Source of the DNA: Alicyclobacillus pomorum DSM 14955
GTDB lineage: Bacteria; Bacillota; Bacilli; Alicyclobacillales; Alicyclobacillaceae
Assembly (NCBI RefSeq): GCF_000472905.1
Contig: NZ_AXAR01000014.1
Location: forward strand, 169-64,168
Direction of reading: 5' to 3'
DNA length: 64,000 nucleotides
The notes beneath the pieces are model-generated. The model did no database searches. It was given only the letters and a program-made list of their open reading frames with translations, and had not been told where the DNA came from. The translations under genes and the position numbers were made by a program. Position 1 is the first letter of the stretch; every line of letters begins with the position of its first letter. Below, in pieces: positions 1 to 64,000 of the stretch.

Positions 1-572
1 CCCATGTGTCCGCACTTTTTCTCGGAGGCGAGCTGGTCTTCAAAGTGGACGCCAGCGGCTCCGGCTTCAATCATCTGCTTCATCAGCTCGAAGACGTTCA
101 ACGGACCGCCAAACCCAGCCTCAGCGTCGGCCACAATCGGCGCCAACCAGTGCACGTTCCCTGTGCCTTCCACATGCTGAATCTGATCCGCACGGAGCAG
201 CGCCTGGTTGATGCGTTTCACGACGTGTGGCACGCTGTTGGCAGGGTACAAGCTTTGGTCCGGGTACATGTGACCCGATAAGTTGGCGTCCGCAGCCACT
301 TGCCAACCACTGAGATAAATGGCTTTCAAGCCCGCTTTCACCTGCTGAACCGCCTGGTTCCCTGTCAGTGCGCCGAGTGCGCGCACAAAGTCCTCCGTGT
401 GCAGCAGATTCCACAAGCGTTCGGCCCCCAGCTTCGCCAAGGTATATTCAATATGGACCGATCCACGCAGTCGAAGCACATCTTCTGCGCTGTACGGCCG
501 CTCGACTCCCTTCCATCGGCTGTCCGTCTCCCAGTACTTCTTCAGCGCTTCCGCAGTTTCAAAATGGCTCAT
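1..572 (-). CDS. aceA: Isocitrate lyase, N-terminal 190 codons (runs off left edge)
   Basis: Isocitrate lyase cleaves isocitrate to succinate and glyoxylate, the first step of the glyoxylate shunt. Translating the minus strand from the ATG at 572 gives a protein beginning [14 protein letters not shown]. It contains the family segments [21 protein letters not shown] and, at the window edge, KKCGHMG, which carries the catalytic cysteine. The start lies 11 nt after a GAGGAGG; a nearer ATG at 580 is in another frame and stops after three codons. Just upstream is a remnant of the partner gene, malate synthase. The C-terminal half lies outside the window. The family assignment is secure. Confidence 0.93.
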
Positions 573-605
573 CTCTCCATCTTCCTCCTCTATGTGATTC
601 ATTGG

Positions 606-779
606 TTAATCCAAATAGGTGTATCCGGGCAGCGTGAGAAACTCGACAAATTCGTCGTTTGCAGTCAGGTTCAAGAACAGTTCGCTGGCTTGCCGATACC
701 GCCCGCCTGTGAAGCGCTCCTGCCCCACTTGCTCGCGAATCTTGGCCAGTTCACCCACTCCTTTCGACTTTGTACAACA
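606..779 (-). pseudogene. Malate synthase C-terminal remnant
   Basis: About 50 codons directly upstream of aceA match the end of malate synthase A: ELAKIREQVGQERFTGGRYR, then ASELFLNLTANDEFVEFLTL and the final PGYTYLD. The full enzyme is over 500 residues, so roughly nine tenths is absent. The reading frame is closed upstream by the TAA that ends the small zinc-ribbon gene (780-782), and no convincing start or ribosome site precedes the fragment. Malate synthase commonly stands before aceA, so this is most simply read as a deletion that removed its body. A functional malate synthase elsewhere in the genome is not excluded. Confidence 0.75.
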
Positions 780-938
780 TTACAAATATTGAGAGTATTC
801 ATCTTGAATGTTGACACAGCGCTCACAGATCACTGCGTACGACGGGACCTGTTCGTCAAACTCTCTGCCACAGTAACAGCACTGTTTGCGCTGTTCGTCT
901 GAAGGTGCACTGTCACGCCCAGGGGACACAGGAGTCAT
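780..938 (-). CDS. Small zinc-ribbon protein, 52 aa
   Basis: A 52-codon gene with a good ribosome site (GGAGGA, 7 nt before the ATG at 938). It carries two CxxC pairs, CYCGREF near residue 21 and ICERC near residue 38, spaced as in a single zinc ribbon. The tail is acidic and aromatic (IQDEYSQYL). The arrangement recalls short YhfH-like zinc-ribbon proteins of Bacilli, but the assignment is not certain and no function is proposed. Its stop codon is in frame with, and just before, the malate synthase remnant, and it may be cotranscribed with aceA. Confidence 0.55.
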   Translation of the reverse strand: MTPVSPGRDSAPSDEQRKQCCYCGREFDEQVPSYAVICERCVNIQDEYSQYL

Positions 939-1264
939 GGTCAATTCCTCCTTCGTGCTTATGTTGGTACTGTACTATAACATCAATATGTTTGTAAATC
1001 TGTTATGATACAGTTAATTGTGAAAATTTTTTGTCTTCCACGGCTACTGTGTGCCCAACTCCACAAAAAAGCCGTTAAAGTTGGGACGATTGTAGGTCAC
1101 AGCCTTCTGCCATGTACAAAACCGGAGAAATAACGGGGATATGTGCTATTGGACGGGTCTTTAATCTGGGCTCGGCACTTGCCGTGGAAATGGCGCAGGT
1201 TGTTTCGAAGGGTATCTGTACTATAACAAGAATGGTCAGGAAGCGCGTCCCTGACCATCGCTCA
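939..1264. other. Intergenic region between folA and the aceA side
   Basis: No gene is supported here. The AT-rich part near 960-1020 probably holds the promoter of the leftward zinc-ribbon/aceA transcript (TATAGT and TATCAT hexamers occur on the minus strand), but no well-spaced -35 box was found. The folA terminator occupies 1232-1258. Confidence 0.4.
1232..1258 (-). terminator. Probable terminator after folA
   Basis: A 9-bp stem, ATGGTCAGG pairing with CCTGACCAT, closes an 8-9-nt loop. On the minus strand it is followed by TCTTGTTAT, a moderately T-rich tract. It sits 7 nt past the folA stop. Confidence 0.6.
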
Positions 1265-1735
1265 TTAATGAATCCTTTGATATACCTGGAACGTATGTGG
1301 TACGACGTCACTTGGACCGGGCTGGCTCTTCACGAGCTCCCACCGCCCCTCCAACTCCGGAAAGTGGGCATCACCGTCGTAGTGCCGATGAATCACCGTC
1401 TGGTACACCTTGTCTGCGTGTGGGAGGAACAGCTTGTACACCTCCGCCCCACCGATGACAAACACGTCTTGCGACTTTGCCAGCTCTAGAATCGGAAGAA
1501 TCTCATGTACCACGTGACACCCCTCCGCTACGTAGTGCGGGTTTCGGGTCACGATGTAGTTTGGCCGACCGGGTAAAGGCTTGCCGATGGATTCATACGT
1601 CTTGCGCCCCATCACAATCGGATGTCCCATCGTCACGCGTTTGAAGTACGCCAATTCACCAGGAATGTGCCACGGAATTTTGCCTTCGGCGCCGATGGTG
1701 CGATTCTCTGCCATCGCCACAATCAAGCAGATCAT
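1265..1735 (-). CDS. folA: Dihydrofolate reductase
   Basis: Reduces dihydrofolate to tetrahydrofolate with NADPH, regenerating the cofactor consumed by thymidylate synthase. The 156-residue protein has the standard length and motifs: [26 protein letters not shown] at the N-terminus (active-site Trp and the acidic position), [15 protein letters not shown], and [16 protein letters not shown]. The ATG overlaps the thyA stop as ATGA (1732-1735), so folA is translationally coupled to thyA in a dTMP/folate operon. Confidence 0.95.
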
Positions 1736-2028
1736 ACGGACACTTCTCCTTTGATGTGCGGATGGGCTTGGTAGCCGACCAACTCGATATCTTCCAGCGT
1801 GAAGTCAAACAAACTCCGCACATTCGGGTTCAGCCTGACCTGTGGCAGCGGATACGGTTCGCGCGTCAACTGCAGCTTGCACTGCTCAATATGGTTGTTA
1901 TAAATGTGCGCATCGCCCAGTGTGTGAATGAACTCTCCGGGCTTGAGCCCTGTGACATGGGCAATCATGAGGGTCAAGAGCGCGTAACTGGCAATGTTAA
2001 ATGGGACGCCAAGAAAAATGTCTGCGGA
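1732..2028 (-). CDS. thyA: Thymidylate synthase, 3' exon
   Basis: This exon encodes the last 98 residues of ThyA. It opens with [20 protein letters not shown] and continues through [20 protein letters not shown] and HIYNNHIEQ, the dUMP/folate-binding segment, ending with the usual C-terminal region. It has no start of its own; its frame joins the 5' exon exactly if nucleotides 2029-2297 are removed as a group I intron. The last codons overlap folA. Without splicing the protein would lack this essential part. Confidence 0.92.
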
Positions 2029-2297
2029 CTTCGCCTTCAGCTAGGTTCGCTACGCCTAGCCCGTTCTCGAAGGAACTGCTGCATGTCACCATGCAGAAGA
2101 GACTATATCACGACCTATACGGTCCTCTGCGTTTCGAGTGCCAATCGCTTGCACCCTACTCCCTTTCGGGATAGTCGTTAGGCATTTATCCTGTCTTTAT
2201 AGACGACAGGAACTTAGCACGGGGTTGTCTCAGTGAGAGGTTCCCCGTTTAGCAGAGTTTTCGATAGGGGTTTCCCCCTAAAGGCGCTCTTTGATGA
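2029..2297 (-). ncRNA. ORF-less group I intron in thyA, 269 nt
   Basis: The interruption has group I hallmarks. The 5' exon ends in U (codon CGU) and the intron ends in G (GGCGAAG), giving an in-frame join CGT|TCC that restores the conserved YQRSAD. P1 can form between exon GCGU plus intron UC and the internal guide GAGCGC, with the expected U-G wobble at the splice site. A GAAA tetraloop hairpin (CCCGAAAGGG, plus-strand 2160-2169) and long-range pairing GACUAU/AUAGUC (2171-2176 with 2101-2106) fit the P5 and P7 regions. The length is that of a minimal intron and there is no homing-endonuclease ORF. Phage thyA genes (T4 td, beta22) are known hosts of such introns. The subgroup was not determined. 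Confidence 0.9.
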
Positions 2298-2882
2298 ACG
2301 CTGATACAGTTGGCAAGACAGCTTCCCGTCGGCCACGTAGAACTGGAACAAGGAATGGCACGGCGGCAGCGCCATGTCGTCTACCTCGGCAGGATTGTAC
2401 GCCACAACCAGCAATCGACGCGAGTTGGGATTGGTCTTGATTTGCTCCACCACATTGGCGAGTTGATCAATGGTTCGCCCATCTGGAGCCTGCCAACTGC
2501 GCCACTGTTTTCCGTACACTGGCCCAAGGTCTCCCCATTTGCTTGCAAAGGTAGGGTCCCGTTTGATTTTCTCTGCGAACTGTTCCATCGTTTCGCCGGC
2601 GTACTCAGGGCTTTTCTTGTAGGCCTCAAACGGCCAATCGTCCCAGATGTGGTTGTTGTGCTCCACCAGGTAGCGAATGTTGGTATCACCGGCGATGAAC
2701 CACAGTAATTCTGTCACAATCAAGCGAAAGGTGAGCTTTTTGGTCGTCAAAAGCGGAAATCCATCCGCCAGGTTGAACCGCATTTGATAGCCGAACGTGG
2801 ACAGGGTACCCGTGCCCGTCCTGTCGGCCTTTTGCGTTCCATGTTCCAATACATGACGCACGAGATCCAGGTATTGTTTCAA
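2298..2882 (-). CDS. thyA: Thymidylate synthase, 5' exon
   Basis: Encodes the first 195 residues of ThyA, which methylates dUMP to dTMP using methylenetetrahydrofolate. Visible motifs are [19 protein letters not shown], the folate-site [37 protein letters not shown] and the catalytic cysteine in [13 protein letters not shown]. Translation starts at TTG (2882) after AGGGGGG. The exon ends CAG CGT; unspliced mRNA would continue through about 27 foreign codons to a stop. With the 3' exon the protein is 293 residues, within the family range. First gene of thyA-folA. Confidence 0.93.
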
Positions 2883-3205
2883 CCCGTTCCCCCCTCTCTT
2901 TCAAGCCAGCCATCCGCGATGAGGCGACGTACACCGCAACCCGCGGTTTTTACGCACCACATCGTCAGAAGCGACCCTATGGCCGATAAGTATTTAGTGG
3001 TTGGTGCGTATGTATCATCATATCACAGACCTCAGGCAGCGATTGCGGTAGAGAATGGACATAGTGTCGCGGCCATCCTATCCAATAAAGCCTAAAGCCG
3101 CTGGTCAAACGCTTCCGCGGGCAGTTGAAATTCCCTCGCGCCGTCAGTATGATTTGGACAACAATCCTTGCCAGTTACGTATGATTTGAAGGGCGGTGTT
3201 TCGAT
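2883..3205. other. Divergent intergenic region thyA / moaDE
   Basis: This holds the leaders of two divergent genes. A TGATATGAT motif on the minus strand (about 3008-3016) is a possible extended -10 for thyA, and TATGAT on the plus strand (about 3179) a possible -10 for the moaD-moaE gene. No -35 box with good spacing was found for either. Nothing else is evident. Confidence 0.35.
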
Positions 3206-3880
3206 TTGAGCGTCACGGTAAAACTATTTGCGGGTCTCGCGGAGCGAATCGGAAAGCGAGAAATCGCTGTCGACGGAGATCACCAGATGACGGTACTCGG
3301 ACTCAAACAAGCCGTCATCCGAGCCTATCCTCAATGTGCGGACGAAATCGGCCGTTGCCTTGTCGCGGTCAACCGGGAATACGCTCCAGACGACGCGCTG
3401 ATTCAAAACACGGACGAAATCGCGTTTATTCCCCCTGTGGGTGGTGGAAGCTGCGACGAGTTCGATTCATGCCGGGTTGTGGATGAACCACTGGACGTCG
3501 CTTCGGCATTTGCGCAATTGGAAAGTGTCTATTGCGGTGGGACCGTGCTGTTTGTCGGCACCGTCCGGGAGTGGACAAAGGGACGGCAAACCGTGTCATT
3601 ACAGTATGAGGCGTATGTAGATATGGCAATTGAGCATATGCGGCGCATAGAAGCTGATGTCAAGCAGAAATACCCGGGCACCATCACGTTGCAATGGCAC
3701 CGCATTGGCACCCTGAAACCGACGGAGATTGCCGTCATTTGCGCCGCTGCTTCCCCTCACCGAGATGTGGCCTTTGAGGCGGCTCGCATGCTGATTGAGC
3801 GTTTGAAGAAGGAAGTGCCGATTTGGAAACGGGAGAACTACAAGGACGGAGAAGCGGTTTGGCAGGCCAATGAGGTGTGA
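3206..3880 (+). CDS. Molybdopterin synthase, MoaD-MoaE fusion
   Basis: Both subunits of molybdopterin synthase, which inserts two sulfurs into precursor Z, are encoded in one 224-residue chain. Residues 1-80 form the MoaD ubiquitin-like domain (VTVKLFAGLAERIGKREI, ending FIPPVGGGS). Residues 90-224 form MoaE, with FVGTVREWTKGR, YEAYVDMA, the HRIGTL segment and the active-site lysines in LKKEVPIWKREN. The start is TTG at 3206. MoaD normally needs a free C-terminal Gly-Gly for thiocarboxylation; here the Gly run is internal, so cleavage after it is expected, as described for mycobacterial MoaX. It stands alone, without other moa genes nearby. Confidence 0.9.
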   Translation: MSVTVKLFAGLAERIGKREIAVDGDHQMTVLGLKQAVIRAYPQCADEIGRCLVAVNREYAPDDALIQNTDEIAFIPPVGGGSCDEFDSCRVVDEPLDVASAFAQLESVYCGGTVLFVGTVREWTKGRQTVSLQYEAYVDMAIEHMRRIEADVKQKYPGTITLQWHRIGTLKPTEIAVICAAASPHRDVAFEAARMLIERLKKEVPIWKRENYKDGEAVWQANEV

Positions 3881-4008
3881 ATCCGGCATGGATTGGCGCT
3901 GACTGCGAACGAAAAATTCCACCCCTGCCCGCGGATACATGTCCAATGACTCATCGTAAGGTGGTCATACATTGGGATTGATCTGAGTTCACTAGGAGGG
4001 TGGAAATT

Positions 4009-4131
4009 TTGAAGGTAAATACCATTATCAAGCTGGGATCTATGGCTTTCAATGTCGCCGAGGACGAAAAAGCAGCATCATGGCTCTTACAAATCTGCTC
4101 GGTTTGTAGGAGCTTTTTCTTCAAGCACTAG
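4009..4131 (+). CDS. Possible 40-aa peptide
   Basis: A TTG start follows AGGAGGG (3994-4000) and opens 40 codons (KVNTIIKLGSMAFNVAED..., with CSVC near the end). Its last third coincides with an intrinsic terminator, which argues against an ordinary gene. No homology is recognised. The strong ribosome site is the only real support; a small peptide, or the 3' end of the moaD-moaE transcript with a chance ORF, are both possible. Confidence 0.3.
   Translation: MKVNTIIKLGSMAFNVAEDEKAASWLLQICSVCRSFFFKH
4083..4118 (+). terminator. Intrinsic terminator downstream of moaD-moaE
   Basis: GCTCTTACAAA pairs with TTTGTAGGAGC (one G-U) around a 9-nt loop, followed by CTTTTTCTT. It ends rightward transcription just before the convergent cobS. 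Confidence 0.8.
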
Positions 4132-4870
4132 CACAAAGAAACACGTACCAACCTACCCATTCCATGATTTCGTTTAACGCGCCATACGTGTCTCCCGTCG
4201 TACCGCCAAAGCGATGCACCATCCAACCGGTAAAGAGCGTGACCGTTAGGATGGCATAGAGCAGAACCCAGAGGCACTGCTGAAACGGTAGGACGAGCCC
4301 ACAGACAGCGCCACACAGACAGGTGGCGACCGCGACTGTCCATCTTGGAATTTTCCGTGCGAACAAGGCGCCGAGACCTTGACTCCGAGCCGACGGAGCA
4401 ACGACCATCGACCAAATCATACCCAACCGTGACATCATCGGGACAACCACGAAAGGCTCCCAATGGTCGGGAGAGATGCTCGCGATGGCTGACCATTTAC
4501 CCAGGATGGCGAAGAGACAGACCACGACGCCCATCGCCCCCACGCGGCTGTCTTTCATGATTTCGAGCGCCGCTTCTCGCGGACGTCTACTTCCCATTGC
4601 ATCGGCAGTATCCATAAGGCCATCTAAATGGAGAGCCCCCGTGGCGAGCGTGTAGATGGATAGAGAGACTACACTTGCCGCCAGAGACGGCATGTGGTGG
4701 ACAAAAAAGGATTGGAATACCCACAGTAGAACGCCGAGCAACATTCCAATCACCGGAAACCACACCACGCTGCAACGAATATCTCGTTCTGTGGCAGTCC
4801 GGACGGATGGCGTGGGAAGTATGGTTGCGAATTGTAGGGCGAGAATCAACCATCTGATTGGAGCGAACAC
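4121..4870 (-). CDS. cobS: Adenosylcobinamide-GDP ribazoletransferase
   Basis: This membrane enzyme joins adenosylcobinamide-GDP and alpha-ribazole, the last assembly step of adenosylcobalamin. The 249 residues are rich in hydrophobic helices. They carry the family's N-terminal segment (WLILALQFATILPTPSV), the acidic metal site TGALHLDGLMDTADAMGSRRPREAALEIMKDSRVGAMG (about residues 76-113) and GTTGDTYGALNEIMEW near the end. The GTG start at 4870 is chosen because GGAGGA lies 7 nt upstream and the family begins here; 39 further in-frame codons upstream resemble no CobS. Last gene of the first B12-regulated operon, 59 nt after cobU. Confidence 0.92.
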   Translation of the reverse strand: MFAPIRWLILALQFATILPTPSVRTATERDIRCSVVWFPVIGMLLGVLLWVFQSFFVHHMPSLAASVVSLSIYTLATGALHLDGLMDTADAMGSRRPREAALEIMKDSRVGAMGVVVCLFAILGKWSAIASISPDHWEPFVVVPMMSRLGMIWSMVVAPSARSQGLGALFARKIPRWTVAVATCLCGAVCGLVLPFQQCLWVLLYAILTVTLFTGWMVHRFGGTTGDTYGALNEIMEWVGWYVFLCASA

Positions 4871-4929
4871 GAGTCTTCCTCCAGTACAGCCAAGAATGAG
4901 CACAACGTTTGGCCTTCGTCTTCCATGAA

Positions 4930-5478
4930 TTATGGTAATTCTACCTGAAGTTTTTTGAGGTCCACCGGAATGCCCGCGACCACCCAAATGACCGAGTCAG
5001 CCTGTTTGGCCACAGCTTGGTTTAACAGTCCCAGCCAATCCCGATACTGTCTGGATACCGGATCGCCAGGGACAATACCCTGCCCCACTTCATTACTGAC
5101 GACGACGATGGGATGGACACATTGCGAGATGGCGGCCACCAACTGCTCCAGCCTGGCAAAAAACTGACGCTCGGAGCACCGCTCGACAAACATCCAGTTA
5201 TTGAGCAAGAGAGAGAGGCAGTCAATGAGAATCACCGTGGGTTCGCTCTGTTTCATCATCCAGTCTGCTACATCCAGCGGTTCTTCCACCGTCAGCCAAT
5301 CCTGCGGTCGTCGATGGCGGTGGCGAAGGATTCGTTCTTCCATCTCGTCATCACTAGATTGCGCTGTCGCAACGTAGGTGACAGGCAGTGAATGAAGCTC
5401 TGATAAACGCCCCGCCCATTGTTCTGCAAAGGTGCTCTTTCCACTCCGCGCTCCACCGAGAACAAACGTGCACCCCAC
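4930..5478 (-). CDS. cobU: Adenosylcobinamide kinase / guanylyltransferase
   Basis: Phosphorylates adenosylcobinamide and then transfers GMP to it, preparing the substrate of CobS. The P-loop GGARSGKS stands at the very N-terminus, followed by YVATAQSSDDEMEERILRHRHRRPQDW (guanylylation histidine), DCLSLLLNN and VSNEVGQGIVP, all in the usual order within 182 residues. The GTG at 5478 follows AAAGGAG by about 9 nt and is preferred over an ATG seven codons upstream that overlaps the ribosome site. It sits between the transporter ATPase gene and cobS. Confidence 0.93.
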   Translation of the reverse strand: MGCTFVLGGARSGKSTFAEQWAGRLSELHSLPVTYVATAQSSDDEMEERILRHRHRRPQDWLTVEEPLDVADWMMKQSEPTVILIDCLSLLLNNWMFVERCSERQFFARLEQLVAAISQCVHPIVVVSNEVGQGIVPGDPVSRQYRDWLGLLNQAVAKQADSVIWVVAGIPVDLKKLQVELP

Positions 5479-5503
5479 CTTCACCACTCCTTTGAACACG
5501 CCA

Positions 5504-6283
5504 TCACGACGGATAGCTCACGCGTAAAAAACCGTCATAAGGATCTGCGTACGTCTTTGCCGAAACCTGAAACACATCGAGTAACGCTCGCTCGGTTAAC
5601 ACATCATTCGGTGAGCTATGGGCGTAGATTCGCCCGTGATGCAGCAGAACCAACCGAGTACAATAGCGAGCCGCAAGTTCCAGGTTATGAATCGCTGTCA
5701 CGATAAGATAACCCTGATGGGAAAGGCGTTGCAGCCGCCTAAGAATGTCCACTTGATAATACAAATCCAAGCTTGATATGGGCTCATCCAAGAGGATGAT
5801 GGGACTCCCTTGCGCGATACAGCGAGCAATGCCTGCACGTTGCCGCTCCCCGCCGGATAGACGTTGCAGGTGCGCATTCCGGTAATCTAGTAAATTCAAT
5901 GTATTCAGGGCATTGGTCACCGCTTCTTTGCTCTCAGGTTCCAAATGTCCCCAGGGTGTTCGGTAGGCATAACGCCCCATTTCGACGTATTGTTCTACTG
6001 TGAACGCCACGTCCTCAGGCATGTGTTGCGGTAAATAGGCAATCTCTTTGGCGCGGCGACGAGCAGACATGTCACTCAATGCCTTGCCATTGAGGTATAC
6101 GCTGCCCGTCGTGGGGCGCCAGATGCCTGCAAGGATGCGTAACAGGGTGGACTTGCCTGCCCCATTGGGGCCAATCAGCCCAACGAATTGTCCGTGCGAC
6201 CACGCCAAATTCACGTCGTGCAAGATGCCGTGATACGACACGTTTTGAAGTTCAAGCAATGCGCAACGTTCCCCCACCGACAT
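5504..6283 (-). CDS. btuD: Corrinoid ABC transporter ATP-binding protein
   Basis: ATPase of the vitamin B12-type importer (FecE/BtuD group). Of its 259 residues, the Walker A GPNGAGKST, signature LSGGERQRAGIARCI, Walker B IILLDEPISSLD and the switch histidine in TAIHNLE are all present. The ATG at 6283 overlaps the permease stop as TGATG, so the two are translationally coupled. The order binding protein, permease, ATPase followed by cobU-cobS, behind a cobalamin riboswitch, points to corrinoid rather than siderophore uptake. Confidence 0.9.
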   Translation of the reverse strand: MSVGERCALLELQNVSYHGILHDVNLAWSHGQFVGLIGPNGAGKSTLLRILAGIWRPTTGSVYLNGKALSDMSARRRAKEIAYLPQHMPEDVAFTVEQYVEMGRYAYRTPWGHLEPESKEAVTNALNTLNLLDYRNAHLQRLSGGERQRAGIARCIAQGSPIILLDEPISSLDLYYQVDILRRLQRLSHQGYLIVTAIHNLELAARYCTRLVLLHHGRIYAHSSPNDVLTERALLDVFQVSAKTYADPYDGFLRVSYPS

Positions 6284-7299
6284 CACCCCCGATGCATTGT
6301 TGTTTCTTGCCGCCTCAACAAGTACAAGAAAAATGGCGCGCCTAGGCACGATGTCACAATGCCGACATTGAGTTCAACCGGGAGTAAGGCCATCCTTGCC
6401 ACGAGGTCAGATAACAGCAAGAGAAGCGCCCCTCCGATTGCGGATGCCACAATCAGGTTCCGATGCGAAGGACCAATCCACAAACGCAGGAGATGAGGCA
6501 CGACGAGTCCGACAAACCCAATCACACCGGTGGAACTGACACAAGCGCCAACCACAAAGGCTGACGTCGTAAGCGTAATTTGCTTGGTGTACTGAAGCGA
6601 CACGCCAACGCCCTCAGCTTGCTCTTCTCCAATGGATATAACATCTAGCGCATGTGCCTGAAGGAGATAAATGATGAGTCCAGCACTGACAAACACCGCC
6701 AGGATGAAAAACTCGCTCCAAGTCGTTCCATCGAGCCCCCCCATCAGCCAAAACAACATTTGCTGCATCATGTCCAACGGGGCCAGTGACAACACGAGTG
6801 TGACGACGGAACTACAAAACGAGCTGATGGCAACACCGGACAGGAGCAACGAATAGATGGACGTTCTGCCCCTGAAAGTGGCCAGACGATAGATCACAAA
6901 GACGACAATAAGTCCTGTTGCAAACGCACCCAGTGGCGTATACCACTGGGATAGTTGCGACAATCCGAATTGGATGGTGAGCACGGCCCCGAGCGATCCG
7001 CCGCTTGACACGCCAATAATGGCCGGATCTGCCATTGGGTTGCGAAATATCGCCTGCAGCACGGCGCCCGTACTTGCAAGCCCTGCCCCAACCAAGGCAG
7101 CCACGAGAAGACGGGGCAACCGAATGGAGCCGAGGACAACCTCGTCCGTACCGCTTCCGCCGTGCAACAAGCTCCAAATATCCGATGGAATTCTTGCCAT
7201 CGGAATCATCATGGGACCGAACGACAATTCAAGTACGGCGGCAATGAAAAGCGCGATGCTGAGGGTGACAAACGCCCACCGAATACGACTTGTACTCAT
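6283..7299 (-). CDS. btuC: Corrinoid ABC transporter permease
   Basis: FecCD/BtuC-type permease of 338 residues with about ten hydrophobic helices. The conserved LPRLLVAALVGAGLASTGAVLQAIFRNPMADPAIIGVSSGGSLGA segment (about residues 60-105) and the late GFVGLVVPHLLRLWIGPSHRNL loop, which couples to the ATPase, are both visible. The start overlaps the binding-protein stop as ATGA (7296-7299). Together with BtuF and BtuD it forms the importer. Confidence 0.92.
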   Translation of the reverse strand: MSTSRIRWAFVTLSIALFIAAVLELSFGPMMIPMARIPSDIWSLLHGGSGTDEVVLGSIRLPRLLVAALVGAGLASTGAVLQAIFRNPMADPAIIGVSSGGSLGAVLTIQFGLSQLSQWYTPLGAFATGLIVVFVIYRLATFRGRTSIYSLLLSGVAISSFCSSVVTLVLSLAPLDMMQQMLFWLMGGLDGTTWSEFFILAVFVSAGLIIYLLQAHALDVISIGEEQAEGVGVSLQYTKQITLTTSAFVVGACVSSTGVIGFVGLVVPHLLRLWIGPSHRNLIVASAIGGALLLLLSDLVARMALLPVELNVGIVTSCLGAPFFLYLLRRQETTMHRG

Positions 7300-8261
7300 T
7301 GTCTAATCTGGGCAGTCGGATGCAATACCTTGGCCACATCCTGAACCCCCCGGGTGATATATTGTGACACGCTCATCAAGTCAGCACCCTTGACGCTGTA
7401 CACGCGGTGATTCTTGACCGCAGACACCGTCTTAAGCTTGGGATCCGAAAGGATTTTTTGAATGAAAGCTTTGTCGTCGTCCGTGACAATGAAGACGTCC
7501 GGATTGAGCTTGACGATTTCTTCGTCCGTAATTTTCTGCCATCCTTGCAGTTGCGCTGCGGCGTTGATGCCACCGGCATCCACAATGACGTCGTTCACAG
7601 TGGTAGATGAACCTGCAGCAAATCCAAAAGAACTGTAATCGAGTACCTTCGGCTTCTTGTCGTCTTTCAGTGCCTTCTCAACAGCTTGAAGTTTTTCTTC
7701 CATGCTGTGAACCACATTTTTTGCACCGGCTTCATTTCCGACAAGCTTCCCGACAACTTCGATGTTGCGTTCAATGTCGCTGATGGATTTAAAGTCGTTA
7801 AACTCATAGACCGGAACGTGGGCTTGTTCTATCTGATTTACGACACCTTGTTTTGTATAAGAGGCTGTCAAAACGAGATCTGGTTTGGCGGCGAGAATTT
7901 GCTCGGCATTCGCTTGTTGAATGGCAGGAATGCCTTTGACAAAGGAAGTGATGTTGGAATAGGTCGGATCGCTAGCGTACGTGGTGACGAGCGCAATGTC
8001 CTTTTTCGGAACGAGTGCAGACAGGATTTCGTCGGTACCTTCCGTGGTGGAGGCAATGTGTTCTGGGCGCTTCGAAACCGTGACCGTGTGACCCGCATCG
8101 TCCTTCAATGTCACGGGAAATGCGGATTGTTGCGATGTGTTTGTTGTCTTCGCCTGGTTCGACGAATTTGACGACGAAGATGTGTTTGTTCCACACCCTG
8201 TGATCCCCATGACAGCGAGGGCCATGACAGCAACGGGAATTGCGGCGACTGACTTTTTCAT
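7296..8261 (-). CDS. btuF: Corrinoid-binding lipoprotein
   Basis: Extracellular substrate-binding protein of the importer, tethered to the membrane. Residues 1-23 form a lipoprotein signal with lipobox ITGC, followed by a Ser/Thr/Asn-rich linker. The mature part has the periplasmic-binding fold signatures VTVSKRPEHIASTTEGTDEI, LAAKPDLVLTASYTKQG and YSSFGFAAGSSTTVNDVI. Length 321. Translation starts at ATG 8261, 7 nt after AGGAGG. First gene behind the cobalamin riboswitch at 8396-8559, so expression should fall when adenosylcobalamin is plentiful. Confidence 0.9.
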   Translation of the reverse strand: MKKSVAAIPVAVMALAVMGITGCGTNTSSSSNSSNQAKTTNTSQQSAFPVTLKDDAGHTVTVSKRPEHIASTTEGTDEILSALVPKKDIALVTTYASDPTYSNITSFVKGIPAIQQANAEQILAAKPDLVLTASYTKQGVVNQIEQAHVPVYEFNDFKSISDIERNIEVVGKLVGNEAGAKNVVHSMEEKLQAVEKALKDDKKPKVLDYSSFGFAAGSSTTVNDVIVDAGGINAAAQLQGWQKITDEEIVKLNPDVFIVTDDDKAFIQKILSDPKLKTVSAVKNHRVYSVKGADLMSVSQYITRGVQDVAKVLHPTAQIRQ

Positions 8262-8296
8262 CGAGATACCTCCTGATGTTCTATGGGATGTCCTTC

Positions 8297-8327
8297 AAAA
8301 AAGAAATCCCTGCCCAGCGGCAGAGAG
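8297..8327 (-). terminator. Attenuator of the btuF riboswitch
   Basis: On the minus strand TCTCTGCC pairs with GGCAGGGA around GCTG and is followed by TTTCTTTTTT. It lies between the riboswitch aptamer and btuF, which marks it as the ligand-controlled terminator. Confidence 0.8.
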
Positions 8328-8395
8328 TGGTTGTGGTCGGAAGGGGATGAACATATCCTCCAACGCAACCTCTCCTCGAAGGTTTCGCTCTACCT

Positions 8396-8559
8396 CTCTT
8401 CAGGCAGGTCTCCTGACTCTCAGCTCGCGGAACCCATCAAACGCCTTCCCACGAAAACGCAGTGACGTTGATCCACAAAACGCTGATTACAGTGGCGGGA
8501 CCGTACCGGACTTTCACCGATTTCCCTATTATCTCTGTAGAACAGAGCACCTGAAGAGC
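8396..8559 (-). promoter_or_regulatory. Cobalamin riboswitch upstream of btuFCD-cobUS
   Basis: The minus-strand RNA holds the AdoCbl aptamer core: AUAGGGAAAUCGGUGAAAGU, CGGUCCCGCCACUGUAA and the B12 box AGUCAGGAGACCUGCC near the 3' end. The closing stem is CUCUUCAGG with CCUGAAGAG. A terminator follows at 8297-8327. High adenosylcobalamin should favour termination before btuF. Confidence 0.95.
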
Positions 8560-8668
8560 TTTTCAATTTCGTTTGCATCATAGTGAATCGACGGAACAAT
8601 GTCAATCGCCTTCGTCGAATTGCCACGAACTGTGACGACGGAGTTGACTGTCCCTGGTCTCCAGCCCA

Positions 8669-9250
8669 TCAACCTCTACGCTTGCCTTCCCGAAACACAT
8701 CGGTGCTGTTCTCATAGAGTACATCCTTCTGTTGTCTCCTCGCATTGACGGCCCTCGCCAATACAAAGAGCAAATCAGACAAACGGTTGAGGTACTTCAA
8801 CGTAGGCGGATAAATCTCTTCTTCCTGCATGAGCGACACAACCCGGCGCTCCGCGCGGCGGACCACAGTACAGGCAACATGGAGATAAGCTGCAGCTTGG
8901 TCTCCGCCCCGCAAGATAAATTTCGTGACTTTGTCCGATTCCTCTTTGTACCTGTCGATGAACGGTTCCAAACTTGCAGCCGCATCCTCCTGGGTGCGGA
9001 ACGTGTATTCTGCACCAGGTACAGCCGCTAAGTCAGCACCGACATCCCACAACGTCTGCTGAACCTGATACAAGAGATCCATGATGTCTTTTTCAGACGC
9101 TTCATCGAGATGACTGAGTGCGAGGCCAACAAACGCGCCCGCCTCATCCACCGTGCCGTAAGCCTCCACGCGTGCATCACTCTTGTAGCGCCGCTGTCCT
9201 CCGATAAGTGCAGTCTGTCCTTTGTCTCCACCGCGGGTATATATTCTCAT
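8669..9250 (-). CDS. Cob(I)alamin adenosyltransferase, PduO type
   Basis: Transfers the adenosyl group of ATP to cob(I)alamin or cobinamide, giving the coenzyme form. The 193 residues begin with the ATP-binding MRIYTRGGDKGQTALIGG and include the family arginines in FILRGGDQAAAYLHVACTVVRRAERRVV and NRLSDLLFVLAR. The ATG at 9250 lies just after AAAGGA and overlaps the cobT-bluB stop as ATGA; a longer upstream reading would run back inside that gene. The B12 riboswitch at 8396-8559 lies downstream and governs the next operon. Confidence 0.93.
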   Translation of the reverse strand: MRIYTRGGDKGQTALIGGQRRYKSDARVEAYGTVDEAGAFVGLALSHLDEASEKDIMDLLYQVQQTLWDVGADLAAVPGAEYTFRTQEDAAASLEPFIDRYKEESDKVTKFILRGGDQAAAYLHVACTVVRRAERRVVSLMQEEEIYPPTLKYLNRLSDLLFVLARAVNARRQQKDVLYENSTDVFREGKRRG

Positions 9251-11028
9251 TCCTTTGATTCCTCCCGGTTCCCCCAAAAGTCGTGGTATATCAAAGTCTG
9301 TAAATCCAGGCGATTTCTCCATCCAACACGTTCCAGTAGCGGAATCTCTGGAAAGTGAGCCGTGTACCCGATGGACAGTAGCGCAACAGGGTCAATATGG
9401 TCTGGGATGTTGAGAATCTGTCGAATATCCTCCTTTTGGTAAATGCTGACCCATCCCATTCCGACACCTTCGGCTCGCGCCGCTAACCACATGTTTTCAA
9501 TCGCACAGGACGTGGACATCAAGTCCGTTTCGGGAATGGTGTTACGCCCGAGCACGTGCGGTCCACCACGACTGGAATCGTTCGTCACGCAGATGGTGAT
9601 TGGCGCTTGCAATAAACCTTCCACTTTTAACCGAAGATAATACTCTTGCTTGAGATCCTGATAGTTCTCCGAAGCTCGGACCCGTTCTCGCTCAACGACC
9701 CGCTGGATTTGCTTTAGGCGCTCTCTGTCTCGAATTAAGATAAAGTTCCACGGTTGCATGTATCCAACCGAAGGTGCATGATGTGCGGCAATAAGAATCC
9801 GTTCCAGCACATCGTCAGGAATCGGTTCCGTCAGAAAAGACCGTATGTCACGCCGCGCCAGAATCACTTTGTAGACGGCTTCTCGCTCGGCGTCGTCAAA
9901 ATCCCGTACAACAGGACTTTTCAAAGTCTCTGCTTCTGGTTTTGACGGAAGAGGTTGTACACCTGAAGTCGCTTTGTGGGGATTCGACACCCTTGCATCC
10001 TCAAAGGTTGCAGTCTCCGCCATAACCTTGCAGGCATTCTGAATCACAGGAAGAACAAACAATGCCCCTGATCCTTCCCCAAGGTGCATCCCCCACTCGA
10101 CAAGGGGAGATAGGCCTAACTCCTTCAGCACATATTGATGAGCAGGTTCCGAAGAGCGGTGAGAAGCAATCAAGTAGTTCCTGACATGCGGATTGATACG
10201 ATTGGCCAAAAGCGCTGCCGTGCTCGTAATCACTCCGTCCAAAATGACAGGAACCCGATGGCTTGCACACGCGATGAACGCGCCTGCCATGGCTCCGATT
10301 TCGAATCCTCCCACTTTCGTCAACACATCCCAAGGGTCGTCCGAATTCGGTTGATGCAGTTGGAGGGCTCTGGTAATCAACTCTGTCTTCGTTCGTTTCC
10401 GATCCTCAGATATTCCGGTCCCTACACCCACAAGTTGGTCCACAGGGAAGCGCAGAAGACTGGCTATCATCGCTGTGCTCGCGGTGGTATTGCCTATCCC
10501 CATTTCACCAATGACAGCAATGTCCGCCCCTGCGCGAATCGACTCTTCCGCGATGTCAAAGCCAATTTCCACGGCCTGATACGCCTGTTCCAAGGTCATG
10601 GCGGGCTCCGAAGCGAAGTTTTTGGTACCTGGTGCGACCTTCCGGACAATTACGTTGGGATGGCGAACCCGCGACCGTACACCGACGTCCACCACTTTTA
10701 ACGTCACGTTCTGGGCACGCGACAGAACGCTACTCACAGCACTGCCCATGCACATGTTGACTACCATTTCTTCAGTCACCTGGCTGCCATACGCAGACAC
10801 ACCCTGTTCACTCACGCCGTGGTCAGCCGCGAACATAAGAGCAACGGGCTTGTTAAAAGAAGGGATCACCTGTCCAGTCATAGCAGCAAGGTGGACAATC
10901 ACGTCTTCCAAGACCCCGAGACTGCCAAGCGGCTTCGTCAGGTCATCCAGCCGATTGCGCGCCTTCTGCATCACGTCGACATGCAGCTCAGGAATCCTCG
11001 CACACCGTTCAACAATGTTGGGTACCAA
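9247..11028 (-). CDS. CobT-BluB fusion: lower-ligand synthesis and activation
   Basis: One 593-residue protein joins two successive enzymes. Residues 1-345 are CobT, which makes alpha-ribazole phosphate from nicotinate mononucleotide and dimethylbenzimidazole: KPLGSLGVLED, FAADHGVSEQGVSAYG, IGEMGIGNTTAS and the catalytic Glu in HLGEGSGA. A linker of about 40 residues follows. Residues from about 385 are BluB, the flavin-dependent 5,6-dimethylbenzimidazole synthase: RRDIRSFLTEPIPDDV, HHAPSVGYMQPWNFI and GWVSIYQKEDI. TTG at 11028 is the likely start, 8 nt after AGGAG. It is cotranscribed with the adenosyltransferase behind a second B12 riboswitch. Confidence 0.92.
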   Translation of the reverse strand: MVPNIVERCARIPELHVDVMQKARNRLDDLTKPLGSLGVLEDVIVHLAAMTGQVIPSFNKPVALMFAADHGVSEQGVSAYGSQVTEEMVVNMCMGSAVSSVLSRAQNVTLKVVDVGVRSRVRHPNVIVRKVAPGTKNFASEPAMTLEQAYQAVEIGFDIAEESIRAGADIAVIGEMGIGNTTASTAMIASLLRFPVDQLVGVGTGISEDRKRTKTELITRALQLHQPNSDDPWDVLTKVGGFEIGAMAGAFIACASHRVPVILDGVITSTAALLANRINPHVRNYLIASHRSSEPAHQYVLKELGLSPLVEWGMHLGEGSGALFVLPVIQNACKVMAETATFEDARVSNPHKATSGVQPLPSKPEAETLKSPVVRDFDDAEREAVYKVILARRDIRSFLTEPIPDDVLERILIAAHHAPSVGYMQPWNFILIRDRERLKQIQRVVERERVRASENYQDLKQEYYLRLKVEGLLQAPITICVTNDSSRGGPHVLGRNTIPETDLMSTSCAIENMWLAARAEGVGMGWVSIYQKEDIRQILNIPDHIDPVALLSIGYTAHFPEIPLLERVGWRNRLDLQTLIYHDFWGNREESKE

Positions 11029-11105
11029 CGTTACGTCTCCTATCAACAGATAAATTCAGCGATAATCAAATACGATGTTACTTCGATGGAATTTGAAAAT
11101 ATTGT

Positions 11106-11139
11106 AAACAAAAGAAGCTACCTGCCTAAGGCAGATAGC
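11106..11139 (-). terminator. Attenuator of the cobT-bluB riboswitch
   Basis: Minus strand GCTATCTGCC pairs with GGCAGGTAGC (one G-T) and is followed by TTCTTTTGTTT. It stands between the aptamer and the gene start, as an expression platform would. Confidence 0.8.
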
Positions 11140-11194
11140 CGTCATTGCACCTTCGTGCAGCGACACCGACCTATCGACCGTAGGTACAGGGTGT

Positions 11195-11365
11195 ACAAGA
11201 AAGGCAGGTCTCCTGGCTCGGGGTCGTCACCGGCGACTCACCTTCCCAAGCGTTTACGCGCTCAGTGGCATCGAGAGTCGAGGCTCACCCATACAGTGGC
11301 GGGACCGCACCGGACTTTCACCGGTTTCCCTATTATGTCACTCCGCGGAGTGAACACCTTTCTTG
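11195..11365 (-). promoter_or_regulatory. Cobalamin riboswitch upstream of cobT-bluB
   Basis: A second AdoCbl aptamer on the minus strand: AUAGGGAAACCGGUGAAAGU, GCGGUCCCGCCACUGUAUG and the B12 box GCCAGGAGACCUGCC. The outer stem is CAAGAAAGG with CCUUUCUUG. It controls the cobT-bluB/adenosyltransferase operon through the terminator at 11106-11139. Confidence 0.95.
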
Positions 11366-12027
11366 AATGTTCCGTTGTAATGCGCATATCAACGCTTTCC
11401 GCGTCACAAAATCCATGGTAATGCGAACGAGGGGTGATGTCCAGCTTTCGTATCCCCTGAATCTACGGCCTTTTTTAACATCACTCGATGTTCGTGCTGG
11501 CAACCCATTGAATCCTGAAGAAACTCCCAACACAGTGAGTGTTACGTCGGTCCACCGCAAAACTTCTACCAAGTAACGTGGCTCAATGTGTAAAGACGCT
11601 TAGCTTCTCATGCGTTGTGATACAGTATCGACCTCGCCGTGTGGCCACCGCCAACGAATCTCTGCCATTCAACTTTCGTCCTAACTTAGCCTCTAATTGA
11701 GACGTAATTTTATCGCCTTAATCCTGTTTCGCATTTCGTAGGATCTGTTCCCATAATGCAGGATCAATGTCGTCACTGCCCGCGCCGTCGTCCTCTGGAT
11801 CATAAAGGGAGTCCAATAATTCTGTGAAAGAATCACAGACGTAGAATAGTCCTACGCATCCGGCTCAGGCTGCCCCCCACAAAGGCTGGTCTCAGCTTGT
11901 CCCGTCAAACTGCAACGCCAAAGTGTTCCATGCCCCCCATTGAATTCGTGCATAAGGACGGTCGAAGGACACGGAACAAGGAGACAGGTGAACGTACCAC
12001 CTATCTCCCAAATGCTCATTGGTACAT
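11366..12027. other. 662-bp region without a supported gene
   Basis: The region lies between the second B12 riboswitch and the end of spoVR. It presumably holds the riboswitch promoter on the minus strand. A minus-strand open stretch ending at 11718 (acidic, DPEDDGAGSDDIDPALW) has no start codon or ribosome site and is closed by a stop upstream; it may be a gene relic. Nothing else is convincing. Confidence 0.4.
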
Positions 12028-13452
12028 TTACAAAAACTTGCGCTGCGTCTTCTTCCCATCGTGCGTGAACACCACTTCGCGGCCTTCGACCACAGTTTGC
12101 AAGTGGCAGTTGCGCCCCCACAGCTGGTACAAGTAGGGGAGTGTTTTCTCCAGGTGCTTCACATCCAATTCCATGCCTTCATAGGCGTGGCGGATGTACA
12201 GCTCTCCGTTGCGATTGTGGTCTCCGTCCTCTACGTACAGTACAGGGATGCCGCCATTCACACGAGACGCGCACAATTGGTCGCGCACGTGTTCCCACTC
12301 TTTATCCACGACGCGCCAATCGTTGCCAACCTTTTGAAACAAGAACAAGTCCAGCTCCTGAGCAAGGTCCTTCGTCAGGTAGTTGCGCAGGAAGGAGATG
12401 TCGTTTTCCATCTCCCGCACTTCAAACATCTTCTCGCGGCCCTTACCTGGCTCGCGCCCAAACCGCTTTCGCTCTTCTTCCGTCGGCTCGTTCCACCGCT
12501 TCTCAATGTTCTCCCACATGGCGAGCCCGAGGTGGTATGGGTTAATAGAGGTTCGGGACGGAAGCACGACGCCCGAGTGCATTTTGGCAAACTCGATGGT
12601 GTCTGACTCATTGAGGTCGAGGTCACGCATAATCCGCAAATGCCAGTAGGTGGCCCAACCTTCGTTCATAATCTTGGTCTCTAACTGCGGCCAGAAGTAC
12701 AGCATCTCCTCGCGCAGGACAGACAGTACGTCGCGTTCCCACTCTTCGAGCACGGAACTGTGCTCAATCAGGAACAACATAATGTCCTTGGTCGGCAGCC
12801 CGGCAAAACGTGCAGGGACTTCCTTCTCCGGTTCCTGCGGCGCCCCAGTTCCGTCCAAAGCCCAAAGATCATCATAGGGCGATCCGCTCCTGCTTTCCCG
12901 ATGTCGTGTCCTCTCCTGCTGCCTGCCACGCATCTTCTGCTTCCGCTCCACGTATCCGGATGCGTCAACGTGCTCCTGCAGAGCCATGCCGGCGTCGAGG
13001 AGGGATTCCACGCGGGATCGTCCGTATTCCATTTCGTATGCGTGCAATCGCTGCGCATTGGACGCCATTCTATCGACCATGTCTCGCGACGTGCGCGAGA
13101 ACGAACTGTTGTTTTTGAAAAAGTCGCAATGCGCGAGTACGTGGGCACAGACGGTCATGTTCTGCATTAATGTGTTGCCGTCGAGCAAGAATGCGTAGCA
13201 TGGATCCGAGTTGATGACCAATTCGTAAATGCGGCTAAGGCCCAAGTCGTACTCCAGCTTCATGCGATGGTACGACTTTCCAAACGACCAATGCGTGTAC
13301 CGCGTAGGCATACCATATGCGCCGAACGTGTACAGGACCTCTGCTGGACACACCTCGTACCGCATGGGATAAAAATCGAGCCCGTATCCACGGGCAATCT
13401 CCATCATCTGGTCAATACTCTTTTCCAGCTCAACCATTTCCGCCTGGTTCAT
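12028..13452 (-). CDS. spoVR: Stage V sporulation protein R
   Basis: SpoVR is a conserved cytoplasmic protein needed for normal spore cortex formation in Bacillus; its biochemical role is unknown. The 474 residues show the family signatures [37 protein letters not shown] (about 19-55), [17 protein letters not shown] (about 98-114) and [45 protein letters not shown]-type segments in the middle. The ATG overlaps the yhbH stop as ATGA (13449-13452). It is the last gene of prkA-yhbH-spoVR, the order seen in other spore formers and enterobacteria. Confidence 0.95.
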
Positions 13453-14618
13453 GCTGGTTTCACCTCGCCCGCTCGTTGCGAGAAGAAGTGCCGCAACGCA
13501 CTGTAGACGGCTGACTTCTCTCGAATCACAAAGTTGCGGAAGTTCGGATGGTGATACTTGGAATACGCGTTCATCAATGTCGAACTTCGATTGTACTGAT
13601 TGACTTCGGCATATCCGAACATCTGCGACAACTCACACAGCTGTGTGACGTACTTTACACACTTCTCGTTGTCGGACGTCAGGTTGTCGCCGTCGGAGAA
13701 GTGAATTGGGTACAAGTTGTATTGCGACGACGGGTACTCCCGTTCAATCAGCCGCAAGGCAAGATCGTACGCTGAGGAACAAATGGTGCCCCCGCTTTCA
13801 CCCTTTGTGAAGAAGTACTCTTCCGTGACTTCTTTGGCTTCCGTATGGTGCGCGATATAGCGGATCTGGACAGTCTCGTACTTAGTCCGCAAGAACCGCG
13901 TCATCCAGAAGAAGAAAGTGCGCGCGCAATACTTCTCGAAGAGTCCCATGCTTCCACTGGTGTCCATCATCGCAAGGACGACCGCGCACGAGTCCGGCTT
14001 GCGCACGTCCTCCCAGGTCTTGAAGCGAAGGTCGTCCGGCAGGATTTGCACGCGGCCCGTGGCGTTCAACTGGTTGCGCCGGATGGACTCGATTAACGTC
14101 CGCTTCTTGTCAATGTTACCCATCAGCCCGGTCTTGCGCACGTCCTTGTAGTCAATGTCGTCCACAGTCACCCGGTCGGGTTGTTTCGGAGCCAGGTTCG
14201 GCAGTTCCAACTCGGAAAACAGAATGGATTCAATGTCTTCCAACGTAACGTTGGCTTCGGAGTAGTCAAGCCCAGGCGCATCTCCTGCGCCTTGGCCCTT
14301 CCCTGGTCCTTTCCCCGTACCTTGGGCGTCTGGCTTGCCTTGTGCAATGACGTCTCCAACCTGCGTGTCGCCATCCCCAGTTCCGGCATGCTTCCCTTTG
14401 TTGAAGTTGTAACGGATGCGGTACTCCTCAAGGGAGCGGATGGGGATTTTGACAATTTGCCGTCCGTCACTCATGACGATGCTCTCGTCGCTGATCAAGT
14501 CTCCTAGGTTTTCCTTGATAGCCTGTTTCACCTTTTCATTGTGCCGTTGCTGGTCCTGCTGGCCTTTGCGGTGCAGCGACCAGTCGTCCTTCTGCAAAGT
14601 GAACTGTGTACCCGACAT
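13449..14618 (-). CDS. yhbH: YhbH family protein with von Willebrand A domain
   Basis: Member of the YhbH/YeaH family, always found with PrkA and SpoVR and tied to sporulation in Bacillus. The 389-residue protein has an N-terminal segment of the family ([18 protein letters not shown]), a Gly/Lys-rich linker (about 95-125) and a VWA-type domain with the metal site MMDTSGSMG (about residue 215). The ATG at 14618 follows AGGAGG by 8 nt; 12 further upstream codons lack support. It sits 42 nt after the prkA 3' part, so both are probably one transcript. Confidence 0.94.
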
Positions 14619-14660
14619 CGTGCATCCCTCCTCACCAGCGTGATGCGATTTCATCTGTGA

Positions 14661-15692
14661 TTACCGGTTCAACAAACTTCCGATGTAGCGAAGGAGTTCA
14701 TTGGCGCACACCGGGCAGTACCCGTGCTCGTCAATGAGGCGTGCGGTGACCTCGTTGATCTTTTTCAACTGCATGGCATCTGGCGTCTTGCTGGACGTCG
14801 TGATTTTGACAACGTCTTTCAAGTCGGCAAACAGTTTCCGCTCAATGGCCTCACGGAGCCGCTCGTGCGAGTGGTAGTCGAATTTCTTCCCGCGGCGCGC
14901 GTACGTCGAAATGCGGATGAGAATTTCCTCGCGGAACGTCTTCTTGGCATTTTCGGAAATGCCAATCTGCTCTTCGATGGAGCGCATGAGCTTCTCGTCT
15001 GGATCAATTTCCTCGCCCGTCAGCGGGTCTTTCAACTTCTGCCAGCTGCAGTACGCTTCCACGTTGTCGAGGTAGTTCTCGAGCAATGTCTTCGCGGATT
15101 CCTCGTACGAGTACACGAACGCTTTCTGCACCTCGGTCTTGGCCATTTCGTCGTACTCTTTGCGCGCGACCGCGACGAGGTTCAGCAATCTCTCCTTGTC
15201 TTCCTTGGAAATCGCCGCGTGTTGGTCGAGTCCGTCCTTCATCGCGCGCAGCACATCGAGTGCATTAATGCACGTCGTGTCCCTGCGAATCAGTGCAGTG
15301 GAAATACGGTTGATGACGTAGCGCGGATCCAGTCCGGACATTCCTTCGTCAGGATACTCGTGACGGAGTTCCTTTACGTCCGTATCTTTCAGCCCTTCTA
15401 CCGACTGACCGTTGTACAGGTACAGCTTCTTCAACAAATCGACGCCCTGTTTCTTCGGTTGTTTCAGTCGCGTCAGAACCGAGAAAATGGCGGCCGTCTT
15501 GAGCGCGTGCGGCGAAATGTGCACATCTTTCAAGTCGCTTTGCTTGATGAGTTTTTCGTAAATTTTGACTTCGTCATCGACGCGGAGGTTGTACGGCACC
15601 GGCATGACAATCATGCGCGACTGCAGCGCCTCGTTCTTCCTGTTGGAGATGAACGCCCGGTACTCCGACTCATTGGTATGCGCCACAATCAT
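14661..15692 (-). CDS. prkA: PrkA serine protein kinase, 3' part of a split gene
   Basis: These 343 codons encode the C-terminal part of PrkA, from MIVAHTNESEYRAFISNRKN to the family's cysteine-containing tail YCPVCANELLRYIGSLL. It has no ribosome site of its own at 15692: the ATG is an internal codon (normally after ISADE) and the preceding GAA belongs to the junction core. Joined to codons 1-289 at 18881-19747, it gives a 632-residue protein with no frameshift or stop, matching a family length of about 630. PrkA, YhbH and SpoVR act together in the sporulating mother cell of Bacillus under SigE. Confidence 0.95.
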   Translation of the reverse strand: MIVAHTNESEYRAFISNRKNEALQSRMIVMPVPYNLRVDDEVKIYEKLIKQSDLKDVHISPHALKTAAIFSVLTRLKQPKKQGVDLLKKLYLYNGQSVEGLKDTDVKELRHEYPDEGMSGLDPRYVINRISTALIRRDTTCINALDVLRAMKDGLDQHAAISKEDKERLLNLVAVARKEYDEMAKTEVQKAFVYSYEESAKTLLENYLDNVEAYCSWQKLKDPLTGEEIDPDEKLMRSIEEQIGISENAKKTFREEILIRISTYARRGKKFDYHSHERLREAIERKLFADLKDVVKITTSSKTPDAMQLKKINEVTARLIDEHGYCPVCANELLRYIGSLLNR

Positions 15693-15708
15693 TTCAGCGT
15701 TGGTGACA
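15693..15708. other. Left attachment site (core plus element half-site)
   Basis: On the plus strand the core TTCA (15693-15696; TGAA on the prkA strand) separates prkA codons on the left from the element half-site GCGTTGGTGACA (15697-15708). That half-site is an inverted repeat of the one at 18869-18880, 10 of 12 positions matching. Confidence 0.85.
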
Positions 15709-15717
15709 GGATGCTAC

Positions 15718-15927
15718 TCATGGGTCAAGCGGCTGAGCAGTGTCGTTTGCGTCGTTTTCACCAACTGTGGCCCATTGAGTATCCTCCAGCAAAGACCGTG
15801 CTGCGTCTCGGTAGACTCGCTGAGTGCGCGCGGCGTTGACATTAGGCGATCCGGCATCTGGCACGGGACCACTTCGGACCACGACATTCCCAATGGCCGT
15901 CTGCAGACAAACTTCCTTCATATCCAA
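15718..15927 (-). CDS. Small unknown protein inside the element, 69 aa
   Basis: The TTG at 15927 follows GGGGGG by 6 nt; the frame continues MKEVCLQTAIGNVVVRSGPV to the stop at 15718, only 9 bp from the attachment half-site. A perfect SigE-like -10, CATACAGT, lies upstream on the minus strand at 15951-15958, though no good -35 accompanies it. The frame is open further upstream into the recombinase leader, so a longer form is possible. No homology is recognised. Given size and place, a recombination directionality factor is a reasonable guess (SPbeta uses the 58-aa SprB), but nothing in the sequence proves it. Confidence 0.45.
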   Translation of the reverse strand: MDMKEVCLQTAIGNVVVRSGPVPDAGSPNVNAARTQRVYRDAARSLLEDTQWATVGENDANDTAQPLDP

Positions 15928-16055
15928 GTGCTTCCCCCCTGCCTTACTCCACTGTATGCCTTCGCCATCTTTCGACATGCAGCGCGCGACGGACTCGACT
16001 GATTGATGTGATGGGATCATATACAAAGAGTATCACCGTGGGAGGAGGGGTTTCC

Positions 16056-17648
16056 TTGGCTGGACTGCCGCCAACCATCCGCAAAGTGGTTTGTTACGTC
16101 CGCAAATCGCGGGAAGATGAGGAAGCGGAGCGCCGTGGCGAAGACACCCTGGCAAAGCAGCGCGAGATGTTGGTATCCGACGTGCTCTCCCGTTTCGATG
16201 TGGAATACGACGTTGCTGAAGAAGTGGCGTCCGGGGACAGTATCGCACAGCGCCCGGTGTTCCGCGGCCTGTTGCCGCAGCTCGGTCACACGTACCAGGC
16301 CATCGTGTGCAAAGACTTGTCCCGCCTCGGCCGCGGCAGCTACAGCGACATGGGGATTGTCTACGACACGGTTCGGCAAAAGCGGGTTTTTATCATCACC
16401 AAGGACTCTATTTATGATCCACGCAATTTCAGTGATCTCCGCATGATCCGATTCTCCCTGTTCTTTCACCGCGAAGAGTACGAGATGACGCTGTGGCGAC
16501 TAACGGAAGGCAAATACGATGGCGCAGCGCGCGGCAACTGGGTGGCCGGGTCTGTACCGTACGGATACCGGTACAATCCGCGAACGCAGACCCTGGAACC
16601 CGACGAAGACGAAGCAGAAATTGTTCGCCAGATCTTTCGCTGGTATGGAGAGGAGCGATTGGGGTACCGGTGGATTGCAGCCCGCCTGCAGCAGCACGGG
16701 CACTTGAGTCCGCGGGGCAAACGGGAATGGCATCCCGAAGTCATCCGCCGAATCCTGCGCAATCCCGCGTACCGCGGAACGCTGACGTTTCGCAAGACCG
16801 AGCGCCATCTGCTCACCGGCAAAGTCGTGCGACGTCCAGAGCGAGATCACATTGTCGTCGAGGATGCGTTTGAGCCATTGGTAGATCCAGCGCTATGGGA
16901 AGCGTGTCAACGGAACCAACAGCGGCGCGTCCAGTCTCCGCCCGTTGCTGCACATAAGACGCTTTGGGAATTAGCGGGACTCATCTACTGCCACGACTGT
17001 GGTGGGAAGTTGGTCCGACAGGGATCTCGGCGTAAATACCACCGCAAAGACGGACACACGTCAGTGTACGTCAAGGAATTCCTGTACTGCCCAAGGTGTC
17101 GGTACGCGGTGAAGTACCGAGATTGCGAAGCACAGTTGATAAACGCCATGGACTGTTTGCACTTTGACAAAGCGACCTTGGCGGCGGAAACACACAAAGT
17201 GGATGCGCGCCATCCTTTGAGGTCCATTCGTCGGGAATGGGGCGGTACGGATGCCACCGTACTGACCGCCCGGCTGCAACGCGCACGCGAATTGTTGCTG
17301 GATGGCACATTGACGAAGGAAGAGTATTTGGAGACAAAGGCGCAATATGAGCGACAGTTAGCTGCCGCGAAAACCAAGGTGCACGTGGCGGCAGACGCGA
17401 AGCAAGCAGCAGATGGTGGGTGCCGGGTGGGTGAAGATACAGTACGGACCCACCTGTCGTCCATCGAACGCTGGTCGGATCTGTACCGAACACTCTCCAC
17501 CCCAGCACTCCGCAACCAACTGCTGAGAAGTCTGTTTGAGAACATCCAGTTGCAGCTCACGCACAAAGGCGGAGGTAAGAAGCGTACAGCGAAGTTTGAC
17601 TTGTATATTGCGTCGAATCTAGCACTGGAACAACAACGGAATACGTGA
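16056..17648 (+). CDS. Large serine recombinase of the prkA element
   Basis: Site-specific recombinase of the SpoIVCA/large serine integrase type, predicted to excise the element. The 530 residues contain, in order: the resolvase catalytic domain with nucleophile Ser18 in CYVRKSRED and the arginine-rich LSRLGRGSYSDMG; the recombinase domain with AGSVPYGYRYNP and EIVRQIFRWY, ending RILRNPAYRGTL; a zinc ribbon with LIYCHDCGGKL and LYCPRCRYAV; and a coiled region near 385-440. TTG at 16056 is the likely start, 5 nt after GGAGGAGGGG; 16 more upstream codons lack a ribosome site. It runs opposite to prkA. CATATACAAA at 16018-16027 could be a sporulation-type -10, but evidence is weak. Confidence 0.93.
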   Translation: MAGLPPTIRKVVCYVRKSREDEEAERRGEDTLAKQREMLVSDVLSRFDVEYDVAEEVASGDSIAQRPVFRGLLPQLGHTYQAIVCKDLSRLGRGSYSDMGIVYDTVRQKRVFIITKDSIYDPRNFSDLRMIRFSLFFHREEYEMTLWRLTEGKYDGAARGNWVAGSVPYGYRYNPRTQTLEPDEDEAEIVRQIFRWYGEERLGYRWIAARLQQHGHLSPRGKREWHPEVIRRILRNPAYRGTLTFRKTERHLLTGKVVRRPERDHIVVEDAFEPLVDPALWEACQRNQQRRVQSPPVAAHKTLWELAGLIYCHDCGGKLVRQGSRRKYHRKDGHTSVYVKEFLYCPRCRYAVKYRDCEAQLINAMDCLHFDKATLAAETHKVDARHPLRSIRREWGGTDATVLTARLQRARELLLDGTLTKEEYLETKAQYERQLAAAKTKVHVAADAKQAADGGCRVGEDTVRTHLSSIERWSDLYRTLSTPALRNQLLRSLFENIQLQLTHKGGGKKRTAKFDLYIASNLALEQQRNT

Positions 17649-17667
17649 GCGACTTGCAAATCGCTGA
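17647..17667. repeat. Short copy of the GCGATTTGCAAA palindrome
   Basis: GAGCGACTTGCAAATCGCTGA is a near-perfect palindrome beginning inside the recombinase stop codon. It matches the ends of the longer palindromes at 54270-54325 and 62819-62892. Confidence 0.6.
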
Positions 17668-17738
17668 TGTACCTGTGGCGTCACCGAAGTGCGTGATGAT
17701 GACTGTCTCATTGTATGTAATGGAACTTCACAAAATTA

Positions 17739-17778
17739 GGCTGTCCCCAAAGCCATCATGATGCTTTTGGGGACAGCC
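17739..17778 (-). terminator. Terminator between trxB and the recombinase
   Basis: GGCTGTCCCCAAA pairs with TTTGGGGACAGCC (13 bp). On the minus strand it is followed by TAATTTTG, so it mainly serves trxB; it may also stop the convergent recombinase transcript. Confidence 0.8.
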
Positions 17779-17813
17779 CGCTGCAATGGTCTATTTGATA
17801 TGTGGCCTCTCGT

Positions 17814-18779
17814 TTACTGATTCGCCGTTGCTGACACAGACCAGTCGTGACTGCTCGAACCTTCCAAGAACCGCTCGACATCCATCGCTGCTTTACAGCC
17901 GCTGCCAGCCGCAGTAATGGCTTGGCGGTAGTGCGGATCCATGACGTCACCGCAGGCAAACACACCTTCCACGCTGGTTGCCGTGCTCACGCCGTCCGTC
18001 TTGATGTAGCCGACGTCGTCGAGATCAATTTGGCCCGCGAGAAACTTGGTGTTCGGGGAATGCCCGATGGCAATGAAAATACCTTCGGTCTCGAGGACGC
18101 GCGTTTCACCCGTCGCATTATCCTTGACTTCCAGGCCGCTCACCTTGTTCCCGTCAGACTTCACGGACACTGGCGTTACGTTCATCACCCATTTGATCTT
18201 CGGGTTGTTACGAGCGCGCTGCTGCATCACCTTGGAGGCGCGCAGCTCGTTGCGACGATGGACAATGGTGACCTCAGACGCGAACTTGGTGAGGAAGGTG
18301 GCTTCCTCCATCGCGGAGTCTCCGCCGCCCACCACGATGATCTTCTTGTTGCGGAAGAAGAAGCCGTCGCACGTAGCACACGTAGAAACGCCTCGCCCAA
18401 TCATCTCCGATTCTCCGGGGATGCCGAGCATCTTGGCGGAAGCGCCAGTGGAGATAATCAAGCTTTCTGCCTCAAACTGCTTGGTGTCGTCTACAGTGAC
18501 CTTGAACGGACGTTGGCTCAAGTCTACCGACGTCACCCAGCCAGCGACAAACTTGGCACCAAACTTCTCCGCCTGTTTGCGCATGTTGTCCATCAATTCC
18601 GGTCCCATGATGCCATCAGGGAATCCTGGGAAATTTTCTACTTCTGTAGTCAATGTCAACTGGCCGCCCGGTTCGTTGCCTTCCACAACGACGGGGTCCA
18701 GGTTCGCACGTGCTGCGTAAATGGCTGCCGTCAACCCGGCAGGGCCTGTACCGAGAATCATCACGCGGTGTTTTTCCAT
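17814..18779 (-). CDS. trxB: Thioredoxin reductase carried by the prkA element
   Basis: NADPH-dependent flavoenzyme that reduces thioredoxin. The 321 residues are intact and canonical: FAD site LGTGPAGLTAAIYAARA (8-24), EPGGQLTLTTEVENFPGFP, redox-active CATC (about 137-140), NADPH site GGGDSAMEEA and the C-terminal FACGDV. The ATG at 18779 follows AGAGG and overlaps the stop of the prkA read-through frame, so it can be translated from the prkA transcript. It also has a SigA-like promoter at 18845-18874. Finding trxB as cargo of a recombinase element is unusual; in Bacillus it lies near whiA-crh. Whether this is the only copy cannot be seen here. Confidence 0.94.
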   Translation of the reverse strand: MEKHRVMILGTGPAGLTAAIYAARANLDPVVVEGNEPGGQLTLTTEVENFPGFPDGIMGPELMDNMRKQAEKFGAKFVAGWVTSVDLSQRPFKVTVDDTKQFEAESLIISTGASAKMLGIPGESEMIGRGVSTCATCDGFFFRNKKIIVVGGGDSAMEEATFLTKFASEVTIVHRRNELRASKVMQQRARNNPKIKWVMNVTPVSVKSDGNKVSGLEVKDNATGETRVLETEGIFIAIGHSPNTKFLAGQIDLDDVGYIKTDGVSTATSVEGVFACGDVMDPHYRQAITAAGSGCKAAMDVERFLEGSSSHDWSVSATANQ

Positions 18780-18844
18780 GTCATCAACCTCTTTTCGGGA
18801 TGAGACTTCGCCTTTTTCGCCTTTATCGTACCACAGCCTGTCAA

Positions 18845-18874
18845 ATGATACCGAATCGGCATCACCTTTGTCAC
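18845..18874 (-). promoter_or_regulatory. SigA-type promoter for trxB overlapping the attachment half-site
   Basis: Minus strand -35 GTGACA (18869-18874) and -10 TATCAT (18845-18850), each one mismatch from consensus, are 18 bp apart. The -35 hexamer is part of the recombinase half-site. The leader to trxB would be about 60 nt. Confidence 0.6.
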
Positions 18875-18884
18875 AACCGCTTCA
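18869..18884. other. Right attachment site (element half-site plus core)
   Basis: Plus-strand TGTCACAACCGC (18869-18880) followed by core TTCA (18881-18884), then prkA codons. It is the mirror of the left site; joined in the excised circle, the two half-sites flank one core as an inverted repeat. Confidence 0.85.
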
Positions 18885-19747
18885 TCGGCGGAGATCAAAG
18901 CAAAACGACCTGCCTTGAAATTGCCCTCCTGCGTCAGACTGAGCAAGTGCCAAAGAAACTTTTCGTCGCATTTGAGCATCTCTTGAAATTCCATTAAACC
19001 GCGGTTGGCCTTGTTCAATTCGCCATCGAATCTGTAGGCGCGAGGGTCGGATTCGGAACCGTACTCAGTGATGGTGGAGAAGTCGATACTTCCTGTCAAA
19101 TCGGCGATGTCCTGCGACTTCGGATCTGATGGACTGAACGTGCCGATACCTACACGTTTTTCCTCCGACAGGACGATGCGCTCGACGGGGATATCCCCCA
19201 CGTTGCCGCCGTATTCCGTTTCCAACCTAAGCCTGCACGCCGGGCAGAGATTGCCCTCAATTTTGACGCCGTATTCCTGTTCAAATTCGGATCGTAACTC
19301 GGGTGGAATCAAATGCAGCGGCTCTTCGTGCATCGGGCATCCTTTGATGGCGTACAAAGCACCTTCAGGGGTGCGACTGAAGCGTTCTAGCCCTTGCTTC
19401 AACATGGTCACAATCGTCGACTTTCCGCCGCTGACCGGTCCCATGAGAAGCAAAATGCGCTTGCGGACTTCCAAGCGCCGCGCGGCTGCATGGAAGTATT
19501 CTTCCACCAAGCGCTCCAGCGCGCTGTCCAGACCGAAAATTTCTTTTTCGAAAAACTTGTAGTGTCTGTGCTCTTGATCATCGGTATCAATCCCGGCGGA
19601 TGCAATCATGTCGTAGATGCGGGCGTGTGCAGATTTTGCGACCCCAGGGTTGTCTTTCACTATCTCCAGATACTCGGTAAACGTGCCTTCCCAGCGCAAT
19701 CCTTCCTCTTCAGCACGAAAGGCGCTCAAGCGGTGGAGAAAACTCAT
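18881..19747 (-). CDS. prkA: PrkA serine protein kinase, 5' part of a split gene
   Basis: Codons 1-289 of PrkA, an AAA+ protein with protein-kinase or protease activity reported in Bacillus sporulation. It starts MSFLHRLSAFRAEEEGLRWEGTF at ATG 19747 after AAAGGGG. The P-loop GPVSGGKST lies near residue 110, followed by the zinc-like CxxC pair (CPMHEEPLHLIP, LCPACRLRLE) and FKAGRFALISADE, where family homology stops abruptly. In the present arrangement the frame continues with 40 unrelated codons to a stop at 18761. The other 343 codons are at 14661-15692; removal of the element restores the gene exactly. On the chromosome as sequenced PrkA would be non-functional. Confidence 0.95.
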
Positions 19748-20083
19748 GACAACATCCCCTTTCCATCGGGCCCATGCCCTGTCCGTTCGTAAACTGCTGC
19801 GGGTAGAGTCAGCCAAATCACTGGGGAATGGGCAGCGATTAATAGATGATATTCCCACAGTTCTTGGCCACATACCGTGTCCCGGCCATCTCGTCTTAAT
19901 AATTCAAATCTTTGCATCATCGGGCGTCGGGCATTCGCAGCGCATCCGTGATCCACGTCCTTCATGCACATGTTGTGGTTCCGGTGCCACGAATGACCCA
20001 CCTGAGATTCACTGCCCACGACAGGTGTACGTCACCTACCGATTACCTACAGGATATGCAAGAGATGCGTGGGATGTCCCCCG
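19748..20083. other. Intergenic region upstream of prkA
   Basis: This presumably contains the promoter of the prkA-yhbH-spoVR cluster on the minus strand. GAATATC at about 19850-19856 resembles a SigE -35 box, but the following -10 (CATTCCCC) is poor. No gene is supported. Confidence 0.35.
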
Positions 20084-20836
20084 TTATCGAAGTTGTGCGT
20101 CATGTAATTGCGTATTGACCCACTCCAGCGCGTTTGGAATTTGCCGCTGCCAGAACCCCCAGATGTGCGTACCCGGTGCTTCCTCGTAGCGTACCTTCGC
20201 CCCACGTATCCGCAGCAAGTCGCGCATCACTTGGTTCGCACGGTAGAAATCGTACAATCCGCTCGAAATCTCAACGGCGGTTTCCTGCTCTCCCACCACC
20301 ATGTACGCCGACAAGTCGCTGAGACTGGACCGCTCCTTGACGAGGGCGCGCACGTTTTCGTAAAACGCCCCGGAGAACAGCACCAGTTGATTGAACTTGT
20401 CTGGATGGTTCAGGTAAATGGAAAGCGTAGCTGCCGCCCCGAGTGAGATGCCGGCCATCAAACGCATCTCGGGCGTTCTCCCCACTGCGTAGTGCGATTC
20501 AACCAAGGGCACACATTCGTCCAACACAAATCGGCGGTACGCTTCATGTCTTGAGCCGTCCACTGAATAGTCTTCCGTGCGCGTAGATTTCTGCACCGCG
20601 ATGCCGACAATGACGATAGGCGACAGCCGCCCCTCCGCAATCAGCTGATTGGCGAGCGTAGCGATGCGTCCGTGCGTGAAAAATTCCAGCCCATCGTGGC
20701 AATACATGACAGGATACAGGCGATTTGGATTGTATTCTGGCGGAAGGTACACTTTTACGGTTCTTTCTTCAGACAAATGGGAACTGTATAGATTGTGGGC
20801 CTCAATTTTCCGTTTCGTGTAGTCTATGTCCGTCAT
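20084..20836 (-). CDS. Alpha/beta-hydrolase, enterochelin-esterase-like
   Basis: A 250-residue protein of the esterase D/Fes-type family. It has an N-terminal strand region (ERTVKVYLPPEYNPNRLYPVMYCHDGLEFF), the nucleophile elbow GISLGA (about residue 150), LVLFSGAFYENV and a C-terminal catalytic His region, APGTHIWGFWQRQIPNAL. Substrate is unknown; no siderophore genes are nearby. It has no signal peptide, so is probably cytoplasmic. It appears monocistronic. Confidence 0.82.
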   Translation of the reverse strand: MTDIDYTKRKIEAHNLYSSHLSEERTVKVYLPPEYNPNRLYPVMYCHDGLEFFTHGRIATLANQLIAEGRLSPIVIVGIAVQKSTRTEDYSVDGSRHEAYRRFVLDECVPLVESHYAVGRTPEMRLMAGISLGAAATLSIYLNHPDKFNQLVLFSGAFYENVRALVKERSSLSDLSAYMVVGEQETAVEISSGLYDFYRANQVMRDLLRIRGAKVRYEEAPGTHIWGFWQRQIPNALEWVNTQLHDAQLR

Positions 20837-21030
20837 TGTCAGCGCTCCTTACATCGTTTCTTTAGGAGGTTGTCCGAACCTGATGAATCAATACTGTTCC
20901 ATAGTTTTTTCATCTAATTATATAACAGATAGGCACTTTAAATTTATTGGATACGGCAATGAATAAAAAAGTGTATTATAATATGAACATGAACTGTACC
21001 AAATATCTTCACCCCCGAGGACATTCCTGA

Positions 21031-22176
<1,146 letters not shown>

Positions 22177-22178
22177 TC

Positions 22179-23159
22179 ATGGCACAAATGACAATGATTC
22201 AAGCGATTAACAACGCGCTTGACCTGGAACTGGCGCGCGATAAAAACGTGTACGTGTTCGGCGAAGACGTCGGCCAGAACGGCGGCGTGTTCCGCGCCAC
22301 AGACGGCTTGCAAAAGAAGCACGGCAAAGACCGTGTGTTCGACACGCCGCTGGCTGAGTCCGGGATTGCGGGCCTCGCCGTCGGCATGGCGATGCAAGGA
22401 TTGCGCCCGGTGGCTGAAATCCAATTCTTCGGCTTTGTGTTCGAAGCGATGGACGAAATCGCAGGTCAGGCGACGCGCATGCGCTACCGGACCAACGGCC
22501 GCTACACCTGTCCGATTGTCTTCCGGTCCCCGTTTGGCGGCGGTGTGAAGACGCCGGAAATGCACGCAGACAGCCTCGAGGGCCTGTTCCTGCAGACGCC
22601 AGGTTGCCGCGTGGTCATCCCATCCAACCCGTACGACGCGAAGGGACTCCTGATTTCCGCCATTCGCGATAACGATCCCGTCATTTTCCTGGAACACATG
22701 AAGCTCTACCGCTCCATGCGCATGGAGGTTCCAGACGAAGCGTACACGTTGCCCCTGGACAAAGCGAACGTGGTTCGTGAAGGAACGGACTTGACAGTGA
22801 TTGCTTACGGTGCGATGGTACACACGGCGCTCAAAGCAGCCGACGAACTGGAAAAGACCAAGGGCGTCAAAGCGGAAGTCATCGATTTGCGCAGCATCAA
22901 CCCGATTGACATCGACACGATTGTCGCTTCTATCAAGAAGACGCACCGCGCTGTGGTGGTTCAGGAAGCACAACGTTCCGCAGGTGCTGCGGCAGAAATC
23001 ATTGCGCAAATCAACGAACACGCCATCTACTACCTGGAAGGCCCTGTATTGCGCGTGACCCCACCAGACACCGTGTATCCGTTCGCAATGATTGAGGACG
23101 AATGGATTCCGACGCCGGAACGCGTGCTGTCAGGCATGAACAAAGCACTGAGCCTGTAA
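22179..23159 (+). CDS. pdhB: Pyruvate dehydrogenase E1 component, beta subunit
   Basis: Partner of PdhA in the E1 heterotetramer. The 326 residues start [18 protein letters not shown], then [38 protein letters not shown] and [20 protein letters not shown], the transketolase-like pyrimidine domain; the C-terminal domain has [16 protein letters not shown] and RAVVVQEA. It begins 3 nt after pdhA with GGAGG inside the pdhA tail. Confidence 0.95.
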
Positions 23160-23178
23160 TCTCTGGAGGTGAATCAAC

Positions 23179-24483
23179 ATGGCATTGTACGAATTCCGAC
23201 TGCCGGAACTCGGTGAAGGTCTGCATGAGGGTCGCATTGAAAAGTGGCTCGTCAAAGTGGGTGATATGGTCCAGGAAGACGACGCCATCGCTGAAGTCGA
23301 AAACGACAAGGCAATGGTTGAGCTGCCGAGCCCAGTCACCGGGAAAGTGGCAAAAATCCATGTGGAAGCGGGCAACACCGCGGTTGTCGGCGATGTGTTA
23401 GTGACGTTTGAAGTCGAAGGCGAAGGCAATGTGTCAGCAGATGCACAGTCGGCCGCGGCTGCTGCACCGGCGGAAACGAATCAAGCGGCGACACCAGCTG
23501 CACAGACCACGGCAGCTCCTGCGGCAGCGGCTCAGCCCGCAGCAGGCGCCAGTGTGTCCCACGCACGTGAAGTGCTGGCCACGCCCGGCGTACGTAAGTT
23601 TGCTCGCGAACAAGGCGTCGACATCACACAAGTTCAAGGAACAGGTCCGAACGGAAAGATTACGCGCGAAGATGTCGAAGCGTTCCTGAAGGGTGGCACA
23701 CAGGCTCCGGCAGATACCGCGCCTGCTGCTGAAACCAAGACGAGCACAGCCAAGGCAGGAACCGTTGCGGTCACTGGCGAAGAGGTTGAGGAGCGCGTGC
23801 CACTGCCTGGAATTCGGAAGATCATCGCACAGGCGATGGCAAGGTCCAAGTACACGGCACCGCACGTCACCGTCATGGACGAAGCGAACGTGACAGAACT
23901 GGTCAAGCTGCGCGCCGAAATCAAACCACTGGCTGCGGATCGTGGCGTAAAAATCACGTACTTGCCGTTCATCGTCAAAGCGATGGTCGCTGCACTGCGT
24001 GATTTCCCAGAACTGAATTCGTCGCTCGACGACGAACGCCAAGAACTTGTATACAAGCGGTACTTCCATATCGGCATCGCGACCGACACGGAACGCGGCT
24101 TAGTCGTGCCTGTCGTTCGCCATGCAGACAAGAAGAACATGTGGACCGTCGCGGCGGAAATCAACGACTTGGCAACGCGCGCACGGTCCAACAAGCTGAT
24201 GCCGAACGAGATGAAAGGCAGCACCATCTCCATTACCAACATCGGCTCTGCTGGCGGTATGTTCTTCACGCCTATCATCAACTATCCGGAAGTGGCAATT
24301 CTCGGCGTGGGTCGCATTACCGAACGGCCCATCATTCAAAACGGCGAGGTTGTCCCTGCTCATATGATGGCGTTGTCGCTCAGTTTTGACCACCGAGTCA
24401 TTGACGGTGCGCTCGCGCAAAACTTTATTAATCGACTGAAGAGGCTGCTTGAAAACCCGCGCCTGTTACTGATGGAGGTGTAA
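23179..24483 (+). CDS. pdhC: Dihydrolipoamide acetyltransferase E2
   Basis: Core of the pyruvate dehydrogenase complex, transferring acetyl to CoA. The 434 residues hold an N-terminal lipoyl domain with the lipoylated Lys in [10 protein letters not shown] (about residue 43), an Ala/Pro/Thr-rich hinge (about 90-130), the E3/E1-binding domain [20 protein letters not shown] (about 135-170), a second hinge and the catalytic domain ending in [15 protein letters not shown] with the active-site His. One lipoyl domain only. SD GGAGG precedes ATG 23179. Confidence 0.95.
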
Positions 24484-24487
24484 TGGA

Positions 24488-25897
24488 ATGGTCGTAGGAG
24501 AATTTACCGAAGACATTGATGTACTTGTGATTGGTGCCGGCCCTGGTGGCTACGTGGCTGCCATCCGCGCAGCACAGCTCGGCCGTTCTGTGGTCGTTGT
24601 GGACAAGGCTGAGTTGGGCGGCGTTTGTTTGAACCGCGGTTGTATTCCATCGAAGGCGCTGATTTCCGCAGCTCACCACTATGAGGCTGCCAAAGACTCC
24701 CCGTTCCCGGGCATTGAAACGACTGCGAAACTCGACTTCGCGAAGGTTCAGGAATGGAAGCAAAGCGTTGTCAACAAAATGACCGGCGGCGTCAAAACGC
24801 TGCTGAAAGGCAACAACGTTCGCGTGGTCCAAGGCGAAGCCATCTTTACGTCGGCAAACGAAGTGCGCGTTTCCTCCGAGTATGATGGTCAGCGGTTCCG
24901 TTTCAAGGATTGCATCATCGCGACCGGATCTCGCCCCATTGAACTGAAGGCCCTTCCGTTCGGCAGGCGCGTGCTCTCGTCCACCGAAGCGCTCGCACTC
25001 GACCACGTGCCGGAAAGCCTGGTCGTCGTCGGCGGCGGTTACATCGGCGTCGAACTCGGCCAGACGTACGCGAAGTTTGGTTCGAAGGTGACCATCATTG
25101 AAGGCACCAACGCGATTCTGCCGCTGTTCGATGAGCAACTGACGCGTCTCGTGACGCGCAACCTGAAGAAGTACAACGTCGACGTGTTTACCAACGCCCT
25201 GGCTCAGTCGGTCGAAGAAACCGACAAGGATATTACCCTCACGTTCAAGGTCGGCGACGAAGAAAAGAAGGTCACCGCCGAATACGTACTCGTTACCGTG
25301 GGACGCCGTCCGAACACGGACGAACTCGGACTCGAGTCGATTGGCGTAAAGATGACCGACCGCGGCCTCATCGAAGTCGACGCTCAGTGTCGGACAAGCG
25401 TACCGCACATCTACGCCATCGGCGACATTGTGCCAGGCGCAGCGCTCGCGCACAAGGCGTCGTATGAGGGTAAGGTGGCTGCAGAAGCCATCGCCGGCCA
25501 AGCAAGCGCAGTAGACTACCGGTGCATTCCGTCCGTGGTCTTCTCCGATCCGGAGATTGCTTCGGTGGGTCTGTCCGAGAAGGAAGCCAAGGAACAGTAC
25601 GGCGACATCGCGGTTGGCCGCTTCCCGTACGCTGCAAATGGCCGCGCCGTCGCGCTCAATGCAGACGCAGGCTTCGTTCGACTGATTGCGGAGAAATCCA
25701 CTGGCGTCCTCGTCGGCGCACAAGTCATTGGTACCGAGGCATCGAACTTGATTGCCGAACTCGGACTCGCTATTGAAATGAGTGCAACGCTGGAAGACAT
25801 CGCCCTGACGATTCACGCTCACCCGACCCTGAGTGAAATGGTGATGGAAGCGTCCGAGGTGGCGCTGGGATCTCCAATTCACATTGTGTCGAAGTAA
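24488..25897 (+). CDS. lpd: Dihydrolipoyl dehydrogenase E3
   Basis: Reoxidises the dihydrolipoyl arm of E2, reducing NAD+. The 469 residues contain FAD site [19 protein letters not shown], the redox disulfide [15 protein letters not shown] (about 45-59), NAD site [20 protein letters not shown] and the active-site His-Glu pair in [14 protein letters not shown]. It begins 4 nt after pdhC. A strong terminator follows, so this closes the operon. Confidence 0.96.
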
Positions 25898-25949
25898 GAG
25901 AACCTGGCATCGGCTTGTCGCTCTCACACGGAGCGCGGCATGCCGAATG

Positions 25950-25984
25950 AAAAAACCCGAGGGGTCATCCCCTCGGGTTTTTTC
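25950..25984. terminator. Bidirectional terminator between lpd and the HAD gene
   Basis: CCCGAGGGG and CCCCTCGGG (9 bp, loop TCAT) are flanked by AAAAAA on the left and TTTTTT on the right, so the hairpin works on both strands. Confidence 0.95.
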
Positions 25985-25988
25985 ATGT

Positions 25989-26708
25989 CTACCGAATCGA
26001 CGGCAGTCGTTCCACAAAACGCAAGGCGTCTTCGAGCGAGCCCTCGTACGTGAACTCCATATGACCTACACCGCGGTCAATCACATCATCATTCACGAGA
26101 AACGTCTGCATCCCCAGTTTTCCGGCAACGCCATCTTCCTGAACGTCATTGCCAAACATCATGCACTCAAACGGCGAGAGGTTGAGGATATCCATGATTT
26201 CAACGTAGTACTTGGGATTGGGCTTGCAGAAATGCATATCTTCCATCGTGGTGACCAGTTCAAACGGAATGTCGTCAATGCCGGCCCAGCGCATCCGGTG
26301 TTCCACTGCCACTCGGGGGAAAATCGGGTTGGTGGCCAGGACCAGCTTGTACCCTTTGTCGTGCGCCGTTCGACATATTTCCCGAGAAATCCCCGTCGGT
26401 TTTGTCAGATTCCGGAGATTCGCAAACGCAGTTTCATAAAACGAGTCGAAAACCGGCCATACCTGGGACTCGTCTAAACCCGTATGCGCAAAAAACGACG
26501 TCCGAAATGCCTCCAAGTTGGTGACCTCGGGATCTTCGTTCTGCACCATGTCCTCCGTCGCGCGAAGAATTTGCTCCGTAATCTTTGTGGGATCCACCAC
26601 ATGCGCAACATGAGGAACCAAGGCTTGGAAATACCCTTTCATGAATGGGTCCAGCTCCAACGGCAACAGCGTGCCATCAAGGTCAAACAACAGCGCACGC
26701 AACGTCAT
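25989..26708 (-). CDS. HAD-superfamily hydrolase
   Basis: A 239-residue haloacid dehalogenase-like phosphatase. Motif I LLFDLDGTLLP (residues 5-15) with the nucleophile Asp, motif II KLVLATNP (about 118), the motif III lysine in HFCKPNPKYY, and motif IV MMFGNDVQEDG are all visible, with a helical cap between I and II. ATG 26708 follows AAAGGAG. Substrate unknown; no operon partner evident. Confidence 0.88.
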   Translation of the reverse strand: MTLRALLFDLDGTLLPLELDPFMKGYFQALVPHVAHVVDPTKITEQILRATEDMVQNEDPEVTNLEAFRTSFFAHTGLDESQVWPVFDSFYETAFANLRNLTKPTGISREICRTAHDKGYKLVLATNPIFPRVAVEHRMRWAGIDDIPFELVTTMEDMHFCKPNPKYYVEIMDILNLSPFECMMFGNDVQEDGVAGKLGMQTFLVNDDVIDRGVGHMEFTYEGSLEDALRFVERLPSIR

Positions 26709-26756
26709 CGGGCAGACACTCCTTTCGATTGATATCACGCGGGGACGTGCAACGCC

Positions 26757-27239
26757 CTAGATCAGCCCCGGAAACCCGACCTGGCGCAACGCTTCAAAGA
26801 CGACAATCGCAACCGCGTTAGACAGGTTTAAAGATCTGGCGTCAGAACGTATGGGAATTCGAATCACCTGCTCTGGAAAACGGCGCAGGAGTTCCTCTGG
26901 GAGACCTTTGGTTTCCTTGCCAAATACGAGAAAATCATCCGGTTGGTACTCGACATCCGTGTACCGTTTTTTGCCTTTGGTCGACGCATAAAAAAAGCGT
27001 CCGTTCGGATGCTTGTCCCACACTTCTTCAATCGAATCGTGATAGCGAATGTCGAGCAGGTGCCAATAGTCTAACCCCGCGCGTTTGAGGTGCCTGTCGT
27101 CGGTAGAGAAGCCCAGTGGGCGAACCAAGTGCAGCACGCAGCCAGTCGCGGCGCAGGTTCTCGAGATATTCCCGGTGTTTGCCGGAATCTCCGGTTCTAC
27201 AAGTACAATATGCACAGTCCAGTCGCTCCTCATATCCAT
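26757..27239 (-). CDS. trmL: tRNA (cytidine/uridine-34 2'-O)-methyltransferase
   Basis: SPOUT methyltransferase that 2'-O-methylates the wobble nucleotide of leucine tRNAs. The 160-residue protein has N-terminal VLVEPEIPANTGNISRTCAA, the knot motifs DFLVFGKETKGLPEELL and IPIRSDARSLNLSNAVAIVVFEA, and the family length. ATG at 27239; the next Met two codons later is an alternative start. Confidence 0.93.
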   Translation of the reverse strand: MDMRSDWTVHIVLVEPEIPANTGNISRTCAATGCVLHLVRPLGFSTDDRHLKRAGLDYWHLLDIRYHDSIEEVWDKHPNGRFFYASTKGKKRYTDVEYQPDDFLVFGKETKGLPEELLRRFPEQVIRIPIRSDARSLNLSNAVAIVVFEALRQVGFPGLI

Positions 27240-27327
27240 GCTGACATTGAAAGTGTATCACAACCGTGACGTTGCGCGAATGGTAGCACGTAGCATGGCC
27301 TGGCGATACCGGACTGGCAGCATACGT

Positions 27328-28308
27328 TCAACAGAACTTGTCAGGGAGATGAAGGAATTGGTAGCGCGTACGCGAGGTCCACGCGCGACTGTCGCGATAC
27401 AAGTAGTGACGATGGTAGCTGGAATCAGTATGGGCGTTGACGAGTGGGTTGCCCGCACTGTCAAAGTCTGCAACGAAGGTCGCATGATGGTACCGACCAT
27501 TGCCTCTCCAGTCGTAAAAAATGACGTCGCCAATCTTCAACTCCTTCGGGTCTCGGACGACGGTCGCCCCTATCTTGCCTGTCAAAAACAGGTACAACGC
27601 GTGTGTGGTCGTCCAACTGTAACTCCACCCTTCTGAAGACTTGTGCGCACCAAACCGGTACCACCACCCCGTCCTTCGATTCCCTTGCCCTTGCATCGGC
27701 ATGCGACCAGCAAACAGGCACTGCGAGATGAAACTGGTGCAGTCGTCGGCCAGTTTCGGGAAATCAGGGTTCCACCCATCCCACCACAGTTCTGCGTAGC
27801 GAAGTGCCCGAACGCGGTCATATGACACACACGCCTTTCGTCCCGTCAGGTCCAGGTGAGTCGGTTCTGGATGAACAGCGGGCGTAAAATCTGCGCCCGT
27901 GTCTGGCACAGGGTGGCTTTCACTGGACTCCCTGGCACTGGCCAAAATCCAGGCCCCGCCCCGGTACAGCCACTTCTGATGGTGTTGAATGACGCGGGAT
28001 TCCACGCCGTAGTCGTTTCCGTCCGAATAGACCCAGGTCACGCGTTCGTCGACGCGCACTTTTTCGACGCCACCCAGATCCAGCGCGTCGAGTCGGCGAA
28101 TGGCCACTTTAGAGTGTGTGCGAAGCAGTCGACTGCGTCGGTGCTGCATGGATCTGACCTTCGCCTCGATGTTCGCACCCAGTTCACGGGCCCACTTCGC
28201 CCCATGAAGGGATCCGCCTGCCCGCAACAAAGCCTCGACATCTCCGGTGACCCACACCTGGTTCTTCGCCTCAAAGTAAGAACGAATCGCATTTATGCAG
28301 GATTCCAC
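27328..28308 (-). CDS. Amidase-domain protein
   Basis: The C-terminal half (about 165-326) is a papain-like amidase domain: DRVRALRYAELWWDGWNP, the catalytic Cys in DDCTSFISQ, SWTTTHALYLFL and the His region GRYHHATFVAD, followed by HTDSSYHRHY. The N-terminal half is Arg-rich and unrecognised (SYFEAKNQVWVTG, RRSRLLRTHSKVAI). No signal peptide is seen. Similar proteins occur in spore formers; a role in the spore or envelope is only inferred. The start codon is uncertain. Confidence 0.8.
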   Translation of the reverse strand: MESCINAIRSYFEAKNQVWVTGDVEALLRAGGSLHGAKWARELGANIEAKVRSMQHRRSRLLRTHSKVAIRRLDALDLGGVEKVRVDERVTWVYSDGNDYGVESRVIQHHQKWLYRGGAWILASARESSESHPVPDTGADFTPAVHPEPTHLDLTGRKACVSYDRVRALRYAELWWDGWNPDFPKLADDCTSFISQCLFAGRMPMQGQGNRRTGWWYRFGAHKSSEGWSYSWTTTHALYLFLTGKIGATVVRDPKELKIGDVIFYDWRGNGRYHHATFVADFDSAGNPLVNAHTDSSYHRHYLYRDSRAWTSRTRYQFLHLPDKFC

Positions 28309-28474
28309 CGTACCACTCCCTCACATTCGCCCATTCACCTTTAAGGTATGAAACACGACATCCGACGTGACAACCAACGCGGGCAATTGCCGAGATGACT
28401 GTGCATACAGGTTGTGGTATACTACCGCTCGGAACATCGTTCCGTTTGGCGGGACACCATCAGGAGGGCTCACT

Positions 28475-29230
28475 ATGCCGAACAGCGACGCGCCGCAATT
28501 GAGCGTGCGTGCAGTCGACCGGGCGTTGGACATTTTGCTCTGTTTTTCCCGCAGTGAAAGCGGTTTGAGCCTCAGCGAAATCGCTCGCGAAGTGGGATTG
28601 CACAAGAGCACCGTCCACCGCTTGCTGACCTCCATGCTCAACAAAGGGTTTGTCCGAAAACATCCCGGGTCCGACAAATACCTGCTTGGGTGGACAGTAT
28701 TAGAACTGATTCATAACGTTTATCAGTCTGACGAGCTTTCCACGGTGGTTCTCCCCGTGATGACCCGTCTCCGCGATATCACCAGTGAAACAGTAAGTCT
28801 TTACATCCGATCCGGTAATGAGCGTATTCGTATTCAAGCCGTGGAAAGTCTGGAACCCATCCGAAACGTGGCAAGCATTGGGAAGACCTATCCTCTGTAC
28901 ATAGGTGCTTCTGGAAAGGTGCTGCTGGCGTACGCCGATGCCCAGACGTTGGAAAGTGTGCTCCAGGACCCAACCATTCCGACAGACTTTCCGAAGGACG
29001 ACTTACTAAAACAATTGGAGAACATACGCAGAGATGGATATGCTATCAGTGTTCAGGAACGCGACTCTGGGGCTGCCGCTCTGGCTGCCCCGATTTTTGG
29101 ACGCAATCGGTTCGTCGCTGCATTGTCTGTGTCCGGTCCTGTGGCCCGGTTCACACAGGACAAAATGTCGGAGTTCATTGACGTTGTTCGAGAATCGGCA
29201 GCGCTTGTGACCAAACTGCTCTCACATTGA
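28475..29230 (+). CDS. IclR-family transcriptional regulator
   Basis: A 251-residue regulator with an N-terminal winged helix (SVRAVDRALDIL, LSLSEIAREVGLHKSTVHRLLTSM, about 10-60) and the C-terminal ligand-binding domain (SIGKTYPLYIGASGKVLLAY, GYAISVQERDSGAAALAAPIF). ATG 28475 follows AGGAGG. Directly upstream of, and cotranscribed with, an isocitrate-dehydrogenase-like gene, which it may control. Ligand unknown. Confidence 0.92.
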   Translation: MPNSDAPQLSVRAVDRALDILLCFSRSESGLSLSEIAREVGLHKSTVHRLLTSMLNKGFVRKHPGSDKYLLGWTVLELIHNVYQSDELSTVVLPVMTRLRDITSETVSLYIRSGNERIRIQAVESLEPIRNVASIGKTYPLYIGASGKVLLAYADAQTLESVLQDPTIPTDFPKDDLLKQLENIRRDGYAISVQERDSGAAALAAPIFGRNRFVAALSVSGPVARFTQDKMSEFIDVVRESAALVTKLLSH

Positions 29231-29310
29231 GTCAGTCGGTTCACCTGCCCTCCCGTCAAACGTATGGTCAACTGTCCACCCGCAACTTTCATTCAAGTGA
29301 GGTGTGTGAA

Positions 29311-30396
29311 GTGAGTCAACTTACCATTGTCGTCATGGAAGGTGACCAGACTGGGCAAGAGTTGCTCAACGAGGCCCTGCGCGTCCTCTCCAGCGACGTC
29401 ACAGGCATCCCCATTGAATTTCTGCACTTCGACCTCAGCCTGGAAAACCGCCGCAAGACGGAAAATCGAGTCGTGTACGAAGCTGCCCAGGCGATGAAGG
29501 AACACCGATACGGGCTGAAAGCCGCTACCATCACGCCGGAAAAAAGCGGCGATGTCGGCAGCCCCAACGCCATTCTTCGCAAGGAAATCAACGGTACGGT
29601 GATTGTTCGAACAGGTCGCCGAATTCCCGGCATCGCTCCCCCGGTGGGCGTCTTTTCTCCCATTTCCGTCGTCCGTATGGCTGTCGATGACGCTTACGGT
29701 GCAAAGGAATGGCGAGAAAAAACGGAAGACGACGAAATCGCGTTCCGCACAGAGAAAATCTCGCGAAAAGTGTGCCGCGGTGTCGCCGAATACGCGTTCC
29801 AACACGCACAACGGACCAACGCAAAGGTATTTGGCGGGCCCAAATTCACGGTCAGCCCAGTATATGAAGGCATGTTGAAGGAAGAGCTGGACGCTGCTTC
29901 GAAACGGTATCCAAGTGTCCCGTACGAGCCGCAGTTGATTGACGCCACATACGCGTTGTTGCTGGTGAAGGCGGGCGAGGCGCTCGTCATTCCGGCCCTC
30001 AATCGCGACGGCGACTGTCTGTCCGACTTGGTGTTGCAGATGTTTGGATCCATCGCGGGTTCAGAGTCCATGCTGTTGTCTCTGGACGAACAATGGAAGC
30101 CACAAGTCGTGATGGCGGAAGCACCACATGGAACCGCACCGAACCTCTTCGGAAAGAACGTGGCAAACCCCATGGCGATGATTCTTGCAGGTGCATCGTT
30201 GTTGGCTTACCACGACAACCGTCAATCCCAGATGGTCTCGCGTGCGATTTACGAAGCAACGCTCGAAGCCGTCGTCGCGGGGTCTCGTACCGCTGACCTT
30301 GGTGGTGGCACCAGTACGACGGAATTCACAGACGAAGTCATTCGCCGTGTGAAAACCAAACTCGAAGTCTGGAGGACGCTCGGCGAAAATCCCTGA
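29311..30396 (+). CDS. Isocitrate/isopropylmalate dehydrogenase family protein
   Basis: Beta-decarboxylating dehydrogenase of 361 residues. It shows VVMEGDQTGQELLNEALRVL, substrate site KAATITPEKSGDVGSPNAILRKEINGTVIVRTGRRI (about 70-105), catalytic Lys-Asp region YEPQLIDATYALLLV and the nucleotide loop EAPHGTAPNLFGKNVANPMAMILA (about 265-290). GTG 29311 follows GAGGTG. The substrate site is closer to isocitrate than to isopropylmalate enzymes, and no leu genes are nearby, so an NAD-type isocitrate dehydrogenase is the best guess. Follows the iclR gene. Confidence 0.8.
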   Translation: MSQLTIVVMEGDQTGQELLNEALRVLSSDVTGIPIEFLHFDLSLENRRKTENRVVYEAAQAMKEHRYGLKAATITPEKSGDVGSPNAILRKEINGTVIVRTGRRIPGIAPPVGVFSPISVVRMAVDDAYGAKEWREKTEDDEIAFRTEKISRKVCRGVAEYAFQHAQRTNAKVFGGPKFTVSPVYEGMLKEELDAASKRYPSVPYEPQLIDATYALLLVKAGEALVIPALNRDGDCLSDLVLQMFGSIAGSESMLLSLDEQWKPQVVMAEAPHGTAPNLFGKNVANPMAMILAGASLLAYHDNRQSQMVSRAIYEATLEAVVAGSRTADLGGGTSTTEFTDEVIRRVKTKLEVWRTLGENP

Positions 30397-30475
30397 GCAA
30401 TCCCCTGGACATCTGCCCATACACGTGGGTCACCCTGCGAATAGGCTGACGCTATAAGCGCTGGCCGAAAGCGGG

Positions 30476-31906
30476 GTGTTTTCATTGTTGACAAAGCGTC
30501 AGATGCCCGAATGGATCAGCCAATTGTTGAAGGAATTCACCAAGCCGCCATACTTCCTGGACCACCTCATGCAGGAGCGACAACGTGCCTCGAGCCCATC
30601 GCCTGGAGATGGCCGGAGCCCTGAATCCCAATCCTTCGTGGCCACCCCATCACCGCCAAAGAAATCGACCCAAACGACGCGTTCCTGGAACAACGCAACG
30701 AGCACCGGCCCTCCCACACCGAGGTCTTCCAGCGATGCACAAAGCGGCGACTTTCCCAAACCGCGTCCTTCCAGCAGTGCATCCAAGTCGCGTACGCCCT
30801 CGAAAATGCCCGAAGGCGTTAAGGACGACGCGAATGCAGAATTCGTACCGACTACTCTCGGTGAAGCAGAGGCATCCACCCGAACCCGTCCCTGGAGCTC
30901 TGTCTTTCGCCAGGCCGGGTACACAGTGGGACTCGCGAAAGCGTACGGCTGGCAGGTTCAAAACGCCGTTCCACATTCGAATATTCTGAGAGTAGAAACA
31001 CAGAGCGGCTCGTACGCGTTGAAACAAACGCACGTATCTGTCGAGCGGGTGCAGTTCCTGCACGACGCCGTTCGGCATCTGCGCAAGCAAGGATTCGCGT
31101 ACGCTCCTCGGTATGCGCTGACCGCCAAAAAGCAGCCCGCGGTGGTCCGTCAAAACCGGACCTACTACGCAACCAAATGGGTGGAGGGGAATCACGTCAA
31201 CTTTGCCTCACTACCTCAGTTGGGCCGCTTGGCCCGAACGTTGGCCGAGTTTCATGAACTCTCCCGTGGGTTTGAAGCGACGCGTTACAATCCGCCTGCC
31301 GAGTACGGCGTAGCTTCCATGATACGAAGGCGGTCAGAAGACTTGCGAAACATCCTGATGCGTGCGGAGACGAAGGCGCATCCCGATGAATTTGATGAAC
31401 TCCTGATTCGCCTTGCACCCACGCTGCGCGAGGATGCAGAGAAATCTCTGCGAATTGCAGAAGACGAGATGTGCCGGAAGTTTCTACTGCAGGATGAAGA
31501 CAATCCTGGACTGTGCCATCTCGATGTTATTCCCGGAAACTTCGTGTATACGCAAGACAAAGAAGTGTTCCTGCTGGACCTGGATCTCGCGACGTTTGCG
31601 CCCCGCGTGCTGGACATGGCGCACCTACTTCGCCGCAGTCTCCAGATGCTGCATTGGCAATCGGACATCGCGTACACGTGTTTCGTCAGCTACGACACGG
31701 TTCGCTCGATAACCCCGGAGGAGTATCTCTGGGTGCAATGTCTGTTGACCTTCCCTTACCGAGCCTGGCGCCTGGCTCACACTCGGTACCACGTCCTCAA
31801 AGACCGCACGCAAACGGAAGAGTTGCGCGACTACGCCGCCCAGGAGGTCCGCCGACAAGCGTTCCTGGAGGCCTACGCGGAACAAATTACACGAGAGGTA
31901 GAATGA
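30476..31906 (+). CDS. CotS-like spore coat / aminoglycoside-kinase-fold protein
   Basis: Residues about 140-476 form a kinase-fold domain of the CotS/YutH group: NILRVETQSGSYALKQTH, the linker-hinge YYATKWVEGN, catalytic loop LCHLDVIPGNFVYT and the metal motif VFLLDLDLATFAPRVLDMAHLLR. Such proteins sit in the spore coat of Bacillus. Residues about 30-135 are an unusual low-complexity Ser/Pro/Thr-rich stretch between a short N-terminal helix and the kinase fold. GTG 30476 or TTG 30485 may start it. The 3' end overlaps the convergent ogt gene by 20 bp. Confidence 0.82.
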   Translation: MFSLLTKRQMPEWISQLLKEFTKPPYFLDHLMQERQRASSPSPGDGRSPESQSFVATPSPPKKSTQTTRSWNNATSTGPPTPRSSSDAQSGDFPKPRPSSSASKSRTPSKMPEGVKDDANAEFVPTTLGEAEASTRTRPWSSVFRQAGYTVGLAKAYGWQVQNAVPHSNILRVETQSGSYALKQTHVSVERVQFLHDAVRHLRKQGFAYAPRYALTAKKQPAVVRQNRTYYATKWVEGNHVNFASLPQLGRLARTLAEFHELSRGFEATRYNPPAEYGVASMIRRRSEDLRNILMRAETKAHPDEFDELLIRLAPTLREDAEKSLRIAEDEMCRKFLLQDEDNPGLCHLDVIPGNFVYTQDKEVFLLDLDLATFAPRVLDMAHLLRRSLQMLHWQSDIAYTCFVSYDTVRSITPEEYLWVQCLLTFPYRAWRLAHTRYHVLKDRTQTEELRDYAAQEVRRQAFLEAYAEQITREVE

Positions 31907-32477
31907 CGGTCTTTGGTTCAACCATACGGGGTTGGCGGGTGGACTTGACGGGCAGGACTGCATGTTCATGTTCCAGCAAGTGTCGCTTCAAGTGCACCTG
32001 GTCTCCCGCGTACCCCGTCAATGTTCCGTTGCTGCCTACCACTCGGTGGCACGGAATGATGACCGGAATCGGATTGGCCCGGTTGGCCTGTCCCACAGCG
32101 CGAACCGCCCTGTCCCTTCCGATGGCCCGCGCAATATCTCCGTAGGACCGGGTTTCCCCGTAAGGAATCTGCAACAACGCCTTCCATACCGACACCTGAA
32201 ACGGGGTCCCTCGCAAAACCAGCGGAACTTCGAATTGCTTGCGCTGACCCGCAAAGTACTCTTCCAGCTGTTGCACCGCGATATGGGCCCAGTGTTCGGC
32301 GGATGCGTCGTCTGCTGGAGTGTCATCCGCCCCTTGTACGGCTTGGCTGACGGTTGCATCATCCGCCCAACTGATGGCGCAAACCCCGCCCGGTTCCGCT
32401 TCCACGCGCAGCGTGCCGAACCACTGATTTTGCAGCAGTTTCACAGCAACCACCCGCTGGGTGTGTGCATCATGCAT
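31887..32477 (-). CDS. ogt: Methylated-DNA-protein cysteine methyltransferase
   Basis: Suicide repair protein that removes alkyl groups from O6 of guanine. The 196 residues include the active site [25 protein letters not shown]-type segment (here ending YAGD), with the acceptor Cys in PCHRV (about residue 147), and [28 protein letters not shown] before it. The start overlaps the queG stop. Convergent overlap with the cotS-like gene. Confidence 0.94.
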   Translation of the reverse strand: [196 protein letters not shown]

Positions 32478-33633
32478 CTGCTCCTTTCTGCACTGCCCAT
32501 TCCATCTCTTGACGCACCCAATCTTCCTGCTCTTTCACGTACGCTTCTCGAACGGCCGCCCGCGCCTCCATTCCCCCAATCTCCTTCAGGGCCCAGGCAG
32601 CGCTTGCTCGAAGCTCCGCGCGCGGGTGTTGAAGAAACGGAAGAATGTGTGGCACGACGTCACGGCGTTTGGTATTTCCAAGTGCAATCAGGGCGTTTCT
32701 TTGCCACGTCCGCAGCCCTCGCCAGGCGGCTGCCGTGTGACCGTACTTGCGGAGAAACTGTCGATTGCTGAGTGACAAAATCTCGAGCAAATCCGGGTGC
32801 TCCAGTTCGCCCTGCGGGAGGTATTCCTCATGGGCGGAATGCTCGACGTCCTTGTTCATGGGGCACGACCACTGACAGGTGTCGCAGCCCCATACGCGCC
32901 GCCCCATTGCCTTGCGGTAGGCAAGAGGAATCATGCCTTTCATCTGCGTGATATAGGACAGACAGCGCTGTGCATCGATGACTCCAGGAGCCAACAGCGC
33001 GCCGGTTGGACATGCTTTGAGGCAAAGGTCGCACGTCCCACACGCTGTGGCGTGTTCGCTGCCCGGTGCAGCGTTGGATGTATCTCGCGACGTCTCCACG
33101 TCCACATCCACCACGAGCGTCCCGAGAAATACAAACGAGCCGTACTTCTCCGTGTAAAACATGCAATTCTTTGCAACCCATCCGAGCCCCGCACGTTCAG
33201 CAACCCGTCGATCCACAAGCGGTGATGTGTCCACCGCCACCTTCCAGGAAATAGATCTGCCCACGTGCACTTCTAGCCGATGGGCGAGCGCACGCAGTTT
33301 GTTGTTCATTACGTTGTGGTAGTCGTGGCCGTAGGAGTACACCGTAACAACGCCGTGGCGCCCTCCCGCAGGATGGCGCTTTGCAACCTGTTTCCCTTCG
33401 CGCGTCAAATAAGGCATGGCGACGGAAATCAAGGACTTGGCGTCAGGCATCCAACGGCGCGGATTCACCCTATCCTCAATATCGCTGTGCTCAAAGCCCG
33501 TTCGTCCCCGCGCTGCGTACTCTCTCAGACGCGGAATGAGTTCTGGAAATGGGTCAGCCGAGGTGGCGCCAATCAAATCAAAGCCGACTTCTGCACCGAG
33601 TCGCTGCAGGTCGGCCAGACTGACTTCCGTCAC
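32470..33633 (-). CDS. queG: Epoxyqueuosine reductase
   Basis: Reduces epoxyqueuosine to queuosine in tRNA using cobalamin and two 4Fe-4S clusters. Motifs: GWVAKNCMFYTEKYGSFVFLG (about 150-170), the cluster ligands ACGTCDLCLKACPTGAL (about 193-210) and WGCDTCQWSCPMNKD (about 249-263), then HEAT-like repeats at the C-terminus (RKYGHTAAAWRGLRTWQRNALIALGN, LQHPRAELRASAAWAL). Length 387. Its need for cobalamin fits the B12 genes of this genome. The ATG overlaps the rnhA stop. Confidence 0.93.
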   Translation of the reverse strand: MTEVSLADLQRLGAEVGFDLIGATSADPFPELIPRLREYAARGRTGFEHSDIEDRVNPRRWMPDAKSLISVAMPYLTREGKQVAKRHPAGGRHGVVTVYSYGHDYHNVMNNKLRALAHRLEVHVGRSISWKVAVDTSPLVDRRVAERAGLGWVAKNCMFYTEKYGSFVFLGTLVVDVDVETSRDTSNAAPGSEHATACGTCDLCLKACPTGALLAPGVIDAQRCLSYITQMKGMIPLAYRKAMGRRVWGCDTCQWSCPMNKDVEHSAHEEYLPQGELEHPDLLEILSLSNRQFLRKYGHTAAAWRGLRTWQRNALIALGNTKRRDVVPHILPFLQHPRAELRASAAWALKEIGGMEARAAVREAYVKEQEDWVRQEMEWAVQKGADA

Positions 33634-34109
33634 TTCGGCACCGCCGCACGCGCGAGAGCGTCACATCGCTCATTCAGCTCAACGCCTGCGTGTCCCTTGA
33701 CTTTTTCAAAAGCCACCTCGTGCCTGTCCACCTCAGCCAGCAGCGCTTGCCATAAATCCTGGTTTTGAACGGGCTCACCTTTGCTATTCCGCCATCCGTT
33801 TTTCTGCCAGGACTTGTACCACTTTTGCTTGAAACAGTTGATGAGATACGCGGAGTCACTGTGTAGCGTGACTTGACACGGCACTTTCAGACAGCGTAGT
33901 GCCTCGCACGCGGCTTTCAGCTCCATGCGCTGGTTCGTCGTCACGGGTTCACCGCCGGAAATCTCCTTGGTCTTGCCTTCGTAGGTTAAGACAGCAGCCC
34001 AGCCTCCAGGGCCTGGATTTCCAGAACATGCCCCGTCCGTATAGATGACCACTGTTGGTTTTTCCTTCGAATCACGCGTGCGTTGTGGGCACACAGGCGA
34101 CACCTCCAC
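33630..34109 (-). CDS. rnhA: Ribonuclease HI
   Basis: Cleaves RNA in RNA-DNA hybrids. Catalytic residues appear in order: Asp in VVIYTDGACSGNPGPGGWA, Glu in TTNQRMELKAACEAL, Asp in VTLHSDSAYLINCF and Asp in LNERCDALAR. KKNGWRNSKGEPV-type basic handle (here QKNGWRNSKGEPVQNQDLW) is present. About 159 residues; the N-terminal dozen codons may be untranslated if the start is internal. Overlaps queG. Confidence 0.95.
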   Translation of the reverse strand: MEVSPVCPQRTRDSKEKPTVVIYTDGACSGNPGPGGWAAVLTYEGKTKEISGGEPVTTNQRMELKAACEALRCLKVPCQVTLHSDSAYLINCFKQKWYKSWQKNGWRNSKGEPVQNQDLWQALLAEVDRHEVAFEKVKGHAGVELNERCDALARAAVPK

Positions 34110-34201
34110 TTCCCATTATAACCGCGCACGCACGCACTGCATCTACCATCGGAAAGGGCTGTGTTTCACAGTATGCCTTCGGCCACGGAGGAAGGCATTT
34201 C

Positions 34202-34375
34202 TCACAGGTACACTTTCCAAAAGACCGCACCGGCCACCGCTAATGAAAGGCACGCGACGACATATACAGACGCCGCTGCAATGTTCAACTTCTTTTTCTG
34301 CATCCATCGTCCAAACTGAATGGTGTACACAAAAATCCATAACGGAATCAACATGGAAGCGAAGAACCTGATCAC
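34202..34375 (-). CDS. Small two-helix membrane protein after gerB (D-subunit-like)
   Basis: A 57-residue protein with two hydrophobic segments, FFASMLIPLWIFVYTIQF (about 4-21) and IAAASVYVVACLSLAVAGAVFW (about 32-53), separated by the basic MQKKKLN. GTG 34375 follows GGGAGGGTGG and lies next to the gerB stop. Small two-helix D proteins accompany GerA-type receptors in many Bacilli, and this fits in size, topology and place. Confidence 0.7.
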   Translation of the reverse strand: MIRFFASMLIPLWIFVYTIQFGRWMQKKKLNIAAASVYVVACLSLAVAGAVFWKVYL

Positions 34376-34376
34376 G

Positions 34377-35483
34377 CTACACCACCCTCCCTTTCCTCGG
34401 CAGCAGCGCCGCGAGCCACAATCCGACCATCGGCAAGGCAAATTCAATCAGCCAAGCCCACTTCCACACAATCACATCGAGGTAGTCCAAAACGAAGGCC
34501 ATGTCTTTCGGCAACAAGCTTCCCGCGAAACACAGCAGTCCCAGGGCAGGCAGGATGGGACGCAACACCGGCCAGTTAAAACCTACACTCAAGGCATAGG
34601 CCGCACACCAGAGCGTAATGGCCATCTTCACGACTGCGGCGCTCACCCACATGAATATGAAAATACTTTCCAGTCTCTGAAAAAATCGACCGATGTGGAT
34701 GATCCGCGCCAAGGAATACATGGGTGATGTCAGCTTGTTGGCTTCCTGTGGCATAAACACCATGTGATACACCACCAGGAACAGAGCCAGGATGAACGTA
34801 GCGTACAGCGTACTCTTAATGCCTATCGTGCGAAATTCCTTCGGGTCATGCGTGTGGATGCGGATCATGCACAACACAATGATGTTGGAGAAAATCGTCG
34901 TACTATCCAAGGTACCCCAAACGATGTTCGGAACCCCGGAACCCCAAAACGGGAGCAGAAGTACCGGCTTCCATTGGTTGATGGTGAACAGGCAGAGGGC
35001 GAAGATGCCAACGATGAATACCGGCAAAGCGAGGAAGGAAACCCTGGCGATGGCCTCCAATCCGCAAAATGCCACATACACAACGGCGCAGACGAACAGG
35101 CCGCCGACAATGTAGATGGGTGTGTTGGGTAACACCGTTGTAATCACGTTTTCCGAGAATTCACGCATGATGGTCGCTGTAATGACCAAAAAGTACAACG
35201 CAATGACGACAGAGAGCGCTCCTGTTACGACTGGCCCGAAGCGGTCGCGAAATACCTCCACTAGGCCCATGTTGGAGAAATATCGCCGAAACAGCGCATC
35301 TAGAATCAGGACGACAACCAGCGAAATGACGCCCGACAGAACAGGTTCCATCCATGCCGCTTCATAGGCAGACGAGGACACGATGCGCGGATAGTTCAAG
35401 AATGAGTGCACGGCGACCAAAATCGTCAACATTGCGGTCATTTCTTTGCCGCCGATGGATGCTTTTTGCTGTGGCCGTTGCAC
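34377..35483 (-). CDS. Spore germinant receptor B subunit (GerAB type)
   Basis: Integral membrane protein of the APC/GerAB family in the inner spore membrane, thought to bind the germinant. The 368 residues form about ten helices, with the family-like MLTILVAVHSFLNYPRIVSSSAYEAAW at the N-terminus, NTPIYIVGGLFVCAVVYVAFCGLEAIAR in the middle and LPKDMAFVLDYLDVIVWKWAW late. GTG 35483 overlaps the A-subunit stop (TAGTG). No C-subunit lipoprotein gene follows. Confidence 0.9.
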   Translation of the reverse strand: MQRPQQKASIGGKEMTAMLTILVAVHSFLNYPRIVSSSAYEAAWMEPVLSGVISLVVVLILDALFRRYFSNMGLVEVFRDRFGPVVTGALSVVIALYFLVITATIMREFSENVITTVLPNTPIYIVGGLFVCAVVYVAFCGLEAIARVSFLALPVFIVGIFALCLFTINQWKPVLLLPFWGSGVPNIVWGTLDSTTIFSNIIVLCMIRIHTHDPKEFRTIGIKSTLYATFILALFLVVYHMVFMPQEANKLTSPMYSLARIIHIGRFFQRLESIFIFMWVSAAVVKMAITLWCAAYALSVGFNWPVLRPILPALGLLCFAGSLLPKDMAFVLDYLDVIVWKWAWLIEFALPMVGLWLAALLPRKGRVV

Positions 35484-37291
35484 TAGGCGTCACCCCTGTC
35501 GTTGTTTCGGCCCCCGCGGCGCTTGGACGATGAGGACCAACTTCGCGTATGTGGTTGCTGCCGCCACTCGTCTCTGGTTCGGAGAAAGCTCGGCCGCTGG
35601 TTCATCGTAAACGCGGGCCCTCGCTGCAGGACGTCCAACGACGAATTCATGCTCGGCGTAACCGGAGCGAACAACGGCACACCGAACGACTTTTGCACCG
35701 AAAGCCGTGCAAGGAGCACGCAGAATACCAGCGTGATGCCGTAAAAGCCGAACAGCGCTCCGGCCAGAAGGAAGATAAAGCGGAACGCTCGCACGGCAAA
35801 TCCAAGGGTATAGTTGGGTATCGAAAACGAAGCCAGTGCCGTGACAGCGACCACGATGACCAAGAGCGGACTGACAATCCCTGCCTGCACGGCGGCTTGT
35901 CCAATAATCAACGCGCCGACAATGCCGATGGTCGGCCCTATCACCGAAGGAATGCGAATGCCGGCTTCCCGGATCAGCTCAATCGCAAACTCCATCAACA
36001 ACACTTCCACAATGACAGGGAACGGAACTTGCTCGCGGCTGCCCGCGAGCGCCAACAACAAATCTGTCGGGATCATCTCTGGGTGGTAGTTCGTCATGGC
36101 CACGTAAACCGCTGGCATCAGCAATGCCGTAAGGACCGAGAACCACCTCAAAATCCTGAGGAAGGTGCCGAACGGCCACTGCAAGTAGGCATCTTCCGGT
36201 GAATGCATGAGGGACCAAAAGACAACGGGCACCGCGAGCACGTATGGGTGGTGCCCTACAAAAATCGCGACGTGTCCTTCCGTGAGCATGTGCGCGATGC
36301 GGTCTGGCCGTTCCGTCGACAACGCCTGCGGGATGAGCATATAGGGATTGTCAGCAATGAACTGCTCGAGCAACCCGCTGTCCGACATATAATCGACTTC
36401 AATCGCCTGAATGCGCCGTTTGACCTCTTCCACCAGCCGCTCATTCGTCAGTCCGGCCATGTACATGATGCCGACATCCGTACGCCCCAATTTGCCCACG
36501 TTCATCATTTCCGTAACGAGGTGTTCGCTGCGGAGGCGAGATCTGACGAGACCGGTATTCGCTCGAAAACTCTCTGTGAACGCGTCGTGCGGGCCGCGCA
36601 CGACCGCTTCTGTTTGACTGACCCCGACAGACCGATGCTCCCAGCCCTTGGACTCGACAATCAGTGCCGAGGCGCACCCGTTGACAAAGACGGCAGTGGA
36701 TCCCGTCAAAATACCGGCCGTGACATCCTTCCACTGCTCGAACTCCGAAATCTGGTTGCCGGGTAGCAACGCGGCCTTGACCGTGTCCATCGTCCTATCC
36801 TTCGGTCCGTCTCCGATGTGTGTCAGGATCATCAGGGGCTGCAAGATGTGCGTGTTGATAATGGTCTTGTCTGCCATGCCGTCTACGAATACAGTGAGGG
36901 CCTTGACGTGAGGCTCCGTGCCAATGAAAAACTCTCGTATGACAATGTCCTTGTTTTCTGGAAGGTGAAAAATCTGTTTTAACATGGCGTGGGAATCATC
37001 CACGTCGTCAGGAATCTTTTCGTTGGGTTCCGGCGCGCGATGCGAAGCCTTATCCTCTGCGTTCCGAATCAGTTCCCGCATGGGGATTGGCCGACGGATG
37101 AATAAATCTGGCTCCTCAACGGCCAAGGCGACGTCCGGCGCCGGTTCCTCACGCCGAGCGTCGCCTTGGTCGCCCTGTTCGTTCGGTGCATTCCGTTGAC
37201 CCTTGGAACGCGAATCCGTCAGGGAAAACTGTTCATCCAATACGCCGTCGTCTACCGTAAAGATTTTTCGGAGCCATCCCGGTATTTGCAC
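35483..37291 (-). CDS. Spore germinant receptor A subunit (GerAA type)
   Basis: Receptor A subunit of 602 residues. A soluble N-terminal part (about 1-340) includes KDRTMDTVKAALLPGNQISEFEQW, GSTAVFVNGCASALIVESKGWEHRSVGVSQTEAVVRGPHDAFTESFRANTGLVRSR and TDVGIMYM. A membrane part with about five helices follows, including PVVFWSLMHSPEDAYLQWPFGTFLRILRW and IRIPSVIGPTIGIVGALIIGQAAVQAGIVSP. The extra N-terminal 80 residues are polar and charged, and the C-terminal 50 are Arg/Ser-rich. First gene of the receptor operon. Confidence 0.92.
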   Translation of the reverse strand: MQIPGWLRKIFTVDDGVLDEQFSLTDSRSKGQRNAPNEQGDQGDARREEPAPDVALAVEEPDLFIRRPIPMRELIRNAEDKASHRAPEPNEKIPDDVDDSHAMLKQIFHLPENKDIVIREFFIGTEPHVKALTVFVDGMADKTIINTHILQPLMILTHIGDGPKDRTMDTVKAALLPGNQISEFEQWKDVTAGILTGSTAVFVNGCASALIVESKGWEHRSVGVSQTEAVVRGPHDAFTESFRANTGLVRSRLRSEHLVTEMMNVGKLGRTDVGIMYMAGLTNERLVEEVKRRIQAIEVDYMSDSGLLEQFIADNPYMLIPQALSTERPDRIAHMLTEGHVAIFVGHHPYVLAVPVVFWSLMHSPEDAYLQWPFGTFLRILRWFSVLTALLMPAVYVAMTNYHPEMIPTDLLLALAGSREQVPFPVIVEVLLMEFAIELIREAGIRIPSVIGPTIGIVGALIIGQAAVQAGIVSPLLVIVVAVTALASFSIPNYTLGFAVRAFRFIFLLAGALFGFYGITLVFCVLLARLSVQKSFGVPLFAPVTPSMNSSLDVLQRGPAFTMNQRPSFLRTRDEWRQQPHTRSWSSSSKRRGGRNNDRGDA

Positions 37292-37428
37292 ACGTTTCCC
37301 CCCAAGCCAAAGTCTCGGGAGTTAGCTTGCAACAGGGAGCCATTGATTATTCCAGTTCAGCTTCCGCGATTTGTAGCAACGCGGCGAGCCACGCGCGTGG
37401 CAATGACAAAGTACGGAGTTCGCAGTCG

Positions 37429-38019
37429 TCAGTGGCTTAAGAGGGATTTGGGAACAATCGTGATGCGGAGCGTGACAAGTTTCGTCGCCGTGGAGTAATC
37501 GATAATTTGAATACCGTACGGTTGCTGTGGTCGATTGGTGAACAGCAGGTTCAACGCATGCTGCTCCGAATCCACCGTGATCCAAGACGGCCACGGCAGG
37601 TGCTTGAAGATAAAAAACAACGCGCTTGTGGGAACGGGGAGTTCCCCCATGTTCGCTTGCAAGACTTGTAACGTCAGATTCCCTCCGGAAGTCTTCGGCG
37701 CCATGATAATATCGCACGGCACAACCCGATCCGCGAGCTTGATGCCGACCTGTACCTCCCAATTCGTGTCAAAATGAACACGCGCGTACGCAAGGACACG
37801 TTGGACGTCCTTCTGCTCAGACACCGCGTATTCTAGATAGGAGTTAATCGCGTCTTCTCCGACCGCAAGCTGCACGGTGGCGGGTTTGTCTTGGCCAGCC
37901 AACTGGTTTACCTTCGCTTGAACACCTGCGGCTTTAGGTAATGACCCCCACCACAAGGTGAATCCAACGAGAATCAGTAAATTCAAAGACAAGAGCGCCA
38001 CGAACGCTTTTTTCCACAT
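37429..38019 (-). CDS. YpmS-like membrane-anchored protein (DUF2140)
   Basis: A 196-residue protein with an N-terminal membrane anchor (FVALLSLNLLILVGFTLWW, about 6-24) and an extracytoplasmic domain containing VQLAVGEDAINSYLEYAV, YARVHFDTNWEVQVGIKLAD and LPVPTSALFFIFKHLPWPSWITVD. This pattern and length match the YpmS family of Bacilli, whose function is unknown. It is separate from the receptor operon. Confidence 0.8.
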   Translation of the reverse strand: MWKKAFVALLSLNLLILVGFTLWWGSLPKAAGVQAKVNQLAGQDKPATVQLAVGEDAINSYLEYAVSEQKDVQRVLAYARVHFDTNWEVQVGIKLADRVVPCDIIMAPKTSGGNLTLQVLQANMGELPVPTSALFFIFKHLPWPSWITVDSEQHALNLLFTNRPQQPYGIQIIDYSTATKLVTLRITIVPKSLLSH

Positions 38020-38131
38020 CTGTCCCCCTCCTCACATCGACGTCTCGAGACGCTGGTGATGTGGACATTGCCGGTGGGATCCGCTAGGATAGAATCGCTG
38101 ACGTATCGCCGCAACTTCGGCGACAGCCAAG

Positions 38132-38452
38132 GTGGTGGATTCCCAATTGAACGTTAACAAGTGGCGCAACGCCGCACTGGTGTTCATGTTTGGCGGATTC
38201 TTTGTCATGTATCTTGGCGTGTTCAACAAATCTCTGCTTCCATTGTTGTTGGTCATCGGAAGCTTGGGCGTTGTTGGCGGAATCCTCATATACTTCCGTT
38301 TCGGTCCCGTCAACCAAAGCATTCACGAAACAGAATGTCCGAGGTGTGGGGTCCGCGTGCGTTTGACAGGGCAAACGGACGCCTGCTCTCACTGCGAGCA
38401 ACCACTCCGTCGCACGGAGAGCGGAGAATACGAGCCATATGTCGCGGAGTAA
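38132..38452 (+). CDS. ygzB: YgzB family membrane protein (UPF0295)
   Basis: A 106-residue protein with two N-terminal membrane helices (LVFMFGGFFVMYLGVF, LLPLLLVIGSLGVVGGILIYF) and a cytoplasmic zinc ribbon (ECPRCGVRVRL, DACSHCEQPL). This is the order and size of B. subtilis YgzB. Translation probably begins at GTG 38132 or TTG 38147. Function unknown. Confidence 0.85.
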   Translation: MVDSQLNVNKWRNAALVFMFGGFFVMYLGVFNKSLLPLLLVIGSLGVVGGILIYFRFGPVNQSIHETECPRCGVRVRLTGQTDACSHCEQPLRRTESGEYEPYVAE

Positions 38453-38461
38453 GCGACGCCC

Positions 38462-39208
38462 TCAACCATCCGAGCGGCGACGGCTCCGAGGCTTACGCTG
38501 TTGCGCGTCCTCCTTCAATGGAAACACTTTTTCCTTGAGTTTGCTCTCGTTCTGCAGCAATTTGTAAAACTGACAGAATTGCGAGACAGGACAGATGTCG
38601 CACTTGGGATTTCTCGCTGTGCACACCTGCCGTCCGTGGTGAATCAACCAGTGGTGCGCCTTTGACCACAGTTTCTGAGGAATCCGCTGGCAGATTTGCC
38701 GCTCGGTAATCTCCGGATTCATGCTGTTGGCAATCCCAAGGCGATTGGAAACGCGCTGCACGTGCGTATCCACGGCTAGCGCCGGGATGCCGAACGCGTT
38801 AGACAAGACCACGTTGGCTGTCTTGCGTCCCACACCAGGCAACTGTATGAGTTCCTCCAGCGTTCGCGGGACCTCGCCGTGAAACTTCTCGAGCAACATC
38901 CGACACGCGGCCACAATGTTCTCCGCTTTGGCTCGGTACAATCCTAACTCTTTGATATCTTCTTGTAGTATTTCCGGAGTGGTTGCCGCGTAGTCCTCTG
39001 GACCGCGGTATTTTTTGAAGAGCCGTTCTGTAACCATATTGACACGAGCGTCGGTGCACTGGGCTGACAATATCGTCGCAATCAGCAACTCAAACGGGTT
39101 GCCGAAATGGAGGGCGCATTTGGCGTCCGGATACGCAGCTTCCAGGTGCACCAACAATCTGCGCGTGTTGGCACGAGACATCAGGTTCATCGGTTCCATT
39201 TCCTCCAC
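38462..39208 (-). CDS. nth: Endonuclease III
   Basis: DNA glycosylase/AP lyase removing oxidised pyrimidines. The 248 residues contain the helix-hairpin-helix with catalytic Lys (LPGVGRKTANVV, about 124), catalytic Asp (AVDTHVQRVSNRLG) and the 4Fe-4S ligands CTARNPKCDICPVSQFC. The C-terminal 25 residues are an extra basic tail (QRKPRSRRRS). One of several codons near 39193-39208 is the start. Confidence 0.95.
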   Translation of the reverse strand: MEEMEPMNLMSRANTRRLLVHLEAAYPDAKCALHFGNPFELLIATILSAQCTDARVNMVTERLFKKYRGPEDYAATTPEILQEDIKELGLYRAKAENIVAACRMLLEKFHGEVPRTLEELIQLPGVGRKTANVVLSNAFGIPALAVDTHVQRVSNRLGIANSMNPEITERQICQRIPQKLWSKAHHWLIHHGRQVCTARNPKCDICPVSQFCQFYKLLQNESKLKEKVFPLKEDAQQRKPRSRRRSDG

Positions 39209-39252
39209 TCGGAGAAATATATGAGGTTGTCCACAGAATCATGACGGATGGA

Positions 39253-40710
39253 CTACCTCACCACATGATACCGCGGGTGCTTGGCGCGGGCAAACCAGGC
39301 GTTCACGGCCATTTGTTCTATGAGAACTTCCCGCACCAAAGAAGGGCGGATATCGATGTCCCATCCCCGCTGAAACTCGGGAAACAGCGGAGATAGCCAC
39401 AGGTATTCGCAAGTGACAATGCGGTACGTGTCATCAGGCACGATTTCCTGGCCGCCAACGAAGAGCGACTTGAGAACCCGCTGCGTTGCTCTGTCGTCTG
39501 TGTGCTCGTGAATCACCGCCGTTGCCCCCGCAAGCGCGAGATACCCCACAACGGAGCCGCGAAACCCGTACCCCCTTCCCCGTGCGCAGTAGTAATCCCG
39601 GCGAATCGATTTTTGTACAATGGCTTGCACATCGGATCCCTTCAGGCTCATCAACAACGCGCGCGTCGGCGTGGAACACGCACCAAGCACGTGCCGTCGG
39701 GTCACCACCCCCGGAAGCAAGCTGGCATTCAACGCCCCCGCCATCATGATAGCCATATCGCACGGGTACGCGGACAACAAGGCGTCCGCCAACGCGTTTG
39801 GAAAGAGGGATTCCTCATCAAAGCGGACGGGAAGTGCGCTGTCCAAGGCTGCCACCGGTTTATCGAGCGTCGCGTCAACGTCCGAGAGGTAGCTCTGGTA
39901 CGCGGACAGCATCGCAGTATCCAGCGGATCGTGCGCAGACACGAGAAGCGCCCGGGCGTCGACGGCCAACACTTTGCGATGTACTTCGTCGTACGTAATG
40001 GTGGTGTGTCCAAACGCTTCTCCGTGTTTCCCGGCTTGGAAGATAGCGGTTCCGGCCACAAATTCTGGCTCGTCCATGAAGGTATGCGAGTGTCCGCCGA
40101 GGATGACGTCGATGCCTGGCACGCGCGCCGCCAGTTCTCGGTCGTTCCAAATGCCCAGGTGCGATAGAACCACCACGACGTCACACCCTGCACCTCGCAG
40201 CTCGGCAACCGCTTTTTCAGCACACTCCATGGGCGGTAATGCAGTTGCTGGAAGATGTTCATACGGTTTGTCGTAACTCGGCGTTAACCCAAACACGCCG
40301 ACGCGAACACCACCGCAAGAGTAAATTTTCCAATCCACAAAACCGGGGACCTGTCCACCCCCGGCGTGTCTCAGGTTGGTTCCGAACACGGTGGTCCGCG
40401 ACCGTTGAACGAGCGCATTCCAGTGGTCGTACGGGATAGTCAGTCCTTCGTTGTTTCCAAACACCCATCCATCGTAGCCAAGCGCAGCCAGCATCGCGGC
40501 ATTGATTTCGCCGAGCGTTGCCTCGGTTTCCGGCCGCACTCGGTCCACCGCGTCACCAATGTCAAAGGTGAGGACCGGTTCCCCCGCGTCCGTCAATTCT
40601 TTTCGCAGCGCACGCAAAGCGCGTCCCAACTTCATGTGGTTTTCCAATTGGCTGTGCACGTCATTGCTGTGCAGCAGGTGAATGTTCACAAACTCACCCC
40701 GATTGCTCAT
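39253..40710 (-). CDS. 5'-nucleotidase / metallophosphoesterase (YunD-like)
   Basis: A 485-residue bimetal phosphoesterase. Metal-binding motifs: LLHSNDVHSQLE, LTFDIGDAVDR, WVFGNNEGLT, VVLSHLGIWND and ILGGHSHTFMD; the C-terminal nucleotide-binding domain contains ADALLSAYPCDMAIMMAGALN and DDTYRIVTCEYLW. No signal peptide precedes it, so it is cytoplasmic like YunD. ATG 40710 overlaps the 3' end of the acyl-CoA ligase gene, and a GTG at 40689 is an alternative start. Confidence 0.88.
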   Translation of the reverse strand: MSNRGEFVNIHLLHSNDVHSQLENHMKLGRALRALRKELTDAGEPVLTFDIGDAVDRVRPETEATLGEINAAMLAALGYDGWVFGNNEGLTIPYDHWNALVQRSRTTVFGTNLRHAGGGQVPGFVDWKIYSCGGVRVGVFGLTPSYDKPYEHLPATALPPMECAEKAVAELRGAGCDVVVVLSHLGIWNDRELAARVPGIDVILGGHSHTFMDEPEFVAGTAIFQAGKHGEAFGHTTITYDEVHRKVLAVDARALLVSAHDPLDTAMLSAYQSYLSDVDATLDKPVAALDSALPVRFDEESLFPNALADALLSAYPCDMAIMMAGALNASLLPGVVTRRHVLGACSTPTRALLMSLKGSDVQAIVQKSIRRDYYCARGRGYGFRGSVVGYLALAGATAVIHEHTDDRATQRVLKSLFVGGQEIVPDDTYRIVTCEYLWLSPLFPEFQRGWDIDIRPSLVREVLIEQMAVNAWFARAKHPRYHVVR

Positions 40711-42271
40711 CTCGCAGCGCGCGGCGCAGTATTTTGCCAATGGCCGTCTTTTGAAGATCCGAGCGAAACTCCACGAGTGTCGGAACCTTGTAGGCAGACA
40801 AATACTGACGGCACCACGCCTGAATATCCTCGGCTGTAACCGTATAACCCGGTTTGCAGACGACAAAAGCTTTCACCGTTTCGCCGCGGTAATCATCTGG
40901 CGCGCCAACCACTGCGGCTTCCAACACCGCTGGATGCTTGTACAAAACCTCTTCCACCTCGCGTGGATAGACGTTATATCCGCTGGCAATAATCATGTCC
41001 TTTTTCCGATCCACAATGTACGTGTAGCCGTCTTCGTCCAATTTTGCCATGTCACCGGTGAGCAACCAGCCGTCCACCAGCGTCTCAGCGGTCTCTTCCG
41101 GACGGTTCCAGTAACCTTTCATCACTTGTGGCCCACGGACAGCCAGTTCTCCGATTTCCCCCACCGGCAGCGTGACGCTGCTATCCTTGGGGCTCACAAT
41201 TCGCACGTCCGTGTTGGGCGTGGGCAAGCCGATGCTTCCAGCTCTTCTGCGGTCTGCAGACGGATTGAGGTGCGTGACTGGAGAAGCTTCCGACACCCCG
41301 TATCCCTCCAGGACCGTAGCCCCCGTCAAGGATTCGAACGCTTCCATGACTTGCACGGGCATCGGTGCCCCACCGCTGTTGCAAACACGCAGGCTGGACA
41401 ACGCGTCGGAACCTGGTGGAATGACTTGTGTCAGGGCAACGTACATGGTCGGCACCGCTGGAAACAACGTTGGCCTGTATCGTTCAATCAGCTGCACGAG
41501 CTCGTGCGCATGAAACCGCGGGACGAGCAGCATGGGTATGCCCGTGTAGATTGACAAGTTCATGCACATGGTCAGCGCGTAGACGTGGAACAGAGGAAGT
41601 GCACACACCGTCATGTCGTCTTCAGTGACTCCGCCCGGCAGCATGCTGTACGCCTGCACTGCGTTGGCGACGAGATTTTGATGTGTCAACATCGCCCCTT
41701 TGGGTCGTCCGGTCGTACCGCCGGTGTACTGGAGCACGGCCACCGTTTCGACGGGGTTCAAATCCGCTGGGTCCCCTGGTGCGCGGACCGACGCCAGCCA
41801 GTCGTCAAACCACACATCCCCGACGGGCAACGTACGGTCGGACGGGCCAAACCGAACTGCCACCACTGTTTCTACAGGCAACGTGGAACGCACCTCGTCC
41901 AAGACAGGAAGCGCTTTATCGAATGCAATGACCCATCGACACGCCGAATCCTGCAAAAGATAGGACAACTCGGCCTCCGTGCAGAATGGATTCAACTGCA
42001 CAGCGATAGCTCCGATGCCTGTAATCGCATAAAACGAAATGACGTACTGCGGACAGTTCGGCAACATGATACCGACTCTGTCGCTCGGTTGTACCCCCAA
42101 ATCCCGCAACGCAGCCATCGCTCTGCGTACACTGCCATGCAGCTGCTCGTACGTGCATTCGACACCAGCGAACACCGTCGCCGTACGCGATGGGCGCCGC
42201 TGTGCAGTGTTCGCGAGCATGTCGTACAAACGAAGGGTAGGGATCTCTGCGTGTTCTCCCGTGACGACCAT
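40694..42271 (-). CDS. AMP-forming acyl-CoA synthetase
   Basis: ANL-superfamily ligase of 525 residues that activates a carboxylate as acyl-AMP and then acyl-CoA. Visible: P-loop VLQYTGGTTGRPKGAMLTH (about 182-200), LEGYGVSEASPVTHLNP, LLTGDMAKLDEDGYTYIVDRKKDMIIASGYNVYPREVEE and the catalytic Lys region FRSDLQKTAIGKILRRALR. The sequence best resembles medium/long-chain fatty acid ligases; the substrate is inferred. Probably cotranscribed with the nucleotidase. Confidence 0.9.
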   Translation of the reverse strand: MVVTGEHAEIPTLRLYDMLANTAQRRPSRTATVFAGVECTYEQLHGSVRRAMAALRDLGVQPSDRVGIMLPNCPQYVISFYAITGIGAIAVQLNPFCTEAELSYLLQDSACRWVIAFDKALPVLDEVRSTLPVETVVAVRFGPSDRTLPVGDVWFDDWLASVRAPGDPADLNPVETVAVLQYTGGTTGRPKGAMLTHQNLVANAVQAYSMLPGGVTEDDMTVCALPLFHVYALTMCMNLSIYTGIPMLLVPRFHAHELVQLIERYRPTLFPAVPTMYVALTQVIPPGSDALSSLRVCNSGGAPMPVQVMEAFESLTGATVLEGYGVSEASPVTHLNPSADRRRAGSIGLPTPNTDVRIVSPKDSSVTLPVGEIGELAVRGPQVMKGYWNRPEETAETLVDGWLLTGDMAKLDEDGYTYIVDRKKDMIIASGYNVYPREVEEVLYKHPAVLEAAVVGAPDDYRGETVKAFVVCKPGYTVTAEDIQAWCRQYLSAYKVPTLVEFRSDLQKTAIGKILRRALRDEQSG

Positions 42272-42297
42272 TTTTACACCCCGCCCCCTGTCAATGT

Positions 42298-42867
42298 CTA
42301 TGCGCTCTCACTGCCATCCAATCCTAGTTGTGGCGCGACCTTTGTCACGGCGGAAATGACAAAGGCGATGTGTTCGTCCAGGTCTACGCCAAGTTCCTTC
42401 GCGCCCTGGTAGACGTCCTCCCGACTCACTCCGCGAGCAAACCCCTTGCTTTTCAGCTTCTTCTTGACGCTCTGGACCTCCACGTCAGCCAGGTTCCGCG
42501 TGGATTTGACCATCGCAACGGCCATCACGAAGCCTGATAGTTCATCACACGCAAACAAGGCCTTCGACATCAAGTCGTTGCGCGGAGGGCCGTGGTGACC
42601 GTGCGCCTGAATCGCGTAGATGACGTCCTCCGGATATCCGCGTTCTCTGAGGATTTTGGCCCCAACAACGGTGTGCTCGTCGAGCGATGGGTATTTTTCG
42701 TAGTCGAAGTCGTGCAAGAGGCCAGTGATGCCCCACTTCTCTACGTCTTCGCCAAACTTTTCCGCGTACGCGCGCATCGCAGCCTCGACCGCGTACGCAT
42801 GTCGGCGAAGTGACTCTCCCTCTGTGTATTCGTGCAACAATGCCAAAGCTTCTTCGCGCGTCTTCAC
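42298..42867 (-). CDS. HD-domain hydrolase
   Basis: A 189-residue HD-superfamily protein with metal ligands in ESLRRHAYAVEAAM, GLLHDFDYEKYP (the HD pair) and AIQAHGHHG, followed by SKALFACDELSGFVMAVA. GTG 42867 follows GGAGG and overlaps the yktB stop as GTGA. Predicted phosphohydrolase; substrate unknown. Confidence 0.88.
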   Translation of the reverse strand: MKTREEALALLHEYTEGESLRRHAYAVEAAMRAYAEKFGEDVEKWGITGLLHDFDYEKYPSLDEHTVVGAKILRERGYPEDVIYAIQAHGHHGPPRNDLMSKALFACDELSGFVMAVAMVKSTRNLADVEVQSVKKKLKSKGFARGVSREDVYQGAKELGVDLDEHIAFVISAVTKVAPQLGLDGSESA

Positions 42868-43505
42868 AGCGGTACAACCTCCGATGTCGCCAAACGATAA
42901 AGTGGTATCAGCGTGGAGAAACACGATTGCACGCGCTCGATGAACGCGGCAGGCGCTAGCGATAGCGCTTCTTCGCGGGGAATTCGAATGCCGACGAGCA
43001 GATCCCCCTGCTTCTTCGTAATCAGCCGATCCGCCAGTTGTCCAAGTCGCTCTGGCGTCATATCACGAGTGGGCACCGCTTCTGGACGAGTGTAGTCTGG
43101 GTACCACTCGAAGTCAGGTGGAATCCGCCGTAGCACGTCATCCAAGTGAGCCCTGAGTTGATGGCCGAAATGCGCCCGGTCCGGTGCCTCGTAGATCAGC
43201 CCGAATGTGGCAAACGCATGCGTGGGCCAGACGCCGATTTGAAAGTGCGGATGCTTCTTGTAGCCCCGTTTGTCGGTGCAAAACGCCACCCAGCTGTCTT
43301 TGGGCGGGTTCACCGTGCGGCGGGCGTGCTTCGCCACATGGGCATAGACCGGGGTTCCCAGTAACTCCGACAGATACGTGGAGACGTCTCGACCCAGCTG
43401 CTCCAGTTTCGGGCTCAAATGTGCCTTCAGGGCTTCCATGCGCGATTCCAACCCTGGTATTGCAAAGACGTCGAAGTCCGCTTCCGTAAATCCGCGAAAC
43501 TCCAT
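42864..43505 (-). CDS. yktB: YktB family protein (DUF1054)
   Basis: A 213-residue protein matching the length and patterns of B. subtilis YktB: FRGFTEADFDVFAIPGLESRM at the start, VNPPKDSWVAFCTDKRGYKKHPHFQIGVW (about 65-93) and LYEAPDRAHFGHQL-like (here IYEAPDRAHFGHQL). Function unknown. Translationally coupled to the HD-domain gene. Confidence 0.87.
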   Translation of the reverse strand: MEFRGFTEADFDVFAIPGLESRMEALKAHLSPKLEQLGRDVSTYLSELLGTPVYAHVAKHARRTVNPPKDSWVAFCTDKRGYKKHPHFQIGVWPTHAFATFGLIYEAPDRAHFGHQLRAHLDDVLRRIPPDFEWYPDYTRPEAVPTRDMTPERLGQLADRLITKKQGDLLVGIRIPREEALSLAPAAFIERVQSCFSTLIPLYRLATSEVVPL

Positions 43506-43561
43506 GGTCCGTACTTCCTCCTTTGTCGCGTGTCCACGACGGCGCCATCCAACGCGAATCT

Positions 43562-43579
43562 AGGCGATTTGCAAAATCC
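43562..43579. repeat. Half copy of the GCGATTTGCAAAA repeat
   Basis: AGGCGATTTGCAAAATCCCT matches the left arm of the palindromes at 54270 and 62819; no matching right arm follows. Confidence 0.45.
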
Positions 43580-43621
43580 CTCTCGGACACACGCTTTGTA
43601 TTAAAGGTAGACAACCCTGGG

Positions 43622-44941
43622 TCAACGCGCAAGCGTGGCACCTTGCCTATGCGCTTTACGCTGGACGCGCTGCAGGCGGTGCCGCAAGGATGCCACCACC
43701 GGATGGACGGATGCTTCACTTCCAAGGTCGGGCGATACACTGACCCCCCCGCGGTACACGATGCGGGATTGGACGACCGCTCGTTCCAGTGCCACGGCGG
43801 TCCAATGTTCCGCGAGGGCGTAGTCGCGCTGTCTGTGTTCGTAATACTTTGCCAGCTCTACGGCGGGTTGTACGGACCACGAGTACGCGTGCGCCATGTG
43901 CTCCCACACGCGCGTCGCTTCTGCCCACAATTGGCGGCGCTTCAAGTGCAGGCTGTACAACCAGTGACTTTTCCAGTCCGCATCTGGACATTGCAGCGCC
44001 GCCACAAAACACTTGGCGGCCAAGTCGTACTCTTGCCACTCGTCGTAATACCGCCCGATGGCCACGTGTTCGCTGGAACGCTCGACCGGGAGGTCTCCCG
44101 CGAGGATGGCGGCCAGCGTCACCGTCAACCCCACCAGACTGCAGACGTCCGTGGCGTTGTGCTCGAACACGGGCGCAAGCAACTCGGCGTCTCGCCGGAC
44201 TGCGTACTCGAAGTACCGACCAGGCGCTTCCTTGCCCGGCAGATCATCCGTGCGCACCAAGCCAAGTACCGCTTCCTCCACCGCGCCCAGCGTGACCCGT
44301 TCCAATCGAGCCTTCCATAGTCGGCGGCTTGGATACAATAAGTCGATTTGCCCGAGCTCGGGCTGGCGCATCCGATACATGGTCATGCGGTTTTTCAGTA
44401 GTGGCCAGTCAAACGATTTCCCGTTGAAACTGACGATTTGAACGCCTTCGGTGAAGTGTTTCGACGACAGTTCCTCAAGTAGCGCCGCCTCTCCCCCGTA
44501 ATCCTCGAGAAAGTACTGGTATAAGACCAACTCGTCGCCCTCGATGCGTGCCACGGCGTGCAAAAACGGAATCGTTCCTGCTCCGGTCCCGAGCCCCGTC
44601 GTCTCCGTGTCGTAAAATCGTAAGTTCTCAGCTTCCGCGCAGGGTTGCCGGACAGCGCGGCACAGCACGTCCAACTTGGCGGAAAGGATGTCGCCAAATC
44701 GAACATTCCCGTGCACGGTGAGCAAGTCGTACCGCAACACACGCACCCAACAGCCGGCGCCAGCTCCGCCGCAGGGCTGAAACCCGAGTGGGACCAGTGG
44801 ATGCTCCTCCGCTGGAGGCACCTCAGCGGCGAAAGCGTCCTCTCTGACCGGAGGCTGTGGCGGCGTCGGGGTCCCTTCCACATCCGGTCGCCCCACCGAC
44901 TTTTGAAGGGCTGCCAACCGCTCCTTCAGTGATCTGGCCAT
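43622..44941 (-). CDS. mrfB: DNA repair exonuclease MrfB (YprB)
   Basis: DEDDh-type exonuclease acting with the MrfA helicase on mitomycin-type DNA damage in B. subtilis. The nuclease domain (about 75-275) has FYDTETTGLGTGAGTIPFLHAVARIEGDELVLYQYF (first Asp-Glu), VSFNGKSFDWPLLKNRM and the late HNATDVCSLVGL. A TPR-like helical region follows (DEWQEYDLAAKCFVAALQ, YYEHRQRDYALAEHWTAVAL). Length 439. It lies directly after mrfA. Confidence 0.88.
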   Translation of the reverse strand: MARSLKERLAALQKSVGRPDVEGTPTPPQPPVREDAFAAEVPPAEEHPLVPLGFQPCGGAGAGCWVRVLRYDLLTVHGNVRFGDILSAKLDVLCRAVRQPCAEAENLRFYDTETTGLGTGAGTIPFLHAVARIEGDELVLYQYFLEDYGGEAALLEELSSKHFTEGVQIVSFNGKSFDWPLLKNRMTMYRMRQPELGQIDLLYPSRRLWKARLERVTLGAVEEAVLGLVRTDDLPGKEAPGRYFEYAVRRDAELLAPVFEHNATDVCSLVGLTVTLAAILAGDLPVERSSEHVAIGRYYDEWQEYDLAAKCFVAALQCPDADWKSHWLYSLHLKRRQLWAEATRVWEHMAHAYSWSVQPAVELAKYYEHRQRDYALAEHWTAVALERAVVQSRIVYRGGVSVSPDLGSEASVHPVVASLRHRLQRVQRKAHRQGATLAR

Positions 44942-47215
44942 TTACGCGAACACCTCTTCACTGGATGTCACCGTGCGCAATAGGTCTTGGACGTGGCGTT
45001 TTGCGGCAGGCTCTGTCTGCGGGCCAATGCAGGACGGGCAGCCAGCCTCACACGGGCAATCGGTGACCATTTGCAAGGCCATGTCAAACACATCCTTCGC
45101 CACCCGGAACACGCGTTCCGAAATACCGACCCCGCCCGGATATGCGTCGTACAGGTACAATGTGGGCATCCCGTCCAATACGTCCCGGATTTGCACGGTT
45201 GCATGGACGTCGGACAGTGAACACATGCAAAGCAAGGACGTCGCCTGCTTGAGTGCGTACGCCGCGCCGAGCAGCGCGTTCTCCCACTGGCTGTTGTCAA
45301 ACGGCAGCGCATCCCGCCGCCACTGACACCAGTAGCCCACACTGTGCAATTCTGCTTCTGGCAGGTGAATCTTCCCCCACCCCAGGTTTTCGTGCGTATC
45401 AAATTTAATCTTCTTGAACAGCGTGGCCATCGCGTTCACCATGACTTCTCCCGTTCGGTGCACAGCGACGCCGCTCTTCACGGACGCTTCCTCCAGGACG
45501 TCCAAAACCTGGAGCCGCACCGCCAGTTCCGCATCTGTGTAATAATCCGCTTCCACCGCGCGGACAAACGCCTTGCCGTTCTCCAAATCGAGCCGCTCCA
45601 CCTGGTAGGACTTCGACTGATGCAGGTAAATCGCCTCTTCATGCAGCGTCGTCAGCGCACTGAACCGGTCCGTCTCGCCAATCACCTTGGGCTTCGGCAG
45701 CGTCTCGTCGATGATGACCACATTGTCCTGCGCGGCGCTGCGCAGCGAGATGCTGTGGCTCGGCAACGCGTCAGACATCCAAAAGTAACGGCCGTCGCTT
45801 CCCTGGTGCAAGACCCGGTGTTGAGCCAGGTACTCGAGCAACTCGGACGTGGTTTCCACACCAAAAGACTCATCCGCAGCAAACGGTAGCTCGTACGCCG
45901 CACACTTGACGTGGTCCGCGAGAATGAGCAAGTTTTCCGGGTACAGCCGCGCCGCTTCCGGAGGACTGTCCAACACGGTGCGAGGGTGATTCACAATGTA
46001 TTGGTCCAACGCGGAAGCGTTGGCAATCAGGAGAGACACCGACAGCCCGTGTCTCCTCCCGGCCCGTCCACTCTGCTGGCGAAAGGAAGCGATGGACCCG
46101 GGATAGCCGACGGAAATCGACGCTTCGAGCGATCCGATGTCGACCCCAAGCTCCAATGCGTTCGTGCTCACCACGCCACGAATTTCGCCGGATCTGAGCC
46201 CCCGCTCAATACTCCGCCGCTCCGTGGGTAAGTAGCCCCCGCGGTACCCGAACACCTTGTGTCGGAGGCGCTCAGGAACTCCTTGCTTCCAGTACGACGA
46301 AAGCACTTCGACTTGCGTACGAGCCTTTACAAACGCAATGGTAGATATCCCTTCAGTAATCAGCCGTACGCCCAGTCTGCGGGCTTCCTGCAACGACGAC
46401 TTGCGCAGGCCCAACTGAGGCTGGACAATGGGCGGATTATAGAAAATAGTGTGGCGCTCACCCTGAGGCGCCCCGGACTCAGAGATCACCCGTACCGTCC
46501 TATCAGTCAACTCTCGACCCAATTCCTCCGGGTTGGCCACGGTCGCCGAACTGAGAATGAACTGTGGTTGACTGCCGTAATAGGTGCAGATGCGCGACAG
46601 ACGCCGAATGACATTGGCCACGTGGCTGCCGAACACACCTCGATAAATGTGCGCCTCGTCAATCACTACGTACTTCAGATTCTCGAACAGCCGCAACCAC
46701 TTGGTGTGGTGGGGCAGCATTGCCGCGTGCAACATGTCCGGATTGGTCACCACGATGTGCCCCGCTTCGCGGATTTTCTGGCGGGCATGCACCGGCGTAT
46801 CCCCGTCATACGTGTAGGACTGGACGTTGGTGACGAGGTGTCCTGCCAACTCGTGCAATTCCGCGACCTGGTCCTGCGACAGTGCTTTGGTCGGAAAGAT
46901 GTACAACGCGCGCGCGTTTTCATCCTTGCAGATGGCATCCAGCACCGGCAGGTTGTAACACAACGTCTTTCCGCTCGCAGTCGGGGTGACCACCATGACG
47001 TTCTGCCCCTCGTGCACCGCCTCTATCGCTTCCTGCTGGTGGGAGTACAGCTGCTTGATGCCCTTCTGAGCTAAAGCCGCGCGAACTTGCGGATGCACCC
47101 AATCGGGGATATCGCGGTAGCGAGCCAACCGCGCCGGCGTGATCTCCCAGTGCGTGACCTGCTCCGAAAACGCTGGCGTTCTCCGCCACTCGTCCAATAA
47201 CATTGCTAGTTGCAT
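44942..47215 (-). CDS. mrfA: DEAH-box DNA helicase MrfA (YprA)
   Basis: Superfamily 2 helicase of 757 residues. Motifs: HQQEAIEAVHEG, Walker A VVTPTASGKTLCY, DEAH box YVVIDEAHIYRG, LSSATVANP, and VSTNALELGVDIGSLEASISVGYPGSIASFRQQSGRAGRR. The C-terminal domain carries the four-cysteine cluster CPCEAGCPSC, as in YprA. The next gene, mrfB, starts within 1 nt, so the two form an operon. ATG or TTG start near 47215 with AAAGGGG upstream. Confidence 0.92.
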   Translation of the reverse strand: MQLAMLLDEWRRTPAFSEQVTHWEITPARLARYRDIPDWVHPQVRAALAQKGIKQLYSHQQEAIEAVHEGQNVMVVTPTASGKTLCYNLPVLDAICKDENARALYIFPTKALSQDQVAELHELAGHLVTNVQSYTYDGDTPVHARQKIREAGHIVVTNPDMLHAAMLPHHTKWLRLFENLKYVVIDEAHIYRGVFGSHVANVIRRLSRICTYYGSQPQFILSSATVANPEELGRELTDRTVRVISESGAPQGERHTIFYNPPIVQPQLGLRKSSLQEARRLGVRLITEGISTIAFVKARTQVEVLSSYWKQGVPERLRHKVFGYRGGYLPTERRSIERGLRSGEIRGVVSTNALELGVDIGSLEASISVGYPGSIASFRQQSGRAGRRHGLSVSLLIANASALDQYIVNHPRTVLDSPPEAARLYPENLLILADHVKCAAYELPFAADESFGVETTSELLEYLAQHRVLHQGSDGRYFWMSDALPSHSISLRSAAQDNVVIIDETLPKPKVIGETDRFSALTTLHEEAIYLHQSKSYQVERLDLENGKAFVRAVEADYYTDAELAVRLQVLDVLEEASVKSGVAVHRTGEVMVNAMATLFKKIKFDTHENLGWGKIHLPEAELHSVGYWCQWRRDALPFDNSQWENALLGAAYALKQATSLLCMCSLSDVHATVQIRDVLDGMPTLYLYDAYPGGVGISERVFRVAKDVFDMALQMVTDCPCEAGCPSCIGPQTEPAAKRHVQDLLRTVTSSEEVFA

Positions 47216-47399
47216 GCACCGAAGCCCCTTTCCTCTCTATGAGAGTTCTGCATGAAACAGCGAACTCCTGTTCGCTTGTGGCAGTGAATTCTTCTGTGCG
47301 GACGCAGATTCAAGTTGGACTCTACGATTTTTTTCAATTTCGAGGTCACCTTCTCGAAGTCATGACATAGCATGTTATAGACCCTCTCAACCGGGAATT

Positions 47400-47429
47400 G
47401 TATGAATCTCGTACACCATGGAAATAAAG
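47400..47429 (+). promoter_or_regulatory. Candidate SigF promoter of rsfA
   Basis: GTATG (47400-47404) and GGAAATAAAG (47420-47429), 15 bp apart, resemble the forespore SigF consensus (one mismatch in each). RsfA of B. subtilis is SigF-dependent, which raises the plausibility. Confidence 0.4.
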
Positions 47430-47458
47430 TATAGTACAGACGCGAGGGAGGAATATTC

Positions 47459-48034
47459 GTGCAGAGCGTTGAGAAATGGGTGACAAGGTCAGATGCCTGG
47501 ACTTCGGAGGACGACGAGCGACTGTCATCCATCGTACTAACCCATATCCGTACTGGGAGTACCCAACTACGGGCGTTTGATGAAGCGGCAAACGAACTTG
47601 GCCGCACGGCCGCAGCTTGTGGATACCGTTGGAACGGTGTGTTGCGCAAGGAACTCCGGACTGAGATTGAGTCGGCGAAGCGTGAGCGCAAAGCAGCTCA
47701 AAAGAGCGGCGTCAGTGCATCCCCCGGACGGCGCGCCGCCGTAACCACAACGGTGACATCGTCCGACTCCATGAAAGACGTCATTTTGTTTTTGCAAACG
47801 TATGATATGCAGTACCAAAAGCTCCGGGGCCAAGTCGAGGAGTTGGAACAGGAAAAGGCGCGCCTCGTGGATCGGGTTCGCGAATTGGAGTCCATCGCCG
47901 TGCAGAGTGTGCACGCCGCAGCACCTGCGGAAATTACACCCGAACAACTAGAAGAGGACTCCAAAACGTTGTTTGCCATTATGGAACGAGCGCGCAAATT
48001 ACTTGAGACGGATGGCGCAAAACGCAGCGAATGA
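47459..48034 (+). CDS. rsfA: Prespore-specific regulator, RsfA family
   Basis: A 191-residue regulator with an N-terminal Myb/SANT-like DNA-binding region (DAWTSEDDERLSSIVLTHIR, FDEAANELGRTAAACGYRWNGVLRK, about 11-62) and a long coiled coil (LQTYDMQYQKLRGQVEELEQEKARLVDRVRELE, about 110-142). This is the arrangement of RsfA/YlbO, which tunes forespore gene expression. GTG 47459 follows GAGGGAGGA. Confidence 0.87.
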   Translation: MQSVEKWVTRSDAWTSEDDERLSSIVLTHIRTGSTQLRAFDEAANELGRTAAACGYRWNGVLRKELRTEIESAKRERKAAQKSGVSASPGRRAAVTTTVTSSDSMKDVILFLQTYDMQYQKLRGQVEELEQEKARLVDRVRELESIAVQSVHAAAPAEITPEQLEEDSKTLFAIMERARKLLETDGAKRSE

Positions 48035-48040
48035 CCCGCT

Positions 48041-48538
48041 TTACTGCGATGAACACGACCGCACGTACGCCCGCCATCGGTTCGCCGTGGCGGGCGAAAA
48101 TGGGCCTCTCTGCTGTTTCGCGAGCGCGACCAGTTCGGCTTTTGCATCCATCACGCCCGCGCACCAGCGCGGCGGATAACTCCCTTTCCTCACCTCGTAT
48201 TCATCCTCATCCAGCACCTCGACACCCGTTGCTGTCACCATGACATCCACGTCCAAATCGGTAAACACCACCGTTTGTCGGTCAACCAAGTAGCACAGCG
48301 GTGCAATCACGTTGCAGTAATACTCCGTTGCCTGCGGTTTGAGTAGGATGAAAACCTGATAATACGCCTTCGGCCAGAACAACGCGACGACAGGATACGG
48401 ACTAGACCACTGCCGGCCATCCTCTTCCTGGACAGGTGTGTTCGCAGGGATGAAGAAGGCCCAAGGTTCATCTGTTGCGTATACCTCAGGCCAGATCCGA
48501 TGCATTCGCCCATCTCCACGTAGACTTTGAAGCCTCAT
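48041..48538 (-). CDS. Nucleoside di/triphosphatase of the DUF402 family (Ntdp-like)
   Basis: A 165-residue protein resembling staphylococcal Ntdp: HRIWPEVYATDEPWAF near the start, the metal-site region YYCNVIAPLCYLVDRQTVVFTDLDVDVMVTATG (about 87-119), and VLDEDEYEV, ending with LVALAKQQRGPFSP. Predicted to hydrolyse nucleoside di- and triphosphates. The ATG overlaps the ytvI stop as ATGA. A second DUF402 protein is at 57881-58396. Confidence 0.85.
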   Translation of the reverse strand: MRLQSLRGDGRMHRIWPEVYATDEPWAFFIPANTPVQEEDGRQWSSPYPVVALFWPKAYYQVFILLKPQATEYYCNVIAPLCYLVDRQTVVFTDLDVDVMVTATGVEVLDEDEYEVRKGSYPPRWCAGVMDAKAELVALAKQQRGPFSPATANRWRAYVRSCSSQ

Positions 48539-49749
48539 GTCCTGGACGTCCTTCCCTTCTGCACAGAATGGTCAGATGACGGCGTACTGGGCGTGTTGCC
48601 CAGCAGATCCACCGTGCCCTCTGGCTCTGCACATGGGGTGGCAGGTGGCAGAGGTGACCCCGGTTCCGCTTCTGGGAAGAAATCCATGAACAGCCGAATC
48701 CGCAACAGAGATTTGATGCCAATCAGCACAATCGGTCCAAAAAACAGTCCCAGAATCCCCATCAGTTTCATGCCGACGTACATGGCGAACAAGGTGGAAA
48801 GGGTGTCTAAGCCGACACTGTCGGCCAAAATTTTCGGCTCCACGACGTGGCGGATTAACGAAATCGCGAGTTGCAACAGGAGCACTTTGATGCCGAGCGG
48901 GACATCGCCAATGACCAGTGCACCGATGGCCCAGGGCACCGTGAGAATGGCGGACCCGAGAATGGGCACCAGTCCCGAGATGCCGAACAAGATGCCCAGG
49001 ATGACCGCGTACTGAATCCCCGCTATCCACATGCCGATGATGCCTAGCACAGCCGACATCAACATCAGTACCACCTGGGCCCGAATGGTGCCACCGAACG
49101 CCTTCATCATGTCGTTCGTCACCACGCGAACCTTGTCGGACCAACCTGGGGGCAGCGTCTTCAGAAAACTGTCGTACATCTTGTCGCGGTTGACCAACAT
49201 AAAGAACGTCGTAATCAAGGCAATCACAGTCACGAATACAGTGTCCGGCAAATGTGTAATAGCCTGGATGAGTGCACCTGCGAAACCTGAAAACATCGTC
49301 TGAACGCTCGATACCGCGTGCTTGACCGTGTCGTTGAGTTCACTCGCAATGGTCGGCGGTAGGTGGCCAAACACGGCCTTACCAAAGGAAATCTGCTCCG
49401 TGAACCAGGACTGAATCAATCCGAATTGGTCCGTGATGGTTTGCGTCCACATAGTGGCCTCACGGGCTACCGCAATCACTACGTAGGTTGATATGGCCAG
49501 CAAGAGAAGTACGATGCTGACCAATACCGTGATGACAGCGGCGGTCCTGTGGACCCCCCGGTGCTCAAGCTGACGAACCAGCGGCAGCAGCATCATGGCA
49601 AAGAAGGCACCCACCACAAACGGGAGTATGTAATCGACCACCTTCAAAAACGCCCAGCAGAGAACAGCGACGAGAATCAACAGCGCGACCACTTCGGCAA
49701 ATCGCCCAATGTACCGTTTGACAGATGGGTTTTGGGTACGGAACCACAC
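48535..49749 (-). CDS. ytvI: AI-2E family membrane protein, YtvI-like
   Basis: A 404-residue permease-like protein of the AI-2E/PerM family, with about seven helices. Segments: LLILVAVLCWAFLKVVDYILPFVVGAFFAMMLLPLV, AVITVLVSIVLLLLAISTYVVIAVA, TVFVTVIALITTFFMLVNRDKMYDSF and the C-terminal cluster GLVPILGSAILTVPWAIGALVIGD, MYVGMKLMGILGLFFGP. YtvI of B. subtilis is sporulation-associated. The C-terminal 45 residues are polar and unconserved. Confidence 0.82.
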   Translation of the reverse strand: MWFRTQNPSVKRYIGRFAEVVALLILVAVLCWAFLKVVDYILPFVVGAFFAMMLLPLVRQLEHRGVHRTAAVITVLVSIVLLLLAISTYVVIAVAREATMWTQTITDQFGLIQSWFTEQISFGKAVFGHLPPTIASELNDTVKHAVSSVQTMFSGFAGALIQAITHLPDTVFVTVIALITTFFMLVNRDKMYDSFLKTLPPGWSDKVRVVTNDMMKAFGGTIRAQVVLMLMSAVLGIIGMWIAGIQYAVILGILFGISGLVPILGSAILTVPWAIGALVIGDVPLGIKVLLLQLAISLIRHVVEPKILADSVGLDTLSTLFAMYVGMKLMGILGLFFGPIVLIGIKSLLRIRLFMDFFPEAEPGSPLPPATPCAEPEGTVDLLGNTPSTPSSDHSVQKGRTSRT

Positions 49750-49908
49750 GATATCAACCCGCCCTTCCCGGGAACATCTGCTGCGAGTGGCAACATGACC
49801 ATGAGCGTTTGGCCCTGCACGATGTCTTGTGTTGCCAACAGCCTGGAAACACGAGAATCAGTGCAAAACCGTTTCGATTGAATTTTTGAAAACGGCGAAA
49901 ATGACGCT

Positions 49909-50088
49909 CTACCGTTTCATGACCTTCCGCTTGGTAGCAAATCCAACACCTGCCCCGACAATCGCGACGATGAACAGGACTGCCGCAATCCCTGGCCGGT
50001 CTTCCGCCATCATGACACTACCGACGGCAAAGCACGCCATCACCAGCAGCGCCACAATAAAGTACACTACTTTTGCTGTGCTCGACAC
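49909..50088 (-). CDS. ylaF: YlaF-like small membrane protein (DUF5325)
   Basis: A 59-residue protein with two membrane helices, VVYFIVALLVMACFAVGSVMM (about 7-27) and IAAVLFIVAIVGAGVGFAT (about 33-51), and a basic tail (KRKVMKR). GTG 50088 follows GGGGGG. Size and topology match YlaF of B. subtilis. Function unknown. Confidence 0.7.
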   Translation of the reverse strand: MSSTAKVVYFIVALLVMACFAVGSVMMAEDRPGIAAVLFIVAIVGAGVGFATKRKVMKR

Positions 50089-50181
50089 ACGCGTCCCCCC
50101 CTTCGACGTCGGGACCCCTCGTCTGTTTGGGGTACGGTAGACTGCCTAGATGATAGCACAAACCTGCACCGAAACACACCA

Positions 50182-50207
50182 AAACCTGGCCTAACGAGGC
50201 CAGGTTT
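50182..50207 (-). terminator. Terminator after the RCK-N gene
   Basis: AAACCTGGCCT and AGGCCAGGTTT (11 bp, loop AACG); on the minus strand TTTTGG follows. Confidence 0.85.
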
Positions 50208-50258
50208 AATGACAACCGTGGTCAGAGACATCACGTTCTGTTTCTGCGACGAACCGAT

Positions 50259-50681
50259 TCAGGCCGTCGCAAAACTCGGTAAATACGAACTCAGCTTCAT
50301 CCATGCTTGTTCCACGCTGTTTGCAACGACAATGTGATGTGCGCCACAACGGCGGTACAGCGTGTGCCGCACCGGATCTTTCGTGACAACCATCACATGT
50401 TGAACGCCTGCCTCACGAACGGATTGCGTAATTAAAGCCGACCGGACGAAGTTGTCGTCCTCGTGTACAATGGCCGCGTCAAACCCTTCCTCTGCCACAC
50501 GTTTACGCACATCGGAACGGTGCCCGTTCACTTGTAATATGTCGTCCCCAAACCAACGCAATAACTGCCCGTGATGAGCTTCCACGCAATCCAGAATGCG
50601 GACGTGAAGTCCCATTTGCCGAGATCTGCGAACGTACGTTAAACTCTCTTTTCCAAAAGCGGCTATCAAAATTTTTGGCAT
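50259..50681 (-). CDS. Divergent RCK-N (TrkA-N)-like protein under c-di-AMP riboswitch
   Basis: A 140-residue protein with a Rossmann-like arrangement: KILIAAFGKESLTYVRRSRQMGLHVRILD (strand, helix, strand with terminal Asp), DAAIVHEDDNFVRSALITQSVREAGVQHVMVVTKD and RRCGAHHIVVANSVEQAWMKL. This parallels the N-terminal RCK domain of KtrA, but the glycine motif is AFGKES instead of GxGxxG and no RCK-C domain or KtrB gene follows. The ydaO-type riboswitch just upstream commonly controls potassium transport proteins, so a K+-related regulatory role is inferred. ATG 50681 follows GGGAG. Confidence 0.6.
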   Translation of the reverse strand: MPKILIAAFGKESLTYVRRSRQMGLHVRILDCVEAHHGQLLRWFGDDILQVNGHRSDVRKRVAEEGFDAAIVHEDDNFVRSALITQSVREAGVQHVMVVTKDPVRHTLYRRCGAHHIVVANSVEQAWMKLSSYLPSFATA

Positions 50682-50702
50682 ACGCGTTCGTCTCCCTTGC
50701 AC

Positions 50703-50899
50703 TGCCTACGAGGTTAGCTGACGGGTCGGGACTGCAAGTTGCCCCTTCTCCACCACAAATCGGCGAGAATTCAACCCCCACTCCAGACGCGCACAAGCGC
50801 TGCCATGCGGTGTACACCGATGGGTAACTGTCCAGAATTACGCGGCGTTCCACGGAACGGCTGCGCGGTTCCCCCGCTTCTCCGAAGGAGAACTCGGCA
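50703..50899 (-). promoter_or_regulatory. ydaO/yuaA-type c-di-AMP riboswitch
   Basis: The minus-strand leader has GCCGAG near its 5' end, the AGCGGGGGAACCGCGC segment, GGGGGUUGAAUUCUC in the middle and the family hallmark CCGUCAGCUAACCUCGUAGG at its 3' end (50705-50724). These appear in the order of the ydaO/yuaA class, which senses cyclic di-AMP. No classical terminator follows; the ribosome site AAGGGAG is 10 nt downstream, so control may be translational. Confidence 0.85.
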
Positions 50900-50902
50900 T
50901 TA

Positions 50903-50951
50903 TGATAGCGCTTACATTTTGTATTATACACGCGCCATTTTCGGTTGAAAA
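50903..50951 (-). promoter_or_regulatory. Promoter with cre site before the c-di-AMP riboswitch
   Basis: Minus strand -35 TTTTCA (50946-50951), 17-bp spacer, -10 TATAAT (50923-50928). TGTAAGCGCTATCA at 50903-50916 fits the CcpA cre consensus with one mismatch and covers the expected start of transcription, a typical repressing position. Confidence 0.65.
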
Positions 50952-50983
50952 GTGGTATGCGGTTTATTTTCAGAAAAATAGGT

Positions 50984-51706
50984 CTATAGCCTACTGTATT
51001 CCTCTCTGTCCAATTGGCGCAGTCGGCTCCGTTTTTGCAGGATGGCGGCGCTCATCTCATCTCCGAATTCGTACGCAATGGATCTGGCCCGCTCCACATC
51101 CCCTGCCGCAACGGCGTCGAACAACTGGCGACACACATCCGTGCCAAGTGGTCGCTCTGGCTGCATGAACCGCAGTTGACTGCGCAGTGCTTCCTGTAGA
51201 ACACGCACCACGTTCTCCAGCAACACGTTTCCCGTGCACTCGGCAAGTGTCAGGTAAAAGCCTAGTTCGGCCAACACCGCATCTTCCGCGCCAGGCTCGG
51301 CGCACTCCAATCGAAATAAGGCCTTGGAGAGCTCCGACAGCCCACTGTCGCTGCATCGTTCTGCAGCGACACCTGCCACCCCTGCCAGGATGGCGGCGGT
51401 CAGTTCAAGCAATTGGCTCGCGTGAGAGGGAGCCAACAACAAGGCTGCGTCCAGCGGCTCCATCCACATGTCAATACTGGCCGTCCGCACGTACGTTCCA
51501 TCTCCATGCCGAAACTCTACCAGTCCCTGTCCGCGCAAAGCGCCCAAGGCTTCACGCACCGTCGCCCGACTGCAACCAAATTGTTCGGCCAGTTCAGCCA
51601 AGGGCGGCAGCTTGTCGCCAGGGCACAAATCCCCCGATTCAATCCAGGATCGAATTTGTTCAGCAATGGCCACGTACAATTTCCGGTCTGTGGATTGCAC
51701 GACCAT
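50984..51706 (-). CDS. GntR-family regulator with FCD domain
   Basis: A 240-residue regulator. The N-terminal winged helix (about 5-70) has SWIESGDLCPGDKLPPLAELAEQFGCSRATVREALGALRGQGLVEFRHGDGTYV; the C-terminal all-helical FCD domain has LLELTAAILAGVAGVAAERC, FYLTLAECTGNVLLENVV and LFDAVAAGDVERARSI. ATG 51706 follows GGAGG by 8 nt. It stands alone, next to leuS; target and ligand are unknown. Confidence 0.92.
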   Translation of the reverse strand: MVVQSTDRKLYVAIAEQIRSWIESGDLCPGDKLPPLAELAEQFGCSRATVREALGALRGQGLVEFRHGDGTYVRTASIDMWMEPLDAALLLAPSHASQLLELTAAILAGVAGVAAERCSDSGLSELSKALFRLECAEPGAEDAVLAELGFYLTLAECTGNVLLENVVRVLQEALRSQLRFMQPERPLGTDVCRQLFDAVAAGDVERARSIAYEFGDEMSAAILQKRSRLRQLDREEYSRL

Positions 51707-51813
51707 GAACGACACCTCCGCTACCGACGTCCAACAACAAACGGGCGACAGGGATACTCTTACGCAATTCCCTATCGCCCGTCAAAATCCTTCAAGCAGA
51801 TGTATCCGCTGGC

Positions 51814-54237
51814 CTACCCCTTGACCACCAGGTTGACCAACCGGCCCGGCACGTAAATTTCTTTCACAATCTCTTTCCCATCCAACCATTCAGCGACTTC
51901 CGGATGGGCTTTCGCAGCCTGGACAGCTGTGGGCGCGTCGGCATCGGCTGCAATGACCAACTTGGCGCGCACGCGACCGTTCACCTGCACCGCAATCTCC
52001 ACTTCGTCGTCCTTCAGCCACTTCTCATCATACGTAGGCCACGTCGCCTGGAACACGGATTCCCGGTGGCCCAAGCGTTCCCACAGCTCTTCGCCGAGGT
52101 GGGGCGCAAACGGCGCGATGGTGACCGCAATTGTTTCCAAGGTCGCTCGGTCAATGCCCGATGCCGCCTCCGCCTGCAACGCATTGAGGTACTCCATGAA
52201 CGCACTGACGGCCGTGTTCAACCGGAAACTCTCCATGCGTTCGTGCAGACTTGCCAAGAATCGGTGCCGAAGCTTTTCCAGCGATGGCCTGGACGGCGAC
52301 GGTGCATCGGCGTGGCTTACCACCAGGCGGTATACGCGCCCCAGGAACCGCGCTACGCCTTCGAGACCGTTGGTGTTCCACTCTGCGTCTTCTTCCGGCG
52401 GCCCCATGAATAGCTCGTACATTCGCAGTGCATCGGTGCCGAACTGTTCGACGATATCCTCTGGATTCACCACGTTGCCCTTGGATTTGCTCATCTTGGC
52501 GCCATTGAGCGTCACCATTCCCTGGTTGAACAAATGTTGGAACGGTTCTTGGAAGTCAATCAGACCGAGATCATACATCACTTTCGTGAAGAACCGGGCA
52601 TACAGCAAGTGCAGTACGGCGTGCTCCACACCGCCGATGTACATGTCCACGGGAAGCCACTTGTTGACCGCCTCCTTGGAGAACGGTTCCTTGTCGTTCT
52701 TCGGATCCGGGTAGCGCAAAAAGTACCAACTGGAGCCGGCCCACTGTGGCATCGTGTCGGTCTCACGGCGCGCCGGTCCGCCGCACTTCGGACACGTAGT
52801 GTGGACGAACGACTCAATCGCTGCCAATGGTGACTCGCCTGTTCCGGTCGGTTCATACCGTTCGACGTCCGGCAGGCGGACGGGCAACTGTTCCACCGGC
52901 ACAGGCACGGTGCCACATTGGTCGCAGTACACAATCGGGATGGGTTCGCCCCAGTACCTCTGCCGCGCAAAAACCCAGTCGCGCATGCGATACGTGACGG
53001 TCTGTTCACCGACACCTCGTTCCGCCAGCAGCTTCACGACCGCCTCCTTTCCTTCCTCCACGGAAAGACCGTTAAACGGGCCGGAGTTGACGAGACGGCC
53101 GGGCCCAACGTACAGTTCTCCTTCCGCGACGCTTCCGTCTTCCGGAGCCACGACAGTGACAATCGGTAAGCCGAACGCCTTGGCAAACTCGAAGTCCCGC
53201 TCATCGTGCGCCGGCACCGCCATGATGGCGCCTGTGCCGTATTCCATCAGCACGTAGTCGGCAATCCAGATGGGAATTTTCTGCCCCGTCAGCGGATGAA
53301 TCGCGTACGCCCCCGTGAACACGCCCGTTTTCGTCTTATCGATAATCTGCCGAGCCACCGCAGATTTCTTCAACGCTTCCGTGACGTATTGGTCCACCTG
53401 CTCCCGCTGTTCCTGGGTTGTGATCTTCTCCACGAGCGGGTGTTCTGGCGCCAGCACCATGTACGTCGCACCATAGAGTGTGTCTGGGCGCGTGGTGAAG
53501 ACTTCTACTTTATCCTCGAACCCCTTCACTTCGAAGAAGATGCGAGCCCCTTCACTGCGCCCAATCCAGGCTGCCTGCATGCGCTTGACCTTGTCCGGCC
53601 AGTCGAGGCTCTCCAGGTCGTTCAGCAGCCGGTCTGCGTAGGCGGTGATCTTCAGCATCCACTGGTCCATTTCCCGCTTCGTAACTTCTGTGCCGCAGCG
53701 TTCGCAACACCCGTCCACCACTTCTTCATTTGCTAGTCCCGTCTTACAGCTCGGGCACCAGTTGATGGGCATCTTTTTCCGGTACGCCAAGCCGCGCTCG
53801 AACATCTTCACGAAGAGGAACTGCGTCCACTTGTAGTAGTCCGGATGGCTCGTATTGATTTCCCTATCCCAGTCGTACATGGCGCCGATTTCCTGCAGCT
53901 GTTTCTTGAAGTTGGCGATGTTTTTCGCCGTCGACACGGCGGGGTGAATCCCCAACTTAATCGCCGCGTTTTCCGCTGGCAGGCCGAACGCGTCCCAGCC
54001 CATCGGGTGTAACACTTCGTACCCTTGAATGGTCTTGTAGCGGCTCCACACATCAGAGATGGTGTAGCCGCGCCAATGTCCCACGTGCAGCCCGTTGCCG
54101 GATGGATACGGAAACATGTCCAGGCAATAGTACTTCGGCTTGCCGCTGTTTTCGTTCACGTGGTGCGCACCGGTCTGTTGCCACCGTTTGCGCCATTTCT
54201 GTTCAATCTCGCGATGATTGTAGTTCACCCTGACCAC
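51814..54237 (-). CDS. leuS: Leucyl-tRNA synthetase
   Basis: Charges tRNA-Leu. The 807 residues include the HIGH-type [18 protein letters not shown] (about 42-59), zinc-type [22 protein letters not shown], the editing domain ([21 protein letters not shown], ... [14 protein letters not shown]), KMSKS in [17 protein letters not shown] (about 577) and a C-terminal domain ending [14 protein letters not shown]-like (here [16 protein letters not shown]). Controlled by the T-box leader upstream. Confidence 0.97.
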
Positions 54238-54269
54238 TCCTGCTCGTCAATCTACGAATGGATGCTTTA

Positions 54270-54325
54270 GAGCGATTTGCAAAATTCCTCGTGTGCTGAA
54301 CCAGTTCGATTTTGCAAATCACTGA
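54270..54325. repeat. Palindromic repeat between T-box and leuS
   Basis: GAGCGATTTGCAAAATTCC at the left and TTTTGCAAATCACTGA at the right are imperfect inverted repeats; the interior holds GTGCTGAACC, shared in inverted orientation with 62819-62892. It lies in the leuS leader, after the T-box terminator and before the start codon, and would form a hairpin in the mRNA. Confidence 0.7.
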
Positions 54326-54335
54326 CATAATGAAT

Positions 54336-54610
54336 AACCTCTCGTCCAGCGTATAGGACGAGAGGTTGGAATCCCGCGGTACCACCTATATTGAGTATTC
54401 AGACGCTGCACGTGCAGCTCCGAACCACTCCCCTTGCAGCCAATAACGCTGGCTCGCGTTTCGCAGTACTGGCATCTGCTTTCCCGCGAAAGCCTCCGAA
54501 ACGAGTTCGCAATTCTCACCTGGCCGACTTTCACCTCAACGCCGGCTCTCTGTACAGGTGCGATGACTGCTACTACTTTTCTTCAACGGCTCCATATCCA
54601 CCTTGATCAA
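54336..54610 (-). promoter_or_regulatory. T-box riboswitch of leuS
   Basis: The minus-strand leader has the AGAGAGCCGG/GGUGAAAGUCGG stem I segment, the T-box GGTGGTACCGCGGGATTCC (about 54369-54387) and, at the 3' end, a 12-bp terminator AACCTCTCGTCC/GGACGAGAGGTT (54336-54367) with TTATTC. Uncharged tRNA-Leu should stabilise the antiterminator. The specifier codon was not pinned down with certainty. Confidence 0.93.
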
Positions 54611-54679
54611 TGATTATAATCCGTGTCCGAACGCGAATCAAGGTAAGATACGAATCAGGCACAGGTGTACCGCCCCTGC

Positions 54680-55324
54680 TTACCGTCTGTCAGACTGAAG
54701 CACCCCAAAGAGGCGCAACACGAACAGCAACAAGTTGACGAAGTCCAAATACAGGGACAGGACCACCCACGGGATGTCCCGTTCCGCGATTCCGTTGTGG
54801 GCAATGCGGTTGACATCAAACAACACGTAGCCAATGAAAATGGCGATACCCAGGAGCGAGTAAATCAACTCGGCCATCGTAGAAAATCCAATGAACAGAG
54901 ACACCACGCCCATCCCGAGCACCGCGAGCAATCCAACGAGCAGGAATCCGCCCAAAAACGAGAAATCAAAGCTCGTCCGTGACGCCACCACGGCCGCAAC
55001 CAGGAATGCACCAGCGCTCACGCCGATAGCCTTCAAGACCACTGCAGCCCCGAGCGTGTACGCATAGTAGTGCAGGGTTGGCCACAGCGTGATCCCTGAG
55101 ATGAATGTGAACGCCAAAACAAACGGCATACCGATGGCGCGCCGCCTCTGCATGAACATGGCGACCACAATCATCACCAACTCGACAATCATCAGAATGC
55201 CAATCACCGCCGTCGGGATCTGGGTGCCTGCCCACACGCCCAGAAACGCAGACACGAGACTGAGACAAAGCCCAAAAAACACTTTTCCCAACAAGGAACC
55301 TCTGGACAGTACATAGGTTTCCAT
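54680..55324 (-). CDS. Bax inhibitor-1 family membrane protein
   Basis: A 214-residue protein with seven hydrophobic helices and the BI-1 patterns SLVSAFLGVWAG, FVLAFTFISGITLWPTLHYY, SIFDFSFLGGFLLVGLLAV-like (FDFSFLGGFLLVGLLAV), YSLLGIAIFIGYVLFDVNRIA with the conserved Asp, and SLYLDFVNLLLFVLRLFG near the end. Bacterial relatives (YetJ) are pH-sensitive calcium leak channels. ATG 55324 follows GGAGGGA. Confidence 0.9.
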   Translation of the reverse strand: METYVLSRGSLLGKVFFGLCLSLVSAFLGVWAGTQIPTAVIGILMIVELVMIVVAMFMQRRRAIGMPFVLAFTFISGITLWPTLHYYAYTLGAAVVLKAIGVSAGAFLVAAVVASRTSFDFSFLGGFLLVGLLAVLGMGVVSLFIGFSTMAELIYSLLGIAIFIGYVLFDVNRIAHNGIAERDIPWVVLSLYLDFVNLLLFVLRLFGVLQSDRR

Positions 55325-55352
55325 TCTTGCGTTCCCTCCTCACATTCGTAGT

Positions 55353-56501
55353 TTATCCATAAATTTGTTGCAATAGTTTCTCATAGACCCTTGGCAGCGG
55401 CAACGTGTGCACCTCGTTCAAAGGTACTGGTCTACGGTGGTCTGGTTCAGGCACCGGAAGGCCGCGCTCTGTAAAGATGGGCCGGAACACGTGAACATCC
55501 CACTCCAGATGTGTAAACACATGTTTCTCGTGGGCAATCTTCGCGAACGAAGGGAGGTCATCCCCGGCTGGCGCGCGCTCTGCATGCAACCGGTAGACCC
55601 ACTCGGCAAAACGCTCCTTCAAGGCCCGCTCCAGCGCCAGGTCGTCATGGCCCGCGGCTCCTACCTCCCATGCAGGAAGTTGCCACATGCCAGCCAACAG
55701 TCCGCTGTCAGGGCGCTGTTCCATCCACAACTTGCCGTCGGCTTCCCACCACAGGGCCACCACGTCGATACATTTCCGATCCGCTTTCTGCTTACGCACA
55801 GGCAGCTGTTCCACGACGTTTTCTGCTCGCGCGAAGCAGGTGTCCGCCAGCGGACACTCACTGCACTTTGCAGATTTTGGAACACACACCGTGGCACCCA
55901 GCTCCATCAGCGCTTGCGTCAGGTACCGGGGCTGCTCCTCCCGAAGCCACTTCGCCACGTGTGCAGTGACGGCCTGCCGAGCGGCAGCGGTTTCAATCGG
56001 GTGGAAAATCCCAAGAAACCGAGTGACCACGCGAAGCACGTTGCCGTCGACGGCAGGAACCGGTTGATTGTAGGCGATGCTAAACACCGCCCCCGCTGTG
56101 TACGGGCCGACCCCTGGCAACGCCCGAAAGTCCTCCAACTTCTCGGGTATCCGTCCGCCATGCAGAGAGACCACTTGTTGGGCGGCTCTGTGTAGGTTTC
56201 TGGCGCGGGAGTAGTAGCCAAGCCCTTGCCAATGCTTCAGTACCGTCTGCTCATCTGCAGCTGCAAGTTCGCGAACGGTCGGAAACGACTCCATGAACTG
56301 GTGGTAATAGGGAATCACTGTCTCTACCCGCGTCTGCTGCAACATCGTCTCACTGACCCAAATGGAATACGGATCCAGTGTCTCCCGCCACGGCATGTTA
56401 CGGTGGTGATGTTGATACCACAGTACAAGTGTATGTGCTTGTTCTCTGATCTTCACTGGTTCTGTTGTGTTGGTTTGATACATTGGATTGACTTGGACCA
56501 T
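55353..56501 (-). CDS. mutY: A/G-specific adenine glycosylase
   Basis: Removes adenine mispaired with 8-oxoguanine. The 382 residues show catalytic Glu in SIWVSETMLQQTRVETVIPYY, helix-hairpin-helix LPGVGPYTAGAVFSIAYNQ, catalytic Asp in AVDGNVLRVVTRFLG, 4Fe-4S ligands CVPKSAKCSECPLADTC and a NUDIX-like C-terminal domain (LWMEQRPDSGLLAGMWQLPAWE). ATG 56501 follows GGAG by 6 nt. Confidence 0.95.
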   Translation of the reverse strand: MVQVNPMYQTNTTEPVKIREQAHTLVLWYQHHHRNMPWRETLDPYSIWVSETMLQQTRVETVIPYYHQFMESFPTVRELAAADEQTVLKHWQGLGYYSRARNLHRAAQQVVSLHGGRIPEKLEDFRALPGVGPYTAGAVFSIAYNQPVPAVDGNVLRVVTRFLGIFHPIETAAARQAVTAHVAKWLREEQPRYLTQALMELGATVCVPKSAKCSECPLADTCFARAENVVEQLPVRKQKADRKCIDVVALWWEADGKLWMEQRPDSGLLAGMWQLPAWEVGAAGHDDLALERALKERFAEWVYRLHAERAPAGDDLPSFAKIAHEKHVFTHLEWDVHVFRPIFTERGLPVPEPDHRRPVPLNEVHTLPLPRVYEKLLQQIYG

Positions 56502-56549
56502 ACTCATCTCCGTTGGACGCAAGCTGCACAATGTCTCCGTCAGCCGCAG

Positions 56550-57444
56550 TTATTTGTTCGCCGAGAATGTTAACACACCGTTGTCTACGGCCACGCAGAT
56601 GAAACCCTGCTCTACGGCCTCCGCCACGTACGCCCCGACGGTGGTCCGAATCAGCAACCAACTGCCAGGGTTGGACGGAGTGAGCTGGAACGCGTCGCAC
56701 ATGCGTTGCACCATGGCGTCCAATCCCAGTGGCTCACCTTGCACCAGCTGCAGGACCTTGGCGTATGCAGACTTGTGTCTATCGACGAGATACGCGACTG
56801 ATTCGCTCGCATCCTTTGTCGGTACGCCATGCCGGGAACAACCCATTCGGCATCGACGGCTGGAATCGACTTGGCACTCTCCAGCGTCTCCGTGTAATTG
56901 ACCATGTACGGGAGCCCGAGCTTGTCCACGACGGGTGGGTCAAAGTACCCGTCCGCTGCGAAGAAGACGCCATCCACCCGAATGCCGAGCTGCCCGTGCG
57001 CATGGCCAGGAAGGGGAACGCATTGAAATTCAACATCACCAATGGCAAACGTCTGTCCCCCCTGGAGGTCCACGTGCACAGGGCTGGCGTCCGCCAGAAG
57101 AAACTTGTTGCGAAGCGCCTCGAACGGTGCAGCGCCTTGCCAAAGGTACTCGGGTTCAAATCGCGGCCTGCGAATGACGTCTGCCTCTGCCTTCGGTGCG
57201 TACACCGTGACTTCCGCTTGCGCGAGGATGGCAGCGTTTCCGCCAAGTGGTCGGCGTGCGCGTGCGTGTTGACGATGGCACATACGCGCATGCCCAACTG
57301 TTCCGCTACCTTGAGGACACTTTTCCCAGCGCGCTTATCAAGTCCTGTGTCTACAGCGACCATCCCTTCGCTCGTCATCACCAGACCGATGTTGACGGCG
57401 CCTGCAATCATTTTGACCCGCTGGGTTAATTCCACGATTTCCAT
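56550..57444 (-). pseudogene. Metallo-beta-lactamase-fold hydrolase with two frameshifts
   Basis: From ATG 57444 (SD AAAGGAG) the protein starts MEIVELTQRVKMIAGAVNIG and reaches the metal motif NTHAHADHL. There the frame breaks: one G appears missing (TTGGCGG for TTGGGCGG, about 57240), after which GGNAAILAQAEVTVY continues. A second, similar loss (ATGGCGTACC for ATGGGCGTACC, about 56826) follows VVPGM, after which the normal C-terminal GVPTKDASESVAYLVDRH resumes. Restoring both gives 298 residues with PLPGHAHGQLG and FAADGYFD. Two single-base losses in the same TGGGCG context could be real or a systematic sequencing error. Confidence 0.8.
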
Positions 57445-57526
57445 GTTTTCCTCACTCCTTTCGCAAATGTGGACGAGTGACTGCGACCACGTCTGGATAC
57501 AATACGGTTCACGGGAGGTGCTTGCC

Positions 57527-57745
57527 ATGTGGGAAATCATGAATGGTGTGGCCACCGGCATGCGCAGACGCTTCATGCCGCGACGCCATAACGGCATGGG
57601 CACGATGACCGCGATGCTCCTTGGCGCGAGTGTCGGAATTGCCGCTTGGGAAACAGTACGACGCAGTCGAGTGATTCCAACGGGCAATAACAACGCCGAC
57701 GTGACCAAAGTCGCAGACGACGTTCTGGAAAGCTTACAAGACTAA
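57527..57745 (+). CDS. Small unknown protein, 72 aa
   Basis: ATG 57527 follows GGGAGGTG. The 72 residues are Arg/Met-rich at the start (MNGVATGMRRRFMPRRHNGMG), then a short hydrophobic stretch (TAMLLGASVGIAAW) and an acidic tail (DVTKVADDVLESLQD). No family is recognised with confidence. A terminator follows at once, supporting a real transcript. Confidence 0.6.
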   Translation: MWEIMNGVATGMRRRFMPRRHNGMGTMTAMLLGASVGIAAWETVRRSRVIPTGNNNADVTKVADDVLESLQD

Positions 57746-57783
57746 AGGTCTACTGTGTGCGTTCATGACCACACAGGCAGCAA

Positions 57784-57813
57784 AAGAGGCGGCACAACCT
57801 GGTGCCGCCTCTT
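57784..57813. terminator. Bidirectional terminator after the 72-aa gene
   Basis: AGAGGCGGCAC and GTGCCGCCTCT (11 bp, loop AACCTG). It separates the 72-aa gene (plus) from the DUF402 gene (minus); T-rich on both sides but without a long run. Confidence 0.8.
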
Positions 57814-57880
57814 ATTCCCGTTGTGTACGCCACAGCGTACCCGCTGTTGCTGGAGTAGTGGCTGGCCACCTGGACAAAAA

Positions 57881-58396
57881 CTATGGATGGCGCCGATGCG
57901 TGCCGTACTTTTGTTTCCAAATGGCATAAGACAGCCGACTGCGCTTGATGGAGTCGACAAACCGTTGCGTGTTCTCGAGTACGCGCTTCGCTTCGGCTGT
58001 ACTGATTTGTCGAAGAGCAACCGCCTCCCCGAACTCTTCCATGTCAATGATGTGGTAATACGAGCGTTCGTAAATCAATACGTCGATGTACATGTCCTCG
58101 ACGTAGATGTACTCTTGATCTTCCCAGACCTTCACAAGGTCGACGTAATGATCAAACCGCAGTCTTGGGTGCTTCACCTGAGATCCGTTGTCTATACACG
58201 TACTTACGCCAATTCCCCACTGCGGATAAATCTCTCGAATATGGTGCGTATACCCGTGCTCGAAGGCAGGGCGTTGTACTGAGACGAATCCAGGCCGTCG
58301 GATGAGCCGCTCTATCTTGAAGGGCTCGTTGCTGCGGTCAATACCACGTTCTTCTCGCTTATGGATCTGTTGGACACGGCCAGGTCTCAACGCCAT
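57881..58396 (-). CDS. DUF402 family protein
   Basis: A 171-residue protein with HKREERGIDRSNEPF at the N-terminus, FVSVQRPAFEHGYTHHIREIYPQWGIGV, and the DUF402 metal-site pattern RFDHYVDLVKVWEDQEYIYVEDMYIDVLIYE (about 80-110), then the helical RVLENTQRFVDSI. Distant from the Ntdp-like protein at 48041. ATG 58396 has GGAGGAG about 11 nt upstream; a longer start is possible. Predicted phosphohydrolase, substrate unknown. Confidence 0.75.
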   Translation of the reverse strand: MALRPGRVQQIHKREERGIDRSNEPFKIERLIRRPGFVSVQRPAFEHGYTHHIREIYPQWGIGVSTCIDNGSQVKHPRLRFDHYVDLVKVWEDQEYIYVEDMYIDVLIYERSYYHIIDMEEFGEAVALRQISTAEAKRVLENTQRFVDSIKRSRLSYAIWKQKYGTHRRHP

Positions 58397-58650
58397 CCCT
58401 TGATTGGCTCCTCCTCTGTCAAGTGCGTTTGCTTGTGCGCACCCGTGCGCTGCCCGTGCAGCGCCCATTACCTTTCCCTTTAGCGTACCACTACTTACAG
58501 ATGTGAACAACACGACCACGTCGTGACTCCACTCGAGAAGACATGACACATGTCACCTGATTGTAGTGACACCGATGACTACAGCTCGAGCCTCCCTGCC
58601 TGTTACGATACTTCCAGACTTGGAAATGAAGTGACGAGAGGAGATTCCAA

Positions 58651-59559
58651 ATGGAGCACGCAGTCGCATTTCGGAACGTAACGAAGCGATTCAAGCAAAA
58701 GACAGCCGTGCATGATCTCAGTTTTACCATCGAACCTGGCACCGTCGTGTCACTCCTAGGCCCGAACGGTGCCGGCAAAACGACGTCCATCTCCATGATG
58801 TTAGGACTCACCCGCCCCACGTCCGGCACTGTCCGTCTGTTTGGGCAAGATCCAACCCATCCCGTCAGTCGTCGGTACATCGGCGCCATGCTTCAACAAG
58901 TGAACTTGCCGCCAGGGCTCACAGTGGAGCAATGCGTGAACCTGTTCCGCAGCTACTACCCCACGCCGCTCCCGCCGAACACCCTGATGGACATGTCCGG
59001 ATTAGCGAAAGAGGCAAAACGCCGCGCCGACAGACTCAGTGGAGGACAACGCAGACGCTTGCAATACGCGCTTGCAATGGCAGGAAATCCAAAGTTGCTG
59101 TTTCTCGACGAACCCACCACCGCGATGGACGTGACGTCGCGCCGTGCGTTTTGGGACCAATTGCGGCATTTCGCCGCGCAACACGGAAAGACCGTGATAT
59201 TCACGACGCATCACCTGGACGAAGCGGACGGCATATCGGACAGAATTCTGCTCATTCACGAGGGGAAGCTGATTGCCGATGGGAGTCCCACCCACATCAA
59301 GAACATGACGGGGAACCGCTACGTCTCCTTCATCGCCGGCCCTCTGCTTCAAGAGGAGTCCCTGCGAGCACTGCCGTTTGTTGAGCATGTGGAAAAAAGC
59401 GGACGCAAGGTCCGGGTGCGCACCAAAGACTCGGATGCTCTGTTGCGCGCGTTGATCATGGGAGGTTACGACGCAAGCCAGTTTGAAGTCACGGCGGGCG
59501 CGCTGGAAGACGCGTTTGTCTCACTGACAGAACCGAATGCTGAAAGGAAGGCGATATAA
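58651..59559 (+). CDS. ABC transporter ATP-binding protein (YvfR/LnrL-like)
   Basis: ATPase of an ABC exporter. The 302 residues have Walker A LLGPNGAGKTTSISMML (about 34-50), signature LSGGQRRRLQYALAM, Walker B LLFLDEPTTAMD and the switch His in FTTHHLDEADG, followed by a C-terminal domain typical of drug/lipopeptide exporters (FEVTAGALEDAFVSLT). First gene of a four-gene operon with a permease, a kinase and a regulator, like yvfRSTU or the linearmycin-resistance lnr genes of Bacillus. Confidence 0.9.
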   Translation: MEHAVAFRNVTKRFKQKTAVHDLSFTIEPGTVVSLLGPNGAGKTTSISMMLGLTRPTSGTVRLFGQDPTHPVSRRYIGAMLQQVNLPPGLTVEQCVNLFRSYYPTPLPPNTLMDMSGLAKEAKRRADRLSGGQRRRLQYALAMAGNPKLLFLDEPTTAMDVTSRRAFWDQLRHFAAQHGKTVIFTTHHLDEADGISDRILLIHEGKLIADGSPTHIKNMTGNRYVSFIAGPLLQEESLRALPFVEHVEKSGRKVRVRTKDSDALLRALIMGGYDASQFEVTAGALEDAFVSLTEPNAERKAI

Positions 59560-60306
59560 GTGAACGCGCTGCTGAAACAATGTCAGTTCGAAGCTGTCCG
59601 TGCCCTGCGAAACCGACAGTTCATCTTTTTCTCCGTGCTGATGCCACTCATCTTTTACTTCATCTTCGTGAAAGTGAACGGAGGCAACATGCAGGTGGAG
59701 GGCACGGCGTGGAAGGCGTACTTCCTCATGTCGATGGCTGCGTTCAGCGTCGTTGGATCCTCTATGTTTGGATTGGCCGGTCGTGTCGCGTTTGAACGAA
59801 CGCAGGGATGGTTGCGCCTGGTGCAGACAACGCCACTGCCGCACTACGCGTACGTCATCGGCAAGTGCCTATCCCAACTGATGGTCGGACTGGTATCCGT
59901 CGTGGTATTGTTCCTCGTCGGCGCGGTGTCTCAAGGGGTCGACCTAAGCGTCGGCCAGTGGGGCATCTCCCTGTTGTGGCTGGTGCTTGGTTCATTGCCC
60001 TTTGTCGCCATCGGGATACTCGTTGGCGTGCTGTTTTCTACGGAAGCGACGTACCTGGTCTGCAACATTCTGAACATGGGACTCGGTATCCTTGGAGGGC
60101 TGTGGTGGCCAATAACAATCATGCCCAAGGTCATGCAACATATCGCGTACGCAACGCCGACCTACCGATTTGCTCACGTGACCTGGCAAGTGATTGGAGG
60201 AAAGTCCATTCCGGTTGAGGACGTCGCCATCTTGCTGGGCTACCTCGCTGTCCTCGTCGCTTTGACACTGTGGGTGCTGCGCCGCAAACAAGTCCAAGAC
60301 GCGTGA
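59560..60306 (+). CDS. ABC transporter permease (YvfS/LnrM-like)
   Basis: An ABC-2 type permease of 248 residues with six hydrophobic segments, including FIFFSVLMPLIFYFIFVKVNG, YFLMSMAAFSVVGSSMFGLAG and LSLLWLVLGSLPFVAIGILVGVL-like (here ISLLWLVLGSLPFVAIGILVGVL). GTG 59560 follows immediately after the ATPase stop with GAAAGGAAGG upstream. Confidence 0.88.
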   Translation: MNALLKQCQFEAVRALRNRQFIFFSVLMPLIFYFIFVKVNGGNMQVEGTAWKAYFLMSMAAFSVVGSSMFGLAGRVAFERTQGWLRLVQTTPLPHYAYVIGKCLSQLMVGLVSVVVLFLVGAVSQGVDLSVGQWGISLLWLVLGSLPFVAIGILVGVLFSTEATYLVCNILNMGLGILGGLWWPITIMPKVMQHIAYATPTYRFAHVTWQVIGGKSIPVEDVAILLGYLAVLVALTLWVLRRKQVQDA

Positions 60307-60392
60307 TACTTTCGGTATAGTAAGGGTAGTTCGTTCGCGAATCGGTAGATTTGGACGCCACGAGTGTTCACGTCGCACAGGGGGGATGGTCC

Positions 60393-61589
60393 ATGCGTAG
60401 ATCCATTTGGGCAAAGTGGCCGACGCCACCCAATCGTCGCGCGAAATTTTTCGTCTACGTGTACCTGCTCAACCTGTCCATCCCAATGGCTTACTTGTGG
60501 ATGTTGCCCCCCGAGCGAGCACTCGTGGGACTCGTACTCATTTTGGTATTCGCTATGGTCTATCTGTGCACCATCTACGGCTCGCGTCGCCGAGCATTGG
60601 TAGGGATTTGCCTTGAGGTGGCTCTCATGTTAACCATGATGGCCGCCCTGGGCATCGGGTACGTCTGGATGATTTTCTACCCGGCAGCTGGAATCGGATT
60701 GCTAGGCGATGAAAAGAAAAGAACGGCGGCGATGTTGGCTGCGATGGACGCACTCGTGATTGCCACGGCGTGTCTGTTGTCACTGCGGCAAGACGTTGGC
60801 ACTGGAGACTTGGTCATGGTATTGTCGGCACTCATCGCATCATCAGCGGCCAGCTTTAGCGTCATGTGGCAAAATCGGACCATCCGCCAGCACCAGCAGC
60901 TGCGCAAAGCGAACCTGCAGATTGAGCGACTGACCAAAGTGGCAGAGCGAGAGCGCATCAGCCAGGACCTACACGACGTCATGGGTCACGAATTGTCAAT
61001 GATTACACTGAAGGCCCAGCTGGTTCAGCGGTTGGTGAAACGCCATCCAGAACGGGCAAGAAGCGAAGCGCACGATATTGAGCAGGCTGCCCGCCAAGCG
61101 CTGACCAGGGTGAGGGAGTATATCGCAGATATCCGGCAACCTCGCGTGGAAGAAGAATGGGAGGACGCCGTGAAGTTGCTAACCGCGGCAGGCATGGAGT
61201 GCCTTGCGGAGATGCAGGTGAGGCCTGGCGATGATGGACAATGGCACCACGTGTCTCAGGCGCTCGCGATGTGCCTACGTGAAGCTGCGACAAACATCGT
61301 GCGCCACAGCCGCGCCCGAACGGTGTTACTCAAGTTGTGGATTGAATCCGGTATCATTCATTTGTTGATAGCGGATGACGGAGTAGGATTCCCGCAACTT
61401 CGCGGGATGGAGTCAGGACAGCGTGGCAACGGCTTGAACGGCATACGCGCGCGAATGGCTGCGGTGCAAGGAACGGCCTATTTTTGGTCCAACGGAGCGC
61501 CGACGACGAAGACCACGCCGCCACTTCCCGACGTCATCCCTTGGCGAAAGGGAACCGCGATTCATTTGTTCGTCCCAATGGACCCATGA
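60393..61589 (+). CDS. Sensor histidine kinase, NarL/DesK type
   Basis: Membrane kinase of 398 residues. About six N-terminal helices (FFVYVYLLNLSIPMAYLWM through SALIASSAASFSVMW) are followed by the HisKA_3 phosphoacceptor box RERISQDLHDVMGHELSMITLKAQLVQRL (His near residue 205) and an ATPase domain (CLREAATNIVRHSRAR, LLIADDGVGFPQL, GNGLNGIRARMAAVQG). ATG 60393 has AGGGGGG upstream. It probably senses an envelope signal and drives the response regulator that follows. Confidence 0.9.
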   Translation: MRRSIWAKWPTPPNRRAKFFVYVYLLNLSIPMAYLWMLPPERALVGLVLILVFAMVYLCTIYGSRRRALVGICLEVALMLTMMAALGIGYVWMIFYPAAGIGLLGDEKKRTAAMLAAMDALVIATACLLSLRQDVGTGDLVMVLSALIASSAASFSVMWQNRTIRQHQQLRKANLQIERLTKVAERERISQDLHDVMGHELSMITLKAQLVQRLVKRHPERARSEAHDIEQAARQALTRVREYIADIRQPRVEEEWEDAVKLLTAAGMECLAEMQVRPGDDGQWHHVSQALAMCLREAATNIVRHSRARTVLLKLWIESGIIHLLIADDGVGFPQLRGMESGQRGNGLNGIRARMAAVQGTAYFWSNGAPTTKTTPPLPDVIPWRKGTAIHLFVPMDP

Positions 61590-61625
61590 AACCGTTTGGC
61601 CGAACAAGCTTGAGGGGGAAGACAC

Positions 61626-62228
61626 ATGATCAAGCTGTTGATTGCTGAAGACCAGGTCCTGGTCTGCGAAGCACTGGCTTCACTGCTCAACATGGAAGAT
61701 GACTTGGATGTCGTCGGCACCGCGCGAGACGGCGAAGAGGCCGTCAACCTGGCCCTGTCTCTGCGACCAGACGTCGCCCTCGTGGACATTGAAATGCCGA
61801 AACTCAGTGGACTGGATGTCGTTCAAGTCCTGCAGAACCAGCTGCCACAGTGCAGAACCATCGTCTTGACGACGTTCGCCCGCCCTGGCTACCTGCAAAG
61901 AGCGGTGAAGTCTGGAGCCAGCGGATACTTGCTGAAGGATGCCCAGGTGGAGGAACTGGCAGACGCCATTCGTAGGGTGTACCACGGAGAAAAAGTGCTG
62001 AACCCGGCGCTCATGATGGAAGCGTGGTCCATGGACAATCCTTTGTCCAAGCGGGAGTTGGACGTTTTGCGACTGGCAGCGCGTGGACTGTCCACTCGCG
62101 ACATCGCGGCACAGTCCTACTTGTCTGAGGGTACCGTGCGGAATTATTTGTCCGAGATCATGTCCAAACTGAACGTCCAGACGCGACAAGAGGCCGTGAA
62201 GATAGCAACGGAAAAAGGTTGGCTGTAG
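61626..62228 (+). CDS. Response regulator, NarL/LuxR type
   Basis: A 200-residue regulator. The receiver (about 1-120) has the acidic pair LIAEDQVLVCEAL, phosphoacceptor Asp in ALVDIEMPKLSG (about residue 54) and the Lys in GYLLKDAQVEEL. The LuxR-type HTH follows (LSKRELDVLRLAARGLSTRDIAAQSYLSEGTVRNYLSEIMSKL). Partner of the kinase upstream; likely controls the ABC exporter operon. Confidence 0.93.
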   Translation: MIKLLIAEDQVLVCEALASLLNMEDDLDVVGTARDGEEAVNLALSLRPDVALVDIEMPKLSGLDVVQVLQNQLPQCRTIVLTTFARPGYLQRAVKSGASGYLLKDAQVEELADAIRRVYHGEKVLNPALMMEAWSMDNPLSKRELDVLRLAARGLSTRDIAAQSYLSEGTVRNYLSEIMSKLNVQTRQEAVKIATEKGWL

Positions 62229-62252
62229 ACGAGCGTGCAGATTGGGGGGGAG

Positions 62253-62795
62253 TCAGTCAAAGAAGCGAAACTTACGCGGAACACGAAAGCTCTTGGAGCG
62301 CTGCTCTGCGCTTTTTTTAGCCCGGATTTGTATTGGGGTGCCGCGACGACGCGCAAACTTCAACCGCTTCCCGCTGACCTTCTTTCGAAGGGCCCAGACA
62401 CCGATAGCGATACCTGTGGCCCCCACAACCAATGCCACCCAGCGCATCGGCACGGCTTCGTACGGCAACGCGTAAGTGAGCGTACTTGGTGTATGGCCTT
62501 CAATCACGACGAACTTCCCGTCCGCATCAAATGTCCGGGCATTCGGCGGCAACAAGTTCGTTTGTCCTTGGTTGTAAAACTTCAAATACCCCTCTTCATC
62601 CTGCCCTTCGTACTTCCAATCGTTGATGACCGTCTCTCCCGTCGTGACTTGGTGCCACAGGGGATTGGCAGACTGAAACGGGATGACGAGCTGGTACAGT
62701 TCAAACAGTGCGACAGCGCCCAATAGACCTGCCCCGAGCAACAACAACCGTTTGCGGTTGAAGTTCCCCTTTCGCACGCGGAACCGATTTCGCAC
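62253..62795 (-). CDS. Unknown membrane protein, 180 aa
   Basis: Two hydrophobic helices (LLLLGAGLLGAVALFELYQLVI, about 17-38; WVALVVGATGIAIGVWAL, about 115-132) flank an extracytoplasmic loop with FYNQGQTNLLPPNARTFDADGKFVVIEGH. The C-terminal 45 residues are strongly basic (KKVSGKRLKFARRRG, SKSFRVPRKFRFF). GTG 62795 follows GGAGGGG. No family recognised. Confidence 0.7.
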   Translation of the reverse strand: MRNRFRVRKGNFNRKRLLLLGAGLLGAVALFELYQLVIPFQSANPLWHQVTTGETVINDWKYEGQDEEGYLKFYNQGQTNLLPPNARTFDADGKFVVIEGHTPSTLTYALPYEAVPMRWVALVVGATGIAIGVWALRKKVSGKRLKFARRRGTPIQIRAKKSAEQRSKSFRVPRKFRFFD

Positions 62796-62818
62796 TGCGC
62801 CCCCTCCATTCCCATCAT

Positions 62819-62892
62819 GAGCGATTTGCAAAATTCCTATTGAACGGTTCAGCACGCATCATAGATGGTGCCTGCGTTTTGCAAATCGCTGA
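62819..62892. repeat. Palindromic repeat upstream of the unknown membrane gene
   Basis: GAGCGATTTGCAAAATTCC at the left and TTTTGCAAATCGCTGA at the right are inverted repeats. The interior carries GGTTCAGCAC, the reverse complement of the core of the copy at 54270-54325. Confidence 0.7.
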
Positions 62893-63068
62893 TCAAGTCT
62901 TATTGATAACGTATGACTTGACGGAGTTGGACAGAACGTGCATGTCTTAGCGAAGCCCAGGCACACAAACGGTCATACAGGTTCACCCGTGTCGACGCAG
63001 GCGAAGATACAACAAAACGGTGCCCCTCGAGCCGATTGGACACCGTGTCTATCAATCACTGTGCAGCA

Positions 63069-63326
63069 TTATGCCTCCTTGGATACCATGTCCGCCAGTC
63101 GTTCAACGGCTGCGTCCGCATCAGAACCGTCCGCCCGAATCAGGATGGTTTGCCCACGTGCGATGGCTAACGACATAATCCCCATGATACTTTTGGCGTT
63201 GACTGACTTCCCTTCCTTTTCCACGAAGATCTCACTCGAGAACCGATTGGCTTCCTGGACGAATAACGCTGCCGGCCTTGCGAGCAACCCGGACCGAAGC
63301 TGCACCGTCACTGATTTTTCCACCAT
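63069..63326 (-). CDS. crh: Crh, catabolite-repression HPr-like protein
   Basis: An 85-residue HPr-fold protein. Ser46 in the segment KSVNAKSIMGIMSLA is kept, but the position of the PEP-dependent His15 is Leu (GLLARPAALFVQEANRF), so it cannot act in sugar phosphotransfer. This is the Crh pattern: HPrK-phosphorylated Crh binds CcpA. It lies next to whiA, as in Bacillus. The cre site at 50903 may be one of its targets. Confidence 0.9.
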   Translation of the reverse strand: MVEKSVTVQLRSGLLARPAALFVQEANRFSSEIFVEKEGKSVNAKSIMGIMSLAIARGQTILIRADGSDADAAVERLADMVSKEA

Positions 63327-63460
63327 CTAGCCCCCCTCCTTCACTCCAGTTTCGTCCCCCTGCTGAGGGGGAAGTCGTTGTGCCAAGTATACCACGGTGT
63401 GAAAGCGCCTCCCAAGGTGCACCTCGCACACATCTGTTACACCCGTGTAAGGCAAAATAC

Positions 63461-64000
63461 TCACATCGACTTTCGCAGTTTGTCAGCAATCTCCTCTAGT
63501 TTTCGAAAACGGTGATTGAGACCTGATTTGCTGACTTTGTGACTCATTCTGTCGCAGAGCTCCTGAAGATTGACTTCTGGATACTTCCTGCGAATTTCTG
63601 CGACCTCACGAAGTTTATCCGGTAAATTGGACAATCCCATGTGGTCGTCGATAAATTGAATGACTTCCAGTTGCCGGACGGCCGCACTGATGGTCTTGTT
63701 CATGTTCGCGGTTTCACAGTTGACCAACCGATTCACTTGATTGCGCATGCCTTTGAGAATACGTACATCCTCAAATTTCAACAGTGCCTGATGTGCGCCA
63801 ATCAGGCTCAAAAACTCGACAATCTTCTCGCCTTCCTTGAGATATACGACGTACCCCCGCTTCCGCGCAATCACCTTTGCGTGCAGTCCGTACTCATTCA
63901 TGAGGGACTGAATTTTGCGTGCCCATTCTGCATTGGTAGCCGTGATCTCCAAGTGGTAGGAGGTGCTCCCCGGATCATTGACGGAACCGGATGCGAGGAA
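63461..64000 (-). CDS. whiA: WhiA, sporulation/division regulator, C-terminal part
   Basis: The frame enters from the right edge as FLASGSVNDPGSTSYHLEIT and continues to a stop at 63461, about 180 residues. LAGLIDADG-like homing-fold residues (YGLHAKVIARKRGYVVYLKEG, AHQALLKFEDVRI) precede the helix-turn-helix region SNLPDKLREVAEIRRKYPEVNLQELCDRM and SHKVSKSGLNHRFRKLEEIA. The whiA-crh order is the standard one in Bacilli. The N-terminal half lies beyond the window. Confidence 0.93.
   Translation of the reverse strand, partial: FLASGSVNDPGSTSYHLEITATNAEWARKIQSLMNEYGLHAKVIARKRGYVVYLKEGEKIVEFLSLIGAHQALLKFEDVRILKGMRNQVNRLVNCETANMNKTISAAVRQLEVIQFIDDHMGLSNLPDKLREVAEIRRKYPEVNLQELCDRMSHKVSKSGLNHRFRKLEEIADKLRKSM

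Follow-up and report, generated by a model that had tools for sequence, protein, structure and literature searches.

Evidence for a group I intron without an endonuclease gene in the chromosomal thymidylate synthase gene of Alicyclobacillus pomorum

The window analysed here is a stretch of 64,000 nucleotides from Alicyclobacillus pomorum DSM 14955 (contig NZ_AXAR01000014.1), and positions are counted from its first letter. On its minus strand the thymidylate synthase gene thyA runs from 2882 to 1732, including a 269-nt interruption located 2.2 kb from the end of the contig. Exon 1 occupies 2298–2882 (195 codons, with a TTG start according to the ORF tool), and exon 2 occupies 1732–2028 (98 codons plus the stop codon) and overlaps the start of the next gene downstream, folA, for dihydrofolate reductase (1265–1735, minus strand; Pfam DHFR_1, 181.7 bits). 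Beyond folA there is an isocitrate lyase gene, and on the opposite side of thyA an ORF that combines ThiS and MoaE domains; with such neighbours the setting of thyA reads as chromosomal. The ThiS/MoaE ORF itself (3206–3880, plus strand, 224 aa) looks like a fused molybdopterin synthase. Elsewhere in the window, two cobalamin riboswitches (8386–8569 and 11186–11376), a c-di-AMP riboswitch (50688–50909, minus strand) and a T-box leader (54351–54595) score above the Rfam cut-offs.

The interruption (2029–2297, minus strand) is in phase 0 and falls between the Arg and Ser codons of YQR/SAD. Excising exactly these positions yields a single thyA frame of 293 codons across YQR/SADIFLG, and the protein spliced in silico matches the Pfam thymidylate synthase family over its full length (413.4 bits, residues 2–293). 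The unspliced frame runs for 222 codons to a stop and covers only positions 1–170 of the 266 in the Pfam profile. The Rfam model RF00028 scores 71.2 bits at 2079–2307 on the minus strand, above its cut-off of 50 (window-wide E = 4.5e-16), and this match in thyA is the sole one in the whole genome. It stops short of the two 3'-terminal hairpins P9.1 and P9.2 (2076–2040) and of the terminal G (2029). A preliminary description of this DNA had proposed a 269-nt group I intron splitting the YQRSAD of thymidylate synthase; its boundary is right to the base, and its coordinates are better than those from Rfam. The folding energy of the intron is also low (−105.5 kcal/mol, z = −5.0), and none of 200 shuffled sequences was equally low. 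A covariance model built on eight same-site introns, with the window excluded, matches 2023–2306 with 234.1 bits; in the same search it matched none of four intronless thyA loci, and it matched group I introns of other genes more weakly (98.8 bits for locus L003 and 27.3 for L002). A group I covariance-model search had been suggested as a check in the preliminary description, and it is answered by both models. The absence of an endonuclease gene, likewise claimed there, was borne out, the longest plus-strand ORF in the intron being 22 aa with no endonuclease remnant at E 0.01. These results support the reading of 2029–2297 as a group I intron without an endonuclease gene, in a chromosomal thyA.

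A secondary structure was drawn by hand on the window sequence, with all elements on the minus strand. P1 (2284–2301) pairs exon GCGU and intron UC with GAGCGC and places a U.G pair (2298/2287) at the 5' splice site; at the other end, the last base of the intron is its terminal G, at 2029. After P1 come the P2 hairpin with a GAAA loop (2265–2280), the 5' strand of P3 (2252–2257, pairing with the 3' strand at 2125–2130) and P4 enclosing P5 (2220–2247; P4 is 2243–2247 with 2220–2224, P5 is 2228–2238). P6 and P6a occupy 2182–2218 (P6 is 2217–2218 with 2182–2183, and the P6a hairpin is 2189–2211); the P6 segment of the window is 31 nt, and P6a is the point that holds the endonuclease gene in the long relatives described below. 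The 5' strand of P7 (2171–2176) pairs with 2101–2106, and the remaining elements are the P7.1 hairpin with a GAAA loop (2161–2170), the P7.2 hairpin (2136–2156), the P8 hairpin (2112–2124), the P9 hairpin with a GUGA loop (2079–2096), and the P9.1 (2063–2076) and P9.2 (2040–2060) hairpins. Thus the P1, GNRA-capped hairpin and P7-type pairing that had been noticed in the letters can all be found, with GAAA on P2 and P7.1 and GUGA on P9. The P3–P8 and P4–P6 core and the P7 guanosine-site helix are all present and fully paired in the window. Subgroup IA is recognized by P7.1 and P7.2 between P7 and P3; both hairpins lie there in the window, and in some relatives P7.1 pairs poorly (80.6% of cells). 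As folded here, the intron is of the group I type with P7.1/P7.2 and P9.1/P9.2.

In an alignment of 12 same-site introns, 95.6% of cells are paired across the 65 pairs of this structure, a count from which P6a is excluded because endonuclease remnants misalign it. Versions of the structure slid along the sequence drop to 28–45% paired cells, a comparison biased in favour of the drawn structure because it was drawn on the window. Two-sided changes were observed in 36 of the 65 pairs versus 20.7 in shuffles, with kinship among the aligned rows inflating such counts; for P3 they are seen in four of six pairs. For four of five covariation measures the observed value was matched by no shuffle out of 500; for the fifth (further pair types), three of the 500 matched it. 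P7 and P4 are nearly invariant across the 12 introns and so give little covariation evidence either way, and P9.1, with 77.1% of cells paired, is the least consistently paired helix across the family.

Introns at the same site were sought with a pattern that joins the 3' strand of P7 to exon 2 and leaves exon 1 unconstrained. Run on 84,980 species genomes, this exact pattern found 19 loci, and in at least nine genomes (the exactness of the pattern makes its counts a lower bound) thyA is split exactly after the Arg codon. The other 10 loci were set aside, with no split thyA. The nine introns are in Bacillus sp. FJAT-25509 (1060 nt), FJAT-14578 (335 nt), AFS055030 (276 nt), AFS088145 (278 nt) and AFS001701 (343 nt), Priestia abyssalis (320 nt), Lysinibacillus composti (389 nt), Lysinibacillus antri (288 nt) and Gottfriedia acidiceleris (293 nt). 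At four of these nine other chromosomal loci the flanks were compared with protein families, and ten neighbouring proteins match ordinary cellular ones. In viral contigs the same pattern found a split thymidylate synthase in four of five cases (L023, a match with no split thyA, was dropped), and a P1–P4 pattern found 17 further contigs, 13 of which adjoin thymidylate synthase sequence; L082, L085, L088 and L089 matched with no split thyA and were dropped. Among the 13 retained, tblastn showed nothing but exon 1 in L077, L081 and L083 and nothing but exon 2 in L080; these four, together with L086, did not enter the length, stop and tree counts, since their 3' splice site could not be located. 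Two named Bacillus phages, KKP_4047 and SPbetaL1, have an intron in this position too, and the KKP_4047 locus is annotated as two thymidylate synthase genes. In total, 19 viral or phage records have an intron at the site, and 18 of them are alike at P1–P4. As P1 requires, CGT encodes the Arg in each of the 13 loci that were found with exon 1 unconstrained. In Klebsiella phage RCIP0023 (OR532817.1, 285196–285828), a thymidylate synthase match breaks off at query residue 195, which is again this boundary.

Plain similarity searches separate this family poorly. A blastn search with the intron is unspecific, with 908 phage records at E up to 1, none covering 80% or more; among the 20 matches listed the best is Klebsiella phage IME184 (149 bits, in a DNA polymerase region), and T4 nrdD introns, also among these 20 of 908, reach 82 bits. 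Eight plasmid records match in part. Scanned over whole loci, RF00028 reaches its cut-off in five of 13 intron-bearing loci and in neither of two intronless ones; a laxer scan of eight loci adds L042 (90.8 bits) and L096 (50.7 bits), and L031, L036, L040, L045, L046 and L095 have no match in either scan. Over long loci, scans with Rfam have low sensitivity: our own covariance model detects L031, L040, L046 and L095, which RF00028 missed. With clear same-site introns going unmatched, routine screens may undercount the family. The order has two more group I introns, L002 (in a same-genus genome, G001) and L003, which were rejected as candidates; they are not in thyA and look prophage-borne by reading only. 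The L002 intron (1501–1734, 71.6 bits) lies in a gene read as phage tape-measure-like, and blastn finds no similarity between it and the thyA intron.

The long members of the family indicate what the short ones have lost. Ten long introns have a segment of 804–927 nt at the same P6 point, and nine delimited long viral introns (L025, L026, L027, L078, L079 and L090–L093) contain an open ORF of 248–281 aa there. In the three of the ten long introns put to a profile test, the ORFs of L025 and L027 and that of L031 (in two frames) match GIY-YIG, NUMOD3 and I-TevI DNA-binding profiles, and the L025 product matches I-TevI chains among solved structures. An intact endonuclease ORF occurs in none of 10 chromosomal introns versus nine of nine delimited long viral introns, counts that are not independent because several of the sequences are near copies. 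In L031 the ORF is broken into two frames. L046, L032 and L034 keep its start, with most of the rest gone, and L042 keeps its end. L040 has a C-terminal piece that tblastx alone reveals, a fragment of which matched no Pfam family, and L036 and L045 have only 15 nt in common with the end of the L031 ORF. No remnant was found in L044, as in the window. Shuffled sequences gave one match in 2600 at E 1e-4 in this remnant search. Four phage-side introns (L024, L084, L087 and L095) also have no long ORF.

The preliminary description had held that introns of this kind are uncommon in Bacilli chromosomes and that known thyA cases are mostly in phages. Regarding the first statement, a P1 pattern run on 398 sampled genomes of the class places a thyA intron only in A. 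pomorum (33 places in 29 genomes; 30 of the places were tested, and the remaining three, all in one genome, repeat a sequence that was among these), and the covariance model with strict filters finds 30 places in 24 genomes, in thyA only here. One genome in 398 agrees with rarity, to be set against the nine more Bacilli genomes whose thyA is interrupted at this boundary. The second statement is roughly right, with a chromosomal precedent already in print: the thyA of Bacillus mojavensis has an intron of 1122 nt encoding I-BmoI, a 266-aa endonuclease, according to PMC1995217. Besides B. mojavensis, no chromosomal thyA intron is named in the titles and abstract openings searched, a body of text that mostly leaves out subscription journals. 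That the A. pomorum intron is a new case of a known phenomenon is well supported.

The I-BmoI intron is likewise in a chromosomal thyA and belongs to the GIY-YIG family. Its junctions (exon end GCCCGT, intron end TAAGTG) are those listed in Table 2 of PMC3161791. The intron of phage SPbetaL1 (L096; 3044–4166, 1123 nt) lies at R/S and has ends identical to these letters, so that, as far as the published junctions go, the B. mojavensis intron falls between the same two codons and shares the insertion site of the A. pomorum intron. The genes at the SPbetaL1 locus are annotated only as hypothetical proteins. The two differ in that the intron in B. mojavensis is described as carrying the endonuclease, whereas the one in A. 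pomorum has no ORF and no open GIY-YIG frame. In SPbetaL1, an extra segment interrupts P8 as read from the sequence, and the longest ORF is 202 aa; the SPbetaL1/I-BmoI type would thus be a different lineage, with its segment in P8, from the P6 lineage of A. pomorum. The intron of KKP_4047 (L095) is closer, with the same site, no long ORF, 298 nt and 80% core identity, but it is phage-borne and still has a vestige of the endonuclease end. In a paper on Bastillevirinae, the subfamily of KKP_4047, a few thymidylate synthase introns are reported and most introns are IA-like (PMC11878797). Another Bacillus phage, beta22, likewise has an intron in its thymidylate synthase gene (392 nt, endonuclease listed as pseudo), according to a published table (PMC1995217). 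The ORF-less introns of AFS055030, AFS088145 and L. antri are at the same site on genome contigs (276–288 nt) and have 62–80% core identity to that of A. pomorum; they keep an early in-frame stop. The T4 td intron with I-TevI also interrupts a thymidylate synthase gene, and its endonuclease is the one matched by L025. Its insertion point is 21 nt further downstream than the A. pomorum site, and it is endonuclease-carrying in a phage, in contrast to a chromosomal, ORF-less intron.

Gene and intron point to different kin. In a ThyA tree of 13 intron-bearing and nine intronless rows, which leaves out 11 hosts of the 24 delimited introns, the A. pomorum protein groups with the intronless family members L004 and L005 (split support 96). 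In a tree of intron cores, from which L096 was left out, the intron and that of viral L027 form a pair (support 90); several other nodes are weak (34–59). With ThyA among intronless kin and the intron beside a viral one, horizontal gain followed by endonuclease loss is the most likely history on present sequences, and the donor was probably a phage. Judged by sequence identity alone, the closest introns are chromosomal copies of the Bacillus group rather than L027 (L031, L042 and L045, 80–81%; phage L095, 80%; L027, 76%). Compared with L042, the intron core is 80% identical in DNA and thyA exon 2 only 59%, an excess partly expected without transfer, the intron being a structured RNA. Comparison of thyA with intronless relatives in 30-nt steps gave no clear jump in identity beside the insertion of the kind expected of a co-conversion tract. 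The intron might instead be ancestral in the thyA of Bacilli and have been lost by most lineages: the same site is occupied in several Bacillaceae-like genomes, and the introns of L031, L036, L042, L045 and L046 cluster tightly, as do their ThyA proteins where compared. We consider this unlikely, because uninterrupted thyA genes at 80% identity are found in the one other genome of the genus that was covered and in another of the family, because only A. pomorum has a thyA intron among the 398 class genomes by both pattern and covariance model, and because its intron pairs with a viral one. Continued mobility, with an endonuclease supplied in trans from elsewhere in the genome, is extremely improbable; trans-acting endonucleases are described for ORF-less introns in T4 and related phages (PMC3984707), but the sole GIY-YIG match in this genome is a 592-aa frame that is UvrC-like by size alone.

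Whether the cell would depend on splicing turns on what else it encodes. No ThyX was found in the genome by a search that, as a control, matched in six of 14 known genomes, and no other thyA was found, the sole thyA matches being the two exons described here. The circumstance named in the preliminary description as speaking against its intron, no covariance match together with a second thyA or a thyX elsewhere, is thus absent. Across the order, 11 of 59 genomes have a thyA match. Without another thyA or a ThyX, de novo dTMP synthesis should require splicing, and it probably depends on the intron in this genome. One feature sets the window apart. An in-frame stop in the exon 1 frame lies within intron nt 1–22 in 23 of 23 relatives, and the window alone of 24 has none; its first stop is at 2214–2216 (minus strand), at intron nt 82, past P1–P5. 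Ribosomes could, on this reading frame, advance 27 codons into the intron core. Such read-through needs no special cause once the early stop is lost, since 33% of shuffled 81-nt stretches (3288 of 10,000) contain no stop. Starting from the loss of both endonuclease and early stop, one might suppose that the intron is a sensor, in which ribosome entry into P1–P5 competes with folding, and translation rate, GTP or temperature sets the output of thymidylate synthase and folA; we regard this as decidedly improbable. Still less probable is an intron that is splicing-dead or too inefficient, leaving thyA effectively a pseudogene in a cell living on salvaged thymidine. The lost stop might let ribosomes disrupt folding, and splicing here is a prediction; however, every drawn helix is fully paired, folA is directly downstream, neither a ThyX nor a second thyA was found in the genome, and exon 2 has 83% protein identity to an intronless ThyA of the same genus with third codon positions only 49% identical, a gap that is a sign of purifying selection.

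The explanation that we consider very likely as a whole is a ribozyme, predicted to splice, that is a relic of a mobile family, gained horizontally and stripped of its endonuclease. A mobile ancestor family would have targeted the conserved codon boundary by means of a GIY-YIG endonuclease encoded in the P6 loop, and the lineage would have acquired the intron horizontally, with a phage as the likely vehicle. Complete loss of the endonuclease would then have left a presumably immobile intron to be inherited vertically. In the cell, the ribozyme would fold within the thyA–folA transcript, and guanosine-driven cleavage after CAGCGU followed by exon joining would give an intact thymidylate synthase. 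For the family, two structurally distinct lineages, with the extra segment in P6 or in P8, occupy one and the same codon boundary in thymidylate synthase genes, and the series from open ORFs in viruses to frameshifted, half-deleted and fully purged ones in chromosomes illustrates, at a single fixed site, the half of the homing cycle in which the endonuclease gene decays. For A. pomorum, the finding adds a housekeeping gene to the few metabolic genes of bacteria expected to need a ribozyme.
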